The translations under genes were made by a program, and so were the position numbers. 64,000 nucleotides of DNA from Flavobacteriia bacterium (GTDB taxonomy: Bacteria > Bacteroidota > Bacteroidia > Flavobacteriales_D > Crocinitomicaceae), in assembly GCA_016183815.1 (NCBI GenBank), contig JACPDW010000008.1, positions 186,001 through 250,000 on the forward strand. Direction: 5' to 3'. Position 1 is the first letter of the stretch; each line of letters begins with the position of its first letter. Of the stretch, positions 1 through 64,000 are shown piece after piece. The notes below the pieces were generated by a model. The model saw nothing but the letters and a program-made list of their open reading frames with translations, searched no databases and had not been told where the DNA came from.

Positions 1-1
1 T

Positions 2-1621
2 AAGCAAGGAGGTAAAATATCTGTCAGCCCTTTTTTAGCAAAATTAGTTTTAGAAGGTCCTATCAAAAAAGCCAAAGAGGGTAATTCAGGTCACAATTCC
101 TACATTTTTTCTGCAAAACATTCCTTATTGGATTATACATCTGAAGGATTATATCCTAAAGTGAATGAGGGAAATGGATTACCGTTTAATTTCACTGATT
201 TATACGCTAAAATCACTTTTTCTTCTAATGGTGGTTCGAAATTTAATTTATTTGGATTCAGTAATAACGATAAGGTAAATTATACTGATTTAGCAACAAT
301 AGATTGGAAACAATATGGTGGTGGAATGAATTTTGTTTTATTACCTGCAGGTTCTCCAGTTTTTATCAGAGGGCATTTTAATCTCTCCAAATATGACTTA
401 CGATTTAACGAAGTCAATGCTAAAGAAAGATATAGTTCAATTGGTGGAGCAGATTTAGGATTTGATTTTACTTTTTTTCAAAAGAATGAGGGTCAAATAG
501 ACTTAGGTGTAAATTTAAATCTATTTAATACCGAATTTGAAACAGAAAATGAAGCTGCTAGATTAATCAAACAAGAAAATTCAAATGTCGAAATAGGTGG
601 ATATTTGAATTATAAATTAATAAAAGGACGTTTTGTAATTCAACCAGGTATCAGAGTTCAATCTTATACAAGACAAAACGTCATTTCTCCTGAACCTAGA
701 TTAGGTATTAAATATAATGCATCTGAGAACTTTAGATTAAAATTATCGGGTGGAAGATATTCACAAAATTTCACCTCTGCCTCCTCAGATCGAGATGTAG
801 TGAATTTATTTAATGGCTTATTATCCGCTCCAACTAATTATCAAAATAAATTTACAGATGAAAATGGCAAAGAAAATGAAGTAAAAAGTGCTATACAATA
901 TTCTTGGCATGCAATTATTGGAACAGAAATTGACCTTAATAAATATTTCAATATCAATCTTGAAGGATATTTTAAATACTTCCCACAATTAAGTAATATC
1001 AACCAAAACAAGTTGTACGATGACGATGACACCAAATTTGGAGACATTGATGATATTTATAAAAAAGACTTTATTATTGAATCAGGAAAAACATTTGGTG
1101 CCGACTTATTACTTAAATATTCAAAAGAAAGATGGTTTTTATGGGGAGTTTATTCTTACTCTTATTCCACACGTTGGGACGGCTTAATTTCCTACTATCC
1201 AGTTTTCGACAGAAGACATAATATAAACTTAGTAGCGACTTATTTGTTTGGAAAGAAAAAGAATTTAGAATTGAGTTTTAGATGGAATTTAGGTTCTGGA
1301 CTTCCATATACTCCAACAGCTGGGTTTTATCAAATGGAGACTTTTAATAATGGATTAAGCACAGACATTAGTACTTCTAACACTAGTGATCCAACCTTAG
1401 TTTTAGGTCAATTTAACAGCCAGCGTTTACCATTTTATCATCGTTTAGACATGACAGTTAAAAAACAGTTTATTTTTAAAAATAAAACTCAGATGGAGTT
1501 AATTTTCAGTATAACCAATGGTTACAACAGAAAAAATATTTTTTATAAAAACAGAGTAAACAACAAAACTATTTATCAATTTCCATTATTACCTAGTTTA
1601 GGTTTGAGTTATAAATTTTAA
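2..1621 (+). CDS. TonB-dependent receptor, C-terminal beta-barrel part (5' end outside window)
   Basis: The reading frame is open from base 2 of the window and runs to the TAA at 1621, so the true start lies upstream. The visible 539 residues are rich in alternating polar and aromatic residues typical of outer-membrane beta strands. They contain long extracellular-loop-like stretches and end in an aromatic residue (LGLSYKF), the usual C-terminal signal for barrel insertion. No plug domain or TonB box is visible; these would be in the missing part. The expected role is TonB-energised uptake of a ligand across the outer membrane; the ligand cannot be told. The first in-frame TTG at 128 should not be taken as a start, because coding-quality sequence continues upstream of it. 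Confidence 0.8.
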   Translation, partial: KQGGKISVSPFLAKLVLEGPIKKAKEGNSGHNSYIFSAKHSLLDYTSEGLYPKVNEGNGLPFNFTDLYAKITFSSNGGSKFNLFGFSNNDKVNYTDLATIDWKQYGGGMNFVLLPAGSPVFIRGHFNLSKYDLRFNEVNAKERYSSIGGADLGFDFTFFQKNEGQIDLGVNLNLFNTEFETENEAARLIKQENSNVEIGGYLNYKLIKGRFVIQPGIRVQSYTRQNVISPEPRLGIKYNASENFRLKLSGGRYSQNFTSASSDRDVVNLFNGLLSAPTNYQNKFTDENGKENEVKSAIQYSWHAIIGTEIDLNKYFNINLEGYFKYFPQLSNINQNKLYDDDDTKFGDIDDIYKKDFIIESGKTFGADLLLKYSKERWFLWGVYSYSYSTRWDGLISYYPVFDRRHNINLVATYLFGKKKNLELSFRWNLGSGLPYTPTAGFYQMETFNNGLSTDISTSNTSDPTLVLGQFNSQRLPFYHRLDMTVKKQFIFKNKTQMELIFSITNGYNRKNIFYKNRVNNKTIYQFPLLPSLGLSYKF

Positions 1622-1691
1622 TTTTTTTAACTGATTTTCAATAGACTAAAAACAAATTTCAAAAAAAAACGTAAAAGTTGCTAAAATCATT

Positions 1692-1721
1692 TTGTCAATC
1701 TAAATAAAGAGTGTATATTTG
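1692..1721 (+). promoter_or_regulatory. Promoter of tRNA-Lys
   Basis: A TTG at 1692-1694 and TATATTTG at 1714-1721, 19 bases apart, match the Bacteroidota housekeeping promoter (-33 TTG, -7 TAnnTTTG). The tRNA begins 27 bases after the -7 box, leaving a short 5' leader. Confidence 0.65.
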
Positions 1722-1748
1722 CACCCATTTTAACAGAAAAAGATTTTA

Positions 1749-1821
1749 GATTCCGTAGCTCAGCTGGTAGAGCAATACACTTTTAATGTATGGGTCCTGG
1801 GTTCGAATCCCAGCGGGATCA
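1749..1821 (+). tRNA. tRNA-Lys (anticodon UUU)
   Basis: All four stems fold. The acceptor arms are GATTCCG and CGGGATC. The D arm is GCTC/GAGC, the anticodon stem ATACA/TGTAT with loop CTTTTAA (anticodon TTT), and the T stem CTGGG/CCCAG with loop TTCGAAT. The discriminator is A; CCA is not fully encoded. The last bases of this gene recur at 20712-20725. Confidence 0.95.
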
Positions 1822-1834
1822 CATAAAACACATG

Positions 1835-1867
1835 AAACCCTTTGATTATCAAGGGGTTTTATTTTTT
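1835..1867 (+). terminator. Intrinsic terminator after tRNA-Lys
   Basis: An 11-bp stem (AAACCCTTTGA with TCAAGGGGTTT, one G-T pair) and a 3-base loop are followed by TATTTTTT. It lies 14 bases after the tRNA. Confidence 0.75.
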
Positions 1868-2043
1868 AAATTGGTTTGGGTCAAACATAGGACAAAGGTT
1901 TTAAAATTTCTAGTATTTTTTATAAATTCCTCCCTTTACTTTTCTATCATGATTATGTAAGATTTGATACTTTAATAGTTCTGAACAGAAAAACTTATTA
2001 TAAAGCTGAATGATGTTTTAAAGGATGAAATTCTGGTAAGCCA

Positions 2044-2367
2044 TTGGACGAACCATGTCCAAATTGTTACGTGTGTGAATGCTCCAATGAAGAAGACAAA
2101 GAAGCTCTTTACTGGATTTGTTTCGCTTTATGGCAAAGTTATCAATTCAGACAACATCTAATCGGTTCTGTAATTTTGTACATTCGCAAAAAGGAAATGT
2201 TTAATCTGGTCCGCGATTCGTTGGTGAAATGTCAAACAAAACTCGAACTTTTTCAAAAGTCATTGATTTTAATGAAAACGGTTAACGAAAAAGATCACCA
2301 TTTTCAGTATTTATCTGCAACTTTGAAAAAGATTAAACGAGAAGTTGCAAGGGATTTGGTGAGGTAA
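2044..2367 (+). CDS. Small cysteine-motif protein of unknown function (107 aa), possibly truncated at its 5' end
   Basis: I do not recognise this family. The N-terminus has closely spaced cysteines (CPNCYVCEC, residues 5-13) suggesting metal binding. The rest is predicted helical and ends in a basic segment (KKIKREVARDL). The only in-frame start is TTG at 2044. Just upstream another frame reads as coding-like sequence (about residues TEKLIIKLNDVLKDEILVS), so a frameshift may have removed the original N-terminus. A strong terminator follows the stop by six bases. Degraded copies of its 3' half lie at 12278-12537 and 13669-13823, so this is a repeated gene in the island and this copy is the least damaged. 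Confidence 0.5.
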   Translation: MDEPCPNCYVCECSNEEDKEALYWICFALWQSYQFRQHLIGSVILYIRKKEMFNLVRDSLVKCQTKLELFQKSLILMKTVNEKDHHFQYLSATLKKIKREVARDLVR

Positions 2368-2372
2368 AATAA

Positions 2373-2400
2373 AAGCCTTGGTCGAGGACTGGGGCTTTTT
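2373..2400 (+). terminator. Terminator hairpin, repeat family A copy 1
   Basis: AAGCCTTGGTC pairs with GACTGGGGCTT over 11 bp around a GAG loop, followed by a T run. Related hairpins lie at 12510-12534, 13794-13820 and about 16700-16724, each close to the 3' end of a minus-strand gene block. Confidence 0.75.
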
Positions 2401-2411
2401 AAACTATTTGA

Positions 2412-3341
2412 TTATGATTTTAATTTTGACACTATAATCCCACTTGTTAATGAAAGAATAATTACCCCCAAAGATATCCATTCTGGGATTTCTATATGAT
2501 GAGAAATCAACATTTTCATACCCACAAAAGCAAGGATGATTACTAAACTATAGGTAATGTATTTAAATTTATCAAGCATACCTACAACTAAAAAAAACAT
2601 TGAACGCAATCCAAGAATTGCTAAAATATTTGAAGTAAAAACAATAAATGGATCAGCAGTTATGGCCAAAATAGCAGGAATACTATCCATTGCAAAAAAC
2701 ACATCAGTTAATTCAATTATAATCAAAGTAACAAAAAGCGGTGTAGCAAATCTTTTCTTTGCTATTTTAATAAAAAACTTATCATCATAAACTTTGGTTG
2801 TTACAGGATATATTTTATTAATCCATTTGTAAATTAGAAACTCGTGCGGATCCTTTTGCTTTGCGTGGCTAAATAACATTTTCATAGCAGTTAATATCAG
2901 GAATACTCCAAATACATAAATCATCCATGAAAATTTTGTAATAAGAACTACTCCAAAAATTATCATTAGCGCTCGAAAAACAATTGCACCTAAAACACCA
3001 TAAAATAAGACTTCATGTTGATATTTTTTTGGAATTGCAAAGGATGAGAAAATTAGAGCGATGATAAAAATATTATCAACACTTAATGATAACTCAATCA
3101 AATAGCCTGTAAGATACTTTAATACTGCATCAGTTGGACTTAGACCTGTTGAATTGGCTATCCATCCGTTTTTAAATGATAAATATACTATTCCAGAAAA
3201 AAGAATTGCACATGTCACCCAAACAATAGTCCAAACCGTCGCTTCCTTCGTTTTTATTTCATGAGCTTTCCTATTTAATATCCCCAAATCTAGAATCAAT
3301 GCAAAGACCACAACTACTATAAATATTATCCAAACAAACAT
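2412..3341 (-). CDS. TerC/Alx-family integral membrane protein
   Basis: This 309-residue protein has about nine hydrophobic segments across its whole length. It carries two acidic motifs characteristic of the TerC family: LSVDN near residues 86-90 and ELTDVFFAMDS near 210-220, with Asp89, Asp213 and Asp219 placed inside membrane segments. TerC relatives are linked to tellurite resistance and to manganese or calcium export during membrane protein metalation (family knowledge); the substrate here is unknown. The ATG at 3341 gives a signal-anchor-like first helix. No manganese riboswitch was seen upstream. The gene lies beyond a broken GNAT gene at the 3' side of the sigma-54-linked operon, on the same strand, and could be a distal member or a separate unit. 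Confidence 0.88.
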   Translation of the reverse strand: MFVWIIFIVVVVFALILDLGILNRKAHEIKTKEATVWTIVWVTCAILFSGIVYLSFKNGWIANSTGLSPTDAVLKYLTGYLIELSLSVDNIFIIALIFSSFAIPKKYQHEVLFYGVLGAIVFRALMIIFGVVLITKFSWMIYVFGVFLILTAMKMLFSHAKQKDPHEFLIYKWINKIYPVTTKVYDDKFFIKIAKKRFATPLFVTLIIIELTDVFFAMDSIPAILAITADPFIVFTSNILAILGLRSMFFLVVGMLDKFKYITYSLVIILAFVGMKMLISHHIEIPEWISLGVIILSLTSGIIVSKLKS

Positions 3342-3391
3342 TAATTTTTTTTTAGTTTAAAATTGGTATTATGCAAATAAAAAAAAACTTT

Positions 3392-3837
3392 TTATCTTAG
3401 TAAATGCATTTCTACCATTGTTTTTTTAAATCCTGATTTTAAATATGCATTTAAGGCTGGCGTGTTTTGATCATAAACATTAAGCTTTATTTCCTTTATG
3501 TTTTGAGAGTCAGACCAACTAATTAATTCATTTAAAATCATCTTATTTAGCCCTTTTTTGCGATGTGATTCCTTCACAAACATAAATCGAAATGAACTAA
3601 ATTTTAAAAATTTATTAACTCCCTTTGTTTCTAAAAAGATGCCACAATTTCGCCATTTAATTCTACTACCAAAACCTTTGCATTCTCATTATTAATGATT
3701 TCCGCTAAATCATAATAATGAATTATACCTTCCTTAAGAGTTTTATCAAATCCTCATTCTATTTTTATTATCTGCTCTTCAAATGTCAACAAAATTGGTA
3801 AATCCTCTGATGTTGCTGTTCTTATTTTATAACTCAT
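3392..3837 (-). pseudogene. GNAT-family N-acetyltransferase, broken
   Basis: Translation from the ATG at 3837 gives a normal GNAT start (MSYKIRTATSEDLPILLTFE). It meets an in-frame TGA at 3754-3756, continues to GEIVAS, and then needs one extra base in the T run near 3632-3639 to stay in frame. After that shift the frame reads through the acetyl-CoA-binding part (SHRKKGLNKMIL, near 3530-3570) to the stop at 3392. So there is one nonsense change and one single-base deletion in an otherwise complete gene. A 63-residue fragment starting at 3583 is all that an ORF finder would call. The original substrate is unknown. Two assembly errors are an alternative explanation. Confidence 0.75.
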
Positions 3838-3848
3838 ACAAATAATGT

Positions 3849-4097
3849 CTAAAAATCGAAAAGGTCACCAAACAAACCCTTTTTCTTTTTGTGTTGGTAC
3901 TCTTTTTCATTGAAATATTGTTTTTTATCTGAATAATTGCTTTGCCTTAGTGGGTTATTTTCCATAGCTGAACGTTCAATAATTTTATCAAGTTCACCAC
4001 GATCTAACCACACACCTCTGCAATCTGGGCAGTAATCGATTTCAATTCCGTTTCTGTCAGCCATTACCAAAGAAACATTACAATTTGGACATTTCAT
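3849..4097 (-). CDS. TFIIB-type zinc-ribbon protein
   Basis: The protein has 82 residues. A compact N-terminal zinc knuckle has Cys3-x2-Cys6 and Cys23-x2-Cys26, with the signature CRGVWLDRGELDKI that marks the zf-TFIIB family. The C-terminal half is polar and lysine-rich and ends GLFGDLFDF. Family members are short proteins of poorly known role, often near stress or membrane-protein genes. It is the last intact gene of the minus-strand run that begins at 9570, 25 bases after the membrane protein gene, so probably co-transcribed. A direct DNA-binding role cannot be claimed from the fold alone. Confidence 0.8.
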   Translation of the reverse strand: MKCPNCNVSLVMADRNGIEIDYCPDCRGVWLDRGELDKIIERSAMENNPLRQSNYSDKKQYFNEKEYQHKKKKGLFGDLFDF

Positions 4098-4122
4098 AAT
4101 ACTGTATTTTTATTTATTGAAT

Positions 4123-4731
4123 TCAATTTAGATACTCTGATTGTTTTATTTTTATTACCTTGTTTTCGGAAAATATTAATATTTGAATTATTATTAACAA
4201 GACAATCATAATACCAATTTGGAGGTCTGCAGAAGTTTTGTTTGAATTAAACGTTTTTTCAGTTTGATCTAATAAAATTTTCGCCTCACTTAATTGAATT
4301 GAAGACAATTCGTTTAACAAAAGAAAGGTATCTAAAACATGAAATTTAATTTCTTCATAATTATTATGTTTTATTGAATGTTTTATTTTTTGAATGTTTT
4401 TTTCAAACTGTTTTAATTTCTTTTGCTCAAAAAATGTTAATTTCGTTTTGTTAAAAAGTTTAACTTTAACTTCAATGTTTTTTATTTTCTTTAAGTTAAC
4501 TACTTCGTTTTTTTCGTTATTAAACTCAACAATTTTATGTAAATTTTCAGAAAGCTCCAAAATATAACTTTCTGCAATTAATCTATCTTTATAGATGCTT
4601 TGAATAGCGTTTTTAAATTCTAACGAGTTTTTCCAGTTGGAAAAATAATTTAAAAAAATCACAGCAAATACAAACAACAATGAAAATGCTATTTTTGACT
4701 TATTTTTTATATTTTCATATTTATTCATCAT
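4123..4731 (-). CDS. Membrane protein with four-helix-bundle sensor-like domain, no output domain
   Basis: The protein has 202 residues. One membrane helix lies at about 14-30 and a second at about 172-188. Between them is a roughly 140-residue all-helical, lysine- and glutamate-rich region resembling the ligand-binding four-helix bundle of chemoreceptors (4HB_MCP type). Only about 14 residues follow the second helix, so there is no HAMP, kinase or methyl-accepting part. It may act as a stand-alone sensor or partner of another protein, for example the soluble kinase encoded at 11080-12174; this is inference. The start overlaps the preceding gene by four bases (ATGA type), which supports translation coupling. 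Confidence 0.65.
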   Translation of the reverse strand: MMNKYENIKNKSKIAFSLLFVFAVIFLNYFSNWKNSLEFKNAIQSIYKDRLIAESYILELSENLHKIVEFNNEKNEVVNLKKIKNIEVKVKLFNKTKLTFFEQKKLKQFEKNIQKIKHSIKHNNYEEIKFHVLDTFLLLNELSSIQLSEAKILLDQTEKTFNSNKTSADLQIGIMIVLLIIIQILIFSENKVIKIKQSEYLN

Positions 4732-5123
4732 TTGTTGTTTTCCGAATTATTTACTCTTAATATTTTGACCTTATACTCTCCATTGGGAAATAACCAATTT
4801 AATTCTGCACCCTCTTTATATCCAATAATTGCAGATCCCATGGGAGTCAAAAGCGAAATTCTTTTTTGAATTGAATTACTATTTTTTGGCAAAACCAATT
4901 GAATTTTCTTTTCCCCAAATGGCGTATTAACATCAACAATACTATTAATTCGAACTACATCTGCAGGTAAATCTGAATCAGCATATACAAGGGCATTTTC
5001 AATTTCAGACTTCAACTTTGAAATGCAATTATTCAAGATATTATCGGCTTCAGATATATTTCTAATCAAGTGCTTTATTATTTTTAATTCTGTTTGGCAT
5101 AAAATGATTTGTTTTTGTTTCAT
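4728..5123 (-). CDS. Rnk-like / GreA-GreB C-terminal-domain protein
   Basis: The protein has 131 residues. The N-terminal third forms a short helical hairpin and the C-terminal two thirds matches the FKBP-like domain of GreA/GreB and Rnk, with the typical LLTPMGSAIIGYKEGAEL near residues 91-108. It lacks the long acidic coiled coil of true Gre factors, so it fits Rnk-type RNA-polymerase-binding proteins better. Such proteins bind the secondary channel region without cleaving RNA (family knowledge). The start overlaps the stop of the transhydrogenase beta gene by one base and its own stop overlaps the next gene, so it sits in the middle of an operon. Confidence 0.78.
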   Translation of the reverse strand: MKQKQIILCQTELKIIKHLIRNISEADNILNNCISKLKSEIENALVYADSDLPADVVRINSIVDVNTPFGEKKIQLVLPKNSNSIQKRISLLTPMGSAIIGYKEGAELNWLFPNGEYKVKILRVNNSENNK

Positions 5124-6514
5124 TATACTAAGCTTTTCAATTCATTAATAATATCTGCAAGGGCTATTTTTGCATCTGAAAAAAGTAAAGTACAATTTTC
5201 ATATTCGAATAATTTATTCTCGACACCAGCATAACCATTGCTCATCCCTCTTTTAACAACGATTACATTTTGTGCATTATAAGCTTTAATAATTGGCATC
5301 CCAAAAATTGGCGAATTTTCATCTTGTTCTGCAGCGGGATTAACAACATCATTTGCTCCTAATACAATGGCAACATCATAGGAATTCATTTCATCATTAA
5401 CATCATCCATCTCTTTTAATTTGTTGTAATTGACATCAGCTTCCGCCAACAATACATTCATGTGTCCAGGCATTCTTCCTGCAACTGGGTGAATGATATA
5501 TTCAACCTCAACACCTCTGTTTTCGAGAATTATTTCCAATTGATTACATAAGTGTTGTGCTTGAGCAACGGCAAGGCCGTAACCTGGTATAATTGCAACC
5601 TTATTCGCAAAGGCTAGTTTAGATGCCGTTTCTCCTATTGTTGTTACTTGAATTTCTAATTCTTTTGCAACAGAATTACCGTAAGATGATGATTTTTTAA
5701 ATTTACCTGCAAGAACTGAAAGTAAAGACCTGTTCATTGCATTGCACATTAAAAGCGTTAATAGCACTCCTGCCGCTCCAACAAAAATTCCTCCTGCTAT
5801 CATAATAATATTATGAAACATTACACCAGCAAGCGCTGTCGCTAATCCAGTAAATGAATTGAGCAATGAAATTACAACTGGCATATCTGCACCACCAATA
5901 GGCAATACAAATACCACTCCGTAAAAACATGCTAAACAAGCTAAAATTGCTACTTCCTGTAGAAGTGATAAGTTTAAAATATCAAAGGAAACCAAAACTG
6001 GAACAATTATCATTGCCAACAAAATGGATCTTGACAAAAGCATCACAAAAATTGATTTTTTATCTTTTTGTTTACCTGATAATTTTAAAAATGCAATGAT
6101 GCTGCCTGAAAATGAACTTGCTCCAATCATCATGGCAATTAACAGAACAATCTCGGCAGTTCGACTATCTTGGTGAATTTGTTGCGCTTCCAAAATCCCC
6201 AAAAGCAAGGCACATCCTCCTCCCATGGCGTTAAAATAGGAAACCAGTTGTGGCATTTTTGTCATTTCAGCCCTATCAGACATTCTTTTACCAATAATGG
6301 TTCCTAGCAAAATTGCTAGAATTATTAAAATGAAATTTAGGTTCAAAGATTTACCTAAATAAACACTAAAAATAGTTGCAAGAACAGCAGTTATCATTCC
6401 TATGGCAGCAATAATATTACCTCTTTTTGCTTTTAGTGGTGAACTTAAATATTTTAAACCCACAATAAAAGAAAGCATGGATAGGTAATAACTGATTTGT
6501 AATACTAAAGTCAT
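5123..6514 (-). CDS. pntB: NAD(P) transhydrogenase subunit beta
   Basis: At 463 residues this is the normal length for PntB. About nine membrane helices fill the first 270 residues. The C-terminal domain is the NADP(H)-binding dIII, with IIPGYGLAVAQAQH, the GRMPGHMNVLLAEA segment and VLGANDVVNPAA. The enzyme couples hydride transfer between NADH and NADP+ to proton movement across the inner membrane, supplying NADPH. It follows the two alpha-subunit genes in the usual order. Pairing with an adjacent glutamate dehydrogenase suggests balancing of the two cofactor pools during ammonium assimilation or glutamate oxidation. Confidence 0.95.
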   Translation of the reverse strand: MTLVLQISYYLSMLSFIVGLKYLSSPLKAKRGNIIAAIGMITAVLATIFSVYLGKSLNLNFILIILAILLGTIIGKRMSDRAEMTKMPQLVSYFNAMGGGCALLLGILEAQQIHQDSRTAEIVLLIAMMIGASSFSGSIIAFLKLSGKQKDKKSIFVMLLSRSILLAMIIVPVLVSFDILNLSLLQEVAILACLACFYGVVFVLPIGGADMPVVISLLNSFTGLATALAGVMFHNIIMIAGGIFVGAAGVLLTLLMCNAMNRSLLSVLAGKFKKSSSYGNSVAKELEIQVTTIGETASKLAFANKVAIIPGYGLAVAQAQHLCNQLEIILENRGVEVEYIIHPVAGRMPGHMNVLLAEADVNYNKLKEMDDVNDEMNSYDVAIVLGANDVVNPAAEQDENSPIFGMPIIKAYNAQNVIVVKRGMSNGYAGVENKLFEYENCTLLFSDAKIALADIINELKSLV

Positions 6515-6567
6515 TTTATTTATATTTTTAAAATTGATTTTTTATTATTTAATAAGCATTTTTTATC

Positions 6568-6867
6568 TTATGCTTTTTTCTTTTTAGAAAACATTGCTAA
6601 AATTCTACCTGTCACAAAAAAGCCTCCGGAAATATTTAATGTTCCAAATAATACCGCTAAGAAACCTATACTCAAGTTAATATAATCATCAGATGGAATC
6701 CTTTGCATTACAATAATTGCCCCCACTAGTATTACTCCATGAATTGCATTTGCTCCAGACATGAGCGGAGTGTGAAGAATAGAGGGCACATTAGAAATAA
6801 TTTCCACGCCCAAAAACACACAAAGTGTTATAAAATAAAAAATTGCTTCGATGGTAAATCCTTCCAT
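6568..6867 (-). CDS. pntA2: NAD(P) transhydrogenase subunit alpha, membrane part (alpha-2)
   Basis: At 99 residues with three or four hydrophobic helices, this matches the small membrane subunit of three-gene transhydrogenases. Family-typical segments are NVPSILHTPLMSGANAIHG (about 26-44) and the C-terminal GGFFVTGRILAMF. In enzymes such as E. coli PntA this part is fused to the soluble NAD domain; here the two are separate genes, as in Rhodospirillum. It lies between the alpha-1 and beta genes with 24- and 53-base gaps. Confidence 0.92.
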   Translation of the reverse strand: MEGFTIEAIFYFITLCVFLGVEIISNVPSILHTPLMSGANAIHGVILVGAIIVMQRIPSDDYINLSIGFLAVLFGTLNISGGFFVTGRILAMFSKKKKA

Positions 6868-6891
6868 TTTTTGTTTTTTTATTAATTGTTT

Positions 6892-8025
6892 TTATTTGAT
6901 TTGCAAATTAGCATCAACGAATTGTAATACCCTTTCATGAACTATTTTTCCATTTTCTAGAATTAAACATGAATCTATGATTGGATCATTTATCAATTCA
7001 TTTTTTTCGATTAAATCCATGTGCTTAAGAAAATTAAAATAATTTGTAGAAAGTAAATTGGATGCAGTGAAAGATAATTCTCTCGATAGGAATGAATTAC
7101 CAATAATTTTTACTCCATTAATAACTATTTCTTCTTCATCTTTTGTATAAGCACAATTACCACCTTGCTCTGAAGCTAAATCAATAATTACTGAACCAGC
7201 TTTCATTTTCTCAATACTTTGTTTTTCAATTAATAACGGTGCTCTTTTGCCTGGAATATTTGCAGTTGCAATTACAATGGATGCCTCTGAAACATACTTA
7301 TCTATTAGAAGTCTTTGTTTTTCCAAATAATCTACAGATTGTTCAACTGCATAGCCGCCCGCATTATCATTTTCCATTGCACCTTCTACTTCAATAAAAT
7401 TTGCACCTAAACTTCGAACTTCTTCACCTGCAGATTTTCGTACATCAAAAGCATTTACAATTGCCCCTAATCTTTTAGCAGTAGCTATTGCTTGAAGCCC
7501 AGCAACTCCTGCCCCTAAAACTAATATCTTTGCTGGTTTTACTGTACCAGCTGCCGTAGTAATCATTGGTAAAAGTGAAATGTGTTTTTCAGCACCTTTA
7601 ATTACGGCTTTGTATCCAGATAGTGAAGCCATAGAAGATAATACGTCCATTGCTTGTGCTTTGGTAGATCTTGGCATTAAATCTAAACTATACAATTGAT
7701 ATATGTTTTTTAAATCGTTTAATTTCTGATAATGAAAAAGAGGATTAATAATACCAATTTGCTTTGTATTCTTACTGCAAGTAAAAGGGGATTCAGGGTA
7801 ATTTATAAATATTAAAATGTCTAATTCAGCTATTTTTTCCCTTTTTTTCATAATGTAAGCACCTTCGTTTAAATACATTTCATTACTAAATCCCGCTTTT
7901 ACTCCAGCATTTTCTTCTACATAAACTTCAAATTTAAGTTCGTTAATTAATTTTTTTACTACTTGAGGAACCATACAAACTCTTGTTTCCTCTTCCTTTT
8001 CTTTTAAAATTCCTATTTTTTTCAT
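6892..8025 (-). CDS. pntA1: NAD(P) transhydrogenase subunit alpha, soluble NAD-binding part (alpha-1)
   Basis: At 377 residues this is the expected size for the alpha-1 (dI) subunit, related to alanine dehydrogenase. The N-terminus (GILKEKEEETRVCMVPQ) and the Rossmann motif GAGVAGLQA at about 171-179 are clear. The glycine-rich loop and the EQGGNCAYTK segment near 290-300 are family-typical. It binds NAD(H) on the cytoplasmic face and docks to the membrane subunits encoded by the next two genes. It lies nine bases after the glutamate dehydrogenase stop, indicating one transcript. Confidence 0.93.
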   Translation of the reverse strand: MKKIGILKEKEEETRVCMVPQVVKKLINELKFEVYVEENAGVKAGFSNEMYLNEGAYIMKKREKIAELDILIFINYPESPFTCSKNTKQIGIINPLFHYQKLNDLKNIYQLYSLDLMPRSTKAQAMDVLSSMASLSGYKAVIKGAEKHISLLPMITTAAGTVKPAKILVLGAGVAGLQAIATAKRLGAIVNAFDVRKSAGEEVRSLGANFIEVEGAMENDNAGGYAVEQSVDYLEKQRLLIDKYVSEASIVIATANIPGKRAPLLIEKQSIEKMKAGSVIIDLASEQGGNCAYTKDEEEIVINGVKIIGNSFLSRELSFTASNLLSTNYFNFLKHMDLIEKNELINDPIIDSCLILENGKIVHERVLQFVDANLQIK

Positions 8026-8034
8026 TTTGCTTGT

Positions 8035-9312
8035 TTATGGGAAAACTCCACGTTGAATGTATGTTTTTTCAATTCGTTTAATTGCCACAATGTATGCAGC
8101 GTTTCTAAAATCAGTATGATATTCACTTGCTGCCTCAACTACACTATTAAAAGAATGAATCACTTTTTTTTCTAATTTTGGCATTACATCATCAATTATC
8201 CAAAGTTCACCACTTTTATTCTGCAACCATTCGAAATAACTACCTATTACACCACCTGAGTTACATAAAATATCTGGAATAATATCCACACCATTTCTCA
8301 AAAGGATACTTTCTCCATCAGGATTGATTGGACCGTTAGCTCCCTCAGCAATTAGTTTTGCTTTAATGTTTTCTGCATTGTTTTCAGTTATTTGATTGCC
8401 TAGTGCAGCAGGTATGCAAATATCACACTCTAAAGAGAAAAATGTGGATGATTTAAGTTCTAATGCCTTTGGAAATCCATTAACATTTCCATTGTTTTTT
8501 GAAGCAAATTCTAAAAGTTCTTCTGGATCAATACCATTTTCATTGTAGATAGTGCCTGATGCGTCTTGAACAGATATTAAAATTGCGCCTTTTTCTTTCA
8601 TAAAAATAGAAGCCCATTGACCAACATTTCCATATCCTTGAACGATGTATTTTTTTCCATCCAAACTAGTTTTTTTCCAATCTGCCCAAGCTTGAATGGA
8701 AACTACTACACCATAACCAGTTGCTCTATCTCTGCCTTCAAGTCCACCAGAGCCAACAGGTTTACCAGTAACCACATGTGAAAATGCATTGCGGTTTGAT
8801 GGACTTTTTGTTGCCATATAAGTATCAGCAATCCAAGCCATCATTTCTGAATTTGTATTTACATCTGGAGCAGGTATATCGATATCTGGACCAATATTGT
8901 CGCCTAATGCATAAGTAAACCTTCTTGTAATTCGTTCCAATTCACTTTTTGAAAATTTACTTGGATCAATTTGAATTCCTCCTTTTCCTCCTCCATAGGG
9001 AAGTCCAGCTAATGAACATTTCCAAGTCATCCAAATTGCTAAAGCTCTTGCTGCATTAATATCGACAGAAGGATGGTATCTCAACCCACCTTTGTAAGGC
9101 CCTAAAGCATTATTGTGTTGTACTCGATAACCTGTAAATACTTCAACTTCTCCATTATCTAATCTGACAGGGAAATTTACAATTATTTCGTTATTAGTAG
9201 CAGATAATATTTTTTTTATATTTGAATTCAGCCCCATTAAATTTGCTGCATTTTCAAATTGTTCTTTGACACTCTCATACATGTCTTTCGGTTTTTTACT
9301 TACTGTTTCCAT
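8035..9312 (-). CDS. gdhA: Glu/Leu/Phe/Val-type glutamate dehydrogenase
   Basis: The protein has 425 residues, the length of hexameric catabolic-type GDH. The catalytic segment LAGLPYGGGKGGIQ lies at about 101-114, with the substrate-binding KGGLRYHP near 74-81. The nucleotide fold has GYGNVGQWA near 226-234. It interconverts glutamate with 2-oxoglutarate and ammonium. Cofactor preference cannot be read reliably by eye, but the adjacent transhydrogenase makes NADH/NADPH exchange relevant. It follows the cysteine-motif gene by six bases and is the second gene after the probable sigma-54 promoter. Confidence 0.93.
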   Translation of the reverse strand: METVSKKPKDMYESVKEQFENAANLMGLNSNIKKILSATNNEIIVNFPVRLDNGEVEVFTGYRVQHNNALGPYKGGLRYHPSVDINAARALAIWMTWKCSLAGLPYGGGKGGIQIDPSKFSKSELERITRRFTYALGDNIGPDIDIPAPDVNTNSEMMAWIADTYMATKSPSNRNAFSHVVTGKPVGSGGLEGRDRATGYGVVVSIQAWADWKKTSLDGKKYIVQGYGNVGQWASIFMKEKGAILISVQDASGTIYNENGIDPEELLEFASKNNGNVNGFPKALELKSSTFFSLECDICIPAALGNQITENNAENIKAKLIAEGANGPINPDGESILLRNGVDIIPDILCNSGGVIGSYFEWLQNKSGELWIIDDVMPKLEKKVIHSFNSVVEAASEYHTDFRNAAYIVAIKRIEKTYIQRGVFP

Positions 9313-9318
9313 ATTGAT

Positions 9319-9570
9319 TTATTGATAATGTTCACAATTAAAAATGATTTGATTTTCCTCACGCAAAAAACAACTTTTTTGGAAGTCACATGAGGAACAC
9401 AAACCAGTATATTCTTGATTTATTTCTTTTCCTAATGATTTAATTATTTCATGATTTTTTATTGTTGTAGTATAATGTTCTTCACAATGATATACAGCTA
9501 ACTCAATGCCATTCATTGCACAAGTTGGTATATTAACACAATTACTACAAATTCTAGTTGGAATGCTCAT
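9319..9570 (-). CDS. Small protein with duplicated four-cysteine motif, first gene of the sigma-54-linked operon
   Basis: I do not recognise the family. The protein has 83 residues from the ATG at 9570. It contains the same motif twice: CSNCVNIPTC followed by CEEHY, then CSSCDFQKSC followed by CEHYQ. This is Cx2Cx5C, a spacer of 11-12 residues, then CE-x-H or CEH. Eight cysteines plus nearby histidines suggest two zinc or iron-sulphur sites. An upstream TTG at 9585 would sit before the expected transcription start of the sigma-54 promoter, so the ATG is preferred. It directly precedes gdhA by six bases. A redox- or metal-sensing role in the operon is possible but unproven. Confidence 0.7.
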   Translation of the reverse strand: MSIPTRICSNCVNIPTCAMNGIELAVYHCEEHYTTTIKNHEIIKSLGKEINQEYTGLCSSCDFQKSCFLREENQIIFNCEHYQ

Positions 9571-9593
9571 AACTTTTCTTTTCAACAGCTTTA

Positions 9594-9609
9594 TTCAATA
9601 GGAGTGCCA
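9594..9609 (-). promoter_or_regulatory. Probable sigma-54 (RpoN) promoter of the cysteine protein-gdhA-pnt operon
   Basis: Read on the minus strand, TGGCAC-TCCTA-TTGAA lies at 9609-9594. It matches the -24/-12 consensus TGGCAC-N5-TTGCA with one change at the -12 element (GA for GC) and correct 10-base spacing after GG. The expected start point is near 9583, 13 bases before the ATG at 9570. The next gene upstream encodes an NtrC-type activator, which is the partner such promoters require. Confidence 0.7.
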
Positions 9610-9728
9610 AAAGAAAATAAAAATCACACCGAATCACATAACATATTTATATTTAAATAGTTACAAATTAAAAAAAGATTATAAAAGTGTAATTTATGTA
9701 AATTAATAAAGAAAAATTCGGGGAAAAA

Positions 9729-9744
9729 TTACCCAGTTGGGTAA
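9729..9744. promoter_or_regulatory. Perfect palindrome TTACCCA-GT-TGGGTAA: activator site or terminator
   Basis: A 7+2+7 perfect palindrome lies about 150 bp upstream of the sigma-54 start point, a usual distance for an NtrC-type enhancer site. It also lies eight bases after the regulator stop codon and on the minus strand is followed by TTTTTCCCC, so it could equally be the regulator gene's terminator. Confidence 0.45.
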
Positions 9745-9751
9745 AAAAGTA

Positions 9752-11077
9752 TCAGTCGATTTTTAATTTTTGACGTAAGGTTTTTCGATCAATTCCTAAA
9801 ATTTCCGCAGCCTTGGTTTTGTTGTAATCCACAGATTTTAACACTTTATTAATGTGCTTCATTTCAACTTCGGCTAGTGTTTCATTATCAGATGAAATAG
9901 TTCTAGGAGATTTCATTTTCATATAAGGAGGAATGTCTTCAATAGTGACAACATCATCAGACATTATTACCAATCTATGCATGAAATTTTCCAATTCCCT
10001 TACATTTCCAGGCCACATATAATTATTCAAGATCGATTTAATATTAGCATTGATTTTTAAAATTTTTTTATCATTTTCTTTACTGAATTTTCGATTAAAA
10101 TAATCAATTAATATTTCAATATCTTCTTTGCGTTCTCGTAAAGGAGGAATATTAATCGTTATCACATTAAGACGATAAAATAAATCTTCCCTAAAGGTTT
10201 TATTCAAAATCATTTCTTGAATATCCGTATTACTGGCAGTGATGATTCTGACATCAATTTTATTTGATTTAGTGTCACCCAACATGGTGATTTCTTTTTC
10301 CTGAATAGCCCTCAGAAGTTTAGCTTGCACGATTAATGATGCATTTGTTATTTCATCTAAAAAAAGTGTTCCGCCATGTGCTGCTTGAAAAAAACCAGCC
10401 CTGTTTGAAACAGTGCCAGTGAATGCACCTTTAACATGACCAAACAATTCACTTTCTAATAATTGTTCAGGGATTGCCCCGCAATTTACAGGAACGAATG
10501 GAGAGGAAGAGAATTTACTATTATAGTGTATTGCTCTCGCAACAAGTTCTTTTCCAGTTCCACTTTCTCCGTTAATTAGAATGGTTGCTTTGTTGTTTTT
10601 TGTCTTTTCAATTGTATCATACAACATTTGCATTGGATGTGATTTTCCAATAATGCCATGAAAAAAGTTTCGGTCTGTATTCTCAGTTGTAATTTCAGGT
10701 GTTTTATTTGCTTGAGTGAAAACTTTTTCAATTGCTGATTTTAAGTCTTCAAAGGTAAAAGGTTTGGTTATGTAGTCAATTGCCCCCAATTTAATAACTT
10801 CAATAGCGTCTTCAATATTTGGGTAACCTGTTATGACTAAAATTGGAATTTGAGGAAAATGTTGATACATGTACTTTATAAGCTGAATCCCTCCAATTTG
10901 AGGCATTTTCAAATCAGTAATTAACAAATCTATTTCAGTTTTTTCTAAAATATCGATGGCGTCCATAACATTGCTTGTAGCAAAAGGATTTAGACCTAAA
11001 TCATTCATGTTACGTCTTAAAAGTTCCAACATATCATGAGAATCTTCCACTAATAAAACTGATAATTTACTATTCAT
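9752..11077 (-). CDS. Sigma-54-dependent response regulator, NtrC family
   Basis: The protein has 441 residues in three domains. The receiver (1-120) has acidic residues Glu11-Asp12 and phospho-acceptor Asp55 (LLITDLKMP). The AAA+ domain (about 140-380) has Walker A GESGTGKE, the sigma-54 contact loop GAFTGT and Walker B GGTLFLDEI. The C-terminal Fis-type helix-turn-helix ends YNKTKAAEILGIDRKTLRQK. It should be phosphorylated by the adjacent kinase and activate RpoN promoters. The obvious nearby target is the promoter at 9594-9609. The start lies two bases after the kinase stop, so the pair is co-transcribed. Confidence 0.95.
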   Translation of the reverse strand: MNSKLSVLLVEDSHDMLELLRRNMNDLGLNPFATSNVMDAIDILEKTEIDLLITDLKMPQIGGIQLIKYMYQHFPQIPILVITGYPNIEDAIEVIKLGAIDYITKPFTFEDLKSAIEKVFTQANKTPEITTENTDRNFFHGIIGKSHPMQMLYDTIEKTKNNKATILINGESGTGKELVARAIHYNSKFSSSPFVPVNCGAIPEQLLESELFGHVKGAFTGTVSNRAGFFQAAHGGTLFLDEITNASLIVQAKLLRAIQEKEITMLGDTKSNKIDVRIITASNTDIQEMILNKTFREDLFYRLNVITINIPPLRERKEDIEILIDYFNRKFSKENDKKILKINANIKSILNNYMWPGNVRELENFMHRLVIMSDDVVTIEDIPPYMKMKSPRTISSDNETLAEVEMKHINKVLKSVDYNKTKAAEILGIDRKTLRQKLKID

Positions 11078-11079
11078 AA

Positions 11080-12174
11080 CTACAAAGTTAAGGGTAATTG
11101 TATTAAAAACTCAGTACCTTCTCCTTTATTTGAGATAAAACTAATGTTACCTTTGTGACTTTTAATAATTCCATGTACCACAGATAATCCCAAACCTGTT
11201 CCTTGCTCTTCATTTTTTGTTGAAAAAAATGGTTGAAAAATTTTATCTTTTATTTCATCTGGAATACCATGTCCATTATCTTTTATCGAAACTTGAACAA
11301 ACATATCTTTAACACTTGTTGAAATTGTCAATTCTCCCTTATTTTCCATGGAATGTATTGCATTTAGTACCAAATTAAATAATACTTGGGTGAATTGCAA
11401 GGAATCTATTTTTAGTTTTGGTAATTCATTATCTAAGTTTAAGTTCAAATTAATTTCCTTCTTTAATATCTGGTTGTCTAACAAACCAAGATTATCACTA
11501 ATATGTTCATTCAAATCTATTAAATCAAAATGCTGAGGCATATCACAAGAGAAATACATTAACTTTTTTACTATTTCACGAGCATTTTTTACAGAAATTA
11601 TTATTTTTTGTAGATCTATTTTTTTTAATGGTTGCTTCTCTATTTTTTTTAGTAGTTCTGCATAACCTAAAATATTTCCCAAGGGAGTGTTCAATTCATG
11701 AGCTATTCCTGCAGTCAATTCTCCTAAAACATTTAATCTATCGTTTTGCTTCATTTTTTCCGCTAACAACTTTTCTGTTTGCTTTTGTTCGAAACGTTCA
11801 ATAAAATTAGAGGTTTCAATTCCAATTTTATTAAGCAGAGGAATTTCTTCTTCTAAAAAATTATTAGACGAATTAATGGGGTAAGCAACAACAATACAAC
11901 CTCTAACTATATCTTTAACTATTAAGTCAGAATTAATTTTTCTAACGTTTTCATTTGAAAAAAATTCACCAAAAATTTCACCATCGAAATAAATATTTAC
12001 TTTTAATTCCTCGGGGAATTGCCAGCCCATTGGAACTATATTTATTATTTGATTTAATACAAACGAAAAGTCACTATCTAAGTTTTGACAAATTTTTGAA
12101 ATCTCATAAAGACAGTTTAATTCCTTTACTCGCTCATTTAATTTATGAACTAGTGTTTCATTTTCCAAGGCCAT
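11080..12174 (-). CDS. Soluble sensor histidine kinase
   Basis: The protein has 364 residues with no membrane helix, so it is cytoplasmic. The N-terminal ~130 residues resemble a GAF-like input domain, followed by a short coiled coil. The dimerisation box has phospho-acceptor His159 in GIAHELNTPLG. The ATPase domain shows the N box (LVLNAIHSM), G1 (DNGHGIPDE), the F box (FQPFFSTK) and G2 (GTGLGLSVVHG). With the following NtrC-type regulator it forms a complete two-component system. The input signal must be intracellular or passed from a partner; the operon content suggests redox or nitrogen state, which is inference. Confidence 0.92.
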   Translation of the reverse strand: MALENETLVHKLNERVKELNCLYEISKICQNLDSDFSFVLNQIINIVPMGWQFPEELKVNIYFDGEIFGEFFSNENVRKINSDLIVKDIVRGCIVVAYPINSSNNFLEEEIPLLNKIGIETSNFIERFEQKQTEKLLAEKMKQNDRLNVLGELTAGIAHELNTPLGNILGYAELLKKIEKQPLKKIDLQKIIISVKNAREIVKKLMYFSCDMPQHFDLIDLNEHISDNLGLLDNQILKKEINLNLNLDNELPKLKIDSLQFTQVLFNLVLNAIHSMENKGELTISTSVKDMFVQVSIKDNGHGIPDEIKDKIFQPFFSTKNEEQGTGLGLSVVHGIIKSHKGNISFISNKGEGTEFLIQLPLTL

Positions 12175-12277
12175 TTGAATAGTTTTTTTTCAAAGATAGA
12201 TTTAAATGTAAATGTTTACAAAAAAAAGTAAAATTACTCATCTTGAGAATTCATTTTAGCAATTATGTGAAGAAAAT

Positions 12278-12537
12278 AATCGGTTCCTTAAACCCTTGCA
12301 AACTCAAAAAGGTTTTATTCAAGCTGGTCCGCTATTTTTTTTCTAAAGTACTAAACAAATATCGAACTTTTTCAACAAATAACATCGAAGGTAAAAGTCA
12401 ATGATTCTGCTGAAAACAGTAAATGAAAAAGATCATCATTTTGAGAATTTAGCTGCAACTATGAAAAGATAAAACGAGAATTTGAAAGTGATTTAGTAAG
12501 ATTAACACTAAGCCCTTGTTGATGACTAGAGCTTGTA
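12278..12537 (+). pseudogene. Degraded copy 2 of the 2044-2367 gene with its terminator
   Basis: Bases from ATCGGTTC to the hairpin align by eye with about 2160-2397 of the intact gene. Shared words include CTGGTCCGC, ATCGAACTTTTTCAA and GAAAAAGATCA. Small indels and stops destroy the frame, although EKDHHFENLAAT is still readable. It ends in a decayed family A hairpin (12510-12534). It fills most of the 441-base gap between the kinase and HPP genes; I see nothing else there. Confidence 0.7.
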
Positions 12538-12615
12538 AAGGAAACAGTCAATTGATTTCAACAGCCAACAATAACGCATGACCGATTAAGTAATAGTATT
12601 GGTTGCCATTTTTAT

Positions 12616-13255
12616 TTATTTTTTCATATTAAATCTAATGTGTTTAATTTTTTTTGATTGATTTCTAATTGGTTTGGTAAACCATTTAAATATTCCCAAA
12701 AAACTGCCATCACTTGGATAAATTCTTTGCGAGGTCATATAATTTACAATTAGCGCAACCAATAACAAAACAAAAACCCCTGATAACACAGGAAAGAGCA
12801 CATATAAATATCCTAAATCTATAATACTTTCTGAACCAGATACTGCAATTAGTGCTGTTGCCCCACCCGGTGGATGTAAAGTCTTGGTATATTGCATACC
12901 TATAATTGATAAGGCAACTGCCAATGGTGCTGTGAGCCAAATAATATCAGGCAATAATTTGGAAGACAGTAACACCTATTAATGCACTGATCAAATGACC
13001 TCCAATTAAATTTCTTGGTTGTGCAAGTGGACTTTGAATTACACCATATATCAATACGCAAGTTGCTCCAAAAGAACCAATTAAAAATAAATTATCATTT
13101 TCTTTAAAATATATACTTTGAATAAAGGCAATGATTCCTATTCCAATTGATGCGCCTACAAACGACCAAAACTTTTCCCGATAATTGACAAGCGTTTCTT
13201 TGTATGCAATGTATTTAGCTACTCTGTAAGTACGATTTATTCTTTTTTTAATCAT
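12616..13255 (-). pseudogene. HPP-family membrane protein, split by a frameshift
   Basis: Two overlapping frames together make one HPP-family protein. Frame one starts at 13255 and gives the N-terminal helices up to ISALIGVTVFQ. One base is missing near 12955-12965, after which another frame continues KLLPDIIWLTAPLAVALSI to the stop at 12616. The family hallmark LHPPGGATALIAV is in the second part. HPP proteins are short integral membrane proteins; some cyanobacterial and plant members affect nitrite transport (family knowledge). With the base restored the protein would be about 212 residues with five or six helices. A sequencing error is possible. Confidence 0.82.
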
Positions 13256-13341
13256 ATTAGAGTTTAGTTAGTTTGGTTTGTGTTGATTTTGTGCATTTTA
13301 AATTACTTGAAATTAACTTGTGTTAAAAAGAAAAGACTGTT

Positions 13342-13419
13342 TTAAGTAGCCACTACAAAATGAATAATTCCAAAATGTATTTCTACTTCATCATTTTCTT
13401 TTACTTCCTTAATTGTCAT
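13342..13419 (-). CDS. Possible 25-residue ORF
   Basis: An ATG at 13419 opens a short frame (MTIKEVKENDEVEIHFGI and so on) to TAA at 13342. The composition is protein-like and it lies just upstream of the HPP gene on the same strand, but it is very short and may be a remnant or chance. Confidence 0.25.
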   Translation of the reverse strand: MTIKEVKENDEVEIHFGIIHFVVAT

Positions 13420-13524
13420 TATTTTTTATTATATTTTTATTAAATTCATTTTATTATGCCACTAACTTTATTCAAAGTCTAATTTTATTAAATTAATCCA
13501 ACATATAAAAGTAAATAATAATTC

Positions 13525-13600
13525 TGAAACCTCAAATTTATGCAAATTAAAACAAATAAAAAAAATGCCAATCTTTCGAATGGTGTTTCAAAAATAATTT
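13525..13600. repeat. Repeat family B, copy 1
   Basis: AAACCTCAAATTTATGCAA leads into an imperfect hairpin, AATGCCAATCTTTCGAATGG followed by TGTTTC. Copies lie at 16609-16680 and 17745-17782. The rest of the 13256-13925 gap holds the small ORF above and the degraded gene copy below. Confidence 0.6.
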
Positions 13601-13668
13601 ATTTCAAAAAACTAAACTTTTAACCTTGTGCAAGAATCATTTTTGAAAACATAAATCCAATCCTGTTG

Positions 13669-13823
13669 TTTTTCAAAAAACACTGATTTTGCTCAAAAAA
13701 ATAAATGAAAAAAAATTTTCATTTTGAGTATTTAGCAGCCACTTTGAAAAAGATTAAACGAGAAGTTGCAAGAGGATTTAGTGAGGTAAACAATAAGCCC
13801 TGGTCGACTGACTAGGGCTTGTT
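13669..13823 (+). pseudogene. Degraded copy 3 of the 2044-2367 gene with its terminator
   Basis: About 130 bases match the 3' end of the intact gene, including a near-identical stretch (CACTTTGAAAAAGATTAAAC then GAGAAGTTGCAAG). One inserted base and earlier indels break the frame. The family A hairpin at 13794-13820 is well kept (AAGCCCTGGTC with GACTAGGGCTT). It lies about 100 bases beyond the 3' end of the DsbA-like gene. Confidence 0.72.
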
Positions 13824-13925
13824 AAAGAATTGTCTAATGATTTCAACAGTATTATCTGTTTTTTTTTGACAATTCATAAGTATTTTTATAGTATTATTTT
13901 GTCGTGTTATTTACCAAAATCAATT

Positions 13926-14927
13926 TTACTGGTTTGTTTTTTTTAATGTCCAAATTGCACCGTTTTTTGTTGTCTGTTTTTCTAATTTCCCTTGAGTACT
14001 CAAGTCAACTAAATGTTTTTCACTTTCGTTCCGTGGTGTTCCTGTAATTACTGAAAACTCTTTTGCTGTCAATGAATTGTATTTAGAAAATATGAAACTC
14101 CATGTTTTGTCAGAAGTTGTTTTAGAAGCCGTAGGAAATAATTTAAGCAAAGTGTTTTCATATGTTTCATAAAGTTTAGAACCATAAACGATTTCTTTAT
14201 TTCCTGTTGTGTCTGTAAAAAGTATTGTAGGAAATCCTCTTACACCTAATTCTTTGCCAAATTCCAAGTCTTCTTTAAAAAGTTCTTTTGCTTTTCCTTC
14301 ATAATCGGTTTTGAACTTAACAATGTCAAGCCCGACTTTCTTTGCAGCCATTTCTAAATGTTCCCATTTTGTGATATTCTTTTTTTGAAGAAAAACCATT
14401 TCTCGTATTTCACGAAGAAACAAAATTGCCTTTTCATTGTCTTGTATTTGTGCTGCCTTAAATGCAATTGATGGTGGATATGAAGAAGATAATGGATCTT
14501 CTAACCAAACATTTCCATCTATTGGCATATCATAATAAACACTTACTTCATCCCAATGGTGTGCAACATCAGATGGTTTACTAATTTCGCCACTATTATA
14601 ATTCCAATCTGGTAGCAAGCCACCCATTCTGTATTCAATTTCTATGTTGTTCCCATATTCTAATTTTAATTTTCGCAGTTGAGGTTCAATGCCCCAACAA
14701 GAAGAACAAATTGGGTCGGTGTAATAAATTATTTTTACAGGTTTTTCGTTAGCTTTTAAGAAACTACTGTCTGTTGAACTTGTTTGATTAGTTGGTATTT
14801 CGCAAATACCACTTTGTGGGTCACACATTAAAGGGTTTTTATTTTCCATTTTCTTTTTTGTTTGAGCTTGACAACTTGAATTGCCAAAAGTGAACATTGT
14901 AATTAAAATAAGATACGTTATTTTCAT
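13926..14927 (-). CDS. DsbA/FrnE-like thioredoxin-fold lipoprotein
   Basis: From the ATG at 14927 the product has 333 residues. A short signal peptide ends in a lipobox-like NSSC (Cys19), suggesting an envelope lipoprotein. The thioredoxin-fold domain has the redox motif CSSC at about 74-77 (DPICSSCWG), a long helical insert, and the cis-proline loop GVRGFPTIL near 229-237. The layout matches the FrnE/SpxH-like DsbA group. A C-terminal ~60-residue segment (SFIFSKYNSLTAKEFSVITG) looks like a winged-helix remnant. The frame is open 20 codons further upstream, but that start lacks a signal peptide. Divergent to an HxlR regulator, so probably under its control. Likely role: thiol-disulphide exchange. 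Confidence 0.8.
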   Translation of the reverse strand: MKITYLILITMFTFGNSSCQAQTKKKMENKNPLMCDPQSGICEIPTNQTSSTDSSFLKANEKPVKIIYYTDPICSSCWGIEPQLRKLKLEYGNNIEIEYRMGGLLPDWNYNSGEISKPSDVAHHWDEVSVYYDMPIDGNVWLEDPLSSSYPPSIAFKAAQIQDNEKAILFLREIREMVFLQKKNITKWEHLEMAAKKVGLDIVKFKTDYEGKAKELFKEDLEFGKELGVRGFPTILFTDTTGNKEIVYGSKLYETYENTLLKLFPTASKTTSDKTWSFIFSKYNSLTAKEFSVITGTPRNESEKHLVDLSTQGKLEKQTTKNGAIWTLKKTNQ

Positions 14928-14954
14928 TTTTTTTAGTGTCTTAAACGATTTGTT

Positions 14955-14962
14955 TATCTTTG
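14955..14962 (+). promoter_or_regulatory. Putative -7 box of the HxlR gene
   Basis: TATCTTTG fits TAnnTTTG and lies 47 bases before the HxlR start in the intergenic region shared with the DsbA-like gene. No clear -33 TTG at the right distance. Confidence 0.4.
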
Positions 14963-15009
14963 TGCAAAATTGAGGACTTAATTTCAACTACACAATAAGT
15001 CAGAAAAAT

Positions 15010-15321
15010 ATGACTATTAAAAAAGAAAATATTGATAATGAAACTTGTCCAGCACAAGGGCTTTTAAAGTTGCTGTCAGGAAAATGTAAACCTGAATTAT
15101 TTCGTTTGGCTCTTGAAGCACCTTTACGATTTAGTAGTTTGTTGCGTCAAATAGAAGGTTCAAACAAGCAAACTTTATCTGTCGCTTTAAGAGAATTGGA
15201 AGAAGTTGGTTTGTTAGAAAAAGTTGTCATTCAGCAAAAGCCTTTACATATTGAGCATAGACTTACTGAAAAAGGCAATTCGTTAATTCCTGTTTTTAAG
15301 CAATTAGAAAGTCTTGGGTAG
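15010..15321 (+). CDS. HxlR-type winged-helix transcriptional regulator
   Basis: The protein has 103 residues, the family size. It has the N-terminal CPAQGLLKLLSGKCKPELF (the HxlR Cys-x-G/W-K layout), the recognition region RFSSLLRQIEGSNKQTLS and the wing HIEHRLTEKGNSL. HxlR regulators often sense thiol or aldehyde stress through the N-terminal cysteine. Cys14 and Cys26 are available here. It is transcribed away from the DsbA-like redox gene with an 82-base shared promoter region, so it probably regulates that gene and itself. Confidence 0.88.
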   Translation: MTIKKENIDNETCPAQGLLKLLSGKCKPELFRLALEAPLRFSSLLRQIEGSNKQTLSVALRELEEVGLLEKVVIQQKPLHIEHRLTEKGNSLIPVFKQLESLG

Positions 15322-15532
15322 TTCTCGTGATACTTCTGACTAACTTTTTTTGTAAAAAACTTTTTTTTAATTACTTATAATATATGTAATTACTAATCTT
15401 TTTCTTCTATTTTTAATTGTAATAACTTTTCGTTAGACTCGCTACTCAACTGTCTAGCCAAGGTAGGTGAATTGCCTCTCACCATTTTCCAAATTCGTAT
15501 ATCCTGATGGTATACTTGTCATTTTTGTTTTG

Positions 15533-16510
15533 TTAATGTTTTAATGGTCTTTTTTTTATCATTCCTCCTTTTGTGTCTTTGACACTATTCATTACTACAA
15601 AAGCTGTTGGTTCTATTTTTTCAATTTCAGTTGTCAGTTTGCTAATTTCAAGTCTTGTAATTACAGTATAAATAATTTCAATCTCTTTGGTTTCACCTCG
15701 TTTTCCATAACCTCGTTTACCATTATAAACTGTCACGCCACGCCCCATTGTGTTTATAATCATTTGGCGGATGTCTTCACTATGAGATGAAATTATTGTA
15801 ACACCAATATACTCTTCAATACCTTCTACGATAAAGTCTAGAGTTTTCGAAGCTGCTAAGTAGGTTATCATTGAATAAAGAGCTATTTCAACCCCTAAGA
15901 AGTAAGCGGCTGCTCCAAATATGAGAACATTAATTGCGATAATTATGTCACCAATTGTTGTTCCGAATTTGCGACTTAAGAAGATGGCAAGCACTTCTGT
16001 CCCATCAATAACTGCACTTCCACGAATTGCAAAGCCAATACCAGCACCAAGAAAAAAACCACCAAAAATTGCAACCAACAAATTGTCATCGGTTACATTA
16101 GGGAATGTAACTGTGGCAAGAACTAAAGAAAGTCCTGTTATTGCAATAGACGTCTTAAAAGCAAATTGCTTTCCCATTACACTATAAGCAAGAATGATAA
16201 ATGGAATATTTACGCAAATAATCAGAATGTAAAGTGGAATTTCAGTTAGTGCTGAAATCAATAGAGAGATACCTGTTGCTCCACCGTCAATAAAATGGTT
16301 AGTTAGCAGAAAGCCTTTAAAACCAAATGCTGCAGAGAAAATCCCAATTGTAATTAGAATGAGATCTTTAATTTGTCTTTTAGAAGAGATAAGAAATTCT
16401 CTGTAACCTTTTGCGAGTTCAAAGTCCGAATATCTTTTTTTATTCAAAGATTTTTTATTTTTATGTCTCAGTGTTGTTTGAATAATTATTTGGGTCCAAA
16501 AAGGGTTCAT
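15533..16510 (-). CDS. YitT-family membrane protein (DUF161/DUF2179)
   Basis: The protein has 325 residues. After a basic ~48-residue N-terminus come about six membrane helices with the family motifs FIDGGATGISLLIS and GSAVIDGTEVLAIFLSRK. A C-terminal cytoplasmic ~90-residue DUF2179 domain follows (GVTIISSHSEDIRQMIINTMGRG with GVTVYNGKRGY). Function is unsettled across bacteria. The unusually long N-terminus hints that an internal start (for example the Met-less segment before KRQIKDLI) may be used; no better ATG is present. It is followed by a 211-base gap in which I see nothing. Confidence 0.88.
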   Translation of the reverse strand: MNPFWTQIIIQTTLRHKNKKSLNKKRYSDFELAKGYREFLISSKRQIKDLILITIGIFSAAFGFKGFLLTNHFIDGGATGISLLISALTEIPLYILIICVNIPFIILAYSVMGKQFAFKTSIAITGLSLVLATVTFPNVTDDNLLVAIFGGFFLGAGIGFAIRGSAVIDGTEVLAIFLSRKFGTTIGDIIIAINVLIFGAAAYFLGVEIALYSMITYLAASKTLDFIVEGIEEYIGVTIISSHSEDIRQMIINTMGRGVTVYNGKRGYGKRGETKEIEIIYTVITRLEISKLTTEIEKIEPTAFVVMNSVKDTKGGMIKKRPLKH

Positions 16511-16608
16511 AGTCTATTTTTTTTCATTTCATGTTTTCAGTTAACTTTTTATTTGGCCTAAAATTTATCAGACTAATTCAAAATGCGGTTTTAAGTTATG
16601 TCTAAAAC

Positions 16609-16680
16609 CTCAAATTTATACAATTTTCACCACATAAAAAAACGCCACTCTTTTGAATGTAGTTTCACAATTAAAATATT
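16609..16680. repeat. Repeat family B, copy 2
   Basis: It begins AAACCTCAAATTTATACAA, as copy 1 does apart from one base, and holds the hairpin AACGCCACTCTTTTGAATG followed by TAGTTTCA. Confidence 0.6.
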
Positions 16681-16699
16681 TTAAAGGCTTTTAGTTTAA

Positions 16700-16724
16700 T
16701 TACCTTAGTCTTTAACTAGGGCTT
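16700..16724. repeat. Repeat family A hairpin, copy 4 (decayed)
   Basis: TACCTTAGTC followed by TTTAACTAGGGCTTTATTG retains the right arm and part of the left arm of the family A hairpin. No upstream gene remnant is recognisable. It lies 20 bases beyond the 3' end of the next minus-strand gene. Confidence 0.45.
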
Positions 16725-16743
16725 TATTGTTTATTAATCTATT

Positions 16744-17100
16744 CTATTTCTCCTTTGCAGTTAAACCTGTAATATCATTATCAGTCATTTCAATATACAA
16801 ATATTCATCATTTGCTTTGAATGTAACAGAGCTAACATACATTGCATCTGCAAAACTTAAATCTTTTAGGTTTTCGAGTTCAATTTTTTCACTATGTTTA
16901 GATGAACCTGAAAACCATTTAGGTCAATATTTTTGTGCAATTTCAGGAGTAGATTTAGCTTTTAATTCTAATTCATCCTTTAAATCACTCATTTGTAAAT
17001 AACTACCAACATAAGGAACACTTGGGAGTGTAATTTCAACAGAAACATGTTGATCAAGAAAACCGTTTCCTGAATAAATAAATACTTTACATTTTATCAT
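16744..17100 (-). pseudogene. Hypothetical protein gene interrupted by one in-frame TGA
   Basis: From the ATG at 17100 (MIKCKVFIYSGNGFLDQHV) the frame is coding-like to IAQKY, meets TGA at 16921-16923, then continues in the same frame (PKWFSGSSKHSEKIELENL and on) to TAG at 16744. Without the stop the product would be about 118 residues. I do not recognise the family. An alternative TTG start at 17124 would overlap the end of the preceding gene. TGA serves as a normal stop elsewhere in the window, so this is a lesion rather than recoding. Its neighbour has the same kind of damage. Confidence 0.6.
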
Positions 17101-17110
17101 AGTTCTAAAA

Positions 17111-17716
17111 TTAAATTTCGTCAATTAATTTATATCTGCGCTCATTTAAAGCAATTCTTTTTTCTATTTTTTTTTCACTTTTCAATTCCTTCTTAATTGA
17201 AATATATTCATTTGAAAGCTCGATAAATTTTTCAGAATTTAGAAATTAAGTCAACCAGATATTAAAGGAGGAAAATTCTTCATTTTGAAAGGAATACTCA
17301 AAATTTATACAATATTCTAATGTTTCTGTATTTGACTTTTCACTTTTTTCAACCTTTTTAAGTTCTTTCCCGAAATATTTATCAAAAACATAAATGTTGG
17401 AGCAATAGGTCTTGAATGCTTTTCTTTTAGCTTCTTTGTACTTTTTCTTCATAAACAAAATGACCGTCCATTCAAAAAAAAACACAGGGTCGCAACTATC
17501 ATCTGGAAAATTTTTATCAAACCAATTCATGTAACGCAGACCTTCATCAAAATCTCCTAATTGAAGATAAAGATGCGGTGGCTTATAACGATTTCCGCTT
17601 CCATCATGATAACATCCTCCCCAACGTCTTTTATCTGCTACTAAATCAGCTTTTACACGAGCTATTTTTCTTCTTATTAAATTTTCTTCTTTTGGGGTCA
17701 TTTTTTTTAATAACAA
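17111..17716 (-). pseudogene. Hypothetical cytoplasmic protein interrupted by one in-frame TAA
   Basis: The frame from 17716 (MTPKEENLIRRKIARVKADL after five residues) encodes a 156-residue helical protein. It includes a distinctive PPHLYLQLGDFDEGLRYMNW segment, reminiscent of a tetratricopeptide-like hairpin. After the TAA at 17246-17248 the same frame continues 44 coding-like residues (FLNSEKFIELSNEYISIKKE and on) to TAA at 17111, so the original protein was about 201 residues. The shortened product may still be made. Function is unknown. It overlaps the start region of the next gene, suggesting an old two-gene operon that is decaying. Confidence 0.6.
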
Positions 17717-17744
17717 TTATTTGCAAAATTTTAAAATAAAGCAA

Positions 17745-17782
17745 ACAAAAAAACGCCACTCTTTCGAATGACGTTTCTTAAC
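17745..17782. repeat. Repeat family B, copy 3 (terminator-like)
   Basis: AAAAAAACGCCACTCTTTCG followed by AATGACGTTTCTT forms an imperfect hairpin with A and T flanks. It lies 19 bases beyond the end of the 17801-17983 gene and could terminate that operon. Confidence 0.55.
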
Positions 17783-17800
17783 CATTTAATTTCAAAGAAC

Positions 17801-17983
17801 TTATTTTCTTAACTTATTCCAAACCCACTTCAAAAGCAACGTTACCGTAAAACTCACAACTGCACCTACACAAGCTAAAACAATCGTTTTGATGTAATCT
17901 TGCGAATCCAATGTCGCAAATACGGATAAGGCCGTTCCTGTCGTTGTTCCTATCGCTGTGCTGTGATCGTGATGATGTACCAT
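17801..17983 (-). CDS. Small membrane protein with histidine-rich N-terminus, holin-like size
   Basis: From the ATG at 17983 the product has 60 residues: MVHHHDHSTAIGTTTG, a short linker (FATLDSQDY), then one long hydrophobic helix and a basic tail (KWVWNKLRK). A TTG three codons upstream is the longer alternative. The size, glycine-threonine N-terminus, single helix and charged tail recall small phage holins or toxins, but no family is recognised with certainty. It is the last gene of the minus-strand set starting at 20023. Its 5' leader is structured element 1, with a 13-base hairpin ending 28 bases before the ATG. Confidence 0.6.
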   Translation of the reverse strand: MVHHHDHSTAIGTTTGTALSVFATLDSQDYIKTIVLACVGAVVSFTVTLLLKWVWNKLRK

Positions 17984-18004
17984 TGTTTTCAATTTTTAAA
18001 TTAG

Positions 18005-18245
18005 TTTACTCGCGACCTTGTCGCACCTTTTTCAATTGGTCATTACGATGAATTTGTAGAAAATAAGTTGAAAAAGCGTTGTCGAACCCATGTTTGAGAC
18101 AAGTTGTCCAACCCGATTTTTTTCGGGATGGGTAACAACTTTGTCGAGTTTGGGTGCAGACAGCGAATGAAACTTTAATTTTCAAAAATTCGAGTACAGA
18201 CCTAGCCTTTTTGTTTCTTTTTGGGCAATGCAAAAAGAAAGTAAA
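18005..18245 (-). ncRNA. Structured leader element 1 (three hairpins)
   Basis: Three stems lie in order on the minus strand. H1 (18240-18214) is TTTCTTTTTG pairing with CAAAAAGAAA, 10 bp perfect. H2 (18161-18081) is a branched long hairpin: outer GTC/GAC and ACCCA/TGGGT, a middle stem ACAAGTTGT with ACAACTTTGT, and an apical CCCGA/TCGGG. H3 (18024-18012) is GCGAC-loop-GTCGC. The same order occurs in element 2 with different stem sequences but kept pairing. It fills the gap between two genes. A short ORF across it is not conserved in element 2, so I call it non-coding. Possible roles are a cis-regulatory leader, a processed small RNA or a mobile palindromic repeat. Confidence 0.6.
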
Positions 18246-18794
18246 TCAATTTAATTCAGCAGCAGTTTCAACTAAAGCACAAGCCTTACAGGTGATTTGA
18301 ATAGTGATTTCACAAACTTCAAATTCATCCTCCATTACTTCCGTAATATCAACAGCCACCTTATTTACCTTGTCAGTTAAATCGGTACCAGTCCCGAATC
18401 CTTTCGGGAGTGGTTTTGATTTTCTGCGAACATCAATCGAACGATGTACATTTTCTTTTGCTCGTGTAATCAATTTTATTTCTGAAATTTCAACATCTTC
18501 ATTGATTTCTTCAATCAATTCGATATCCATTTCATTCACTTTTTCAGTCAAATCAGAACCTGCTTTAAAACGTGTTTTTCCTTTAGACTTTACTGAAATT
18601 TCAACACGTTCCTTGCTTTCTTTTTCAATTTCGATGTTGATGGAAGTATCTTCATGTTGATCATCTTCATTTTCTTCGATGTCAACATTCATGATGTTCA
18701 CTTTGTCGCTCAATTCAGAACCAGGCTTAAAGCGTGGTTTTCTTTTTGCTCTTAATTTCACATTCCAATCACTTGATTTACAAACTTTTTTCAT
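18246..18794 (-). CDS. Acidic protein with three internal repeats, unknown function
   Basis: The protein has 182 residues with no signal peptide. Three repeats share the pattern PGS-acidic-L-S/T-D/E-KVN: KPGSELSDKVNIMNVDI (23-39), KAGSDLTEKVNEMDIEL (77-93) and GTGTDLTDKVNKVAVDI (134-150). Each is followed by an acidic linker and a beta-strand-like segment ending in E-I (VEISV, VEISE, CEITI). The third repeat contains six extra residues encoded by an exact 18-bp palindrome at 18392-18409; removing it restores alignment with the other repeats. No family is recognised. It lies between the two structured elements and probably belongs to the 20023-17801 operon. Confidence 0.65.
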   Translation of the reverse strand: MKKVCKSSDWNVKLRAKRKPRFKPGSELSDKVNIMNVDIEENEDDQHEDTSINIEIEKESKERVEISVKSKGKTRFKAGSDLTEKVNEMDIELIEEINEDVEISEIKLITRAKENVHRSIDVRRKSKPLPKGFGTGTDLTDKVNKVAVDITEVMEDEFEVCEITIQITCKACALVETAAELN

Positions 18795-18815
18795 TATTCA
18801 CTTAAATTAAATATT

Positions 18816-19045
18816 TAATACTCGCGACTTTGTCGCACCATTTAATTGACCTTGTGAGGTAACATGTAGAAAACAGAAACAACGGAATCAAGTCGAACCC
18901 ATGTTTGAAGGCAATTTGTCGGAATTTTTAATTCCGGTAACAAATTAGCCAAGTTTGGGTGCAGACGATGAAGTGTTTCGTAGTTTTCAAATGAACATCG
19001 CACAGTCTTGATTTTTTGTTTCTTTTTGATCAAGCAAAAAGAATA
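18816..19045 (-). ncRNA. Structured leader element 2 (three hairpins)
   Basis: Same layout as element 1. H1 (19043-19020) is TTCTTTTTG pairing with CAAAAAGAA. H2 (18966-18892) has conserved outer arms GTCGAACCCATGTTTGA and AGTTTGGGTGCAGAC, a middle stem GGCAATTTGT with ACAAATTAGCC, and an apical CGGAATT/AATTCCG. H3 (18836-18824) is GCGAC-TTT-GTCGC. The middle and apical stems differ from element 1 at many positions yet still pair, which is covariation evidence for an RNA structure. H3 lies 30 bases before the ATG at 18794. Confidence 0.6.
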
Positions 19046-19053
19046 AAAGAATC

Positions 19054-19260
19054 TTATTTTCTGTCTGCAGTTACACTTTGTGCCACTGCTCCCGCAACTG
19101 TTCCAGCTACGATAAGGTAACCACCCAACGTGATTACTGCTACTGGCAAGGCAATTGGAGAAGCTAAAATCGCTCCTCCAGCTGCTGCCAAGCCTAAACC
19201 GAAATTTCGCAACTTTCTGTAAAATTTCGGTGTAGGACTTGTGAAGCGTTCTTTAATTTC
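19054..19260 (-). CDS. Small glycine/alanine-rich hydrophobic protein without a normal start codon
   Basis: The frame encodes about 68 residues: EIKERFTSPTPKFYRKLRNF, then LGLAAAGGAILASPIALPVA and a further hydrophobic stretch, ending SVTADRK. The composition suggests one or two membrane helices with a basic N-terminus. In-frame stop TAG lies ten codons upstream of the GAA at 19260, and no ATG, GTG or TTG occurs between. Either the ATT at 19257 is used, or one base was lost from an original ATG just upstream: CCATGAAATT would become ATGGAAATT with one extra G. The gene follows the 249-residue protein gene by 13 bases on the same strand. Confidence 0.5.
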   Translation of the reverse strand, partial: EIKERFTSPTPKFYRKLRNFGLGLAAAGGAILASPIALPVAVITLGGYLIVAGTVAGAVAQSVTADRK

Positions 19261-19273
19261 ATGGCAACAAAAA

Positions 19274-20023
19274 TTAAACTACTTCAATTACTCGCAACGC
19301 ATTGTACGCACCGTTTTTCAACGAATACTGTACACCGTTTACACTTTGAAAGAACTCGATTTTCAACAAGAACACTTTTACACCTGTTCCCGTTGGAACG
19401 GCAGTAGGTGTCAAGGTTACTGCTGTTGAAGTTCTATCAATTGGCAAATTCACAACGTTAGTCAACTTCACATCTGCGATGTTTGTTCCATAATTCAAAT
19501 TTGCCATACACCCAGTCAAACTGATGTGCGTTGCACCTGCAGGAAAAGTAATATCATTCACTGGAATTAATCCAGCAATTGTAATTACACCTGTGGTTGT
19601 GTTCACCGCCCAAGGTTTGTACAAAATGCTTCCTAATAGAGCATTTTTGTTGAACTCAAAACCTTTCAGTTTTGCTTTTGCAGGAGCTGAAGCAATTGCA
19701 ACTCCAACATTTCTTTGTCCACGAACAGAAGTCGTATCTAAGTTTTTGATTTGGGTCATCAACTTTGTCATACGAGCCACCACACGATTGTCAGAAGCTG
19801 TTAGAGCAATTGGACGCAAAGAATCGCGAGAAAACTTCCCTGCAGAAGCAGAAGAGCCGAATTCAGCCCCATTCTCACGAGTTCGAACAAACGCTGGATC
19901 GTTTTTAATTCGGTCAGCTTCAACACCACCTTTTTCACGAGCCAAATGTCCATCCTTTGATTCGTAAAAAGATAAATCTCCGATTTTACCTTTCAACTTG
20001 ATAATGCCAGTCTGTTTAGCCAT
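19274..20023 (-). CDS. Conserved-looking 249-residue protein of unknown function, possible structural protein
   Basis: It begins MAKQTGIIKLKGKIGDLSFY and has a polar, arginine-rich N-terminal third (VRTRENGAEFGSSASAG) with no signal peptide. The C-terminal half is threonine- and valine-rich with beta-strand character (NTTTGVITIAGLIPVND, TAVTLTPTAVPTGTGVKVF). I recall similar uncharacterised Bacteroidota proteins beginning with the same MAKQTGIIKLKG words, but no function. The beta-rich C-terminus and highly basic N-terminus would fit a particle or filament subunit, which is only a guess. It is the first gene of the minus-strand run and has a plausible promoter at 20108-20140. Confidence 0.65.
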   Translation of the reverse strand: MAKQTGIIKLKGKIGDLSFYESKDGHLAREKGGVEADRIKNDPAFVRTRENGAEFGSSASAGKFSRDSLRPIALTASDNRVVARMTKLMTQIKNLDTTSVRGQRNVGVAIASAPAKAKLKGFEFNKNALLGSILYKPWAVNTTTGVITIAGLIPVNDITFPAGATHISLTGCMANLNYGTNIADVKLTNVVNLPIDRTSTAVTLTPTAVPTGTGVKVFLLKIEFFQSVNGVQYSLKNGAYNALRVIEVV

Positions 20024-20107
20024 TTTTCAATTTTTTATATTCTAAATTCCTCGGATTTCCTCGGAACAAACATTCTTTTGTCGCGACCAAAATTTTGTTT
20101 CTGAATA

Positions 20108-20140
20108 CAAAACTAGAGTAGAGTTAGTTGCGTTTTACAA
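20108..20140 (-). promoter_or_regulatory. Putative promoter of the 20023-17801 operon
   Basis: On the minus strand TTG (20140-20138) and TAGTTTTG (20115-20108) are 22 bases apart, close to the Bacteroidota -33/-7 pattern. The predicted leader is about 80 bases and includes the palindrome GTCGCGAC at 20080-20087. Confidence 0.45.
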
Positions 20141-20279
20141 AGCACTTCCGAATCATTTAATTTGTGCTATTTTGTGTCGTTTTTGCATAAAAATAAGCGA
20201 GAAAAATGCTATATTTTTGTAAAATATTTTATAATTAAACTGTATAGCTATTTTAGTAAATCAAAATCTCAATTTCTCA

Positions 20280-20323
20280 TATAGCTCATGTATGGATGAT
20301 GTATAGATGAAGTATAGATAGTG
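20280..20323 (+). repeat. Four tandem 11-bp repeats (iteron- or operator-like)
   Basis: TATAGCTCATG, TATGGATGATG, TATAGATGAAG and TATAGATAGTG follow each other with no gap and end ten bases before the GTG start at 20333; a fifth partial unit (TATTAAACTG) follows. Spacing of 11 bp places equivalent bases on one helix face, as expected for cooperative protein binding. Confidence 0.7.
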
Positions 20324-20332
20324 TATTAAACT

Positions 20333-20539
20333 GTGAAATTTTTAACATTGAAAAGAGTAGTAATTTATCCAAAAGATATCATGCAAATCACTGGAAAAAG
20401 TGAACGCTATTCTCGTGAAATTTTACACAAGATTAAAACCCTCCACAAAAAGCAAAAACATCAACTTGTTTCACTTCAAGAATTTTGTGATTTTATAGGC
20501 TTGAAAGTGGATGAGGTAGAGCAAAAAATTAAATCATAA
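20333..20539 (+). CDS. Small DNA-binding-like protein, divergent to the unknown operon
   Basis: The protein has 68 residues from a GTG start. It contains YPKDIMQITGKSERYSREIL (about 12-31), which reads as a helix-turn-helix with basic recognition helix. A second helical pair follows (LQEFCDFIGLKVDEVEQKI), similar to winged or excisionase-like small binders. I believe related small proteins are common in Flavobacteriia, but I know no function. Its start is abutted by four 11-bp repeats, the likely binding site. Being divergent from the 20023 operon with a 309-base shared region, it is a candidate regulator of both. The shared region otherwise holds only AT-rich sequence and the putative promoter. 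Confidence 0.65.
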   Translation: MKFLTLKRVVIYPKDIMQITGKSERYSREILHKIKTLHKKQKHQLVSLQEFCDFIGLKVDEVEQKIKS

Positions 20540-20707
20540 AATTGTGCTTATTTGTTTGGTTTTGCTGTACTTTATAAGTATATTTGTGTCATCAAAACGT
20601 TCTTTAAATTAATGCAAATAACACTAAATTTCAAGTAACTTATTTAGTAACTAAATTGCAATGATTCAATTAATATATTTAAAATCAAGACTTTAATACT
20701 CGCTAGA

Positions 20708-20725
20708 CGAACCCAGCGGGATCAC
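20708..20725 (+). repeat. Remnant of a tRNA-Lys 3' end (possible attR)
   Basis: CGAACCCAGCGGGATCAC matches the tRNA-Lys 3' end at 1804-1822 except for one missing T. Upstream bases (GACTTTAATACTCGC) loosely resemble the anticodon-arm region, so up to about 45 bases may be decayed tRNA sequence. It is followed by a strong terminator, as a tRNA gene would be. Confidence 0.6.
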
Positions 20726-20745
20726 TTTTTAACAGTTTTCAAGGC

Positions 20746-20777
20746 AAAGCCGTCTGATTTTCAGGCGGTTTTTTTTA
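20746..20777 (+). terminator. Strong intrinsic terminator after the tRNA remnant
   Basis: A 12-bp stem (AAAGCCGTCTGA with TCAGGCGGTTTT, G-T pairs allowed), a TTT loop and a run of T. It probably belonged to the original tRNA-Lys transcript. From here to 20991 I see only AT-rich sequence. Confidence 0.75.
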
Positions 20778-20991
20778 TTTGTAATACAACATACAATTAT
20801 CCCTAATGGACAATTTTGGATAAATGAATAGAATGCCCATAGAAAATGGCTCAGTTCAATTGGTTTTATTCATTATTTTTTGTGTTTTCTACTATTTTTG
20901 TGCAATTTTGAAAAAATCAAGATTTTTCCTAAATTTGTGCAAAAACAATGAATAAAATGTTAATGAGTTAGTAGCAATAGAAAACCACTGT

Positions 20992-21451
20992 ATGAAATAC
21001 TCAATAATGATTTTCGCTCTTATTTTTTTGCAGTCTGTAACTATTCGGAGTTGGAAGGATTACGTGCTCAAAATGAAAAATTGAAAAATGATGTTGACAG
21101 CCTAAATTCAAAGGTCAATATTATGGATAATGCATTCATTATTCCGTATGATTCAATTACCCAATACATGATGTCAGTTTACTTTGACCGCCGAAATTAA
21201 GCATTAACGAAAGAAGTGAATATGTATCAATGCTTGTTTGGACTAAATATCCTGATGGCATCAAATATGATTGGAAAATTATAGAAGGAAATAGTATTGT
21301 GAAAAACAACGAACAAAAGATGCATACAAATATGTTAAAATTATTGTACTCAGATTCCGGCGAAAAAGAAGAGCGAGGTGCATAATATTTGACTCTTCCA
21401 AATGGACAAAAAAAAGAAATGATGTGGCTTAAACCTACAATGGTGAAATGA
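20992..21451 (+). pseudogene. Lipoprotein gene with two frameshifts and one stop
   Basis: The ATG at 20992 starts a signal peptide (MKYSIMIFALIF). A one-base change in the T run at 21023-21029 is needed to reach the lipobox-like FFAVC and a coiled coil (LEGLRAQNEKLKNDVDSL). A second shift near 21186-21195 links YFDP to PKLSINERSEYVSMLVW. An in-frame TAA at 21383-21385 precedes YLTLPNGQKKEMMW and the final stop. The restored product would be about 150 residues. Function is unknown. It lies just outside the putative island end. Confidence 0.65.
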
Positions 21452-21493
21452 AAGTACTACTAACATTTATCCGAGTAATCCACTAAAATTCAA

Positions 21494-21532
21494 AAAAAAG
21501 CAATGAAATTGATGATTCTTCATCGCTTTTTT
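21494..21532 (+). terminator. Intrinsic terminator
   Basis: AAAAAAGCAATGAA pairs with TTCATCGCTTTTTT (one mismatch) around an 11-base loop, followed by T-rich sequence. It ends the broken lipoprotein gene. From 21533 to 21784 I see only AT-rich sequence. Confidence 0.6.
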
Positions 21533-21784
21533 ATTTATTACTTTTACGTTATTATGGTTTTTATCAATATTTAAATCGATTAAGGATATTGGTTCAAAAT
21601 TGCAGTTTCTTCACTTAGGGAATTTGTAGATATTTTAAATTTATACCAAACACTTTAAAATTTAATGGACATTTTGGGTTAAATACGGGCTTTAAATAAA
21701 TGTATTTGATATAGCCTATTTAAAGGGTAGAGATAGTTTTAAATAAATTTTTTAAAAACTATAGGTAGAATATAATTTAATTTA

Positions 21785-21792
21785 TAAATTTG
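21785..21792 (+). promoter_or_regulatory. Putative -7 box
   Basis: TAAATTTG, 22 bases before the ATG at 21815. Confidence 0.45.
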
Positions 21793-21814
21793 AAAAACTT
21801 TTAAAATAAATATT

Positions 21815-22435
21815 ATGAAAAAATTATTAATTGTATTACTTGGAACTTTTTGTTTTACAGCAGAATCTTTTGCTCAAAAATTCATTGAGGGAGATAAAAC
21901 TTTAGCTTTTTTATCTGGTGAAACTGAATTTAATCTTAAATTTGATTATGCAGGAGTGAAAGTTGGTAAAAAAGATGAGTCGGTTTACAAAGCTGAAAAA
22001 ATTGCTGAATTTAATAAAAAGCAAGCTGGAAAGGGTGATCGATGGAATGAAAAATGGGATAGAAGTAGAGAGAATCTTTACGAACCAATGTTTGAAGAAC
22101 TTATCAATAAAGTTTTGTTTAAAGCAAATCCTTCAATAAAGGTTGCTAAAAATTTAAACAGTAAATACACAATTATAGTAAAAACTGTAATGATGGAGCC
22201 AGGTTGGAATGCTGTGGTAGCAAAACAAGATCCTTATTGTGATTTTGAAGTGTCTTGGATTGAAACTTCAAGTGGTGAGGTAAAAGCAAAGTGCTTTATG
22301 AACAATGTGATGGGGATTGTTATGGCTGATAGTGATTGGGATTTTAATTTTGAAAATAGAATGAAAGAGTCTTATGCAAAAGCTGGAAAAATGATTGGTA
22401 AAGCGATGTCAAAGCCATTAAAAGTTAAAAAATAG
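21815..22435 (+). CDS. Secreted or periplasmic protein of unknown function
   Basis: The protein has 206 residues with a clear signal peptide (MKKLLIVLLGTFCFTAESFA, cleaved before QKF). The mature part has a charged helical region with tryptophans (GKGDRWNEKWDRSRENLY) and a beta-rich section (YTIIVKTVMMEPGWNAVV, CDFEVSWIETSSGEV). The latter resembles lipid- or ligand-binding secreted proteins of Bacteroidota, but I cannot place the family. It has its own promoter box and a strong terminator, so it is monocistronic. No T9SS tail. Confidence 0.75.
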   Translation: MKKLLIVLLGTFCFTAESFAQKFIEGDKTLAFLSGETEFNLKFDYAGVKVGKKDESVYKAEKIAEFNKKQAGKGDRWNEKWDRSRENLYEPMFEELINKVLFKANPSIKVAKNLNSKYTIIVKTVMMEPGWNAVVAKQDPYCDFEVSWIETSSGEVKAKCFMNNVMGIVMADSDWDFNFENRMKESYAKAGKMIGKAMSKPLKVKK

Positions 22436-22454
22436 TTTAATTTTTAAAATTTTT

Positions 22455-22490
22455 AAAAAAGAGTGAATACCTTTGTTCACTCTTTTTTTT
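22455..22490 (+). terminator. Intrinsic terminator
   Basis: GAGTGAA at 22461 and TTCACTC at 22476 form a stem flanked by A and T runs, 25 bases after the stop of the secreted protein. It rules out an upstream start (22463) for the next gene. Confidence 0.85.
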
Positions 22491-22495
22491 TGAAT

Positions 22496-23515
22496 ATGAT
22501 TGATTTTAGAAGTGATACAGTAACTAAGCCAAGTAAAGAAATGCTGGAATTTATGTTTTCAGCAGAAGTTGGCGATGATGTTTTTAATGAAGATCCTACG
22601 GTTAATTTTTTACAACAAAAAATAGCTACCCTTTTTGGAAAGGAAGATGCTTTATTTTGCAGTTCAGGTACTCAAACAAATCAAATTGCAATAAATGTGC
22701 ATACTCAACCAGGAGGTGAAGTAATATGTCATTATGATTCTCATGTCTATAAATACGAAGGAGGAGGCATTGCCAAAAATTCTGGAGTTTCCTGTCGACT
22801 ACTTCAAGGCGATAGAGGAAGGTTGACAGTTGATGAAATAAAAAACTGGCTTAATCCTGATGATGTGCATTATCCAATCACACAATTAGTTTGTGTCGAA
22901 GATACAGCTAATAGAGGAGGAGGAGCTGTATATGATTTTAATGAATTAAAAAAAATTAAGTCTTTTTGTAAAGAAAATGATCTTAAATTACATTTAGATG
23001 GGGCAAGGATTTTTAATGCTTTAATTGTCAACAAAATAGATTATGTTGAATATGCCTCATTGTTCGACTCAGTTTCTATTTGCCTTTCAAAAGGTTTAGG
23101 TGCTCCTGTTGGATCACTTTTATTGGGAAATAAAGAATTTATAAAAAAAGCAAGAAGAGTCAGAAAAGTTTTAGGTGGTGGCATGAGACAGGCAGGTTAT
23201 TTAGCTACTGCTGGTATTTATGCATTGGATAATAATGTAAATAGATTAAAAAAAGACCATTTTCATGCGAAAGAGTTAGAAAAAACTTTTTTAGAATTAG
23301 ATTGGGTAAAAGAACTAACACCAGTCGAAACAAATATTGTAGTTGTTCATCTTAAGTTCCCTGAAAAAAGAGATTTATATATTCAAAAATTAAAAGAAAA
23401 AGAAATATTGTGTATGGCATTTGGTCCAGGAATGTTGCGTTTTGTTACCCATTTAAACATTAGTTCTGAAGATATACAACAGACTATTAAAATTTTACAT
23501 CAAATTGTTACATGA
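22496..23515 (+). CDS. ltaE: Low-specificity L-threonine aldolase
   Basis: The product is 339 residues from the ATG at 22496, a typical LtaE length; the longer frame would start inside the terminator hairpin. It starts MIDFRSDTVTKPSKEML as the family does. It has the substrate loop GDDVFNEDPT (27-36), HLDGARI (166-172) and the PLP lysine Lys199 in LSKGLGAPVGS. It cleaves threonine or allo-threonine to glycine and acetaldehyde. The stop overlaps the start of the next gene by four bases (ATGA), implying coupling with a lipoprotein of unknown role. Confidence 0.93.
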   Translation: MIDFRSDTVTKPSKEMLEFMFSAEVGDDVFNEDPTVNFLQQKIATLFGKEDALFCSSGTQTNQIAINVHTQPGGEVICHYDSHVYKYEGGGIAKNSGVSCRLLQGDRGRLTVDEIKNWLNPDDVHYPITQLVCVEDTANRGGGAVYDFNELKKIKSFCKENDLKLHLDGARIFNALIVNKIDYVEYASLFDSVSICLSKGLGAPVGSLLLGNKEFIKKARRVRKVLGGGMRQAGYLATAGIYALDNNVNRLKKDHFHAKELEKTFLELDWVKELTPVETNIVVVHLKFPEKRDLYIQKLKEKEILCMAFGPGMLRFVTHLNISSEDIQQTIKILHQIVT

Positions 23516-24150
23516 AAGTTTGTTTTTACTTAATATTAACTATTGTAATTTTCTCTTGCCAATCAAAAAAGGATAAAGTATTGTCTTTGGAAGACGTTTC
23601 AAAAGGTTCCCAAAAATATTCAGAAAATAACAAAGAGGTAATTAAAGTAAATGACAAAAAAGATGTTTATTCTAATTTACAAGAATATTCAAAAAAAATT
23701 ATTGATACTTTTCTGTTTTTAAAAGAAAATATTGTTTTATTGGATAGTTCACAATTTACAGATCGATTTGGAGCAAAAAAAGCAGAAAAATGGTATGTGA
23801 TTAACAAAAAAGATTCATTTACTTACAATCATTGGCAATTTAAAGATTCAAATACTTGTTATTCAACTTTTTTTAATTATTTAGATTGTTTTGGTCAAAA
23901 TTGTAAGAGCTATATTGTAGGACATCCAAAAAAATTTTATAAAAATAGAAGTGTGTTAATGTTGATTCATCAAAATAATTTTTGGATTTTGGAATCCAAG
24001 TTAAAAATTGACAAAGAAAAATTATTATCTCTCTTTTCAACTCATTTTCAACACGAAAAATGGAAGTTTATAGTTCATCAAGATATTTATTCTAAAAGTA
24101 AATGGTTTCAACAAAACGATAAAAATACAAGAATAGAAATAATAAATTAA
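23512..24150 (+). CDS. Lipoprotein of unknown function
   Basis: The protein has 212 residues with a short signal peptide ending in the lipobox IFSC (Cys16). The mature protein starts with a lysine-rich linker and then has an aromatic-rich domain (TYNHWQFKDSNTCYSTFF, CFGQNCKSYIVGHPKKFY) that resembles no family I know. Four cysteines after the lipobox may form disulphides. It overlaps ltaE by four bases. Confidence 0.7.
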   Translation: MKVCFYLILTIVIFSCQSKKDKVLSLEDVSKGSQKYSENNKEVIKVNDKKDVYSNLQEYSKKIIDTFLFLKENIVLLDSSQFTDRFGAKKAEKWYVINKKDSFTYNHWQFKDSNTCYSTFFNYLDCFGQNCKSYIVGHPKKFYKNRSVLMLIHQNNFWILESKLKIDKEKLLSLFSTHFQHEKWKFIVHQDIYSKSKWFQQNDKNTRIEIIN

Positions 24151-24191
24151 GATTAAAATTAAATATATATACCATGGTAAATAATAAGTTG

Positions 24192-24199
24192 TAAATTTG
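24192..24199 (+). promoter_or_regulatory. Putative -7 box
   Basis: TAAATTTG 17 bases before the ATG at 24216. Confidence 0.45.
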
Positions 24200-24215
24200 C
24201 AATAAATTAATTTCA

Positions 24216-25778
24216 ATGGAGTCAATTATTTTAATTATTATCATTATATTTTCACTTATTAATTTAATCTATTGTTTAAAAAATAAGGAAATTAATCATA
24301 CTATTTTACTATATTTATTTTCAATTCTTTCGAGTTATATTGTTTTATTAGGCATTGAAGAGAAAAAAATACAAAATTTATTTTTCATTTACTTCTGTAT
24401 TTTAGTTTCATTAGTATTGATATTCAATAGATTTGTAAATAAAAAATTCCACTTTTTTGTCCTAATACTTTCATTTTTATCATGGTTTATATGGAATGGC
24501 ACTGAATTTTCATACTTATCGTACAAAATAAAAATTAACTATTCCAGTACTTTGTTAATACCTGCAATTGGTTTTATCTTTTATTCTATAAAAGAATTGC
24601 TGTTTAAAATAGGGGATTTTCAATATTTTAAAAAGAATTCATTTTTTATTGACCTTTTACTTTTGTTTTTTTTAAGTTACGTTTCAAATTTTTTAGGAGG
24701 ATTATTTGGTTTATTTATCCTAACGATATTTTATATAATTTATTTAATGGGATTAAAAAACATCAAATCATATCCCATAATAATTTTATGGTTTAGTTTT
24801 TTAAATATTACGGTAACTACTTCACGTTTAGCTTATAATGTAGAACAATTTTTACACCCTTCTTCCTTTTTAGCAATGGGTTTTTCATACATTATTTTTG
24901 AATATTTAAGAGAAAGTTCCATTAAAATAAAATCTTTACTTTTTAAAAGTATTCAATTTTTAATTATTGTTTCAATTTTAATATTTTTCATTTTATTAGA
25001 TAATATTAAAGAACATATAGCAGGATTTTCGTTCATCGTTGTATTTATTTTAACTTTTTCATTCCTTCTCACTTTTAGAAAAAAACTTTCCGCTTTTTAT
25101 TTAAGCTATTTTTTTGCATTTTTAAGTATATTTTGGATATTTAAGCCAGAATTAAAAAAAGAGGCAAACATTAGTAAAGATTTAACTGAAAATTATGATG
25201 AAATTTGGGAGAATGATACGCTTGGAGGTGATTTAACTCAAAATAATGAAAAGGACTCTATTACAGATTCAGATAAAATAATTTTACCGTCCAATCCTTT
25301 TTATGGAAAATGGAAAATCGAGGAAAAAAAATCCATTGTGTTATTTGAATTAGGTCCTCCAGAGGCCAGAACAAAAGGTGAATTTCAACAATTATCTGGT
25401 GACTTTTTTTATTCAGATACGATTTCAAAACTTAAGCTAAAAGTAAATTTGCCCTTAGAAGGATTCACAACAAACAACTCTTTTAGAGATCAGACTTTAA
25501 TGGAAAAGGAATTTTTAGATAAAGAAACGCAATCGACACTACTATTTGAATCAAAAAAATGGAAATTAAAAGGAAAAGGGTATGTAACTAAAGGAGTTTT
25601 CACAATGAGGGGAATTAGTAAAGAAGTACAAATTAATTTAAAAATTAGTAAATTAAAAAACAAAAATTTAATAATTAGGGGCTCATCAGAAATAGACAGA
25701 ACAATTTTTGGAATGAGTTCAGATTCTAAAATTGGAGATATAGTTGAATTTAATTTTAATGTTTTATTAAAGCGATAA
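24216..25778 (+). CDS. Polytopic membrane protein fused to a C-terminal YceI-like domain
   Basis: The protein has 520 residues. The first ~310 residues hold about ten hydrophobic helices with very few charged residues. After a polar linker (about 315-355) comes a YceI/lipocalin-like beta domain: FYGKWKIEEKKSIVLFELGP, then KLKLKVNLPLEGFTT, GVFTMRGISKEVQINL and GSSEIDRTIFGMSSDSKIGD. YceI domains bind isoprenoid-type lipids in a beta barrel and are normally secreted alone. Here the barrel is tethered to a large membrane region, probably on the periplasmic side. The membrane part could carry a lipid or quinone-like molecule to it, which is inference. Monocistronic by its spacing. Confidence 0.75.
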   Translation: MESIILIIIIIFSLINLIYCLKNKEINHTILLYLFSILSSYIVLLGIEEKKIQNLFFIYFCILVSLVLIFNRFVNKKFHFFVLILSFLSWFIWNGTEFSYLSYKIKINYSSTLLIPAIGFIFYSIKELLFKIGDFQYFKKNSFFIDLLLLFFLSYVSNFLGGLFGLFILTIFYIIYLMGLKNIKSYPIIILWFSFLNITVTTSRLAYNVEQFLHPSSFLAMGFSYIIFEYLRESSIKIKSLLFKSIQFLIIVSILIFFILLDNIKEHIAGFSFIVVFILTFSFLLTFRKKLSAFYLSYFFAFLSIFWIFKPELKKEANISKDLTENYDEIWENDTLGGDLTQNNEKDSITDSDKIILPSNPFYGKWKIEEKKSIVLFELGPPEARTKGEFQQLSGDFFYSDTISKLKLKVNLPLEGFTTNNSFRDQTLMEKEFLDKETQSTLLFESKKWKLKGKGYVTKGVFTMRGISKEVQINLKISKLKNKNLIIRGSSEIDRTIFGMSSDSKIGDIVEFNFNVLLKR

Positions 25779-25806
25779 AATTTTTAATACAAAAGGAAAT
25801 TTTTGT

Positions 25807-25814
25807 AAATTTGT
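25807..25814 (+). promoter_or_regulatory. Putative -7 box
   Basis: TAAATTTG 20 bases before the ATG at 25834; no clear -33 TTG. Confidence 0.4.
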
Positions 25815-25833
25815 TTCAAAAATTTGACTTATT

Positions 25834-26376
25834 ATGAAATGGATAAAAAGAATATTACTTTTTTTGTTGACTTTAGTAATTTTATTTTTGATAATTGCAA
25901 TTTTCATCAAAAAAGAGTACAGAGTTGAACGTGAAATTAAAATTTCACAACCTCTAGAAAAAGTTTTTTCTTATGTTAAATTACTTAAAAATCAAAACGA
26001 ATATAGTAAATGGGCTGGGTTGGATCCAGGGATGAAAAAATTTTATAAGGGAAAAGATGGAGAAAAGGGATTTATTTCTGGTTGGAAAAGTAAAAAAAGT
26101 GATGTCGGATCAGGTGAACAAGAAATAATTAACATAATAGAAAATAAGCAAATAGACTATGAAATTCGATTTAAAGAACCCTTTGAATCTACATCAAATG
26201 CAAGACTTTCATTGAACTCAATCTCATCTAATGAATGTAGAGTTGTATGGAGTTTTGATGGCAAAATGAATTATCCTATGAATCTTATGTTGCTATTTAT
26301 GGATTTTGAAACAATGATTGGCAATGATCTTCAGTATGGAATAAACAAATTAAAGAGAATTATAGAAAAAAACTGA
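25834..26376 (+). CDS. Membrane-anchored SRPBCC-family protein
   Basis: The protein has 180 residues. An N-terminal membrane helix (about 5-27) is followed by a START/polyketide-cyclase-like domain. It begins EYRVEREIKISQPLEKVFSY, with KWAGLDPGMKKFYKG in the middle and WSFDGKMNYPMNLMLLFMDF near the end. This fold encloses a hydrophobic cavity and binds lipids or other apolar ligands. Its position after the YceI fusion suggests a related lipid role, without proof. A hairpin overlaps its stop codon. Confidence 0.8.
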   Translation: MKWIKRILLFLLTLVILFLIIAIFIKKEYRVEREIKISQPLEKVFSYVKLLKNQNEYSKWAGLDPGMKKFYKGKDGEKGFISGWKSKKSDVGSGEQEIINIIENKQIDYEIRFKEPFESTSNARLSLNSISSNECRVVWSFDGKMNYPMNLMLLFMDFETMIGNDLQYGINKLKRIIEKN

Positions 26377-26399
26377 CTATTTGATTAAAATAGTCAGTT
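26371..26399. other. Perfect 12-bp inverted repeat over a stop codon
   Basis: AACTGACTATTT, loop GATTA, then AAATAGTCAGTT. The stop codon of the SRPBCC gene lies in the left arm. There is no T run, so it is more likely an mRNA 3'-end stabiliser or a protein site than a simple intrinsic terminator. Confidence 0.7.
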
Positions 26400-26533
26400 A
26401 TGTAGTAATAAGTAAAATTATGTGACGATTTCTTTACCTCAAAATTAAACTATTAAAATTCTTATTTCGTGAAGTTTGTATATCTGTTCATAATTTTTCA
26501 ATAGCTGTTTGTTTTTTATTAAAAAATAATACT

Positions 26534-26541
26534 TAATTTTG
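26534..26541 (+). promoter_or_regulatory. Putative -7 box
   Basis: TAATTTTG 22 bases before the ATG at 26563. Confidence 0.4.
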
Positions 26542-26562
26542 TATAAACTATAAAATTTTAAT

Positions 26563-29500
26563 ATGAAAAATTATTATCTATTCAAATGTTTAATATTATC
26601 TTTAATATTTTTCCCATTTTTCCTTTTTTCACAATTTGCTGTAAAACAATCAAATTTTGAAGCTGAGAAGTGTGGAGCATTCTACTCCAACCAACGACTC
26701 ATGGAGACGAGTCCTGAATTTGTTGCTATTCGTCAGCAAATAGAAGAACAATTTCAAATTTATCTTCAAAATCCTATTTTAAATAAAGCAACATATAATA
26801 TTCCTGTTGTTGTACATGTCTTACATTTAGGAGAAGCAATTGGCACTGGAACGAATATTTCGGAGGTACAAATCCAAAGTGCTATCGATAACATAAATGA
26901 TATATATACAAATCAAGGTGTAGATATTCAATTTTGTTTGGCTCAAAGAGAACCCGATGGAGATCCCAGTACTGGTATTAATAGAGTATTAGCAACAGGT
27001 GTTACCGATTATACTTCTAAAGGTTTATGTAACGGAGGTACTGGTTCAGGCGGTTCAGATAATGAAGATGCAGCTAAGGCTTTGAGTAATTGGGATAATA
27101 CTAAATATTATAATATTTGGATAGTTTCTGAAATTAACAATAATGGTGGGGGATCAGGAACACAAGGTTTTGCCTACTATCCAGGTGCACCTAATGGAAC
27201 TGATGGAGCAGTTATGCTTTACAACGCTTTTGGATATGATCCTGGAACAGGAAATTCAGCTAATTTTAATCTAAAAGATTATACCGACGGTAATACTACT
27301 TTTGTTCATGAAATGGGTCATGCTTTAAATTTGAAACATACTTTTGAAGGCGATGGTACAGGTTCTACTTGTCCTACAGGTAATCAATGTGGTGATGGAG
27401 TAGGTGATTGTTGTGGCGATACTCCTCCTCATAAAAGATCTAGTTCAGATTGTGTGGTAGGTACAAATTCTTGTGATGGAGGTTCCTCAACAGAATTGTT
27501 TATTCATAATTATATGGATTATTCAAGTGAAACATGTCAGAATGATTTTACTGCTAATCAAATCACAAGAATGGAAGCGGTTATGGTTGGTACAAGAGCA
27601 AGTCTTACTACTTCTGATGGTTGTACACCAGCAAATAACAATTACGATGCAGCAATAACCACTATTGTTGAACCAGTATCTTCTTATTGTCAAACTACTT
27701 TTTCACCAAAAGTAACCTTAAGAAATTTTGGACTTCAAACTTTAACTTCAGTAACAATTAATTATAACATTGATGGAGGAAGTAACGAATCATTCTCTTG
27801 GACAGGATCATTAACTACAGGAAGTACTGAAAATGTTACTTTAGATCCAGTAACTACAACCGTTGGTGCCCATACATTTACAGCAAGTACTTCTTCTCCA
27901 AATGGTAATTCAGATGAATATACAGCAAATGACGACGAATCTCTATCATTTACTATTACTTCATCTAGTTCTTTACCTTTTACAGAAGGTTTTGAAGGTG
28001 CATTTCCTCCTGCTAATTGGACAAGAACTTCAGAAGATGCCTCTCCTTTTGTCACATGGAGTTCTACTGGAAAAAAACAATGGGATCAAAGAGTTACTGC
28101 TGGAAATGGAGTAAGTACATTATCTGCTGGTATGAATAATTTTGACTATAACGTAAATGTTGGTACAAAAGATGAGTTAGTTTCTCCGAGTGTTAGTTTA
28201 TCTGGAACAGTTGCACCAAAATTAACTTTTAAAGTTGCCCATAAAAATTGGACAAGTTATAACGATGTTTTAAAAGTTTTTATATCAGACGATTGTGGTA
28301 CAACTTATTCTGAAGAATATAACAAATCTGGTTCTACTTTATCTACTAATGGAACATCTACTTCAGATTTTATACCATCTGTTGCAGGTGATTGGAGAAC
28401 TGAAACTATTGATTTAAGTTCTTACGCTAATAAAGTTGTAACAGTAAAATTTGAAACAACTAATGCTTATGGAAATAATATCTATATTGATGATATCAAT
28501 ATATTTGATGATTGTACCACAAGCATTTCTGGAACTAGCCCTTCTTCTCGTTGTGGAACTGGAACAGTAACACTTGGAGCAACAGCTTCTGCAGGAAATG
28601 TAAAATGGTACGACCAATCATCAGGAGGTACATTGTTACATACAGGTACAAGCTATACCACACCTAGTATTGGTATTACAACAAGTTATTGGGTAGAGGC
28701 AAGTTATGGTTCTTGTACAAGTACTAGATCAGAAGTGGTAGCAACTGTTAATGATTGTAGTACAACATTAACTGGTCTATCTTGTGGGAAAAATTTATAT
28801 TCAATGAGTGAAGCATTGTATTGTGACGCTGTAACTGATGCCACAAATTATCGTTATGAAATTAGAAAATTAAGTGACAATAGTTTTGTTGCTGAAGCAG
28901 TTAGAGGGTCAAATAGTAACATGTTTAGATTAAGTTGGTTGACTGCAAATCCTGCTCAATATGGAACTACTTATAAAATTCGTGTTGCTGCTTATGTTTA
29001 CGGAACTTGGCAAGATTATGGAACAGTTTGTAACGTAGTTACTCCATCAACAACTAAATTGAATGTTAGTTCATGCAATGTTTCTATTACTTCAATGAGT
29101 CAAGCGTTGTACTGTGATCCAGTAACTAATGCGACAAATTATCGTTATGAAGTAAGAAAATTAAGTGACAATAGTTTAATTGCAGAAGCTGTCAGAGGGT
29201 CAAATAGTACAATGTTTAGATTAAGTTGGTTGACCGCAAACCCTGCTCAATTTAATACAACATATAAAATACGTGTAGCACCTTATGTTAATGGTGCATG
29301 GTCTGATTATGGAATAATGTGTACAATAACTACACCATCTGCAATGCCTTTATATGACGATAACTACTACTCTTTAATCAATCAAAAAGAGTTGGATGTT
29401 TATCCAAACCCTAACGATGGTACGTTTACAATAAATACTTCTAGTGAAGGTACATATTACATAATCAATGAAGTAGGACAAAAAGTACAAGAAATTAACA

Positions 29501-29613
29501 TTAGTCCAGAAAATGGTTATCAATACAAGGTAGAAGGACTTAAACAAGGTGTTTACTTTATTATAGGAGTAATAGAAAATGAAGTAATGACACAAAAAGT
29601 TGTCGTTCAATAA
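26563..29613 (+). CDS. Secreted M43 (pappalysin-like) zinc metalloprotease with T9SS tail
   Basis: The protein has 1016 residues. After a signal peptide (ends near LFSQ, residue 25) the catalytic domain carries HEMGHALNLKH with zinc ligands His249, His253 and His259 and catalytic Glu250. A cysteine-rich insert (CGDGVGDCCGDTPPH) and the NYMDYSSETC Met-turn follow. Next come a CARDB-like beta domain (~370-470), a MAM/jelly-roll-like region (~480-660), an Ig-like domain and two ~95-residue tandem repeats (~740-925). The last ~75 residues are a type A T9SS sorting domain (LDVYPNPNDGTFTI to QKVVVQ). It should be exported through the outer membrane and attached or released as a digestive or adhesive protease. 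Confidence 0.92.
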   Translation: MKNYYLFKCLILSLIFFPFFLFSQFAVKQSNFEAEKCGAFYSNQRLMETSPEFVAIRQQIEEQFQIYLQNPILNKATYNIPVVVHVLHLGEAIGTGTNISEVQIQSAIDNINDIYTNQGVDIQFCLAQREPDGDPSTGINRVLATGVTDYTSKGLCNGGTGSGGSDNEDAAKALSNWDNTKYYNIWIVSEINNNGGGSGTQGFAYYPGAPNGTDGAVMLYNAFGYDPGTGNSANFNLKDYTDGNTTFVHEMGHALNLKHTFEGDGTGSTCPTGNQCGDGVGDCCGDTPPHKRSSSDCVVGTNSCDGGSSTELFIHNYMDYSSETCQNDFTANQITRMEAVMVGTRASLTTSDGCTPANNNYDAAITTIVEPVSSYCQTTFSPKVTLRNFGLQTLTSVTINYNIDGGSNESFSWTGSLTTGSTENVTLDPVTTTVGAHTFTASTSSPNGNSDEYTANDDESLSFTITSSSSLPFTEGFEGAFPPANWTRTSEDASPFVTWSSTGKKQWDQRVTAGNGVSTLSAGMNNFDYNVNVGTKDELVSPSVSLSGTVAPKLTFKVAHKNWTSYNDVLKVFISDDCGTTYSEEYNKSGSTLSTNGTSTSDFIPSVAGDWRTETIDLSSYANKVVTVKFETTNAYGNNIYIDDINIFDDCTTSISGTSPSSRCGTGTVTLGATASAGNVKWYDQSSGGTLLHTGTSYTTPSIGITTSYWVEASYGSCTSTRSEVVATVNDCSTTLTGLSCGKNLYSMSEALYCDAVTDATNYRYEIRKLSDNSFVAEAVRGSNSNMFRLSWLTANPAQYGTTYKIRVAAYVYGTWQDYGTVCNVVTPSTTKLNVSSCNVSITSMSQALYCDPVTNATNYRYEVRKLSDNSLIAEAVRGSNSTMFRLSWLTANPAQFNTTYKIRVAPYVNGAWSDYGIMCTITTPSAMPLYDDNYYSLINQKELDVYPNPNDGTFTINTSSEGTYYIINEVGQKVQEINISPENGYQYKVEGLKQGVYFIIGVIENEVMTQKVVVQ

Positions 29614-29634
29614 ATAAAAATAGATTATTTTTAC

Positions 29635-29665
29635 AAGGTCGTCAAATTTTGGCGACCTTTTTTTG
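29635..29665 (+). terminator. Intrinsic terminator after the protease gene
   Basis: AGGTCG and CGACCT close a loop of 11 bases and are followed by a run of T. Confidence 0.8.
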
Positions 29666-29703
29666 TTTTAAGATTTTAATTTTAAACTTTTATACTTATT
29701 ATT

Positions 29704-29711
29704 TAAATTTG
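29704..29711 (+). promoter_or_regulatory. Putative -7 box
   Basis: TAAATTTG 14 bases before the ATG at 29725. Confidence 0.4.
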
Positions 29712-29724
29712 TAAAAATTTATAT

Positions 29725-31122
29725 ATGTACTATTTTTCAAAATCATTTATTTTTTCAGCTGGATTTTTGTTTTTTCTTTTTTCTTGCTCAACAATAAAAC
29801 CCACACCACCAAAAATATCAGTGGGAACTTATGAAGCACCAAAAATTGAAACTTCTTTATTATCTATACCAGTTGAAATGGAATTAGGAAAATATTTTAA
29901 AGAAGCAGATCAAGCAGTTCCTTATCAATTTAAAGGTAATGAACAAAATTGTGAAGGTGTTAGCTTTTCTTATCAGTTTGATAGAAAACCAATTCAAATT
30001 GTTGGAAAAGGAAAATATGTAGATATTGATATAGAAGGTAAATATTCGTTAAGTTTAAGTTATTGTGCAAAATGTACAGATTTGTTTGGCTCAAACAATT
30101 GTATTACTCCTCGTATTCCAGCAAGTTGTGGAGTAGGGGAGCCAATGAGACGAATTAAAATTCAATACAGTACTGCAATTGATTTAAAAAACAATTTTTC
30201 TTTATCGTCTAAAACTGAATTAAAAAAAATAGACACAAAAGATAAGTGTGAAATTACTGTTTTTAAATACAACGCAACAGAACATTTAGTTAAAGAAGTT
30301 AAAAAAGCTTTAGCGGATATAGGAAAAAAAATCGACGATGAAATTGAAGCTTTGGATATTAAAAAAGAAGCTGAAAGTATTTGGAATACATTTAATGATC
30401 CAATAGCTTTAGATAAATATGGTTTTTTAACATTTAATCCTAAACAGATTGAAGTCAATAACTTAAAAATTGATGGTAGCAAACTTAAGTTTAATGTTGG
30501 ACTTTCTGCACAACCAGTAGTTACTTCTTTTAAACCAAATATAATAAAAAGCACATTGCCTAATTTAACCAATTTAAATAATAATGAAGGGTTTCAAATA
30601 AACATAGAAGTTAAAGCTGTCTATGATTCATTAAATAATTATCTTAAAGAAGCTTTATTTGGAAAAGAGATTGAATTGAAAAATCAAAAAATTATTATTC
30701 AAGAGTGTAAAATTTTTGGAGCAAATCAAAATCAATTAAATCTTGAAGTTACTTTCATTGGGTCAAAAAGTGGTAAAATGTATTTTGTTGGAACTCCACA
30801 AGTCAATGATAGTACACAAATATTGTCTTTTCCTGATTTAGAGTTTGATCTTGAAACAAAAAATGTCTTATTAAAAAGTGCAAAGTGGATGTTCAATAAA
30901 AAAATAACGGATGTCATTAGAAATTATGCGTCCATTGATTTAAAAAAATATTTAAAAGATGTCAATAAAATGATTGAAAATCAAATCAATACCGAGGTGA
31001 CAAAAGAGGTGATTTTAAAAGGTAAGATGAATGAAACAAAAATAAAAAATATTTTTCCTGACAAAGATATTTTGATTTTACAAGCATCTCTAATGGGAAA
31101 ATTAGAAGTTCAAATAAAATAA
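29725..31122 (+). CDS. DUF4403-like lipoprotein
   Basis: The protein has 465 residues with a signal peptide ending in the lipobox FLFSC. The long mature part has alternating beta strands and helices with the pattern of DUF4403 proteins: an N-terminal SIPVEMELGKYFKEAD, a central EAESIWNTFNDPIALDKYGF and a C-terminal module ending LQASLMGKLEVQIK. That family resembles tubular lipid-binding (SMP/BPI-like) folds, so an envelope lipid role is possible. A cysteine-rich patch (CAKCTDLFGSNNCITPRIPA) is unusual. Convergent with the ppx-like gene ten bases downstream. Confidence 0.65.
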   Translation: MYYFSKSFIFSAGFLFFLFSCSTIKPTPPKISVGTYEAPKIETSLLSIPVEMELGKYFKEADQAVPYQFKGNEQNCEGVSFSYQFDRKPIQIVGKGKYVDIDIEGKYSLSLSYCAKCTDLFGSNNCITPRIPASCGVGEPMRRIKIQYSTAIDLKNNFSLSSKTELKKIDTKDKCEITVFKYNATEHLVKEVKKALADIGKKIDDEIEALDIKKEAESIWNTFNDPIALDKYGFLTFNPKQIEVNNLKIDGSKLKFNVGLSAQPVVTSFKPNIIKSTLPNLTNLNNNEGFQINIEVKAVYDSLNNYLKEALFGKEIELKNQKIIIQECKIFGANQNQLNLEVTFIGSKSGKMYFVGTPQVNDSTQILSFPDLEFDLETKNVLLKSAKWMFNKKITDVIRNYASIDLKKYLKDVNKMIENQINTEVTKEVILKGKMNETKIKNIFPDKDILILQASLMGKLEVQIK

Positions 31123-31131
31123 TAAGTTAAT

Positions 31132-32043
31132 TTAAATTTCTGCTTTTTTATTCATAAAATCAAACAAAACTCCTTCAGATAAAGAATTTGTGCTAATATA
31201 TTTATTTTTAGCTTGAATTTTATCCAAAAACCATTTCATTTGTAAAGCAGCAATTGAAATAAATTGTTTTCGTATTGGAATAATATGAGGATTTAAAGTA
31301 CGTTCTAACATTGAACTATTGATTAGTTCTTGTATTACGCAATACATTTTTTGTGAGTTAAATTTCAAAGTCGAATTAAATGAATTGATTGCTTTCAATT
31401 TAATCATTTCATATACTGTTTCAAAACTCCCCGCTACTCCGATAAAATTATTTATATTAGGTAATGAGTTTATACAACTACATTCCTTTTCCATTGCATC
31501 TATTAGAAATGCGATATCATCTTTTGAAAATGGGTCGTTCCAATTTTTTAACTGAAACAGTCTTGAAATTCCAATATTAAAGCTAAAAATTTCAGGTTTT
31601 TTATTTAGAACGTAAATGATTTCTGTACTTCCACCTCCAATATCCATTATTACACAATCTTCTTTTTTTTTGAAAGATTTAATAACACCCTTGTAAATTA
31701 ATTCAGCTTCTTTTAGTCCGTTAATAATTTCTATTTGTATACCAGTTTTGGATAAAATTTCGTTACAAAATTCTTTATTATTGGATGCATCTCTTAAAGC
31801 TGAAGTTCCTACTGCATTTATCTTTTCCACTTGCCAGTCATCGCACATTTTTTTAAAAGAAGTCATTGTTTCAATCCCTCTATCTAATGCTTCACGATGA
31901 ATTTTTTTTTCTAAAATACCATTTAATCCTAAAGAAACACCCACTCTGTGGGAAAATAATAATGAAAAACTTTTTCTATTACATTGATAAATTGAAAGTT
32001 GAAATGTGTTAGTTCCTAAGTCAATAACAGCGATTTTATTCAT
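31132..32043 (-). CDS. Ppx/GppA-family phosphatase
   Basis: The protein has 303 residues, the length of the single-domain Bacteroidota type. It has the ASKHA phosphate motifs IDLGTNTFQLSI at the N-terminus and MDIGGGSTEIIYV in the middle, with GTSALRDASN between them. The family hydrolyses polyphosphate or pppGpp, so the gene probably links phosphate storage and stringent response. No HD or C-terminal second domain is present. Its start overlaps the end of the ABC permease gene by eight bases, so the two are co-transcribed. Confidence 0.9.
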   Translation of the reverse strand: MNKIAVIDLGTNTFQLSIYQCNRKSFSLLFSHRVGVSLGLNGILEKKIHREALDRGIETMTSFKKMCDDWQVEKINAVGTSALRDASNNKEFCNEILSKTGIQIEIINGLKEAELIYKGVIKSFKKKEDCVIMDIGGGSTEIIYVLNKKPEIFSFNIGISRLFQLKNWNDPFSKDDIAFLIDAMEKECSCINSLPNINNFIGVAGSFETVYEMIKLKAINSFNSTLKFNSQKMYCVIQELINSSMLERTLNPHIIPIRKQFISIAALQMKWFLDKIQAKNKYISTNSLSEGVLFDFMNKKAEI

Positions 32044-33370
32044 GTTTCAGCCATTTAATTAAAAGAGAAATTTTTAGTTTATGACCGTATTGTAAAACAC
32101 TATTTTTAAATATTTTTTCTGCAAAATAAAGAAAAAACAAAGCACTTAAAAATAAAATCAATAATGAAAAGTAAATATGATACCAATTTTCACTATTATA
32201 TCCCATAGAGAGTTTTACCATACAAACAACAGGTGATGTAAATGGAATAAAAGAATACCACGTACTTAAAATATGTTCTGGATGTTGAATTGTAAAATAT
32301 CCTGAATATAAACTAAAAAGTATGATAATAAAAAGTGGTATAACAAAAGCTTGTCCATCACTTTCATTGCCTGAAGCGGCAGCCAAACTAATAAAAAAAG
32401 CAGAATAAAATAAATAAGCCAAAATAAAAAATAGAATGAAAAAGAAAATCATCACTTTATATTGAATTCTATCATAGATTAATTCCATTAAAAAATTAAT
32501 TTGATTGATTGCATGAGTTAAACTGTTGGAAGAGCTCCATTTAGAACCATTTTCTGCAAAGTCATTTACTATATAATCTGCATTTAAAACGTCATTTAAC
32601 CAATAATTTTTTAATAAAAACAATCCAATTGCTAAAAAGACAAACCATATCAAAATTTGTACTAAAGCAGCCATTCCTATACCAAGTATTTTACCTAAAA
32701 ATAAATCTCTAGCTTTCATACTTGTTAGTAATACTTCCATAATTCTATTACTTTTTTCTTTTTGAATGCTTCTAATAATTGTCATACCGTATAATAAAAT
32801 AAACATCATAATAATTATTCCAAAAAACCAACCTACACTTGCTTGTATGTGTTTGGCTTCGTTGTAAGGATCATTGATGTCACGAATATTTAATTGTATG
32901 TTTTGTTTGAGTTTTCTAAATTTTTCTATGCTCATTTCAGAAAATTGTTTCATAATAATTTCTTCGATTCTCCTTTCAAACTGGTAATGTAAACGGATTA
33001 TCAAAGAATTGGAGGGTTTAATTCTATAAAAAAAATAAGCATTTTTATTACTAAGCACTTTTTCATTGATTTCTAAAAACGCATCAAAGTCTTTAAACTT
33101 TTTCCCATTTTTAAATTCTTCTATTTCAATATATTGATTAGTAAAGTAATAATTAATTTGTACATTAGATTTTGACAATATTTTATTTTCCAATAATTCG
33201 GCTGGGTCAACAATGAGGACTTTCCAAGATTTTTCTTTTTCCTCAAAATTGAATAAAATTAAAATAAAAGAAATTAATAAGATCGGACCAATAATCGCCA
33301 TTGTTATGAAGCTTCCAGAAGTTATTCTTTCAATCCATTCCCTTTTGGCTATAATTAAACTTTTTTTCAT
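32036..33370 (-). CDS. ABC-2 type transporter permease
   Basis: From the ATG at 33370 (MKKSLIIAKREWIERITSGS) the product has 444 residues. It has one N-terminal helix, a large extracytoplasmic loop (~45-175), then five or six helices. The layout and EKSNRIMEVLLTSMKARDLF resemble NatB-like Na+ or drug efflux permeases. An ATP-binding partner is not in the window. The frame is open 20 codons upstream, but that part lacks protein character. Divergent from uvrB with a 102-base gap. Confidence 0.85.
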   Translation of the reverse strand: MKKSLIIAKREWIERITSGSFITMAIIGPILLISFILILFNFEEKEKSWKVLIVDPAELLENKILSKSNVQINYYFTNQYIEIEEFKNGKKFKDFDAFLEINEKVLSNKNAYFFYRIKPSNSLIIRLHYQFERRIEEIIMKQFSEMSIEKFRKLKQNIQLNIRDINDPYNEAKHIQASVGWFFGIIIMMFILLYGMTIIRSIQKEKSNRIMEVLLTSMKARDLFLGKILGIGMAALVQILIWFVFLAIGLFLLKNYWLNDVLNADYIVNDFAENGSKWSSSNSLTHAINQINFLMELIYDRIQYKVMIFFFILFFILAYLFYSAFFISLAAASGNESDGQAFVIPLFIIILFSLYSGYFTIQHPEHILSTWYSFIPFTSPVVCMVKLSMGYNSENWYHIYFSLLILFLSALFFLYFAEKIFKNSVLQYGHKLKISLLIKWLKHE

Positions 33371-33460
33371 AATTTCTTTCAAAATTAAAGTTTTTTGTTG
33401 AATAGAATTATTTGTAAAATTGAAAATCAATTATTTTTATAATTTAATAAATACATTTAA

Positions 33461-33468
33461 TAATTTTG
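33461..33468 (+). promoter_or_regulatory. -7 box immediately before uvrB (leaderless layout)
   Basis: TAATTTTG ends five bases before the GTG start codon at 33473, so the expected transcription start is at or within the start codon. Confidence 0.5.
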
Positions 33469-33472
33469 TTCT

Positions 33473-35521
33473 GTGAATTACAAATTAATTTCAGATTATT
33501 TACCTACTGGTGATCAACCTGAAGCGATTGCTCAATTGGTTTTTGGTGTACAAAACAATGTAAAATATCAAACTTTATTGGGAGTTACAGGAAGTGGAAA
33601 AACTTTTACTATTGCGAATGTAATTGAGAAAATCAATAAACCTATTTTAGTCTTGTCACATAATAAAACTTTAGCTGCCCAATTATACGGTGAGTTTAAA
33701 CAGTTTTTTCCTGAAAATGCTGTAGAATATTTCGTATCATATTATGATTACTATCAACCAGAGGCATATCTTCCTGTAACAGATACTTTTATCGAAAAAG
33801 ATTTGGCAATAAACGATGAATTGGAAAGGATGCGTTTGTCAGCTACTTCAGCGCTTTTGTCTGGAAGAAAAGATGTAATTGTTGTTTCTTCAGTATCTTG
33901 TATTTATGGAATTGGAAATCCTAAAGAATTTGAGGAAAGCATTATAACAATTGAAAAAAATCAATATTTCTCAAGAAATAAATTTTTATATCGTTTAGTT
34001 GAAAATTTATATTCACGTGCAGTTGAAGACAAAGAAGGAAATGGTTTTATCAGAGGAACTTTTCGTGTGAAAGGCGATGTGGTCGATATTTTTTTAGCTT
34101 ATGCTGATTATATTCTTCGTGTAGAATATTTTGGTGATCAAATTGAAGCAATTAACAGATTAAATCCTCTTACATTAAAAAAAGAAGAGTCTATGGATAA
34201 CATTAGAATTTATCCAGCAAACTTATTTGTAAGTCATCCCGATACACAACGAAAAGCCATTGAACAAATAGAAAAAGATTTAGAGGAGGAAGTATTAGAA
34301 TTTAAAAATCAAGGCAAAACTATAGAAGCGGTTCGCTTAAAAGAAAGGGTGGAATATGATGTGGAAATGATTAGAGAATTGGGATATTGCAGTGGAATTG
34401 AAAATTACTCTAGGTATTTCGATCAAAGAAAATCAGGGTCAAGGCCTTTTTGTTTGATTGATTATTTTCCAAAAGATTTTTTATTGATTATTGATGAAAG
34501 TCATGTGACAATTCCACAAATAAAAGCAATGTATGGTGGTGATCGCTCAAGAAAAATGAATTTAGTTGATTTTGGTTTTAGATTAAAAGCCGCTATTGAC
34601 AATCGACCATTAAAATTTGAAGAGTTTGAAGAAATTATCCCTCAAATTATTTTTGTTTCAGCTACTCCTTCTGTTTATGAATTAGAAAAATCCGAGGGTA
34701 TTGTAGTTGAACAAGTGATTCGCCCAACGGGTTTATTAGATCCTACCATTGAAATTAGACCAAGTTTAAATCAAATTGATGATTTACTTGATGAAATTCA
34801 ATTTTGTAAGGAAAAAAATGAAAGGGTATTGGTGACAACTTTAACAAAAAGAATGGCTGAAGAACTTCACAAATTTCTTGAAAATATTGGAATTTTAAGT
34901 AGTTATATTCACAGTGATATTGACACTATTGAAAGAGTAGAAATTTTAAGAAAACTGAGATTAGGTGTTTTTGATGTGTTGATTGGTGTAAATTTATTAA
35001 AGGAAGGTTTAGATTTACCTGAAGTTGCTTTAGTGGCCATTATTGATGCGGATAAGGAAGGATTTTTGCGTGATGAACGTTCACTTGTACAAACAATAGG
35101 AAGAGCAGCAAGAAATGTAAATGGAAGAGTAATTATGTATGCCGACAGGATTACCAATTCTATGGAAAAAACCATTAAAGAGACCAATCGAAGGAGAACA
35201 ATTCAAATGGATCATAATCTTAAAAATGGAATTTCACCAAAATCATTAAACAAAACGGTAAATCAAATTATGGAAAGCACAAAAGTAGCCGATGGAGAAA
35301 AAGAGTCGAGTTATGAAAGTTCTATGGAAAAAGATTTGCAATATTTAATGGCGGAAGAAAATTCTTCTTTATATGAAAATAGTTCTCAAGATTTAACCGA
35401 AAAAATTCGTAAAATGAAGAAAAAAATGGAAAAAGCGGCTAAAGATTTAGACTTTATTTCTGCTGCTAAATGGAGAGATGAAATTAAAGTTTTTGAAGAA
35501 CATTTGAAAAAGAGAAAATAA
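33473..35521 (+). CDS. uvrB: Excinuclease ABC subunit B
   Basis: The protein has 682 residues, full length. Walker A GVTGSGKT lies at 37-44. The damage-checking beta-hairpin region (SYYDYYQPEAYLP) lies near 89-101 and the helicase DESH box near 342-345. Helicase motifs V and VI follow (GLDLPEVALVAIIDADKEG, QTIGRAARN). The C-terminal UVR motif for UvrC/UvrA contact ends the protein (AAKDLDFISAAKWRDEI). It verifies lesions and loads UvrC in nucleotide excision repair. GTG start with almost no leader. Followed after 27 bases by the comB-like gene. Confidence 0.97.
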   Translation: MNYKLISDYLPTGDQPEAIAQLVFGVQNNVKYQTLLGVTGSGKTFTIANVIEKINKPILVLSHNKTLAAQLYGEFKQFFPENAVEYFVSYYDYYQPEAYLPVTDTFIEKDLAINDELERMRLSATSALLSGRKDVIVVSSVSCIYGIGNPKEFEESIITIEKNQYFSRNKFLYRLVENLYSRAVEDKEGNGFIRGTFRVKGDVVDIFLAYADYILRVEYFGDQIEAINRLNPLTLKKEESMDNIRIYPANLFVSHPDTQRKAIEQIEKDLEEEVLEFKNQGKTIEAVRLKERVEYDVEMIRELGYCSGIENYSRYFDQRKSGSRPFCLIDYFPKDFLLIIDESHVTIPQIKAMYGGDRSRKMNLVDFGFRLKAAIDNRPLKFEEFEEIIPQIIFVSATPSVYELEKSEGIVVEQVIRPTGLLDPTIEIRPSLNQIDDLLDEIQFCKEKNERVLVTTLTKRMAEELHKFLENIGILSSYIHSDIDTIERVEILRKLRLGVFDVLIGVNLLKEGLDLPEVALVAIIDADKEGFLRDERSLVQTIGRAARNVNGRVIMYADRITNSMEKTIKETNRRRTIQMDHNLKNGISPKSLNKTVNQIMESTKVADGEKESSYESSMEKDLQYLMAEENSSLYENSSQDLTEKIRKMKKKMEKAAKDLDFISAAKWRDEIKVFEEHLKKRK

Positions 35522-35548
35522 ACCTTATTTTTACAAAAAATAAAATAG

Positions 35549-36271
35549 TTGAACGATAAAAGATTACATATTGAAGTTTGTTTTACACCAGGTGAGTATC
35601 AGTATTTTAAAGATGAATTTGACATTGTAGTTGTCATCGATGTTTTACGTGCTACGTCTGCAATTTGTGCTGCTTTTGATAATGGAATTAAGTCAATAAT
35701 ACCTGTTACAACAGTAGAAGAAGCAATGGAGTACAAGAAAAAAGGATTTTTAGCTGGAGCTGAACGGAAAGGGAAAATTGTAGAAGGATTTGATTTTGGA
35801 AATTCACCATTTACCTATATGAATAAAGACTTTTTAGGCAAAGAAGTTGTTTTAACTACCACCAATGGAACAAAATCATTAGATATTGCTAAAGATGCAG
35901 AAACGGTGATTGTTGCTTCTTTTTTAAATCTCAATAGTGTGTCTTTATGGTTGTCACAACAAAATAAAAATGTTCTTTGTTTGTGTTCTGGCTGGCAAGA
36001 TAAATTCAATTTAGAAGATACCATTTGTGCTGGTGCTATTTGTGATTTTTTAATTAATACTGGATATTTTACTTCTGTTGAAGATTCTTCAATTGCGGCA
36101 AAATACCTCTATTTATCTGCTAAAGATAATTATATGGGTTACTTAAAATCAAGTTCCCATCGAAGAAGATTAAAAAATTTAAATTTAAATGAAGATATAA
36201 AATATTGTTTAACGCCCAATCAAACAAATGTAATCCCAATATTAAAAGATGGTAAATTGGTTCAATTATAA
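35549..36271 (+). CDS. comB: ComB-family 2-phosphosulfolactate phosphatase-like protein
   Basis: The protein has 240 residues from a TTG start; no ATG is available near the conserved N-terminus (HIEVCFTPGEYQYFKDEFD). Family segments are VVIDVLRATSAICAAFDNG, LTTTNGTKSLDIAKDA and CSGWQDKFNLEDTICAGAI. In methanogens ComB removes phosphate from 2-phosphosulfolactate in coenzyme M synthesis. Many bacteria without that cofactor carry homologues whose role is unsettled, possibly sulfolactate metabolism. The next gene starts inside its 3' end (23-base overlap). Confidence 0.88.
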   Translation: MNDKRLHIEVCFTPGEYQYFKDEFDIVVVIDVLRATSAICAAFDNGIKSIIPVTTVEEAMEYKKKGFLAGAERKGKIVEGFDFGNSPFTYMNKDFLGKEVVLTTTNGTKSLDIAKDAETVIVASFLNLNSVSLWLSQQNKNVLCLCSGWQDKFNLEDTICAGAICDFLINTGYFTSVEDSSIAAKYLYLSAKDNYMGYLKSSSHRRRLKNLNLNEDIKYCLTPNQTNVIPILKDGKLVQL

Positions 36272-37271
36272 AATAGTATTAAGTTGTTTTACTTTTTTGA
36301 TGTTTATTTTACTTTCCTTAAAAAAGGAGAATACTCAAAAAGAATTTAAATGGGGTTTTTTTGGTCACCAAAAAATCAATCGCATGGCAGTTTTTACTCT
36401 TCCACCTGAAATGATTGGATTTTATAAAGAACACATCGAATATATTACAGAACATGCTGTGGATCCAGATAAAAGACGATATGCTGTTAAAGGTGAAGCA
36501 GAATGTCATTACATTGATATCGATCATTATGCTAAAGATGGTGAAGATGTGTTTGATATTGTTCCAAAAACTTGGACTAAAGCAATAGAAAAATTTACTG
36601 AAGACACCTTAAGAGCTTATGGGATTGTTCCATGGCACATTCAATTAATGAAATTAAAATTACAAAAGGCCTTCGAAGCTAAAAATATTGATTTAATTTT
36701 AAAATATTCAGCTGATATTGGTCATTATATTGCTGATTCTCATGTTCCCTTACATACAACTGAAAATTATAATGGACAACTCACCAATCAAAAAGGAATT
36801 CATGGATTGTGGGAGAGTAGGTTAGTGGAGTTAAATTCTGATGATTACGATTATTTTGTTGGAAAAAGTCAGTATATTTCTCATTTACTTGATTATACTT
36901 GGGAAGAAGTGAAAAAATCAAATAACGCGTTGGACTCAGTATTTCGTTTTGAGAAAGAAGTAACTAATGAATTACCATCTGATAGAAAATATGCTTATGA
37001 ACAAAGAGGAAATACAACGATTCAAACCTACTCAAAAGAATTTTCTAATTTATATCATTCTAAACTGAATGGAATGGTTGAAAGAAGATTAAGAACAGCA
37101 ATAATATCAGTGGGTTCAATTTGGTTTACTGCATGGGTAGATGGTGGTCAACCGGATTTAAATTCTTTACGTCATCTTCCTCCATCTCCTGAACTGTTAA
37201 TAGAAATTGAAAATCTTAATGCAGAATACCAAAAAGGTCAAAAAAAAGGTAGAGTTTGTGACGATCATTGA
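36249..37271 (+). CDS. Zinc-dependent phospholipase C / S1-P1 nuclease-like protein
   Basis: The protein has 340 residues. An N-terminal hydrophobic helix (about 8-23) serves as signal or anchor. The all-helical body starts KWGFFGHQKINRMAVFTLPP, as in secreted zinc-dependent phosphatases of the S1/P1 and phospholipase C fold. Likely metal ligands are Trp/His at the start, ECHYIDIDHY near 84-93, DIGHYIADSHVPLHTTENY near 157-175 and GIHGLWESRL near 184-193. The substrate (phospholipid or nucleic acid) cannot be decided. It overlaps both neighbours by 23 and 4 bases. Confidence 0.85.
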   Translation: MVNWFNYKIVLSCFTFLMFILLSLKKENTQKEFKWGFFGHQKINRMAVFTLPPEMIGFYKEHIEYITEHAVDPDKRRYAVKGEAECHYIDIDHYAKDGEDVFDIVPKTWTKAIEKFTEDTLRAYGIVPWHIQLMKLKLQKAFEAKNIDLILKYSADIGHYIADSHVPLHTTENYNGQLTNQKGIHGLWESRLVELNSDDYDYFVGKSQYISHLLDYTWEEVKKSNNALDSVFRFEKEVTNELPSDRKYAYEQRGNTTIQTYSKEFSNLYHSKLNGMVERRLRTAIISVGSIWFTAWVDGGQPDLNSLRHLPPSPELLIEIENLNAEYQKGQKKGRVCDDH

Positions 37272-38140
37272 TTATGAATAGTACATTTTGGAATGAATTA
37301 AAGAGAAATTATATTGCTGGCGGTTCCACTGTTAAGTTAATTGTCTGGAATAGTATAATATTTTTATTTATACAACTGTTATTACTTTTTTCAAGATTAT
37401 CTCAAAATGAAGATTTAAATCAATTTGTTTTTAATTTTTTTACTTTAAATACCAATTTAAGTGAATTTATATATCGACCTTGGGGAATAATCACATCATT
37501 TTTTTCACACTTTCTTTTTTTTCATTGGCTCTTCAATATGTTGATGTTGTATTTTGCAGGTCAATTATTTGAAAGATATTTTTCATCAAAAAAAATAGTG
37601 ATTCTTTATTTTTTAGGTGGAATTTTTGGAGGTATTTTTGAAATTTTAGCTCATTTATTTTTCCCACAAATTTCTCCAGTTACTTCGGTAGTAGGCGCTT
37701 CAGGGTCAATAATGGCAATTTTTATTGGTTTGGCATTTTATAAACCTCAATTAAAAGTCAGTTTGTTTGGTGCTTTTGAACTAAAAATAATTTATCTTGC
37801 TTTTATTTATTTGTTTTATGAACTAATTTCGATAGGAATTCCAGATGGAACAGCTCATTTTGCTCATATTGGAGGTGCTTTTATAGGTTGGTTAGTTGTA
37901 AAAAATGTGTATTCTCCAACAAATTTGTTAAACCTTATTGAAACTTTTTACTCTAGCCATAAAAGGAATAAAATAAGGGTTAAAGCTAAACCAGTTAAAA
38001 AAATGAGTGATGAAGAGTTTAATTATGAAAAGAAAAAGAAACAAGAAAAAATTGATGAGATATTAGACAAAATTTCAAAATCAGGATACGATTCTTTAAC
38101 AAAATCTGAAAAGGAATATTTATTTTCCCAAAGTAAATGA
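37268..38140 (+). CDS. Rhomboid-family intramembrane serine protease
   Basis: The protein has 290 residues. Six or seven membrane helices occupy 25-215. The catalytic dyad is visible: Ser145 in GASGSIMA and His200 in HFAHIGGAFIGW. The WR-like motif of loop 1 appears as RPWGIITSFFSH (70-81). A basic C-terminal tail (about 228-290) contains a repeated SDEEFN/LTKSEKEYL motif often seen in Bacteroidota rhomboids with a short cytoplasmic domain. It cleaves substrates within or near membranes. It overlaps the following gene by four bases. Confidence 0.93.
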   Translation: MIMNSTFWNELKRNYIAGGSTVKLIVWNSIIFLFIQLLLLFSRLSQNEDLNQFVFNFFTLNTNLSEFIYRPWGIITSFFSHFLFFHWLFNMLMLYFAGQLFERYFSSKKIVILYFLGGIFGGIFEILAHLFFPQISPVTSVVGASGSIMAIFIGLAFYKPQLKVSLFGAFELKIIYLAFIYLFYELISIGIPDGTAHFAHIGGAFIGWLVVKNVYSPTNLLNLIETFYSSHKRNKIRVKAKPVKKMSDEEFNYEKKKKQEKIDEILDKISKSGYDSLTKSEKEYLFSQSK

Positions 38141-39240
38141 AATTGATTAAACTTCTTTTTAAAGTATTTTTTTTAATTGGATTAGTTTCTTTACTTATTT
38201 CTTATTTAGCCCCATTTATTCACCCAGGAACGATTAAAATTGTTCCACTTTTTGGTTTGGCTTATCCAATTATACTCATTTCTAATTTAGTTTTACTTGT
38301 TTGTCTTTTTTTCTTTTTTAAAAAAGGATTTTACATCTTGTTGATTACTTTATTATTAGGTTTTAATTTTTATAAAAAATTCTATAGTTTTAAAAGTGAA
38401 AAGAATGTACAAATAGAAAATTCGTTTAAGTTGTTATCCTATAATGTCAGACTATTTGATGTGTATAAAGTAGGATTTTTTAAAGACTTTAGAAATAGAG
38501 ATTCCATTTTCTCATATTTAAAAAGTGAAAGTGCAGATGTAATTTGTTTTCAAGAATTTTATATACAAGATAAAAAAAGTAAAATTAAATTTCCAACCAA
38601 AGATACTCTACAATTACTATTAAATACTCCTTATTTTCATTCAAGAATGAGTTTCAATAAATATTTTAAAAATTATTTTGGTATTGCAATGTTTTCTAAA
38701 TATCCTATGTTAACTAAAGGCCACGTTGATTTTGATGATACATTAGGAAACACTAATAATTATTGTATTTTTTCTGATTTGTTGTACAAAAACGATACAA
38801 TTAGAGTATATAATGTTCATTTTGAATCAATTCGATTTCAAAAAGACGATTACGCATTGTTTAACGATCATGAAATCACTGGAAAATCCAAGTCAGATGC
38901 ACTTAATTTAGTTCAAAAATTACAAAAATCTTTTTTAAAAAGAGCTAATCAAGTAAAAAAAGTTATTAACCATTGCAAACAATCTCCATATCCTGTGGTT
39001 ATTTGTGGTGATTTTAATGAGAGCCCCATGTCTTATAATTATAATCAGTTCTATTCCAATTATATAGATGCTTTTTTGAATTCGGGTTCTGGTTTTGGAA
39101 TCACCTATACGGGTAAGGTGCCAGCAGGTAGAATTGATTATATTTTTCATTCTAAAGACCTTGAATCTTCAAATTTTTTAGTTCAAAAACAAATATTTTC
39201 TGATCATAAAGCATTAAGTTGTAACATTTGGAAAAAATAA
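38137..39240 (+). CDS. Endonuclease/exonuclease/phosphatase (EEP) family membrane protein
   Basis: The protein has 367 residues. Two or three N-terminal helices (about 1-85) are followed by the EEP catalytic domain: LLSYNVRLFDVYK, ICFQEFY (metal Glu), YNVHFESI, VICGDFNESPMSYNY and a final GRIDYIFHSKDL with SDHKALS. The family includes phosphodiesterases, sphingomyelinases and nucleases. The membrane anchor with a C-terminal periplasmic domain suggests a phospholipid or phosphate-diester substrate. In the Bacteroidota this layout often follows a rhomboid gene, as here. Confidence 0.9.
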   Translation: MKLIKLLFKVFFLIGLVSLLISYLAPFIHPGTIKIVPLFGLAYPIILISNLVLLVCLFFFFKKGFYILLITLLLGFNFYKKFYSFKSEKNVQIENSFKLLSYNVRLFDVYKVGFFKDFRNRDSIFSYLKSESADVICFQEFYIQDKKSKIKFPTKDTLQLLLNTPYFHSRMSFNKYFKNYFGIAMFSKYPMLTKGHVDFDDTLGNTNNYCIFSDLLYKNDTIRVYNVHFESIRFQKDDYALFNDHEITGKSKSDALNLVQKLQKSFLKRANQVKKVINHCKQSPYPVVICGDFNESPMSYNYNQFYSNYIDAFLNSGSGFGITYTGKVPAGRIDYIFHSKDLESSNFLVQKQIFSDHKALSCNIWKK

Positions 39241-39254
39241 TCGTAAATAATTTG

Positions 39255-39262
39255 TAATTTTG
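39255..39262 (+). promoter_or_regulatory. Putative -7 box, leaderless layout
   Basis: TAATTTTG ends six bases before the ATG at 39269, so the predicted transcript would begin at the start codon. Confidence 0.35.
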
Positions 39263-39268
39263 CATAAT

Positions 39269-39745
39269 ATGAAGTTGTGTGTTTTTTACTTGTTGACAAT
39301 AATGTTTCTTTATTCGTGTAATTCTAATCAAGAACAAAATAGAAATGATGAGAAAAATCAAGAAATTGAAGATTCTTATGATGAAAATCCTATCATTGGA
39401 AAATGGAAATTACAAATACATCAAAAAAGTGATAGTAGTAAAACAGAAATCAATTTAAAAGAACAACCTACAGAATTGGTTTTATCCATTATGGAAGGAG
39501 GTTATTTTGTTGTATATGATACTTTTATCGATCCAAAGTTTTCTCAGAAAGGGTTTAATAGAATTTATGAAAGAAGTAAGGGACAATGGGAATTGATTGA
39601 CAAAAATCAACTTGTTTTACATCATATTGTGGAAGATTCGAATTACATTGAAAATTTACAAATAACAAAACTGAATAAAAATACTTTGGTTACGAAAGGA
39701 AAAGATAAAAAATCAAATATCTATAAAACCTATTCAGGTTACTAA
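39269..39745 (+). CDS. Lipoprotein with lipocalin-like core
   Basis: The product is 158 residues from the ATG at 39269 (an in-frame TTG three codons upstream is less likely). The signal peptide ends in the lipobox LYSC (Cys17). An acidic linker is followed by IIGKWKLQIHQKSDSS and repeated beta strands (ELVLSIMEGGYFVVYDTF, GQWELIDKNQLVLHH), the pattern of small lipocalin-like Bacteroidota lipoproteins. Function is unknown. It is followed six bases later by the Sua5-type gene. Confidence 0.72.
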   Translation: MKLCVFYLLTIMFLYSCNSNQEQNRNDEKNQEIEDSYDENPIIGKWKLQIHQKSDSSKTEINLKEQPTELVLSIMEGGYFVVYDTFIDPKFSQKGFNRIYERSKGQWELIDKNQLVLHHIVEDSNYIENLQITKLNKNTLVTKGKDKKSNIYKTYSGY

Positions 39746-39751
39746 TATTTT

Positions 39752-40369
39752 ATGTTCATAGAAATTAACCCTTATAGTATCAATGAAAGGGTATTACAAC
39801 AAGTAGTTGAGCATTTAAAAAAAGGAAATATTGCTATTTTTCCAACTGATTCTGTCTATAATGTTGCTTGTGATTTATTAAGTAAAAAAGGATTAGAAAC
39901 ACTTGCAAATTTTAAGGATTTAAAATTAAACAAAGCTAGGTTTTCAATCATTTGTTCTGATTTAAGTGAAATATCTTCTTATGTTAAACCCATTAGCAGA
40001 CCAGTTTTTAAAATTTTAAAACACAATTTACCTGGACCTTTTACATTCATTTTACAAGCAGGAAATGAAGTTCAGAAAGTTTTTCAATCAAATAGAAAAG
40101 AAATTGGTATAAGAATTCCGGACAGTCTTTTTTTACATAAATTAGTACAACTTTTAGGTAATCCAATAGCTACTTCTTCTTTACACGATGAAGAAGATGA
40201 AATAATGGAATATTTTACAGATCCAAACGAAATTTATCAACGATATGAAAATCAAATTGAAATGATTGTTGATGGCGGATTGGGAAACATTTATCCATCT
40301 ACCGTAGTGGACTGTACTTCTGATGAAATTGAAATTCTTCGTCAAGGAATTGGAGTTTTAAAAACATAA
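39752..40369 (+). CDS. L-threonylcarbamoyladenylate synthase (TsaC/Sua5/YwlC type)
   Basis: The protein has 205 residues, the short TsaC-like form without the Sua5 extension. It has the YrdC-domain features KKGNIAIFPTDSVYNVACDL, KDLKLNKARFSIICSDLSEI (KxR/S-type loop), LPGPFTFILQAGNEV and IGIRIPDS. It makes the threonylcarbamoyl-AMP used for t6A37 of ANN-decoding tRNAs. Some genomes carry a second, regulatory paralogue, so an essential role is likely but not certain. Two bases separate it from the amidotransferase gene. Confidence 0.9.
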   Translation: MFIEINPYSINERVLQQVVEHLKKGNIAIFPTDSVYNVACDLLSKKGLETLANFKDLKLNKARFSIICSDLSEISSYVKPISRPVFKILKHNLPGPFTFILQAGNEVQKVFQSNRKEIGIRIPDSLFLHKLVQLLGNPIATSSLHDEEDEIMEYFTDPNEIYQRYENQIEMIVDGGLGNIYPSTVVDCTSDEIEILRQGIGVLKT

Positions 40370-40371
40370 TT

Positions 40372-40923
40372 ATGATTCTTTTGGTGGATAATGGGAGTTT
40401 AAAAACACCCAAAATAAAAGAAATAATCGAAAAATATACTTCTGTAAAAACAATTTTTTATAAAGAGTTAAACACCATAAAATTTACCCTATTTAAAGGG
40501 GTAATACTATCTGGAGCACCAATTTTACTAAGTAAAGAAGAAAATAAAATCCATATAAATTATTTCACTGTTTTAAAAAAAATAAAAATTCCCATATTAG
40601 GAATCTGTTTTGGTCATCAAATTTTATCCTTACTTTTTGGAGGTGAAGTATATATTCAAAATGAAGACAGAAATTTAAATGAAATTCAAAAATTAACTTC
40701 ATCTCCTTTGTTGGAAGGTTTTGGCGAGAAATTTTTTATGCAAGAAGATCACTGCGAATGGACAAGTTTACCAAATGATTTTATTTTATTAGCCAATTCA
40801 GGAAATTGTACAAACGAAGCGATGCAACACAAGTTTTTACCCTTTTATGGGGTACAATTTCATCCCGAAGTGAGCGGTGAATTAGGAGAAAAATTAATTG
40901 ATAATTTTATTAAACAGTGTTAA
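40372..40923 (+). CDS. Class I glutamine amidotransferase (GuaA N-terminal-like, stand-alone)
   Basis: The protein has 183 residues. The triad is visible: Cys79 in GICFGHQ, His164 and Glu166 in VQFHPEVSGE. The fold and length match the glutaminase subunit of GMP synthase or other single-domain GATases; no synthetase domain follows. Which acceptor protein it serves is unknown; options are a split GMP synthase or another amidotransferase. It is the last gene of the plus-strand run, convergent with prfC and separated by an inverted-repeat terminator. Confidence 0.85.
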   Translation: MILLVDNGSLKTPKIKEIIEKYTSVKTIFYKELNTIKFTLFKGVILSGAPILLSKEENKIHINYFTVLKKIKIPILGICFGHQILSLLFGGEVYIQNEDRNLNEIQKLTSSPLLEGFGEKFFMQEDHCEWTSLPNDFILLANSGNCTNEAMQHKFLPFYGVQFHPEVSGELGEKLIDNFIKQC

Positions 40924-40955
40924 TTAATTTATCAAAATTAGTGATTAATTAATAA
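40919..40955. terminator. Bidirectional terminator-like inverted repeat
   Basis: TTAATTAAT and ATTAATTAA are 15 bases apart in the short gap between converging genes. AT-only, so of moderate strength. Confidence 0.4.
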
Positions 40956-40957
40956 AA

Positions 40958-42556
40958 CTAATTCATTTGTTCTAGTTTAAACTCCGAACTATAATGAAAA
41001 GTAAGATCAGGGTAATCTCTTTCTGCCATTTGTAATAAAAAAGGAGTTTCAGCTAAAAAAACAAAATTATTGTCTTTGTCTTTTGCAATGTTTCCTGTTT
41101 TTGCATTAAGAAATTTTTGTAAGGAAGAATCATTTTCAGTAGTTATCCAACAGGCCTTAAAGTAATTTTTAGGAACAAATCGACAACTAGCTCCATATTC
41201 ATGAGTTAAACGGTGAGCAATTACTTCAAATTGCAACTGACCAACGGTTCCAACAATTTTTCTATTTCCTGGTTGTTGAACAAACATTTGAGCAACACCT
41301 TCATCAGTGAGCTGTGAGATTCCTTTGTCTAATTGTTTCGATTTCATTGGATCTAAATTCTCCAACTCTTGAAATATTTCTGGTGAAAAACTTGGAATTC
41401 CTTTAAACATCATTTTTTCTCCTTCGCTTAAAGTATCTCCAATTTTAAAATTTCCTGTATCATATAAACCAACTACATCTCCAGGGAAGGCTTCATCAAT
41501 TACACTTTTATCTTGAGCCATAAATGAGGTTGGATTTGGGAATTTAAATTTTTTATCCAATCGAACATGATAATAAAAGGTGTTTTTTTCAAATTTACCA
41601 GAAACAATCCTTAAAAAGGCAATTCTATCTCTATGTTTTGGGTCTAAGTTGGCGTGAATTTTGAAAACAAAACCCGAAAATTTTTCTTCATTAGGTTCAA
41701 TAAATCTTTTGTCAGTTTCTCTTCCTATTGGTGAGGGGGAAATTCGAATAAACGTGTCTAACAACTCTTTTACACCAAAATTATTGACAGCTGAACCAAA
41801 AAATACTGGCGCTACTGATCCTGATAAATAATCACTTTGATTAAAGTTGTCATAAACTCCTTCGATTATCTCCAATTCCTCTCTTAATTCATTTGCAGGA
41901 GCTTCTCCAATAATTTCATTAAGTAAATTGTCTGAAATGTTATCAATTTGAACAATTTCCTTTGCGATTTTAGTTTTATTTGCTTGAAATAAATTTAGAT
42001 TTTTATCGTATAAATTGTAAACTCCTTTAAATCGATCTCCTATTCCTATAGGCCATGAAAGGGGTCGAACTTTAATGTTTAATTTTTCTTCAAGCTCATC
42101 TAATAAACTAAAAGCATCTTTCCCTTCTCTATCCATTTTGTTGACAAAAATGATAACAGGAGTGTTTCTCATTCGACATACTTCCATTAATTTTTCCGTC
42201 TGTGATTCAACACCATTAGCACAATCTATGACAAGAATAACGCTATCAACGGCAGTCAATGTACGATAAGTATCTTCGGCGAAATCTTTATGTCCGGGAG
42301 TGTCTAGAATATTAATTTGTTTGCCAGAATATTCAAAAGCCATTACAGAGGTTGCAACTGAGATTCCTCTTTGTTTTTCAATTTCCATGAAGTCAGAAGT
42401 AGCTGTTTTTTTTATTTTGTTATTTTTAACAGCTCCAGCAGTTTGAATTGCACCACCAAAAAGCAATAATTTTTCAGTTAAGGTCGTTTTTCCTGCATCA
42501 GGGTGAGCAATAATGCCAAAAGTTCGTCTTTTCTCTATAGAAATTTGATGTTTCAT
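40958..42556 (-). CDS. prfC: Peptide chain release factor 3
   Basis: The protein has 532 residues, full length. It is a translational GTPase with G1 AHPDAGKTT (17-25), switch [15 protein letters not shown]3 DTPGHKDF and G4 NKMD. The RF3-specific C-terminal part includes [20 protein letters not shown] and [12 protein letters not shown]. It recycles RF1/RF2 after peptide release. Monocistronic, with a 54-base gap to the next minus-strand gene. Confidence 0.97.
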
Positions 42557-42610
42557 CTTATAAAATGGTGTGCAAAAGTAAGGATTATTTGATTAATCTA
42601 ACTCTTATTT

Positions 42611-44005
42611 TTATTCCAATTCATAAGCTCCAATATCGGGTGGGTTGTTTCTAGGATTTCCTAATAAGTCAATATCTAATGTAGTTTGTATTCCTTTCTG
42701 TTGTAAAATGGAGGTGTTTAAAAAAGTAAAATCTCTATTTTCAACATCATTAAATTCCGGATTATTATTCCAATAAATTTGATTAAATAGGGGAGAAGTA
42801 CTGCTTTCTTTTTTCTTTATGACACAATAAGAAAAGTCAAAATTCAATTCTAGTTGTGCTTCAGGATTTAGTGTGTCAAATGCTATTTCATCCTCTTCAT
42901 AACCATAAATCACTGTATTATAAACTTTTCCTAAAGTAATGTCACCAACAAAATTGGTCTGATTTTCTACAAAATGATTTTTAATTGCAAAAGCATAACT
43001 TTGACTGGTGTTGTTTTCGTAACCTAATATATGACAATGATTTATGTCAAAATCACCTCTTTTGAGTAAAAAGAAACCATAAGTTCCACAATTGGATATT
43101 ATGGAGTTGTCCATTTTAACCGATGCACCATCAAACATAAAGACACCATATGATGCATGTTTTTCAATTATAGTATTTTGTATATGTAATGTAAATGTTG
43201 AATTATTTGAATCCGCTCCATATAAATGTATTCCTGCTGTACCATTTTTAATTAAAGCATATTGAATAGTAGAGGATTTTGCCTGATGAAAATAAATGCC
43301 ATACCATTGACCACTTACATCATCATAAAATTCTTCAAGCCTATCTCCTTGAAAAGTAACAATTTGATCTTTATTACCTTCTACATGCAAACTACCCTTA
43401 TAGACATACAACATACTGTTTTTATGAAGATGAATATTGCTTCCAGCGGCGATATGTAATGTCTTAGCCGAGTCTATAGCACAGTAATTGTAAATCACAT
43501 GTGGTTTGTCTGCACTCCAAGTGGTGTCATTTGTTTGAGGAGATAAAATTTCATTATAATGAAAATAGGCATCTTGTCCCCAAACGGCTAATTTAATGTA
43601 TTGATTTTTACCATTTGTTTTAAAACGAATAGAATCCTCCACAATCATTGGTAAATTTTGACCATTGACTTGCAATTTAACTTCAACAAAAACATAAAGA
43701 CTGTCTTCACCTTCTAATTCTAAGTTTTGATGTAATAAACCTTTAACACCATCAACATTTATCCTAAAAGGAGAAGTGCTTCCTCCCATTAATTCAATTT
43801 CATCAATTTTAACTCCTTTTTTGTCAGGATTAAATACTTTAAAATGTTGAGTTGTAGATCCAATAGTGGTGAAAACTGTATCAAATACTAAGGTGTCAAT
43901 AGAAAATTGAAGATTGTTTGATGAATTAAATTTTTCTTTTTTGCATGAAATAAAAAAAAATAGCTGGATAAAAAGTAATAAATAAAGAATGTTTTTTTTA
44001 TTCAT
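42611..44005 (-). CDS. Surface lipoprotein with right-handed beta-helix
   Basis: The protein has 464 residues with a signal peptide ending in the lipobox FISC (Cys21). The N-terminal half contains an immunoglobulin-like domain (FDTVFTTIGSTTQHFKVFNP). The second half has short repeating turns with asparagine ladders (GIYFHQAKSSTIQYALIKNG, NSIISNCGTYGFFLLKRGDF), typical of a parallel beta-helix. The C-terminus NPRNNPPDIGAYELE is the common end of beta-helix surface proteins of this phylum. Probably carbohydrate binding or adhesion. No T9SS tail. It follows the T9SS protein gene by 45 bases on the same strand. Confidence 0.8.
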   Translation of the reverse strand: MNKKNILYLLLFIQLFFFISCKKEKFNSSNNLQFSIDTLVFDTVFTTIGSTTQHFKVFNPDKKGVKIDEIELMGGSTSPFRINVDGVKGLLHQNLELEGEDSLYVFVEVKLQVNGQNLPMIVEDSIRFKTNGKNQYIKLAVWGQDAYFHYNEILSPQTNDTTWSADKPHVIYNYCAIDSAKTLHIAAGSNIHLHKNSMLYVYKGSLHVEGNKDQIVTFQGDRLEEFYDDVSGQWYGIYFHQAKSSTIQYALIKNGTAGIHLYGADSNNSTFTLHIQNTIIEKHASYGVFMFDGASVKMDNSIISNCGTYGFFLLKRGDFDINHCHILGYENNTSQSYAFAIKNHFVENQTNFVGDITLGKVYNTVIYGYEEDEIAFDTLNPEAQLELNFDFSYCVIKKKESSTSPLFNQIYWNNNPEFNDVENRDFTFLNTSILQQKGIQTTLDIDLLGNPRNNPPDIGAYELE

Positions 44006-44050
44006 GTTTTAAATTAACGTAAAACTACCAGTTTTTCTTATACAATGAAG

Positions 44051-45019
44051 TTATTTTTTTTCAAAAAGAATACCATGCTGTCCATTTTTAAGAAAGTACA
44101 ATCCCTTTTTAAGCCAATTGATGTCAATAGAAGTATTTGAATTTAAATTATTTATGTTTGAATAAATCAGTTTTCCTTGTAGATTAAAAATTTTAATTTC
44201 ATTTGAACTTAAGTTTTGCAAAAACAATTCATTTTCAGCTGGATTTGGAAATAAAACCATTGACTTTGAATAAGAATTATTTTCAAAAAGTTCAACTTTG
44301 GCTTCATTAATTACTCCAATGGCATCTAAATCAAAACCAGAACTAGGATAAGGAGTTGGAAAAGGGTCGTTTATTATTTCACCTTCAGAATCATAACTAG
44401 TGTGTGATCCAGAAATATCACCAATCACATCAATTATTTTAACATGTGTAATGTGGTTTTTATCTATTAGAGTATCTTGTATTTCATTTAAGTCAAAAGG
44501 AGTGCCGTAACCTTGACGATATTTTCCTGCTAAATTATTCACATAAGAACAATTAGAATACTCAAATCCAGTTAATTGATTGTCGAGTGGAATAAAAGAA
44601 CGATTTGGAAAGCGAGCAAAATATACTCCATTAGAACTCACTTCAACAAAAGCCAATTCTAAAAGATGGTCGTCGAAAGCATTTTCAAATACTGCAAAAT
44701 CATATCCTTGACCGTCACTAATTCCATTTGGAAAGGATAAAATAGCCACACCACTGTCTCCAAGTGATACCACATCCATAGAATTTCCTTCAGCTTTGTT
44801 AAGAGCATTTTCTTCTTCACCAAAAGAAGTTATAGGACTTAAATTGTCTAAAATATTTTCTTTCCCTCTAAATAAACTTATTTGATTAGCCCATGATAGG
44901 AATAACGTAGAATCCTTATGAATTGCAATTGTGCCTTGTTCATTTGGAGCGGGTTCAAATTGTCCAAAAATTGATATAGAGAGAAAAATTAGACAACTTA
45001 AAAGATATATTTTAAACAT
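44051..45019 (-). CDS. T9SS-exported surface protein
   Basis: From the ATG at 45019 (MFKIYLLSCLIFLSISIFGQ) the product is 322 residues with a cleavable signal peptide. The longer frame from 45079 adds 20 residues without a signal. The central region has SLGDSGVAILSFPNGISDGQ, then GYDFAVFENAFDD and FVEVSSNGVYFARFP, a pattern seen in extracellular bacterial surface proteins of unknown role. The last ~70 residues are a type A sorting domain (VLFPNPAENELFLQNLSSNE to the Lys-Lys end). Divergent from a second T9SS gene at 45098. Confidence 0.85.
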   Translation of the reverse strand: MFKIYLLSCLIFLSISIFGQFEPAPNEQGTIAIHKDSTLFLSWANQISLFRGKENILDNLSPITSFGEEENALNKAEGNSMDVVSLGDSGVAILSFPNGISDGQGYDFAVFENAFDDHLLELAFVEVSSNGVYFARFPNRSFIPLDNQLTGFEYSNCSYVNNLAGKYRQGYGTPFDLNEIQDTLIDKNHITHVKIIDVIGDISGSHTSYDSEGEIINDPFPTPYPSSGFDLDAIGVINEAKVELFENNSYSKSMVLFPNPAENELFLQNLSSNEIKIFNLQGKLIYSNINNLNSNTSIDINWLKKGLYFLKNGQHGILFEKK

Positions 45020-45045
45020 TGCTTGCAAATTTAGTCTAATTTTTT

Positions 45046-45074
45046 TTGAAATTAATTGACAATTTTTATTTTTG
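45046..45074 (+). promoter_or_regulatory. Promoter of the 45098 T9SS protein gene
   Basis: TTG at 45046-45048 and TATTTTTG at 45067-45074 have 18-base spacing; the ATG follows 23 bases after. Confidence 0.55.
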
Positions 45075-45097
45075 TACAAATTTTAAAAATAGTAGTT

Positions 45098-46087
45098 ATG
45101 AAAAAATGTTTATTTGTTTTGTTTGTTTTAAGTTTTTTAAATCTGTATGCTCAAACTTTAACTAATAGTTTGTATATGTCAGGAACAATTACACCAACCA
45201 ATTTTTATATTGGAAATTTTGCTTCATTTAACACTTCTTTGTTGACTATTAATGGGTCAAATGTTACTTGGGATGCAAGTGGATTGACAAGAGAAAATGC
45301 CACTCCTGAAGTACATTTAACTTATGTAGCCTCTTCACTAACTCCGTATTATTCAGAATTTACTAATACCAATTATACCACATATGATCCTGATTTAACT
45401 ACATTTATAGCTTATGAGTATTATTTGATTAATTCAGACAGCTTGGTTTCTTTCGGAAATTACAACATCTCTGGAAATCATGAAGTTTTTCAAAATCCTG
45501 ATAAACATCTAATTTTTCCATTTCAATATGGTCAAAGTTTTACAGATACTTATGCAAAAACCAATTATAGTGATGCTACAACAATTAGTAGCTATCAAAA
45601 TGGAAATAGAACAGTAGAATTTGTTGGACATGGTACTTTAATCTTGCCACAAGGTAGTTTTTCGAATGTAGCAATGATTTATGAGTTGAGAACAAATAAT
45701 TTAGGACCAAATTCAACCGAATATACTTGGTACGATTTGAATACAGGAAAAAGAATTTTGTATTATGCTGAAAATGATGGAAATCTAACTTTAGCATATT
45801 CATCATCATCTAATTCTTCTTCAATAAATGAAAATAATTTAAAATTAAAGTCTTATCTCTTTCCAACAATTTCAAATGGTCAATTTGAAATAAGAAATAA
45901 AAGTGATTTGAAAATTGAAGATATTAAAGTTTATAATCTAAATGGTCAAATACAAGACATTTCAGTTGGTTCGATTTTTGAAAATAAATTTAGAATTAGT
46001 ACAAACTTAAGTAATGGAACATATTTTATAAAAATTGTTTATAGTGATAAAAGTTCAGAAATTCAAAGGTTTATCGTTGAAAGATAA
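45098..46087 (+). CDS. T9SS-exported protein
   Basis: The product is 329 residues from the ATG at 45098 (MKKCLFVLFVLSFLNLYAQ), with the signal peptide cleaved after AQ. The mature part is beta-rich and threonine/asparagine-rich with no recognised catalytic motif (YTWYDLNTGKRILYYAEN). A type A sorting domain closes the protein (LKSYLFPTISNGQFEI to RFIVER). Its divergent neighbour is also a T9SS cargo, so the two promoters share the 78-base gap. Confidence 0.82.
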   Translation: MKKCLFVLFVLSFLNLYAQTLTNSLYMSGTITPTNFYIGNFASFNTSLLTINGSNVTWDASGLTRENATPEVHLTYVASSLTPYYSEFTNTNYTTYDPDLTTFIAYEYYLINSDSLVSFGNYNISGNHEVFQNPDKHLIFPFQYGQSFTDTYAKTNYSDATTISSYQNGNRTVEFVGHGTLILPQGSFSNVAMIYELRTNNLGPNSTEYTWYDLNTGKRILYYAENDGNLTLAYSSSSNSSSINENNLKLKSYLFPTISNGQFEIRNKSDLKIEDIKVYNLNGQIQDISVGSIFENKFRISTNLSNGTYFIKIVYSDKSSEIQRFIVER

Positions 46088-46273
46088 ATTAATTTTCTAT
46101 AAAATTTAAGTGGAAACAACAAATTAATTTAATTTTTTTTTAATTTAAAGTAAGTATATTAAAGTAGATAGTGAATTATACTACTTTTATCTAATTTGTT
46201 TGTATAACTTCTTCATTTATTGTATTCTTTGAAATTTTATTCTTATTTTTCGAGAATATTTTGTAGATGTAAT

Positions 46274-48031
46274 ATGAAAAGACTTTTTGATATTCCACTA
46301 AAACAACTCAAAGATTATCCTAAAAAGGATATGTTTGTTTCAAAAGTGAAAGGAAATTGGGAGGCAATTTCTACCCAAGATTTTATGTCACAAGTCAATG
46401 ATTATTCACGTGCTTTACATAGTTTTGGAATCACACCTAATGATAAAGTTGCAATTATTTCTAATAATAGGGTGGAATGGAATTTGTTAGACATTGCTAT
46501 TTTACAAATAGGTGCAATTGTAATTCCTGTTTATCCAAATATTTCTACAAAAGATTACATTTATATATTAAACGATGCTGAAGTTAAGTTGTGTTTTGTT
46601 GGTACAGAAGAATTATATGAAAAGATAAATGAAATTAAACCTCAAATCCTCTCATTAGAAAAATTATATTGTTTTGACCAAAGTGAAAAATATCCTCATT
46701 ATTCGGAAATGTTACTTCATAAAGATAAAGTAGAACAAAGACAAATTGAAGAACTTAAAGCAAATGTAAGAACAGAATTTTTAGCTACAATCATATATAC
46801 ATCTGGAACAACTGGAAATCCAAAAGGTGTAATGTTGTCACATTCTAATATCATTTCTAACGTACTAGGTTGTGAAGAAAGAATACCTGCTGATAATAAA
46901 TCAAGGGTATTAACTTTTCTTCCCGTATGTCATATTTATGAAAGAACTTTGCATTACTTGTATATGTATTTAGGTTGTTCCATTTATTTCGTGGAATCGA
47001 TGGATACCATTGGAGATAATATTAGGGAGATAAAACCTCATGTTTTTACAGCAGTACCTCGTTTAATAGAAAAAGTTTACGACAAAATTATTGCTAAAGG
47101 CGAAGAATTAAAAGGAATTAAGAAAATTTTATTCTTTTGGGCAGTAAAAATTGCTGAACAATACGATGTAAAAGGAAAATCATTTTTCTATAGATTAAAA
47201 TTAAAAATTGCAAGTAAACTTATTTTTTCAAAATGGCGAGAAGCATTAGGAGGTGAAGTTAAAGCCATTGCTTCTGGAAGTGCTGCATTACAAGCTCGTT
47301 TAGCAAGAATTTTTTTGGCAGCGGGTATTCCAGTATTAGAAGGATATGGACTAACTGAAACTTCCCCGGTTGTTTCTGTGAATTGTTTAAAAAAAGGAAT
47401 AATGATAGGAACGGTTGGTCCTTTGTTGAATAATGTTAAAGTGAAAATTGCCTCTGATGGCGAAATTTTAGTCAAAGGTCCTAATGTGATGATGGGTTAT
47501 CACAAACAAGAAGAACTTACTAAAGAAGTACTTGAGCCAGACGGATGGTTCCATACAGGAGATATCGGTGAAATAATAGAAGAAAAATTTTTAAAAATTA
47601 CCGATAGAAAAAAAGAAATATTTAAAACTTCTGGAGGTAAATTTATCATACCTCAAGCGATGGAAAATAAATTTAAAGAATCTAGGTTTATTGAACAAGT
47701 GATGATTATAGGTGAAAATCAAAAATTCCCCGCTGCATTGATTGTTCCTAATTTTGCTTTTGTGAAAGATTGGGCAAAAAGAAAAGGACTCGATTTTTCA
47801 ACGTTGACAAATCGTGAAATATCATTGAAAGAAAATGTTGAACAAAGAATAATGGAAGAAGTTGAACTTTTTAACAAAGAATATGGACATTGGGAGCAAA
47901 TAAAAAAAATTAAACTTCTACCAGCAGAATTTACCATTGAAGAAAATGATCTTACGCCAACATTAAAACTAAAACGAAAAATTATTTTGGAAAAAAATAA
48001 ACATTTAGTAAATGAGATTTATTCTTCTTAG
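46274..48031 (+). CDS. Long-chain acyl-CoA synthetase (AMP-forming)
   Basis: The product is 585 residues from the ATG at 46274; the longer frame adds 18 residues of low quality. ANL-family motifs are YTSGTTGNPKGVMLSHSN (A3/P-loop), the VLEGYGLTETSPV motif, GWFHTGDIGEI and ITDRKKEIFKTSGGKFI. The length and DRKKEIF match fatty-acid rather than acetate enzymes. It activates long-chain fatty acids to acyl-CoA for degradation or lipid synthesis. Monocistronic by spacing. Confidence 0.93.
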   Translation: MKRLFDIPLKQLKDYPKKDMFVSKVKGNWEAISTQDFMSQVNDYSRALHSFGITPNDKVAIISNNRVEWNLLDIAILQIGAIVIPVYPNISTKDYIYILNDAEVKLCFVGTEELYEKINEIKPQILSLEKLYCFDQSEKYPHYSEMLLHKDKVEQRQIEELKANVRTEFLATIIYTSGTTGNPKGVMLSHSNIISNVLGCEERIPADNKSRVLTFLPVCHIYERTLHYLYMYLGCSIYFVESMDTIGDNIREIKPHVFTAVPRLIEKVYDKIIAKGEELKGIKKILFFWAVKIAEQYDVKGKSFFYRLKLKIASKLIFSKWREALGGEVKAIASGSAALQARLARIFLAAGIPVLEGYGLTETSPVVSVNCLKKGIMIGTVGPLLNNVKVKIASDGEILVKGPNVMMGYHKQEELTKEVLEPDGWFHTGDIGEIIEEKFLKITDRKKEIFKTSGGKFIIPQAMENKFKESRFIEQVMIIGENQKFPAALIVPNFAFVKDWAKRKGLDFSTLTNREISLKENVEQRIMEEVELFNKEYGHWEQIKKIKLLPAEFTIEENDLTPTLKLKRKIILEKNKHLVNEIYSS

Positions 48032-48171
48032 ATTTTAGTAGGAAAGTCTAAAATATGTATTAAAATCTAAAGGAAAAAAAATTAAAATGTCAGTATAATT
48101 GAGAAATCAAATTAAACATCAAATTACTATATTTTGTTCAATTCGTTTTTATTAGTTAAGTTTGTATCGAA

Positions 48172-48924
48172 ATGTTTGTGTTGTTAATGTCTAAGAAAAA
48201 CAATTTGTTAAATAATCATTTATATTTATTAAAAGAGAATAAAATATTGATATACAATAAACTAACTTTAAATTTTATCTTTTTTTTCTTTCTTTTTTCT
48301 TGCTCATCAAAACAAAAAATAAAAGAAGGTCAAATTGTGTATCAAATTGATTATCCGAACAATAAGGATAACTTTTTCCTTTACCATGTACTTCCTAAAG
48401 AAATGGTAACTAGTTTCAAAAAAAATAAAATGGAAATCAAAATTTTGAAAGCTGGTATGGAAAATACTGTTATTATTGATAACGATTTTCAAAAAATGTT
48501 TGCATTTTACAATTATGATGAGGCATATACCTGTTTACTTAATCCAAAAGAATTAAAAAATTTAATAAATTCCCAACCTAAATATAGAATTAAGTTTCAT
48601 AAAGAAACAGACACTTTGTTTGGTTTAACCGTTAAAAAGGCAACTGCAATAAACCCTGATAGACCGTTCGATCCAGTAGAAATATGGTATACAAATGACA
48701 TTTCATTAAAAAAATCCAATTGGTTTAACGGTTTTAAAGAAATTCCTGGAGTACTTTTAAAATACCACATCATTCAAAATGGAATTAAAATGGAATTTTC
48801 TGCCTCAAAAATTAATGAAATGAACATCAAAGATTCAATTGTTGAGATGAAAAGAAAGGGTAAAAAAATATCTTATTCCAAATTCGATGATTTGATTGAT
48901 GGTTTATTTGAAACCTTTAAATGA
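48172..48924 (+). CDS. GLPGLI-like lipoprotein
   Basis: The protein has 250 residues in the longest frame. The hydrophobic segment ends in the lipobox FLFSC, but the ~40 residues before it are too long for a normal signal, so a later start (for example the TTG before IYNKLTLNF) is likely. The mature part begins KIKEGQIVYQIDYPNNK, has VEIWYTNDISLKKSNWFNGF and ends after FKEIPGVLLKYHI. These are the features of the GLPGLI family of Bacteroidota envelope proteins. It overlaps the next, related gene by four bases. Confidence 0.7.
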   Translation: MFVLLMSKKNNLLNNHLYLLKENKILIYNKLTLNFIFFFFLFSCSSKQKIKEGQIVYQIDYPNNKDNFFLYHVLPKEMVTSFKKNKMEIKILKAGMENTVIIDNDFQKMFAFYNYDEAYTCLLNPKELKNLINSQPKYRIKFHKETDTLFGLTVKKATAINPDRPFDPVEIWYTNDISLKKSNWFNGFKEIPGVLLKYHIIQNGIKMEFSASKINEMNIKDSIVEMKRKGKKISYSKFDDLIDGLFETFK

Positions 48925-49556
48925 GATTAAGTTTTTTATTTTATATCATTCCTTTTTTCCTTTTTTCACAACAAAATAAAACTTTTGAAGGAAAGCTGAT
49001 TTATCAAGTTAATTTCGTTGATTCTATAAATTTCCACAACAATTTTGCTTATGAAATGAAAATTTTTACCAATGATACTTTAGTTCGTATTGAAACAGAA
49101 AGTGTTCAATTGGGAAAACAAATTTTAATAAAACATTTAATACGACAAAAATATTATGTTTTACTTGAATACGAAGAACAAAAATACGCAATACAACATC
49201 ATATTTTACCAGACAGCACTAAAAATAAAACTTCATTTAAATACACTTTTAAGAAAAAAAATGTCAATAATCTTCGCCTTAAAAAGGTAAAAGTGCGGTA
49301 TCTAAATAAGGATATCAATGAAATTTTTGTTTATCCTAAAATTTCCTCAAAATATGTAGATGTTTTTAAGGGTATAAAAGGATTACCTGCAATTTACTCC
49401 CTTCCAACAGAAATGGGAACTTACACTTATGAACTTAAATCAGTGGTTGAAGAAAAATGTCCAATTGATTTATTTGGAATACCTTCCGATTATAAAAAAA
49501 TCTCATTCGACCAGTTTATTAATGAAATAACAAACAAAAAAGAGTCTGAAAAATGA
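48921..49556 (+). CDS. GLPGLI-like secreted protein
   Basis: The protein has 211 residues with a short signal peptide (MRLSFLFYIIPFFLFSQ). It begins FEGKLIYQVNFVDS as GLPGLI proteins do and contains the family-type FKGIKGLPAIYSLPTEMGTY near residues 153-172. It is a paralogue of the preceding gene, translationally coupled by ATGA. Function is unknown in the family; some members are found near metal or vitamin uptake genes. A decayed T9SS gene overlaps its 3' end. Confidence 0.78.
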   Translation: MRLSFLFYIIPFFLFSQQNKTFEGKLIYQVNFVDSINFHNNFAYEMKIFTNDTLVRIETESVQLGKQILIKHLIRQKYYVLLEYEEQKYAIQHHILPDSTKNKTSFKYTFKKKNVNNLRLKKVKVRYLNKDINEIFVYPKISSKYVDVFKGIKGLPAIYSLPTEMGTYTYELKSVVEEKCPIDLFGIPSDYKKISFDQFINEITNKKESEK

Positions 49557-50377
49557 ACTTATATTTTTGTTTTGAATTAAAAAAAACTCATTACATTAAT
49601 GTTGCCCTGATAAATAAAAAACTATTTGCATTAATATCCTTTTTTTACTTTACCCATATTTGTGCACAATTTTCAAATATTAGTTTAATAAATTCAACAA
49701 GTGATGCTGCTAAAAGTGTATTTGCTATTGACATTCATAGTGATTCTGATCTAGAGATTATATCGTCCTTGTCAAACGAAAGCACATTAGCATTTATTGA
49801 TTGACGTCATTGCAACATAATATACCGAGAATTAGATTGTTTGGTATAAAAATTTAATAGCTTCTAACTTCGGGCCCGAAACAATTTTAACCAATACTGT
49901 TCAAGGTGCAGTAAGTTTTTTTGCTTTCAACATCGAAGATAATTTAAATTTGCTTATATTGAATATGTAATCGGTTTTAATTACCATCAAAACTTAACAG
50001 ACACATTAAATAATTTCGGCTTTTTATCTATTGCTGATCTTGATTCCTTTAATGAATTTGACTCTTTTCAGCTGGTATGACAACGATCAAATTTCTTGGC
50101 ATGAAAACCTTCAAGCGATAAATGTTAATAAATATGAAAACTCATTTATTTTAATTTATCATAATGCCTCAAAAAAAAACATTATTATAAGTTGGGATAA
50201 TACTGGCAATTTTCTAGAGAAAATTGAATTATATAACTCTTTCGGGCACAAGTAAGGGTTTTAACTATAATAGAGAGCAATACAGGTATAATTTATCTGA
50301 AAAAAAAATCAGGAGTATATTTTCTAAAGTTTTCACTAGATAATGAAGAAGTTAGGAGAAAAATCATTCTACAATAA
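49553..50377 (+). pseudogene. Decayed FG-GAP-type surface protein with T9SS tail
   Basis: The 5' part from 49553 reads FALISFFYFTHICAQFSNIS, a signal peptide, then STSDAAKSVFAIDIHSDSDL, the opening of an FG-GAP/VCBS repeat protein, and stops at 49802. Further in-frame pieces in other frames follow. The 3' end (about 50108-50377) still encodes a type A sorting domain: NKYENSFILIYHNASKKNII, a break, then YLKKKSGVYFLKFSLDNEEV and the final Q-stop. Several frameshifts and stops plus a large internal deletion are needed to explain it, so this is an old relic. Confidence 0.7.
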
Positions 50378-50772
50378 TATAAGATAACTATATGATTGAG
50401 CTTGATTATTAATCAAACGAATTTTCAAAAAATTTAAAAAAAAGCAATGAAGATAATGAATCTACACCCTTTTTTGTCGTTCTACTTTTAGGTTCTTTCG
50501 GCTTTTATTGATTTTCACTAACCTTAAAAGGTAATTGATTTTTTACATTAAAAAATGATTTGCATTTATTAAAATTGAAACTGAATTAATTTAATCAATT
50601 TATATATTTAATATTTTTTAGTCTTGACAAAAATAATTATCATGTGTTAAATTAATCAGTTAAACTAAATTTTATAACTTTTTTTAAATTTTAGCGTATT
50701 TTTGTAAAAAATAGTGACAATTAAATTTAGTTATTTTTTTGATAAATATATGAAACAAATTCATTTAAATTA
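50378..50772. other. 395-base gap, AT-rich
   Basis: No coding-like frame is visible. A -7-like box TATTTTTG at 50697-50704 lies 69 bases before the next gene and is its likely promoter. The words AAAAAAAAGCAATGAA at about 50434-50450 recall the terminator at 21494, but the second arm is missing. Confidence 0.5.
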
Positions 50773-52206
50773 ATGAAACAAGATTTAAGATTAACAACCG
50801 AAGACAAAGCACTAAAAATCAATTTAAGAACTGATATTTACGGCTGTTTTGCTGAAATTGGTGCTGGTCAAGAAGTAGCGGCAAACTTTTTTAAAGCTGG
50901 TGGTAGTTCAGGCACTATTGCCTACACTCAATCGGCTTATGATATGAAGGTCTCTGATGCAATGTATGGTGAAGCAAGTCGATACGTTTGTGAAGAACGA
51001 TTGTTGACGATGTTAAATACTGAGTTTGAAACAATGAAGTACCGCTTACCTGAAAAAAATAAAACTTCCTGTTTTTTTGCATTTTGTAACACAGTTGAAT
51101 CATTAAATTATCATAAAACAAATCAAGGTCATGGTTGGATTGGTGTAAGATTTCAACATGAATTAGGTTCTTTACCAAATGACGTAATTTTGCATGTAAA
51201 AATGCACGACAACAGTCATAAAGGTCAACAAGAAGCATTGGGGATTTTGGGTGTAAACTTACTTCATGCATGTTATTTTTTAGCCGATCATGTAGATGAT
51301 TTTTTTAATGGACTATTTTATCGTTTGACAAGAGATAGAGTGGAAATAGATATGATACGTGTATCTGGTCCAAGATTTAAATCAATTGACAATAGAATTG
51401 TTGCTTTACAGTTAGTTAAAAGAGGATTTACAGATGCAACTATGTTTGATTTATGTGGAAATGTTTTACAACCTGCAACTGCTTTATATAAAAAGAATAT
51501 ACTACTTATGAGAGGTCGATTTAGACCTGTAACAAAAGTACATATCGATATGATAGAAAGAGGGAAAAAACAATTCCTTAAAGAAAAAGAAGTTCAAGAG
51601 AAAGACCTTTGTTTGATATTAGAGTTAACTTTAAAAGACTTGACTGCTGATGGGAAAATATCTTCAAAAGATTTTGTAGATAGAGCAGAATTGTTGGGTT
51701 CTTTAGGTTATACTGTTATGATTTCCAATTATTTAAAACATTATAAAATGGTTGACTATTTGGCATCCATTGCTAGAGAAAAATTAATGGGGGTTTTGGT
51801 AGGTGTTTATAATCTTCATACAATTTTTGATGAAAGATATTATGACAATTTACCAGGTGGATTATTCGAAGCATTTGGTCGTGGTTTTGGTCATAATATT
51901 AAAATGTTTGTTTATCCTGCAAATGAAGTTGAAACTGGAGAATTATATACTTTAGCAGATTTTCAAATTCCTGAAAATTTGAAAGGGTTAAAACAATATA
52001 TGGAAGATAATAATAAATTAGAAGCATATAGTGATTTCGATCCCAGTTTATTACACATTCTTTCTGACGATGTATTAGCCAAAATTAGAGTCAATTCTAC
52101 TAGTTGGGAAAATGATGTGCCTGAGGAAGTAGTAAAGGCAATAAAATTTTTTGAATTGTTTGGTTACAAGAAAAAAAAAGAAATCGAAAGTAGCGTAACT
52201 GTATAA
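50773..52206 (+). CDS. Conserved-looking protein of unknown function (about 480 residues)
   Basis: The protein has 477 residues, soluble, no signal peptide or membrane helix. It has well-kept motifs such as GCFAEIGAGQEVAANFFKAG, YGEASRYVCEERL, NQGHGWIGVRFQHE, HVKMHDNSHKGQQEALG and DMIRVSGPRFKSIDNR. I recall similar proteins spread across bacteria under inconsistent names (TonB receptor, nicotinate-nucleotide enzyme), none of which the sequence supports: there is no barrel, plug or HxGH motif. The strong motifs imply an enzyme. It lies 56 bases before dxr on the same strand; any link to isoprenoid synthesis is guesswork. Confidence 0.7.
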   Translation: MKQDLRLTTEDKALKINLRTDIYGCFAEIGAGQEVAANFFKAGGSSGTIAYTQSAYDMKVSDAMYGEASRYVCEERLLTMLNTEFETMKYRLPEKNKTSCFFAFCNTVESLNYHKTNQGHGWIGVRFQHELGSLPNDVILHVKMHDNSHKGQQEALGILGVNLLHACYFLADHVDDFFNGLFYRLTRDRVEIDMIRVSGPRFKSIDNRIVALQLVKRGFTDATMFDLCGNVLQPATALYKKNILLMRGRFRPVTKVHIDMIERGKKQFLKEKEVQEKDLCLILELTLKDLTADGKISSKDFVDRAELLGSLGYTVMISNYLKHYKMVDYLASIAREKLMGVLVGVYNLHTIFDERYYDNLPGGLFEAFGRGFGHNIKMFVYPANEVETGELYTLADFQIPENLKGLKQYMEDNNKLEAYSDFDPSLLHILSDDVLAKIRVNSTSWENDVPEEVVKAIKFFELFGYKKKKEIESSVTV

Positions 52207-52262
52207 ATGATTGATTATTAAGCACTTTCAACTTTGTACTTAAGTATTTACTATAATTATAA

Positions 52263-53414
52263 ATGAAAAAAAAAGGTCTTGCTATTTTAGGTTCAACTGG
52301 ATCAATTGGAACTCAAACCCTTGAAGTAGTAAAACAACATTCACAATTGTTTCAAATTGAATTACTTACAGCAAATAATAATGCTCAATTACTCATTAAA
52401 CAAGCGATTGAGTATCAGGCAGAAACAGTAATTATCACTAATAAAGATTTATACCACGAAGTAAAAAGTACCCTTTCTACCTACCCAATCAAAGTATATT
52501 GTGGAATGGACGCAATATGTCAAGAAGTTTGTTCAGATAGAATTGATATTGTATTAACTGCTTTAGTTGGGTTTTCTGGATTAAAACCAACAATTGAAGC
52601 AATTAAAGCAAAAAAAACTATTGCATTAGCAAATAAAGAAACGTTGGTCGTAGCTGGTGAATTAATTAACAAGTTAGTACAGGAAAATGGCGTTCAAATA
52701 ATTCCTGTTGATTCCGAACATTCAGCTATTTTCCAATGTTTGATGGGAGAATATCAAAATCCAATTGATAAAATTATTCTAACTGCATCGGGCGGACCAT
52801 TTAGAACATGGAGTATTGATGAAATGCAAAAAATCACTGTTCAACAAGCATTAAATCATCCAAATTGGTCAATGGGAGCTAAAATCACCATTGATTCGGC
52901 TAGCATGATGAATAAAGGTTTAGAAATTATTGAAGCAAAATGGCTTTTCGAGTTAAAAAATGAACAAATAGAAGTACTTATACATCCTGAATCGATTATT
53001 CATTCTATGGTACAATTTAAAGATGGAAGTATAAAAGCTCAATTAGGATTGCCAGATATGCGTTTACCTATTCAATTTGCTCTTTCTTATCCAGAACGAC
53101 TTGAAAACGATTTCCCAAAAATAAATTTCAAAGATTATCCTACTTTACATTTTGAAACACCTGATTTAATAAAATTTAAAAATTTACAATTGGCTTTTTC
53201 AGCAATTGAAAAAGGTGGATTATATCCTTGTGTTTTAAATGCTGTGAACGAAATAAATGTAGCATCATTTTTAAATGAAAAAATATCATTTTTAGATATT
53301 GCCAATTTAAATGAAAAAATAATGACTAACTATTCTCCAAATTCTTCACTTTCCTTAGATAACCTTATTGAAACCGATAAAGAAGTTAGATTGTTGACTA
53401 TAGAAATGGGGTAG
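52263..53414 (+). CDS. dxr: 1-deoxy-D-xylulose-5-phosphate reductoisomerase
   Basis: The protein has 383 residues. The NADPH loop GSTGSIGTQTLEVV starts at residue 10. ALANKETLVVAG, the metal/substrate region IPVDSEHSAIFQCL, ILTASGGPFRT and IDSASMMNKGLEIIEA are all present. It makes MEP in the non-mevalonate isoprenoid pathway. It lies 56 bases after the unknown 477-residue protein gene, with no intervening terminator, so they may share a transcript. The C-terminal helical domain is complete. Confidence 0.96.
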   Translation: MKKKGLAILGSTGSIGTQTLEVVKQHSQLFQIELLTANNNAQLLIKQAIEYQAETVIITNKDLYHEVKSTLSTYPIKVYCGMDAICQEVCSDRIDIVLTALVGFSGLKPTIEAIKAKKTIALANKETLVVAGELINKLVQENGVQIIPVDSEHSAIFQCLMGEYQNPIDKIILTASGGPFRTWSIDEMQKITVQQALNHPNWSMGAKITIDSASMMNKGLEIIEAKWLFELKNEQIEVLIHPESIIHSMVQFKDGSIKAQLGLPDMRLPIQFALSYPERLENDFPKINFKDYPTLHFETPDLIKFKNLQLAFSAIEKGGLYPCVLNAVNEINVASFLNEKISFLDIANLNEKIMTNYSPNSSLSLDNLIETDKEVRLLTIEMG

Positions 53415-53445
53415 AAGTTAAAAAAGAAAAAAAACTATATTAAAC

Positions 53446-54231
53446 TTATTTGTTTTTATCAAATTCTTCAATTACTAAACAAAAAGAAATAAAATCCTCA
53501 ACTGACAATTGTTCAGGGCGTTGATTAAGAAATGGATGTTGGAAACCCTCTTTTAATATCGATTTTAAGCTGTTTCTTAACATTTTCCTGCGTTGATTAA
53601 AACTTGTTTTTACTATTTGAATAAAAAATTTTTCATCGCATGGTAATTCTTTTCTATCGTTTCTTTTTAAATGAATGATAGCGGACTTAACCTTTGGAGG
53701 TGGAGAAAAAGATTGTTCGTTCACTGTAAAACAATAATCAATATTATAATAACATTGTAACAAAACGCTAATTATTCCATAAGATTTTTTACCTGCTTTT
53801 TCACAAATTCTTTCTGCTAATTCTTTTTGAAACATGCCAATTATCTGTGGAATTTGTTCTCTAAAATCCAAACAGTGAAATAAAATTTGCGAGGAAATAT
53901 AATAAGGAAAATTTCCTACAACCATAATGGATTTATTAGGATACAATTCTTTAAAATCTATTTGAAGAAAATCTTTATTAATAATTCTATGTTCTAATTC
54001 TGGATAATTTTTAGTTAAATATTGAATTGATTCATGGTCAATTTCACACACTTCCATTTTTGAACCAAAAAAAGGTAATAAATATTTGCTTATTGCACCT
54101 GTTCCTGGTCCTACTTCAAACAAAATCTCTTCCTTAAATGAATTTGTAATGTAATCAGATATTTTAATACACACTTCTTGGTCGTGTAAAAAATGTTGAC
54201 CTAAATGTTTTTTTGCTTTTACTTTATTCAT
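53446..54231 (-). CDS. rsmA: 16S rRNA dimethyladenosine transferase
   Basis: The product is 261 residues from the ATG at 54231 (MNKVKAKKHLGQHFLHDQEV), which is the normal start; a longer frame begins six codons earlier. SAM motif LFEVGPGTGAISKYL and the catalytic NFPYYISSQILFH (NxPY) are clear. ERICEKAGKKSYGIISVL is family-typical. It dimethylates A1518 and A1519 of 16S rRNA. It overlaps the DUF4286 gene by eight bases and is downstream of it. Confidence 0.96.
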   Translation of the reverse strand: MNKVKAKKHLGQHFLHDQEVCIKISDYITNSFKEEILFEVGPGTGAISKYLLPFFGSKMEVCEIDHESIQYLTKNYPELEHRIINKDFLQIDFKELYPNKSIMVVGNFPYYISSQILFHCLDFREQIPQIIGMFQKELAERICEKAGKKSYGIISVLLQCYYNIDYCFTVNEQSFSPPPKVKSAIIHLKRNDRKELPCDEKFFIQIVKTSFNQRRKMLRNSLKSILKEGFQHPFLNQRPEQLSVEDFISFCLVIEEFDKNK

Positions 54232-54547
54232 CCGCTTTAAAATGTTCAAGAACTTCTAAAACCGTTCTAAACGAAGCGATTTTTCCTTCATATTTTGTTT
54301 GTGTTTTTTGTTGCAAAATTTTAGCGTGTTTTTCAACATATTGGTCATATAAATTTCTATTTGAAGCGATGTACATAATGGAATACGTTCTTCCACCATG
54401 TTCTTCTCCATCTATTTTGGAAAGTTTAGCATCATAAAAACATTTGGTGTTCATTACCTCTGGAATGTGTTCATTGGTCATCCAATCCAACCATTCATCG
54501 TGTATATCTTCGTCAATATTTATTGTAACGTTGTATAAAATTTTCAT
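54224..54547 (-). CDS. DUF4286-family protein
   Basis: The product is 107 residues from the ATG at 54547 (MKILYNVTINIDEDIHDEWL). The longer frame begins inside the upstream gene and is unlikely. MTNEHIPEVMNTKCFYDAKL and YSIMYIASNRNLYDQYVE match the small alpha-beta DUF4286 family found mainly in Bacteroidota next to rsmA. Its fold resembles a dimeric ferredoxin-like barrel; function is unknown. One base separates it from the glutamine synthetase stop. Confidence 0.85.
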   Translation of the reverse strand: MKILYNVTINIDEDIHDEWLDWMTNEHIPEVMNTKCFYDAKLSKIDGEEHGGRTYSIMYIASNRNLYDQYVEKHAKILQQKTQTKYEGKIASFRTVLEVLEHFKADE

Positions 54548-54548
54548 A

Positions 54549-56738
54549 TTATCGAATATATAATAATTCTTTAAATTTCGGTAAAGGCCACATTTCATCG
54601 TCCACAAGTAACTCTAATTTATCAGCGTGGTATCGAATTTTATCAAAATAAATTTTCACTTCATCACAATAACTGTTGGCTTTTTCTTTTAAATTTTCTA
54701 TATCGTTTGCCTTTTTTCGAGCAATCAACATATTTTTACATTCATTTTGTAAAGCGTTTAAATGGATTGAAATTTCATTTAAAAGTTCAACACTAGTTTT
54801 AGACATTAGATTACTCTGTTTTTCATCAAAAATTCTTTTTAAACCTTCAATATTTTTAATTAACTCATTTTGATATTGAATAACAACAGGTATAATTTGA
54901 CTTTGAACAATATCGTTCATTAAACGAGCTTCTATTTGAAGTTTGAGGATGTAATTTTCAAAATCAATTTCTTGTCTTGCTTCTAATTCCCTTTCAGAAA
55001 AAATATTTAATTCAGAAAAAATTGATTTTATTTTTTTATTCGACCACAATTCAATTGCTTTAGGAGTAGATTTGATATTATTTAAACCTCTTTTTTCTGC
55101 TTCTATTACCCATTCTTCACCATATCCATTTCCTTCAAATCTAATTTTTTTAGATTCTTTAATCATTTTTTGTAATTCCTTAAAAATGGCTTCGTCTCTA
55201 CTCTCTCCTTTGTCAATTCTTTTATCTATTTGAATTTTAAATTCTTTCAATTGTTTAGCTATAATTGTATTTAAAACAATCATTGCAGAAGCACAGTTTG
55301 CTGAAGAACCAACGGCTCTAAATTCAAATTTATTACCTGTAAAAGCAAAAGGAGAAGTCCTGTTTCTGTCCGTATTATCCAACATTATCTGAGGGATTTT
55401 TCCTATATTTAACTTTAATTCAGTTTTTTCTTCTGGACTCATTTTACCTGAGGAAACATTTTTCTCTATATCATTAAGAATTTGAGTTAACTGACTGCCT
55501 ATGAAAACGGATATTATTGCCGGTGGAGCTTCGTTTGCCCCCAATCTATGGTCGTTTCCAGCGGATGCAATACATGCTCTCAAAACATCAGAATTGTCAT
55601 GAATGGCTTTGATGGTATTAACAAAAAAGGTAAGAAATTGTAAATTACTTTTCGGATTTTTTCCTGGTGCTAACAAATTAACTCCTGTGTCTGTGCTTAA
55701 AGACCAATTATTGTGTTTACCTGAACCATTAACACCAGCAAAAGGTTTTTCATGAAAAAGTACTTTAAAATGATGTTTTTCAGCTGTTTTTTCCATAATA
55801 TCCATCAATAGTAAATTATGGTCATTGGCTAAATTACATTCCTCAAAAATCGGTGCACACTCGTATTGATTTGGAGCGACTTCATTGTGTCTTGTTGTAA
55901 CAGGAATGCCGAGTATAATTGATTCACGTTCAAAGTCCCTCATAAAAGCACTAACTCTTTCAGGTATAGTTCCAAAATAATGATCTTCAAGTTGTTGCCC
56001 TTTTGCTGGAGCATGACCAAACAAAGCTCTCCCCGTCATCATTAAATCTGCTCTAGCATTAAATAGAGCTCTATCTACTAAAAAATATTCTTGTTCCCAA
56101 CCCAATGTGGAGATAACTTTGGAAACATTTTTATCAAAATATTGACAAACTTCAACAGCAGCTTGGTCAACAGCATGTAAAGCTTTTAAAAGAGGCATTT
56201 TAAAATCCAATGACTCACCAGTGTAAGAAATAAAAATTGTTGGAATACATAAAGTTTTCCCGATTAAAAATGCTGGAGAAGAAGGATCCCATGCAGTATA
56301 ACCTCTCGCTTCAAAAGTATTTCTTATACCACCATTTGGAAAAGAGGAAGCATCTGGTTCTTGTTGTACTAACATTTCTCCGTCAAACCGTTCAATTGCT
56401 CTGCCAGGACCAATTGGCTTAAAAAAGGCATCGTGTTTTTCGGCTGTTGACCCAGTTAATGGTTGAAACCAATGTGTGTAATGAGTAGCACCTTTACTTA
56501 TTGCCCAATCTTTCATTGCTGAAGCTACTTGATCTGCCATTTTTCTTTCTAATCTTTTGCCAGTTTGTATCGCTTCCATCATCGATTTGTATGCATCTGA
56601 TGGTAAATACTCTCTCATCATATCTTGATGAAATACATTTCTTGCAAAAGTGTCTGATATCTTCTCGTTACTCTCTTGAATAAAATTTGCTTCTCTATTC
56701 AAGACAGTTTCTAGTGCTTTATTTCTTTTGTTTGACAT
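54549..56738 (-). CDS. glnN: Glutamine synthetase type III
   Basis: The protein has 729 residues, the GSIII length. Signature segments are THYTHWFQPLTGSTAEKHDA (type III region), GWEQEYFLVD (metal Glu), NEVAPNQYECAPIFEECNLA, HEKPFAGVNGSGKHNNWSLS and NRTSPFAFTGNKFEFRAVGS. It makes glutamine from glutamate and ammonium, so it complements the glutamate dehydrogenase in the island. A minus-strand -7 box (56762-56755) lies 16 bases before the ATG. No NtrC-type site was seen, so sigma-54 control here is not supported. Confidence 0.96.
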   Translation of the reverse strand: MSNKRNKALETVLNREANFIQESNEKISDTFARNVFHQDMMREYLPSDAYKSMMEAIQTGKRLERKMADQVASAMKDWAISKGATHYTHWFQPLTGSTAEKHDAFFKPIGPGRAIERFDGEMLVQQEPDASSFPNGGIRNTFEARGYTAWDPSSPAFLIGKTLCIPTIFISYTGESLDFKMPLLKALHAVDQAAVEVCQYFDKNVSKVISTLGWEQEYFLVDRALFNARADLMMTGRALFGHAPAKGQQLEDHYFGTIPERVSAFMRDFERESIILGIPVTTRHNEVAPNQYECAPIFEECNLANDHNLLLMDIMEKTAEKHHFKVLFHEKPFAGVNGSGKHNNWSLSTDTGVNLLAPGKNPKSNLQFLTFFVNTIKAIHDNSDVLRACIASAGNDHRLGANEAPPAIISVFIGSQLTQILNDIEKNVSSGKMSPEEKTELKLNIGKIPQIMLDNTDRNRTSPFAFTGNKFEFRAVGSSANCASAMIVLNTIIAKQLKEFKIQIDKRIDKGESRDEAIFKELQKMIKESKKIRFEGNGYGEEWVIEAEKRGLNNIKSTPKAIELWSNKKIKSIFSELNIFSERELEARQEIDFENYILKLQIEARLMNDIVQSQIIPVVIQYQNELIKNIEGLKRIFDEKQSNLMSKTSVELLNEISIHLNALQNECKNMLIARKKANDIENLKEKANSYCDEVKIYFDKIRYHADKLELLVDDEMWPLPKFKELLYIR

Positions 56739-56754
56739 TTTTTATTATTTTTTA

Positions 56755-56762
56755 CAAAATTA
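56755..56762 (-). promoter_or_regulatory. Putative -7 box of glnN
   Basis: TAATTTTG on the minus strand, 16 bases before the ATG at 56738. Confidence 0.45.
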
Positions 56763-56838
56763 CTAAATAATTAAGGGGTAAAATAAAAAAAAAGTATATT
56801 TTTTAAACAAACTTATTAAAAATTTAGGGGGTATTGAA

Positions 56839-57591
56839 TTATTTTATTGGTCCATCGGGCAATCCACCCCCTTTTTTTGCAATATTGGGTAAATAATATC
56901 TCAAGTCAATCGAAAGATAAGCACCATTTAAATAACCAGTGGATAAATATTGAGTTTGATTAACATAAACATAAGCTGAAGCAACTTTATATATGTTTTT
57001 AAACGGTATAATTCCTGAACATCCTATATAAAAAAAACCTAATTTTTTACTTCTAAATTCAAAACCCATATTTGCGTTTAATGTACCACCAAAATGTGAC
57101 AATCTTCTTCCTTCCGCTATAAACCTGCCAAATTGAGTTGTATCTAAAGTAGCGACATTTGAAGGAAAAAAAACAAATGAAACTCCAAGTGAAGCATTCA
57201 TAAAAAATTGTTTACTTAACGGAACATACACCATCCAATTAATGGGTATATCATAATTAATCACACTTAATTTTGAATTTCCAGTTAATGATGAATCAAT
57301 ATGTTGAAAATCAATTATATATTTTCTTTTTACTTGATTAATGCCAGTTTCTAAACTCAACAATTTACTTATACCTATCCTTGTAATAGCACCAAATGAG
57401 AATGCTGAACTCAATTTAAATTGAGTAATTAAAGATTGATTTTCTAATGTAATAGAAGAGGGAGCAATAAAATCTCCAGGTAAAACAACTTTATATTGTA
57501 AACCAAAAAAAGCTGGTACTTTTTCTTTAACGCTTTGTGAAAACAAGGTGCAACAAAAGAAAAATAGAGGTAAAATAGAAAAAAATTTCAC
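56839..57591 (-). CDS. Outer membrane beta-barrel protein, PorT-like
   Basis: The protein has 250 residues with signal peptide MKFFSILPLFFFCCTLFSQ. The mature part alternates hydrophobic and polar residues in strands separated by turns (KLSVINYDIPINWMVYVPLS, GGTLNANMGFEFRSKKLGF), typical of an eight- to ten-stranded barrel. The extreme C-terminus (GGGLPDGPIK) follows the last strand YLSIDLRYYLPN. It resembles the porin-like PorT superfamily, but no specific function can be given. Confidence 0.75.
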   Translation of the reverse strand: MKFFSILPLFFFCCTLFSQSVKEKVPAFFGLQYKVVLPGDFIAPSSITLENQSLITQFKLSSAFSFGAITRIGISKLLSLETGINQVKRKYIIDFQHIDSSLTGNSKLSVINYDIPINWMVYVPLSKQFFMNASLGVSFVFFPSNVATLDTTQFGRFIAEGRRLSHFGGTLNANMGFEFRSKKLGFFYIGCSGIIPFKNIYKVASAYVYVNQTQYLSTGYLNGAYLSIDLRYYLPNIAKKGGGLPDGPIK

Positions 57592-57709
57592 GCTTTAAAA
57601 TTAAACATTATAAGTGAAAAAGGGAATTTTTAAGGTTGAAATTAAAATTATATTCCTTTTTTCTATTGCTTTGAAGAATAATGATATTATTAAAAAAATA
57701 ACTTTTAAA

Positions 57710-59077
57710 CTATTTCTTAGTATAAAAGAACATAACTCTTGTAGAATCAGTCAATTCACTTTTTTCAACTAGCTTAAAATGTTCAGAAAAACTTTTTTCA
57801 AAATTGAACTGAGTATAATCGTCAAAAATATCTTTTTTACTTACTAATAATCTTTGAGACTGTGGATCCTCTTTAGTAACAAATTCTATTAAAAGATTTT
57901 TTGAGAAAGAAGCAAATAATTCTGCTACCATGTTGAATGTCAAATTGTTGCTTAATACTAGATGATGAATTAATGCCAAAGCTAAAGTGCAAGAGTTTTC
58001 AGGTAATCTTTCTAAAAAGGATTTCCTTTCTTTATTCCACCAACCAATTGAAGGACTTGGCTGACATAAATCTTGAACTAAAGGAAGTACATTACTTATT
58101 TTTTTGGAAGAAAAAACTTTACATTGTTGATGTATAACCGAACTATCAAAATCAAAAGAAAGAACATTTGACGAGTAAATAGATGCAATCTCACTAAAAA
58201 CACCTGTATTCGAGCCACAATCAATGGTAAATTCTGGTTTGATTAAAGCTGTATTTTTTTCAATAAATATTTTTTTCTCGCGAAAATTCGCTTCATTGTA
58301 GGTAAATTCTTTATAATAATCAGTCCAGTTAGTTTTGTTTTTTGGTAATTTTAATTTTTCAGTATTATAAATCAAGTATTTAATAATAGAAATAAGTTTT
58401 GACTTATTTACAGCAATTTTTTTGTTTTTAAAAGAGAGGTCTTCTTTATGTTTTTTTTCAAATTTAGAATTCAGATGTATGTGCAGATAAACACTTAAAT
58501 TTAACTTGGAGTAAAAGGGTAATATTGAAGCACATAAATCTAATGGAACACCTTCAATGTTTTCAATAAGGTATTTATTCAATTTATCAATCCCATAACT
58601 TTGAAGTACAAGTGGAGCAAAAAAATGCTGACAAAATTGGCGATACGCACTCCAAGGTTTTCCTTCCACATATTTTTCAAAAGAAAGAGTATCTATAAAA
58701 ATTGGATTTGTTCCTTTAAACTGAATGTTAAAAGAGGAAGCATCTTTCAAAGAATAACCATTTTCCAAGCAAAACAATTGAATTTTTAAAGTAAGTAAAG
58801 CCGCTTTTTTCAATTGATAAAACGACCATTCATAAGGATAAGAAATAAAATTTATTTTTTCTTGTTTGATGACTTTACCTTCTGTAAAATTAAATTCTTC
58901 AGCAGATTCTTCATAATTTACTAAGTATTTTTTTTCGATTAATTTGGATAAAAATCCATTATTTACCATCTCGTTAAAAGTGCTTAAATAAGTGGGTTTA
59001 ATAAACCTAAATACCTCAGCATTTGAGTAAAAAACAAAACCATCTCTATCTCTAAAAGATGAGTTTTCAGTCTTCAT
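57710..59077 (-). CDS. SAM-dependent methyltransferase (NoeA-like)
   Basis: The protein has 455 residues. The N-terminal ~250 residues are a helical domain with a kinase-like NIQFKGTNPIFIDTLSFEKY. The C-terminal Rossmann domain has the SAM motif IDCGSNTGVFSEIA (near 286-299) followed by the acidic strand end VLSFDFDS. It resembles nodulation-associated NoeA-type methyltransferases that occur widely outside rhizobia. The substrate is unknown, perhaps a cell-surface glycan. Its start overlaps the tiny membrane protein gene by 11 bases, a pairing I have seen elsewhere. Confidence 0.75.
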   Translation of the reverse strand: MKTENSSFRDRDGFVFYSNAEVFRFIKPTYLSTFNEMVNNGFLSKLIEKKYLVNYEESAEEFNFTEGKVIKQEKINFISYPYEWSFYQLKKAALLTLKIQLFCLENGYSLKDASSFNIQFKGTNPIFIDTLSFEKYVEGKPWSAYRQFCQHFFAPLVLQSYGIDKLNKYLIENIEGVPLDLCASILPFYSKLNLSVYLHIHLNSKFEKKHKEDLSFKNKKIAVNKSKLISIIKYLIYNTEKLKLPKNKTNWTDYYKEFTYNEANFREKKIFIEKNTALIKPEFTIDCGSNTGVFSEIASIYSSNVLSFDFDSSVIHQQCKVFSSKKISNVLPLVQDLCQPSPSIGWWNKERKSFLERLPENSCTLALALIHHLVLSNNLTFNMVAELFASFSKNLLIEFVTKEDPQSQRLLVSKKDIFDDYTQFNFEKSFSEHFKLVEKSELTDSTRVMFFYTKK

Positions 59078-59231
59078 TTTGATTTTCTAATTTTTCATTA
59101 AGTTTCTTTTTGTTAAATATTTTAAGAAAGAAAAAAACTATTCTTTTGTAGAATAAAACCACAGCTGCAACAGCACCTAATAACATTTGAATTAGCAAAC
59201 TGCCTGTTCCTGGATCAATATAAAATAACAT
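59067..59231 (-). CDS. Tiny membrane protein of the YIDPGTGS type
   Basis: The protein has 54 residues, below common length cut-offs. It starts MLFYIDPGTGSLLIQML, followed by a single membrane helix (AAVVLFYKRIVFFFLKI) and a charged tail (NKKKLNEKLENQNED). The YIDPGTGS opening is a recognisable small-protein family that accompanies surface-polysaccharide-type methyltransferase or phosphodiesterase genes. Its 11-base overlap with the methyltransferase gene indicates coupled translation. It may anchor that enzyme at the membrane (inference). Confidence 0.75.
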   Translation of the reverse strand: MLFYIDPGTGSLLIQMLLGAVAAVVLFYKRIVFFFLKIFNKKKLNEKLENQNED

Positions 59232-59328
59232 AATTTCGTAATAAATTCTATGCGAATGTAATCATATTATTAAAAAACACAAAATAATTGGTCTAATTTT
59301 TGTAGTTTTACGCAATCAAAAATTATCC

Positions 59329-60174
59329 ATGAAAAAAATACTTTATTTCTTTTTTGTAACTCCTTGTTTTTTCTATTCACAAGACAAATGTCCTGATTGC
59401 CCTAATTGGTATGAAGAAAAAAAGTTTGAGGAAATTATCACAACGGTTAAACCATTAGGAGATAAAGCATCAGTAAACGATTTATTGTATCTTGGGAAAA
59501 GTTTTCAAAGTATAGGGGATAAAAAAAATGCTATTAAGGCGTATGAAACTTTATTACTCATCGATGACCAAAATGTCGATGCTTGTGTTGCTGTTTCCGC
59601 ACTATTTATCGAAGTTGAGCATTTTGAGAACGCCAAATTTGCAGCAGAAAGGGCTTTGAAATTTGATAAAAACAACGAAAAAGCGTTGTATAATTTAGGT
59701 GTTATTTACTATTATCAAAAAGATTTATCAAAATTTGATCAGCACGTAAAAAAATACATCAATAAAAAAGAAACTAAAGATGAGTTTTTATATCTAATTG
59801 CCCTCACTCAGATTGATCAAGAAAAATACGACCAAGCAATTGTATCTTTAGAAGATTTAGAAAAAGTTAACCCATCCTATGAATATTTAAATTTTTATTT
59901 AGGTTATTGCCATTTTAAAAGTAGTGAATTTGATAAAGCTAAAGATAAATTTACAATTGAAGCAAAAAAAAATAATGAAATTGGAAGTGAAGCGTATTAT
60001 TATCTAGCTCATACTAACATACATTTAAACAATAAAGTAGATGCTTGTGAAGCTTATAACCAAGCAATAAATCTTGGAGACATAACAATTGAAAAAGAAG
60101 CCAATGCCTATTGTGATGAAAACAAAGGAAAAAAATTCAAGGCAAAAGTAAGAGATACTCGTGTTCGTTTATAA
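59329..60174 (+). CDS. Exported TPR-repeat protein
   Basis: The protein has 281 residues with signal peptide MKKILYFFFVTPCFFYSQ. CPDCPNWYEE at 20-29 gives a Cys pair near the mature N-terminus. About six TPR-like helical hairpins follow (KNAIKAYETLLLIDDQNVDA, KALYNLGVIYYYQ, SEAYYYLAHTNIHLNNKVDA). The C-terminus is basic. TPR repeats mediate protein contacts, so it is probably a periplasmic scaffold. It lies nine bases before the methyltransferase gene. Confidence 0.8.
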   Translation: MKKILYFFFVTPCFFYSQDKCPDCPNWYEEKKFEEIITTVKPLGDKASVNDLLYLGKSFQSIGDKKNAIKAYETLLLIDDQNVDACVAVSALFIEVEHFENAKFAAERALKFDKNNEKALYNLGVIYYYQKDLSKFDQHVKKYINKKETKDEFLYLIALTQIDQEKYDQAIVSLEDLEKVNPSYEYLNFYLGYCHFKSSEFDKAKDKFTIEAKKNNEIGSEAYYYLAHTNIHLNNKVDACEAYNQAINLGDITIEKEANAYCDENKGKKFKAKVRDTRVRL

Positions 60175-60183
60175 ATTTTTGTT

Positions 60184-61362
60184 TTGAAAATAACGGTTAA
60201 AACATTTTATGGCTTAGAAGAAGTTCTGAAAGAAGAATTAGAAGAATTAGGTTTTTCTGAAATAAAATTGCTCAATAGGGCAGTACAATTGGAAGGAGAA
60301 TGGAAAGATGTTTATTTTTTGAATTTGCATTTACGTTGTGCTTTAGCTATTTTGGTTGAATTAGCACATTTTCAGATAAATGACGAAAAAGATATTTTAA
60401 AAAAAGCAAAATTAATCCAGTGGGATAGTTTTTTTGATGTCAACAAAACCATCGCTGTAAAAGGTGCAATATTTTCTAAATTATTTAATAATACACATTA
60501 TCCATTTTTATTAGTAAAAGATGCAATATGTGATTATTTTATTGAAAAAACAGGAAATAGACCAGATGTAGCTGTCAAAAATCCTCAAGTTTTAATTGAT
60601 TTATATGTCAATAATCGTGATGTGAGTATTTCTATAAATACAAGCGGTGCTCCACTTTATCAACGAGGATATAGAATTGAAACAGGAAAAGCTCCCATCA
60701 ACGAAGTGCTTGCAGCAGGAATGATACGATTGAGTAAATGGGATAAAAAAAGTACATTTATAGATCCTTTTTGTGGTTCTGGTACAATATTAATTGAAGC
60801 AGCTCTTCTCGCAGCTGATATTCCTTCTCAAATCGAAAGACAACATTATGCCTTCAAAAATTTTAAGTCTTACGATGAAAACCTTTGGGAATCTATTTAC
60901 AATCAAGTTAAAAAAAGAATAACTTCTTTTCCTTGTCGAATTATAGGGTCTGATATAAACGCAGAAATGATTTTTGCTTGTAAAAGAAATATGAGGGCTT
61001 TACCAATTTCAAAATGGGTTGAACTTTCCAATAAATCTTTTGATGAATATATTCAAGTAAATTGGGAAAATGCAACACTAATGAGTAATCCTCCTTATGG
61101 TGAAAGGATGCAGTTTAATGAAGATAATCATTCTATTTTAGATTTATATCAACAAATTGGATCTTGGTTTAAACATGAATTGTCCTCTGTATCGTGTTGG
61201 CTAATTTCATCAAATTTTGAAGCACTTCAACAAATTGGATTAAAACCAAGTAAAAAATATACTTTATTTAATGGAGATTTAGAATGTAGCTTTAGAAATT
61301 ATGTGATTTACCAAGGAAGCAAAAAAGAAAAATTGTCAGACGTTACTTTTTCTCAAAAATAG
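60184..61362 (+). CDS. THUMP-domain 23S rRNA methyltransferase (RlmL N-half/YpsC type)
   Basis: The protein has 392 residues from a TTG start; no ATG is close to the conserved N-terminus (MKITVKTFYGLEEVLKEEL). The THUMP domain covers ~1-160. The Rossmann methyltransferase part has FIDPFCGSGTILIEAALLAA, GSDINAEMIFACKRNM and the catalytic SNPPYGERM (NPPY). The likely target is an N2-guanosine of 23S rRNA, by analogy with RlmL. Its stop overlaps the convergent gene by 27 bases. Confidence 0.92.
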   Translation: MKITVKTFYGLEEVLKEELEELGFSEIKLLNRAVQLEGEWKDVYFLNLHLRCALAILVELAHFQINDEKDILKKAKLIQWDSFFDVNKTIAVKGAIFSKLFNNTHYPFLLVKDAICDYFIEKTGNRPDVAVKNPQVLIDLYVNNRDVSISINTSGAPLYQRGYRIETGKAPINEVLAAGMIRLSKWDKKSTFIDPFCGSGTILIEAALLAADIPSQIERQHYAFKNFKSYDENLWESIYNQVKKRITSFPCRIIGSDINAEMIFACKRNMRALPISKWVELSNKSFDEYIQVNWENATLMSNPPYGERMQFNEDNHSILDLYQQIGSWFKHELSSVSCWLISSNFEALQQIGLKPSKKYTLFNGDLECSFRNYVIYQGSKKEKLSDVTFSQK

Positions 61363-61830
61363 AGAAAAACTATGTTTTAATCCTTTAGTAAAGGTGTCTG
61401 TATAATAATCAGAGGTATATAAATATAATTCTTGCTTTAATTCTTTGTAATTTTTCACACATTTATCAGCTAAATAAAAAGCATACAAGCGATTCGCTCC
61501 TTTTAAATGAATATCTTTCCAAATATCAAGACAGTATGAAAAAACTTTTAAAATATTTTCTTCCTTAATTTCTTCATTTCGTAACATTCGCAAACATTCT
61601 CGTTGATGACTTCCATTAATTTTTGAAAAAATCGATAAAATTTTATCTTGATATTTAGTTTTGATTTTGTGGGATAAACTTAAATGGGAAAGTAAAAAAC
61701 AAGCTCTCCAAGCCAATGAAGCATTAACTGTAAAAGCAATTTTTTCAACGTCTTTGATGAGTTCTGGATGTTGATTAATTACTTCTAATTGATCTTTTTT
61801 CATTAAAATTAGAAGTTCTTCTATGTTCAT
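61336..61830 (-). CDS. Helical protein of unknown function (HEAT-like)
   Basis: The protein has 164 residues, all-helical, no signal. ELIKDVEKIAFTVNASLAWR, ACFLLSHLSLSHKIKTKYQD and QRECLRMLRNEEIKEENILK look like consecutive helical hairpins of a HEAT/ARM-type solenoid. Function is unknown. It lies eight bases after the cyclotransferase-like gene on the minus strand and overlaps the convergent methyltransferase gene. Confidence 0.65.
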   Translation of the reverse strand: MNIEELLILMKKDQLEVINQHPELIKDVEKIAFTVNASLAWRACFLLSHLSLSHKIKTKYQDKILSIFSKINGSHQRECLRMLRNEEIKEENILKVFSYCLDIWKDIHLKGANRLYAFYLADKCVKNYKELKQELYLYTSDYYTDTFTKGLKHSFSLFLRKSNV

Positions 61831-61838
61831 TTTATTTC

Positions 61839-62915
61839 TTATAAACTCTTTTTTTCTTCAAATTTAACTTGAAATATATTTTTCCAATATTTGCCTGTCA
61901 GATAAATATGTTTTGTTTTTTGATGGAAAGCAATTCCATTTAATACATCTCCACTTCCTTTTCCTTTAGATGAAACAGTATTACAATTCATTTCCTTCAA
62001 AACTTTACCGTTTATAGGATCTATTTCAAGTAAAAGGTCTAACATCCAAATATTTGCCCAAATTTTACCCTCAATGTATTCTAATTCATTGAGTTGAATT
62101 CTCGGACCTAAAGGGTCATATACTTGAATTGTTTTAACAATTTGAAAAGTAGAAGGATCTCTAAAAGTCAAATATTCTGTACCATTTGACATTATTATAT
62201 ATTTTCCGTCATTACATAGTCCCCAACCTTCCCCTGAATAAACAAATTCATTTAACAATTGTAAAGAATTTTTATCGTAAACCAAGCATTTTTGATTCTT
62301 GTAGGTAAGTTGAAATATTTTATCTCCTAAAATGGTTAAACCTTCAGCAAAAATTGGTCTTTCTTGCCCCATTTCTTTAATTACTTTGCCAGATTTTAAA
62401 TCAACTAACATTAATTTACTTGCTCCTGTATCGTTAGGGTCTCCAATACTTTCGTATAAATTATCGCCATCAAATTCCAATCCTTGAGTAAAATGTGTTT
62501 CATTGTGTGGATAAATATTTAAAATATTTGCATTTAATTCAATAGGTTGCACATCAGATAATATCCTTAACAATCGAGTATCATAAAAACTTTCATCAGA
62601 AGCAAAATAGGATTTTAGTTGTAGTTGATAACTTCCAAGAGTATAATTTTTTGTATCTAAAATATAATTCAATTTACCTTTAGGATTTTTCCAAGTTTCT
62701 AACAAGCTGTCTTGTAAATACAACTCGATTTTTTGTATCTGTTTATTTTTAACTTCAAAGGTTAGCGGAATAGACTGACCAAATGTTGTAGCCAAATTTT
62801 TTTCAAAACTAAATTTCGCAATAAAAGAAGCTGTATTATCTAATTCAACATCGTTTGTATCACATGAAGTGAAAAATAAAAATAGAATTATAGAAAAATA
62901 AAAAACTTTATTCAT
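61839..62915 (-). CDS. Glutaminyl-peptide cyclotransferase-like lipoprotein
   Basis: From the ATG at 62915 (MNKVFYFSIILFLFFTSCDT) the product is 358 residues. The lipobox FTSC predicts a lipoprotein. An Ig-like beta segment (~25-115) precedes a five-bladed propeller with the family sequences HNETHFTQGLEFDGDNLYES, FAEGLTILGDKIFQLTYKNQ, NELEYIEGKIWANIWMLDLL and VLNGIAFHQKTKHIYLTGKY. Plant-type QC enzymes cyclise N-terminal glutamine. It overlaps the YtxJ gene by eight bases, a pairing I expect in this phylum. Confidence 0.88.
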   Translation of the reverse strand: MNKVFYFSIILFLFFTSCDTNDVELDNTASFIAKFSFEKNLATTFGQSIPLTFEVKNKQIQKIELYLQDSLLETWKNPKGKLNYILDTKNYTLGSYQLQLKSYFASDESFYDTRLLRILSDVQPIELNANILNIYPHNETHFTQGLEFDGDNLYESIGDPNDTGASKLMLVDLKSGKVIKEMGQERPIFAEGLTILGDKIFQLTYKNQKCLVYDKNSLQLLNEFVYSGEGWGLCNDGKYIIMSNGTEYLTFRDPSTFQIVKTIQVYDPLGPRIQLNELEYIEGKIWANIWMLDLLLEIDPINGKVLKEMNCNTVSSKGKGSGDVLNGIAFHQKTKHIYLTGKYWKNIFQVKFEEKKSL

Positions 62916-63267
62916 GACATTTTTGTTCAATTTCGTTTGCAGAGATATTTTCATGTGAAGCATTTAAAAGAATTTGTTTGTTTTTAATTAAAATGATTTG
63001 AGGAGATTGATGTTGTACACCTGTAAGTTCTGCGATTTGGTTTGATATATCTCTGTGTATTAATAAATCCAATAAAAACAATTGACAATTTGTATCTGTA
63101 TGAAATTCCGATTCAAAATGTCTTAAAGCCATTGAGGAAATGCTGCATCTTGTACTGTGTTTGAATATCAAAAAAGGTTCGTTTGAATTCCATAATGTTA
63201 AAAAATCGTCATTACTTATTAAATGATTCCAAGGAAAAGTACTATTTTGTTTAGTAAAAAAGCCCAT
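62908..63267 (-). CDS. ytxJ: YtxJ-like bacillithiol-system redox protein
   Basis: The protein has 119 residues, the family length. FPWNHLISNDDFLTLWNSNE and FLIFKHSTRCSISSMALRHF, with the single active cysteine in TRCSIS, match YtxJ. The C-terminal part TGVQHQSPQIILIKNKQILL has the cis-Pro region of a thioredoxin fold. YtxJ is predicted to remove bacillithiol from mixed disulphides (family knowledge). It lies ten bases after pheS. Confidence 0.92.
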   Translation of the reverse strand: MGFFTKQNSTFPWNHLISNDDFLTLWNSNEPFLIFKHSTRCSISSMALRHFESEFHTDTNCQLFLLDLLIHRDISNQIAELTGVQHQSPQIILIKNKQILLNASHENISANEIEQKCHE

Positions 63268-63277
63268 TTGATTATGT

Positions 63278-64000
63278 TTAAATTACTGATTTAAATTGAG
63301 ATAAAAAACGAATGTCATTTTCAGAATACAAGCGTAAGTCGTTCACTTTGTATTTTAATTGAGTAAGTCTTTCAACACCCATTCCAAAAGCAAAACCTGA
63401 ATATTCTTCTGGATTTATTCCACAATTGATTAATACGTTGGGGTCAACCATGCCGCAACCCAAAATTTCTAACCATCCTGTATTTTTACACACATTACAA
63501 CCTTTGGCATCACAGATTGTACAGGATACATCTACTTCTGCACTTGGTTCTGTGAAAGGAAAATAGGAGGGTCTGAGTCGAATTGTAGCTTTTGGACCAA
63601 AAAATCTTTGAACGAAGTACAATAAATTTTGTTTTAAGTCAGCAAATGAGACTTCTTTGTCGATGTAAAGTCCTTCTATCTGATGAAAAAAACAATGAGC
63701 ACGAGCAGAGATTGCTTCATTTCTATAAACTCTTCCGGGAGAAATTGTACGAATAGGAGGGGTTGTATTTTCCATAACTCGAACTTGAACAGAAGAAGTA
63801 TGCGTTCTTAAAGCCAATTCATTTACTCCCTTTTCAATAAAAAATGTGTCTTGCATATCCCTTGCTGGATGATTTGTTGGGAAATTTAAAGCAGTAAAAT
63901 TATGAAAATCATCTTCAATTTCAGGCCCGTCTGAAATGGAGTATCCAATTCCTTCAAAAATAGAAATAATCTCATTTTTAACTATTTCGATTGGGTGTCG
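63278..64000 (-). CDS. pheS: Phenylalanyl-tRNA synthetase alpha subunit (5' part outside window)
   Basis: The frame is open to the window edge; 240 residues are visible. The class II motifs 1-3 are clear: [20 protein letters not shown] (motif 1 region), [20 protein letters not shown] (motif 2) and [16 protein letters not shown] (motif 3). A zinc-ribbon-like [17 protein letters not shown] sits between, as in many Bacteroidota PheS. An internal ATG at 63856 is not the start. The N-terminal coiled coil lies beyond the window. Confidence 0.96.

Follow-up and report, generated by a model that had tools for sequence, protein, structure and literature searches.

The locus and its two element copies

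The window, which is the whole stretch of 64,000 nucleotides that was analysed, contained two related elements (e1 and e2) on the minus strand, with one gene between them. The features are given by their position in the window.

18005 to 18245, minus strand: element copy e1, of loop class CATTGCC with linker GGCTAGG
18214 to 18240, minus strand: e1 5' hairpin (S1), TTTCTTTTTG / CAAAAAGAAA, from the DNA fold and covarying pairs
18224 to 18230, minus strand: e1 S1 loop CATTGCC, proposed partner of the linker at 18201-18207, from the loop-linker class association and column pair 20-38
18201 to 18207, minus strand: e1 linker GGCTAGG, proposed partner of the S1 loop, from covariation and the loop-linker classes
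18199 to 18202, minus strand: e1 terminal stem, 5' strand GGTC, pairing with GACC at 18038-18041
18038 to 18041, minus strand: e1 terminal stem, 3' strand GACC, from the DNA fold and the terminal-stem test
18081 to 18161, minus strand: e1 central interrupted hairpin with conserved arms, from repeat identity and covariation
18012 to 18024, minus strand: e1 tail hairpin GCGAC/GTCGC, found in e1 and e2 only
18246 to 18794, minus strand: gene between e1 and e2, 182 aa, outside the element, with homologues in the clusters of sister genome G061
About 18818 to 19050, minus strand: element copy e2, of loop class CTTGAT with linker ATCAAG
19020 to 19043, minus strand: e2 5' hairpin (S1), TTCTTTTTG / CAAAAAGAA, from the DNA fold
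19029 to 19034, minus strand: e2 S1 loop CTTGAT, complementary along its full length to the linker at 19007-19012
19007 to 19012, minus strand: e2 linker ATCAAG, from the sequence and the loop-linker classes
19005 to 19007, minus strand: e2 terminal stem, 5' strand GAC, pairing with GTC at 18848-18850
18848 to 18850, minus strand: e2 terminal stem, 3' strand GTC, from the terminal-stem test
18892 to 18966, minus strand: e2 central interrupted hairpin, from repeat identity and covariation
18824 to 18836, minus strand: e2 tail hairpin GCGAC/GTCGC, found in e1 and e2 only

The cluster around the two copies (16924-20539) coded for a MAKQTGIIKLKG protein, small membrane-like proteins, an HU/IHF-tail repeat protein and, in two places, an HTH-like protein. 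None of the small minus-strand genes around the copies gave a Pfam family above the cut-off. In the case of the 182-aa protein (18246-18794), the repeats resembled the C-terminal tail of HU/IHF alone, with weak matches below the cut-off. The same small-gene cluster occurred three times in G061 (L273, L274 and L276). A phage link of the cluster was rejected, since tblastn with its largest protein (19274-20020) gave no phage record and there was no relative in viral contigs.

The sequence GTCGAACCCATGTTTGA was identical in e1 (18081-18097) and e2 (18892-18908), and AGTTTGGGTGCAGAC lay within a 31-base repeat of 87% identity (18131-18161 and 18936-18966). Patterns for the two arms and the GCGAC hairpin matched both copies with 0 mismatches. 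With up to three mismatches, one extra arm-like site was found in the window (22079, three mismatches), and 0.01-0.09 were expected per shuffled window. Both copies beat 200 of 200 dinucleotide shuffles when folded as RNA (z of -4.4 for e1 and -4.5 for e2) and when folded as DNA (z of -4.4 and -3.4, respectively).

These results were consistent with the first-pass annotation, which had described two copies here with common arms and the same order of helices. The middle stems that it regarded as diverged and still paired were present, with compensatory changes between e1 and e2. It had also taken three hairpins as the unit, and this was not upheld. The exact pattern of the third hairpin (GCGAC/GTCGC) was found in 4 of 279 loci, and these all represented the window's own region, so that it was confined to e1 and e2.

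Distribution of the family and its conserved fold

Of 150 genomes from the same GTDB family, 60 had BLAST matches, many of which covered the 5' hairpin alone. From 29 full-length copies collected, 25 were aligned, and a covariance model, which the first-pass annotation had proposed to build from the two copies, was built from these 25. It found e1 at 18035-18243 (E 3.4e-38) and e2 at 18845-19047 (E 1.2e-31), and genomes with matches numbered 113 of 240 in the GTDB family and 131 of 399 in the order. The best nine (family) or five (order) candidates per genome were scored with strict filters, and copy numbers are lower bounds. The genome of the window itself had five matches, two of which were e1 and e2. 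Among the three outside the window, the linker was altered in one copy, the 5' hairpin was missing from another, and the third was truncated by the end of a contig.

A core pattern of the element was found in 15 stretches of named genomes, of which 11 had Flavobacteriales-type titles, three belonged to one 'Bacteroidia bacterium' and one to Chitinophaga. The same pattern gave 0 matches in viral contigs. A plasmid gave one weak match, about 50 bases long and restricted to the 5' hairpin part of e2. Of the 29 aligned copies, 28 had a conserved unit of 204-219 bases, and it measured 240 bases in the remaining one. Tandem runs of the element were present in at least two genomes. The array at L157 216-1377 consisted of three copies at a period of 464, and in that at L161 6839-7477 the model matches of the three copies were about 11 bases apart. 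Another copy (L061 9367-9606) carried a GC-rich insert in the loop of the 5' hairpin.

At L055 12936-13107 and other places, a quite different interior was combined with the 5' hairpin of the element and an AAGGCC end, which suggests a wider superfamily as a hint. Elements of the same or similar architecture were seen in the gaps of a compact island (L055, L058 and L172). By Pfam, this island contained an integrase in L058 and an Amidase_2 gene in L058 and L055. A replication-initiator-like gene, recognised by eye and without a Pfam family, recurred in it together with a P-loop ATPase-like gene that was below the cut-off.

A literature search, mostly outside subscription journals, found no description of the element. 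Rfam at the gathering score gave only tRNAs in the window and in six loci, and the elements had no match. A permissive Rfam scan of 17750-19300 added only weak matches, one with E 0.59 and one with E 2.1, and neither fell within e1 or e2.

The conserved unit is a 5' hairpin with loop-linker pairing, followed by a long interrupted hairpin that is closed by a variable, self-complementary stem. RNAalifold on the 25 copies predicted 36 pairs, and 24 of them had double compensatory changes. Compensatory changes were thus present in further homologues, as the first-pass annotation had supposed. A set of 45 non-redundant copies was used for column covariation, drawn from 96 model matches by taking the first 78 by score and then those below 90% mutual identity. 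In this set, 23 of the 30 best covarying column pairs were model pairs. The other seven comprised five extra, mostly Watson-Crick, pairs and two that corresponded to the loop and linker classes. Selection for a folded structure is strongly supported because 24 of 36 pairs were doubly compensated and 23 of 30 top column pairs were pairs of the model. Unpaired internal loops between the perfect stems were conserved as well.

Covariation in the 45 copies indicated that the linker after the 3' arm of the 5' hairpin was the pairing partner of the loop of this hairpin. Copies with a CTTGA-type loop had a CAAG linker in 18 cases and CAGG in two. Copies with a CAT(T/C)GC-type loop had a CTAG linker in 18 cases and CCAG in one. 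In total, 39 of the 45 copies could be classified, six could not, and there were 0 mixed copies. One of each class was represented in the window by e1 and e2. The pairing of loop and linker in e1 was imperfect, and this was true of the CATTGCC class.

Right after the linker, a terminal stem of 3-4 bp closed the long hairpin across about 160 bases. Its letters were GGCC/GGCC in many copies, GGTC/GACC in e1 and GAC/GTC in e2, and GGC/GCC, GGAC/GTCC, GGCT/AGCC, GCAC/GTGC, GTCC/GGAC, GCC/GGC and GCGC/GCGC were found elsewhere. For the null, the 3' ends were exchanged at random among the copies in 5000 shuffles. Three or more contiguous Watson-Crick pairs were formed in 41 of 42 parsed copies (28.6 expected, maximum of 35 in the shuffles). 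Four pairs were formed in 21 of 42 (11.4 expected, maximum of 18). These 42 came from the set of 45 after L061, L165 and L171 had been dropped, and the linkers of L154 and L170 were set by hand-made rules.

A coding reading was rejected because no frame was open through most of the 45 copies. The commonest open frame was open in just 10 of them. The first-pass annotation had named conserved coding across the element as a point that would speak against its reading. Neither of the small open reading frames inside e1 and e2 had a Pfam match.

Position of the copies and the nature of the folded strand

Copies lay between many different genes in either orientation, and they were found after genes or between them with no constant position before a minus-strand gene. 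According to the first-pass annotation, the third hairpin of each copy stood shortly before such a gene. The distance was correct, with 28 and 29 bases to the ATGs at 17983 and 18794, but the gene position was not conserved in the family.

Filled and empty sites were compared between related genomes. In genus g2, two genomes carried the element at site 1, and the site was empty in five. The left junction was sharp (AACAATT|TTCCACC), and no target duplication was evident. The 3' edge lay about 15-27 bases beyond the terminal stem. In another intergenic gap, the element was present in three genomes, and others had other sequence or nothing. One of these (L069) looked like a remnant in which both ends were kept without the middle. 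In the same gap, L068 and L070 carried another hairpin-rich sequence (CCCTCC...GGGAGG) in place of the element.

The three clusters of G061 were homologous to the window in the same gene order and had no full element at either place. In L273, window positions 19050 and 18822 became adjacent, which corresponded to the e2 site without the element. The insertion edges of e1 relative to the sister clusters could be placed with a precision of about 5 bases. The model scan of these clusters gave weak matches only, the best of them at the e1 site of L273 (E 0.035). A short stretch there resembled the right end of e1, and this site may carry a remnant of the element instead of being untouched. No such stretch was seen by eye at the e1 sites of L274 and L276. 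A full copy was present elsewhere in G061 (G061:C12). A riboswitch or leader reading was dropped because the orientation and the downstream genes varied and the G061 clusters lacked full elements. A cis-acting RNA before a gene is therefore not supported.

Structured RNAs tolerate G-U pairs, and folded single-stranded DNA has no such preference. The 36 pairs were counted in the 45 copies, and the 1532 cells contained 1452 Watson-Crick pairs, 18 G-U, 20 A-C and 42 others. The structure came from an RNA folding model that permits G-U, and this bias runs against the DNA reading. In the case of RNase P RNA from related genomes (MAFFT and RNAalifold, 27 of 30 loci, three being too short), 2032 cells contained 1736 Watson-Crick pairs, 241 G-U and 1 A-C. 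For 15 tRNAs from the examined loci, 35 G-U and 0 A-C were counted in 330 cells, where the tRNA finder is itself biased toward allowed pairs.

The 45 copies were also aligned with plain MAFFT and folded with RNAalifold on each strand, where each run selects the pairs that suit its own strand. The element strand gave 18 pairs with 3 G-U and 20 A-C in 755 cells. The reverse strand gave 20 pairs with 31 G-U (3.7%) and 4 A-C in 839 cells, and this excess of G-U over A-C counts in part against the DNA reading. Because G-U was not above A-C in the element, unlike in RNase P and tRNA, the structure is probably under selection as DNA and not as RNA, as judged from the pairing statistics, in which a lack of G-U is an indirect sign. 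The first-pass annotation had taken the covarying stems as a sign of selection for RNA structure. Its claim of selection on structure stood, but its claim of RNA is probably wrong.

We consider it unlikely that the elements are a structured non-coding RNA, either a small RNA or a cis-regulator, made from the minus strand. The strong covariation, a possible H-type pseudoknot with an A-rich loop and the RNA folds of e1 and e2, which were better than the shuffles, would fit such an RNA. However, the G-U excess of RNase P and the tRNAs was lacking, the gene context and orientation were inconsistent, and there was no Rfam match to the elements. In addition, the tandem triple with about 11 bases between model matches would leave little room for a promoter in each copy.

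On balance, we favour the view that e1 and e2 belong to a dispersed family of non-coding, non-autonomous mobile DNA elements of about 205-240 bp, which would be recognised as folded single-stranded DNA. Recognition would take place in the folded single-strand state, for example on the lagging-strand template. Cutting and joining of the folded strand may be carried out by an enzyme acting in trans, in the manner of HUH Y1 transposases at the ends of REP and IS200/IS605. The covarying terminal stem may have a role like that of a guide and cleavage site, and the 5' hairpin may be the other recognition structure.

Folded recombination sites of another kind were also considered. An attC-type site of integrons acts as a folded single strand as well, and it requires a constant cleavage triplet. 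That the elements are such sites, used by a tyrosine recombinase, seems rather improbable to us. The shared single-strand folding, the small gene flanked by two copies in the window and the tyrosine recombinase gene with Pfam integrase domains in the L058 island agree with it. Against it, the copies were mostly solitary between unrelated genes, there was no cassette array in the loci examined, and the base of the hairpin was variable (GGCC, GGTC, GGAC, GGCT, GCAC, GTCC, GCGC and others) where attC has its constant triplet.

The intergenic position between genes of all orientations and the T-rich and A-rich arms of the 5' hairpin could also be explained by a bidirectional terminator or boundary element that spread by ending transcripts in intergenic gaps. 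We regard this as quite improbable, since neither the loop-linker pairing nor the terminal stem nor the conserved loops would be required for such a function, and the same gaps of relatives had no element. Neutral homogenisation of quasi-palindromes by template switching, with arms matched without structural selection, would yield Watson-Crick-only compensatory changes as its point of agreement, but it is very improbable given the conserved unpaired internal loops between perfect stems, the covariation of the loop-linker pairing and of a 3-4 bp stem across about 160 bases, and the dispersal of the copies.

Candidate enzyme and comparison with known systems

For a folded mobile DNA element, a Y1 protein would be a possible enzyme, and Y1 (HUH) proteins were found in 16 of 17 genomes tested. 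By eye, RAYT-like Y1 genes in L114, L116 and L123 stood beside CCGCAGGATT...AATCC-type repeats, and those in L101 and L105 stood beside other inverted repeats. The repeats beside these genes represent separate REP-like families of the genomes concerned. In PMC6006769, the Bacteroidetes subclass 2.6 repeats agree with the CCGCAGGATT-type repeats, and the subclass was assigned here by motif only. RAYT genes with their own flanking repeats were rejected as direct owners of the element, which was absent at those genes. In 20 loci with Y1 genes, the element had 0 matches up to E 1. No match in 30 PF01797 loci was convincing (best E 0.4), and none of the 30 Y1 loci examined had a related full copy of the element with tnpA.

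A second Y1 clade adjoined ssb genes in genus g2, as judged from Pfam matches to SSB and Y1_Tnp. In L192, L195 and L197, a Y1 gene was adjacent to two or three ssb-like genes and was not flanked by the element, and all three ssb-like genes of L195 were SSB by Pfam. With a best match of at least 79 bits as the threshold for presence of the clade, at least five model matches were found in 12 of 15 genomes with the ssb-linked clade and in 18 of 225 without it (Fisher p 5e-10), where the choice of clade was made post hoc and match counts saturate at nine. A within-genus permutation of the clade against the number of elements gave p 4.5e-5, and it covered the element-bearing genomes of four genera only, with G017 and G112 left out. 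These two genomes had the clade and no element. Several genomes (G108, G095, G132 and G087) were rich in the element and had no ssb-linked clade. In 4 of the 15 genomes (G024, G059, G094 and G161), the best match to the clade contained in-frame stops. The Y1 protein of this clade may mobilise the element, and we treat this as a lead only and as the most speculative part of the proposal.

The element resembles REP/REPIN with TnpA-REP (RAYT) in that both are intergenic, dispersed hairpin DNA, and the mobility of REPs is attributed to a Y1 HUH protein that acts in trans. REPs are described as 21-65 nt long with a GT[AG]G foot, and by this comparison of descriptions the element differs in its 205-240 bp and two modules. 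The loop-linker pairing and the variable terminal stem are on the side of the element, and its copies were not beside the Y1 genes examined. Membership in REP fails on the length and, in the Y1 loci examined, on the flanking gene. On the reverse strand of the element, GTAGAAAA was noticed by eye, uncounted, at the foot of the inner helix in many copies of the main subfamily, and it was absent in divergent copies.

IS200/IS605 elements make no target duplication, and none was evident at the element sites compared. Recognition as a folded single strand and a short guide-like pairing may also be common to both, and the covarying terminal stem would fit such a pairing. However, the 3' edge of the element lies beyond the paired tetranucleotide, the stem, unlike in IS608, is not located at the extreme end, and no copy carrying tnpA was present in the loci examined. 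In PMC6006769, the folded single strand is recognised and a guide tetranucleotide 5' of the hairpin foot pairs with the cut site. The hairpins of the element are much longer than the 20-25 nt given there.

A repeated pseudoknot, STAXI, occurs near genes that handle single-stranded DNA and is discussed as possible single-stranded DNA in PMC2864571. There, its authors favour RNA because of UUCG loops, and it is listed for other taxa, Enterobacteriales (PMC2864571). The pairing statistics of our element differ in favouring DNA.

Larger palindromic, intergenic and structured repeats are also seen in ERIC and YPAL, to which the element is similar in this respect. ERIC and YPAL are of 100-200 bp, have no enzyme as far as is known and belong to another phylum. 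In contrast, the fold of the element was kept across several families of one order with compensatory changes.

The most fitting description of the elements is that of a new family of non-autonomous DNA, folded and widespread, which would work like REP or IS200/IS605 ends whether or not it belongs to either. A further proposal is tentative and remains on the doubtful side: these elements might form a separate class of mobile DNA in several Flavobacteriales families. Its fold code would consist of a two-type, non-mixing lock of loop and linker and a variable, self-complementary terminal stem. Its enzyme would be one not yet tied to such ends, perhaps the single-copy Y1 protein beside ssb.

Covariation is often taken as proof of RNA structure. 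The count of G-U against A-C, with RNase P of the same order as a yardstick, separates folding as DNA from folding as RNA, and by this count what looked like a riboregulator became a probable mobile DNA element. Should there be a host protein that cuts it, the hairpin code of the element would be larger and more elaborate than that of REP or IS200/IS605 ends. The terminal stem, variable and yet complementary, would then provide a natural set of guide and target pairs.
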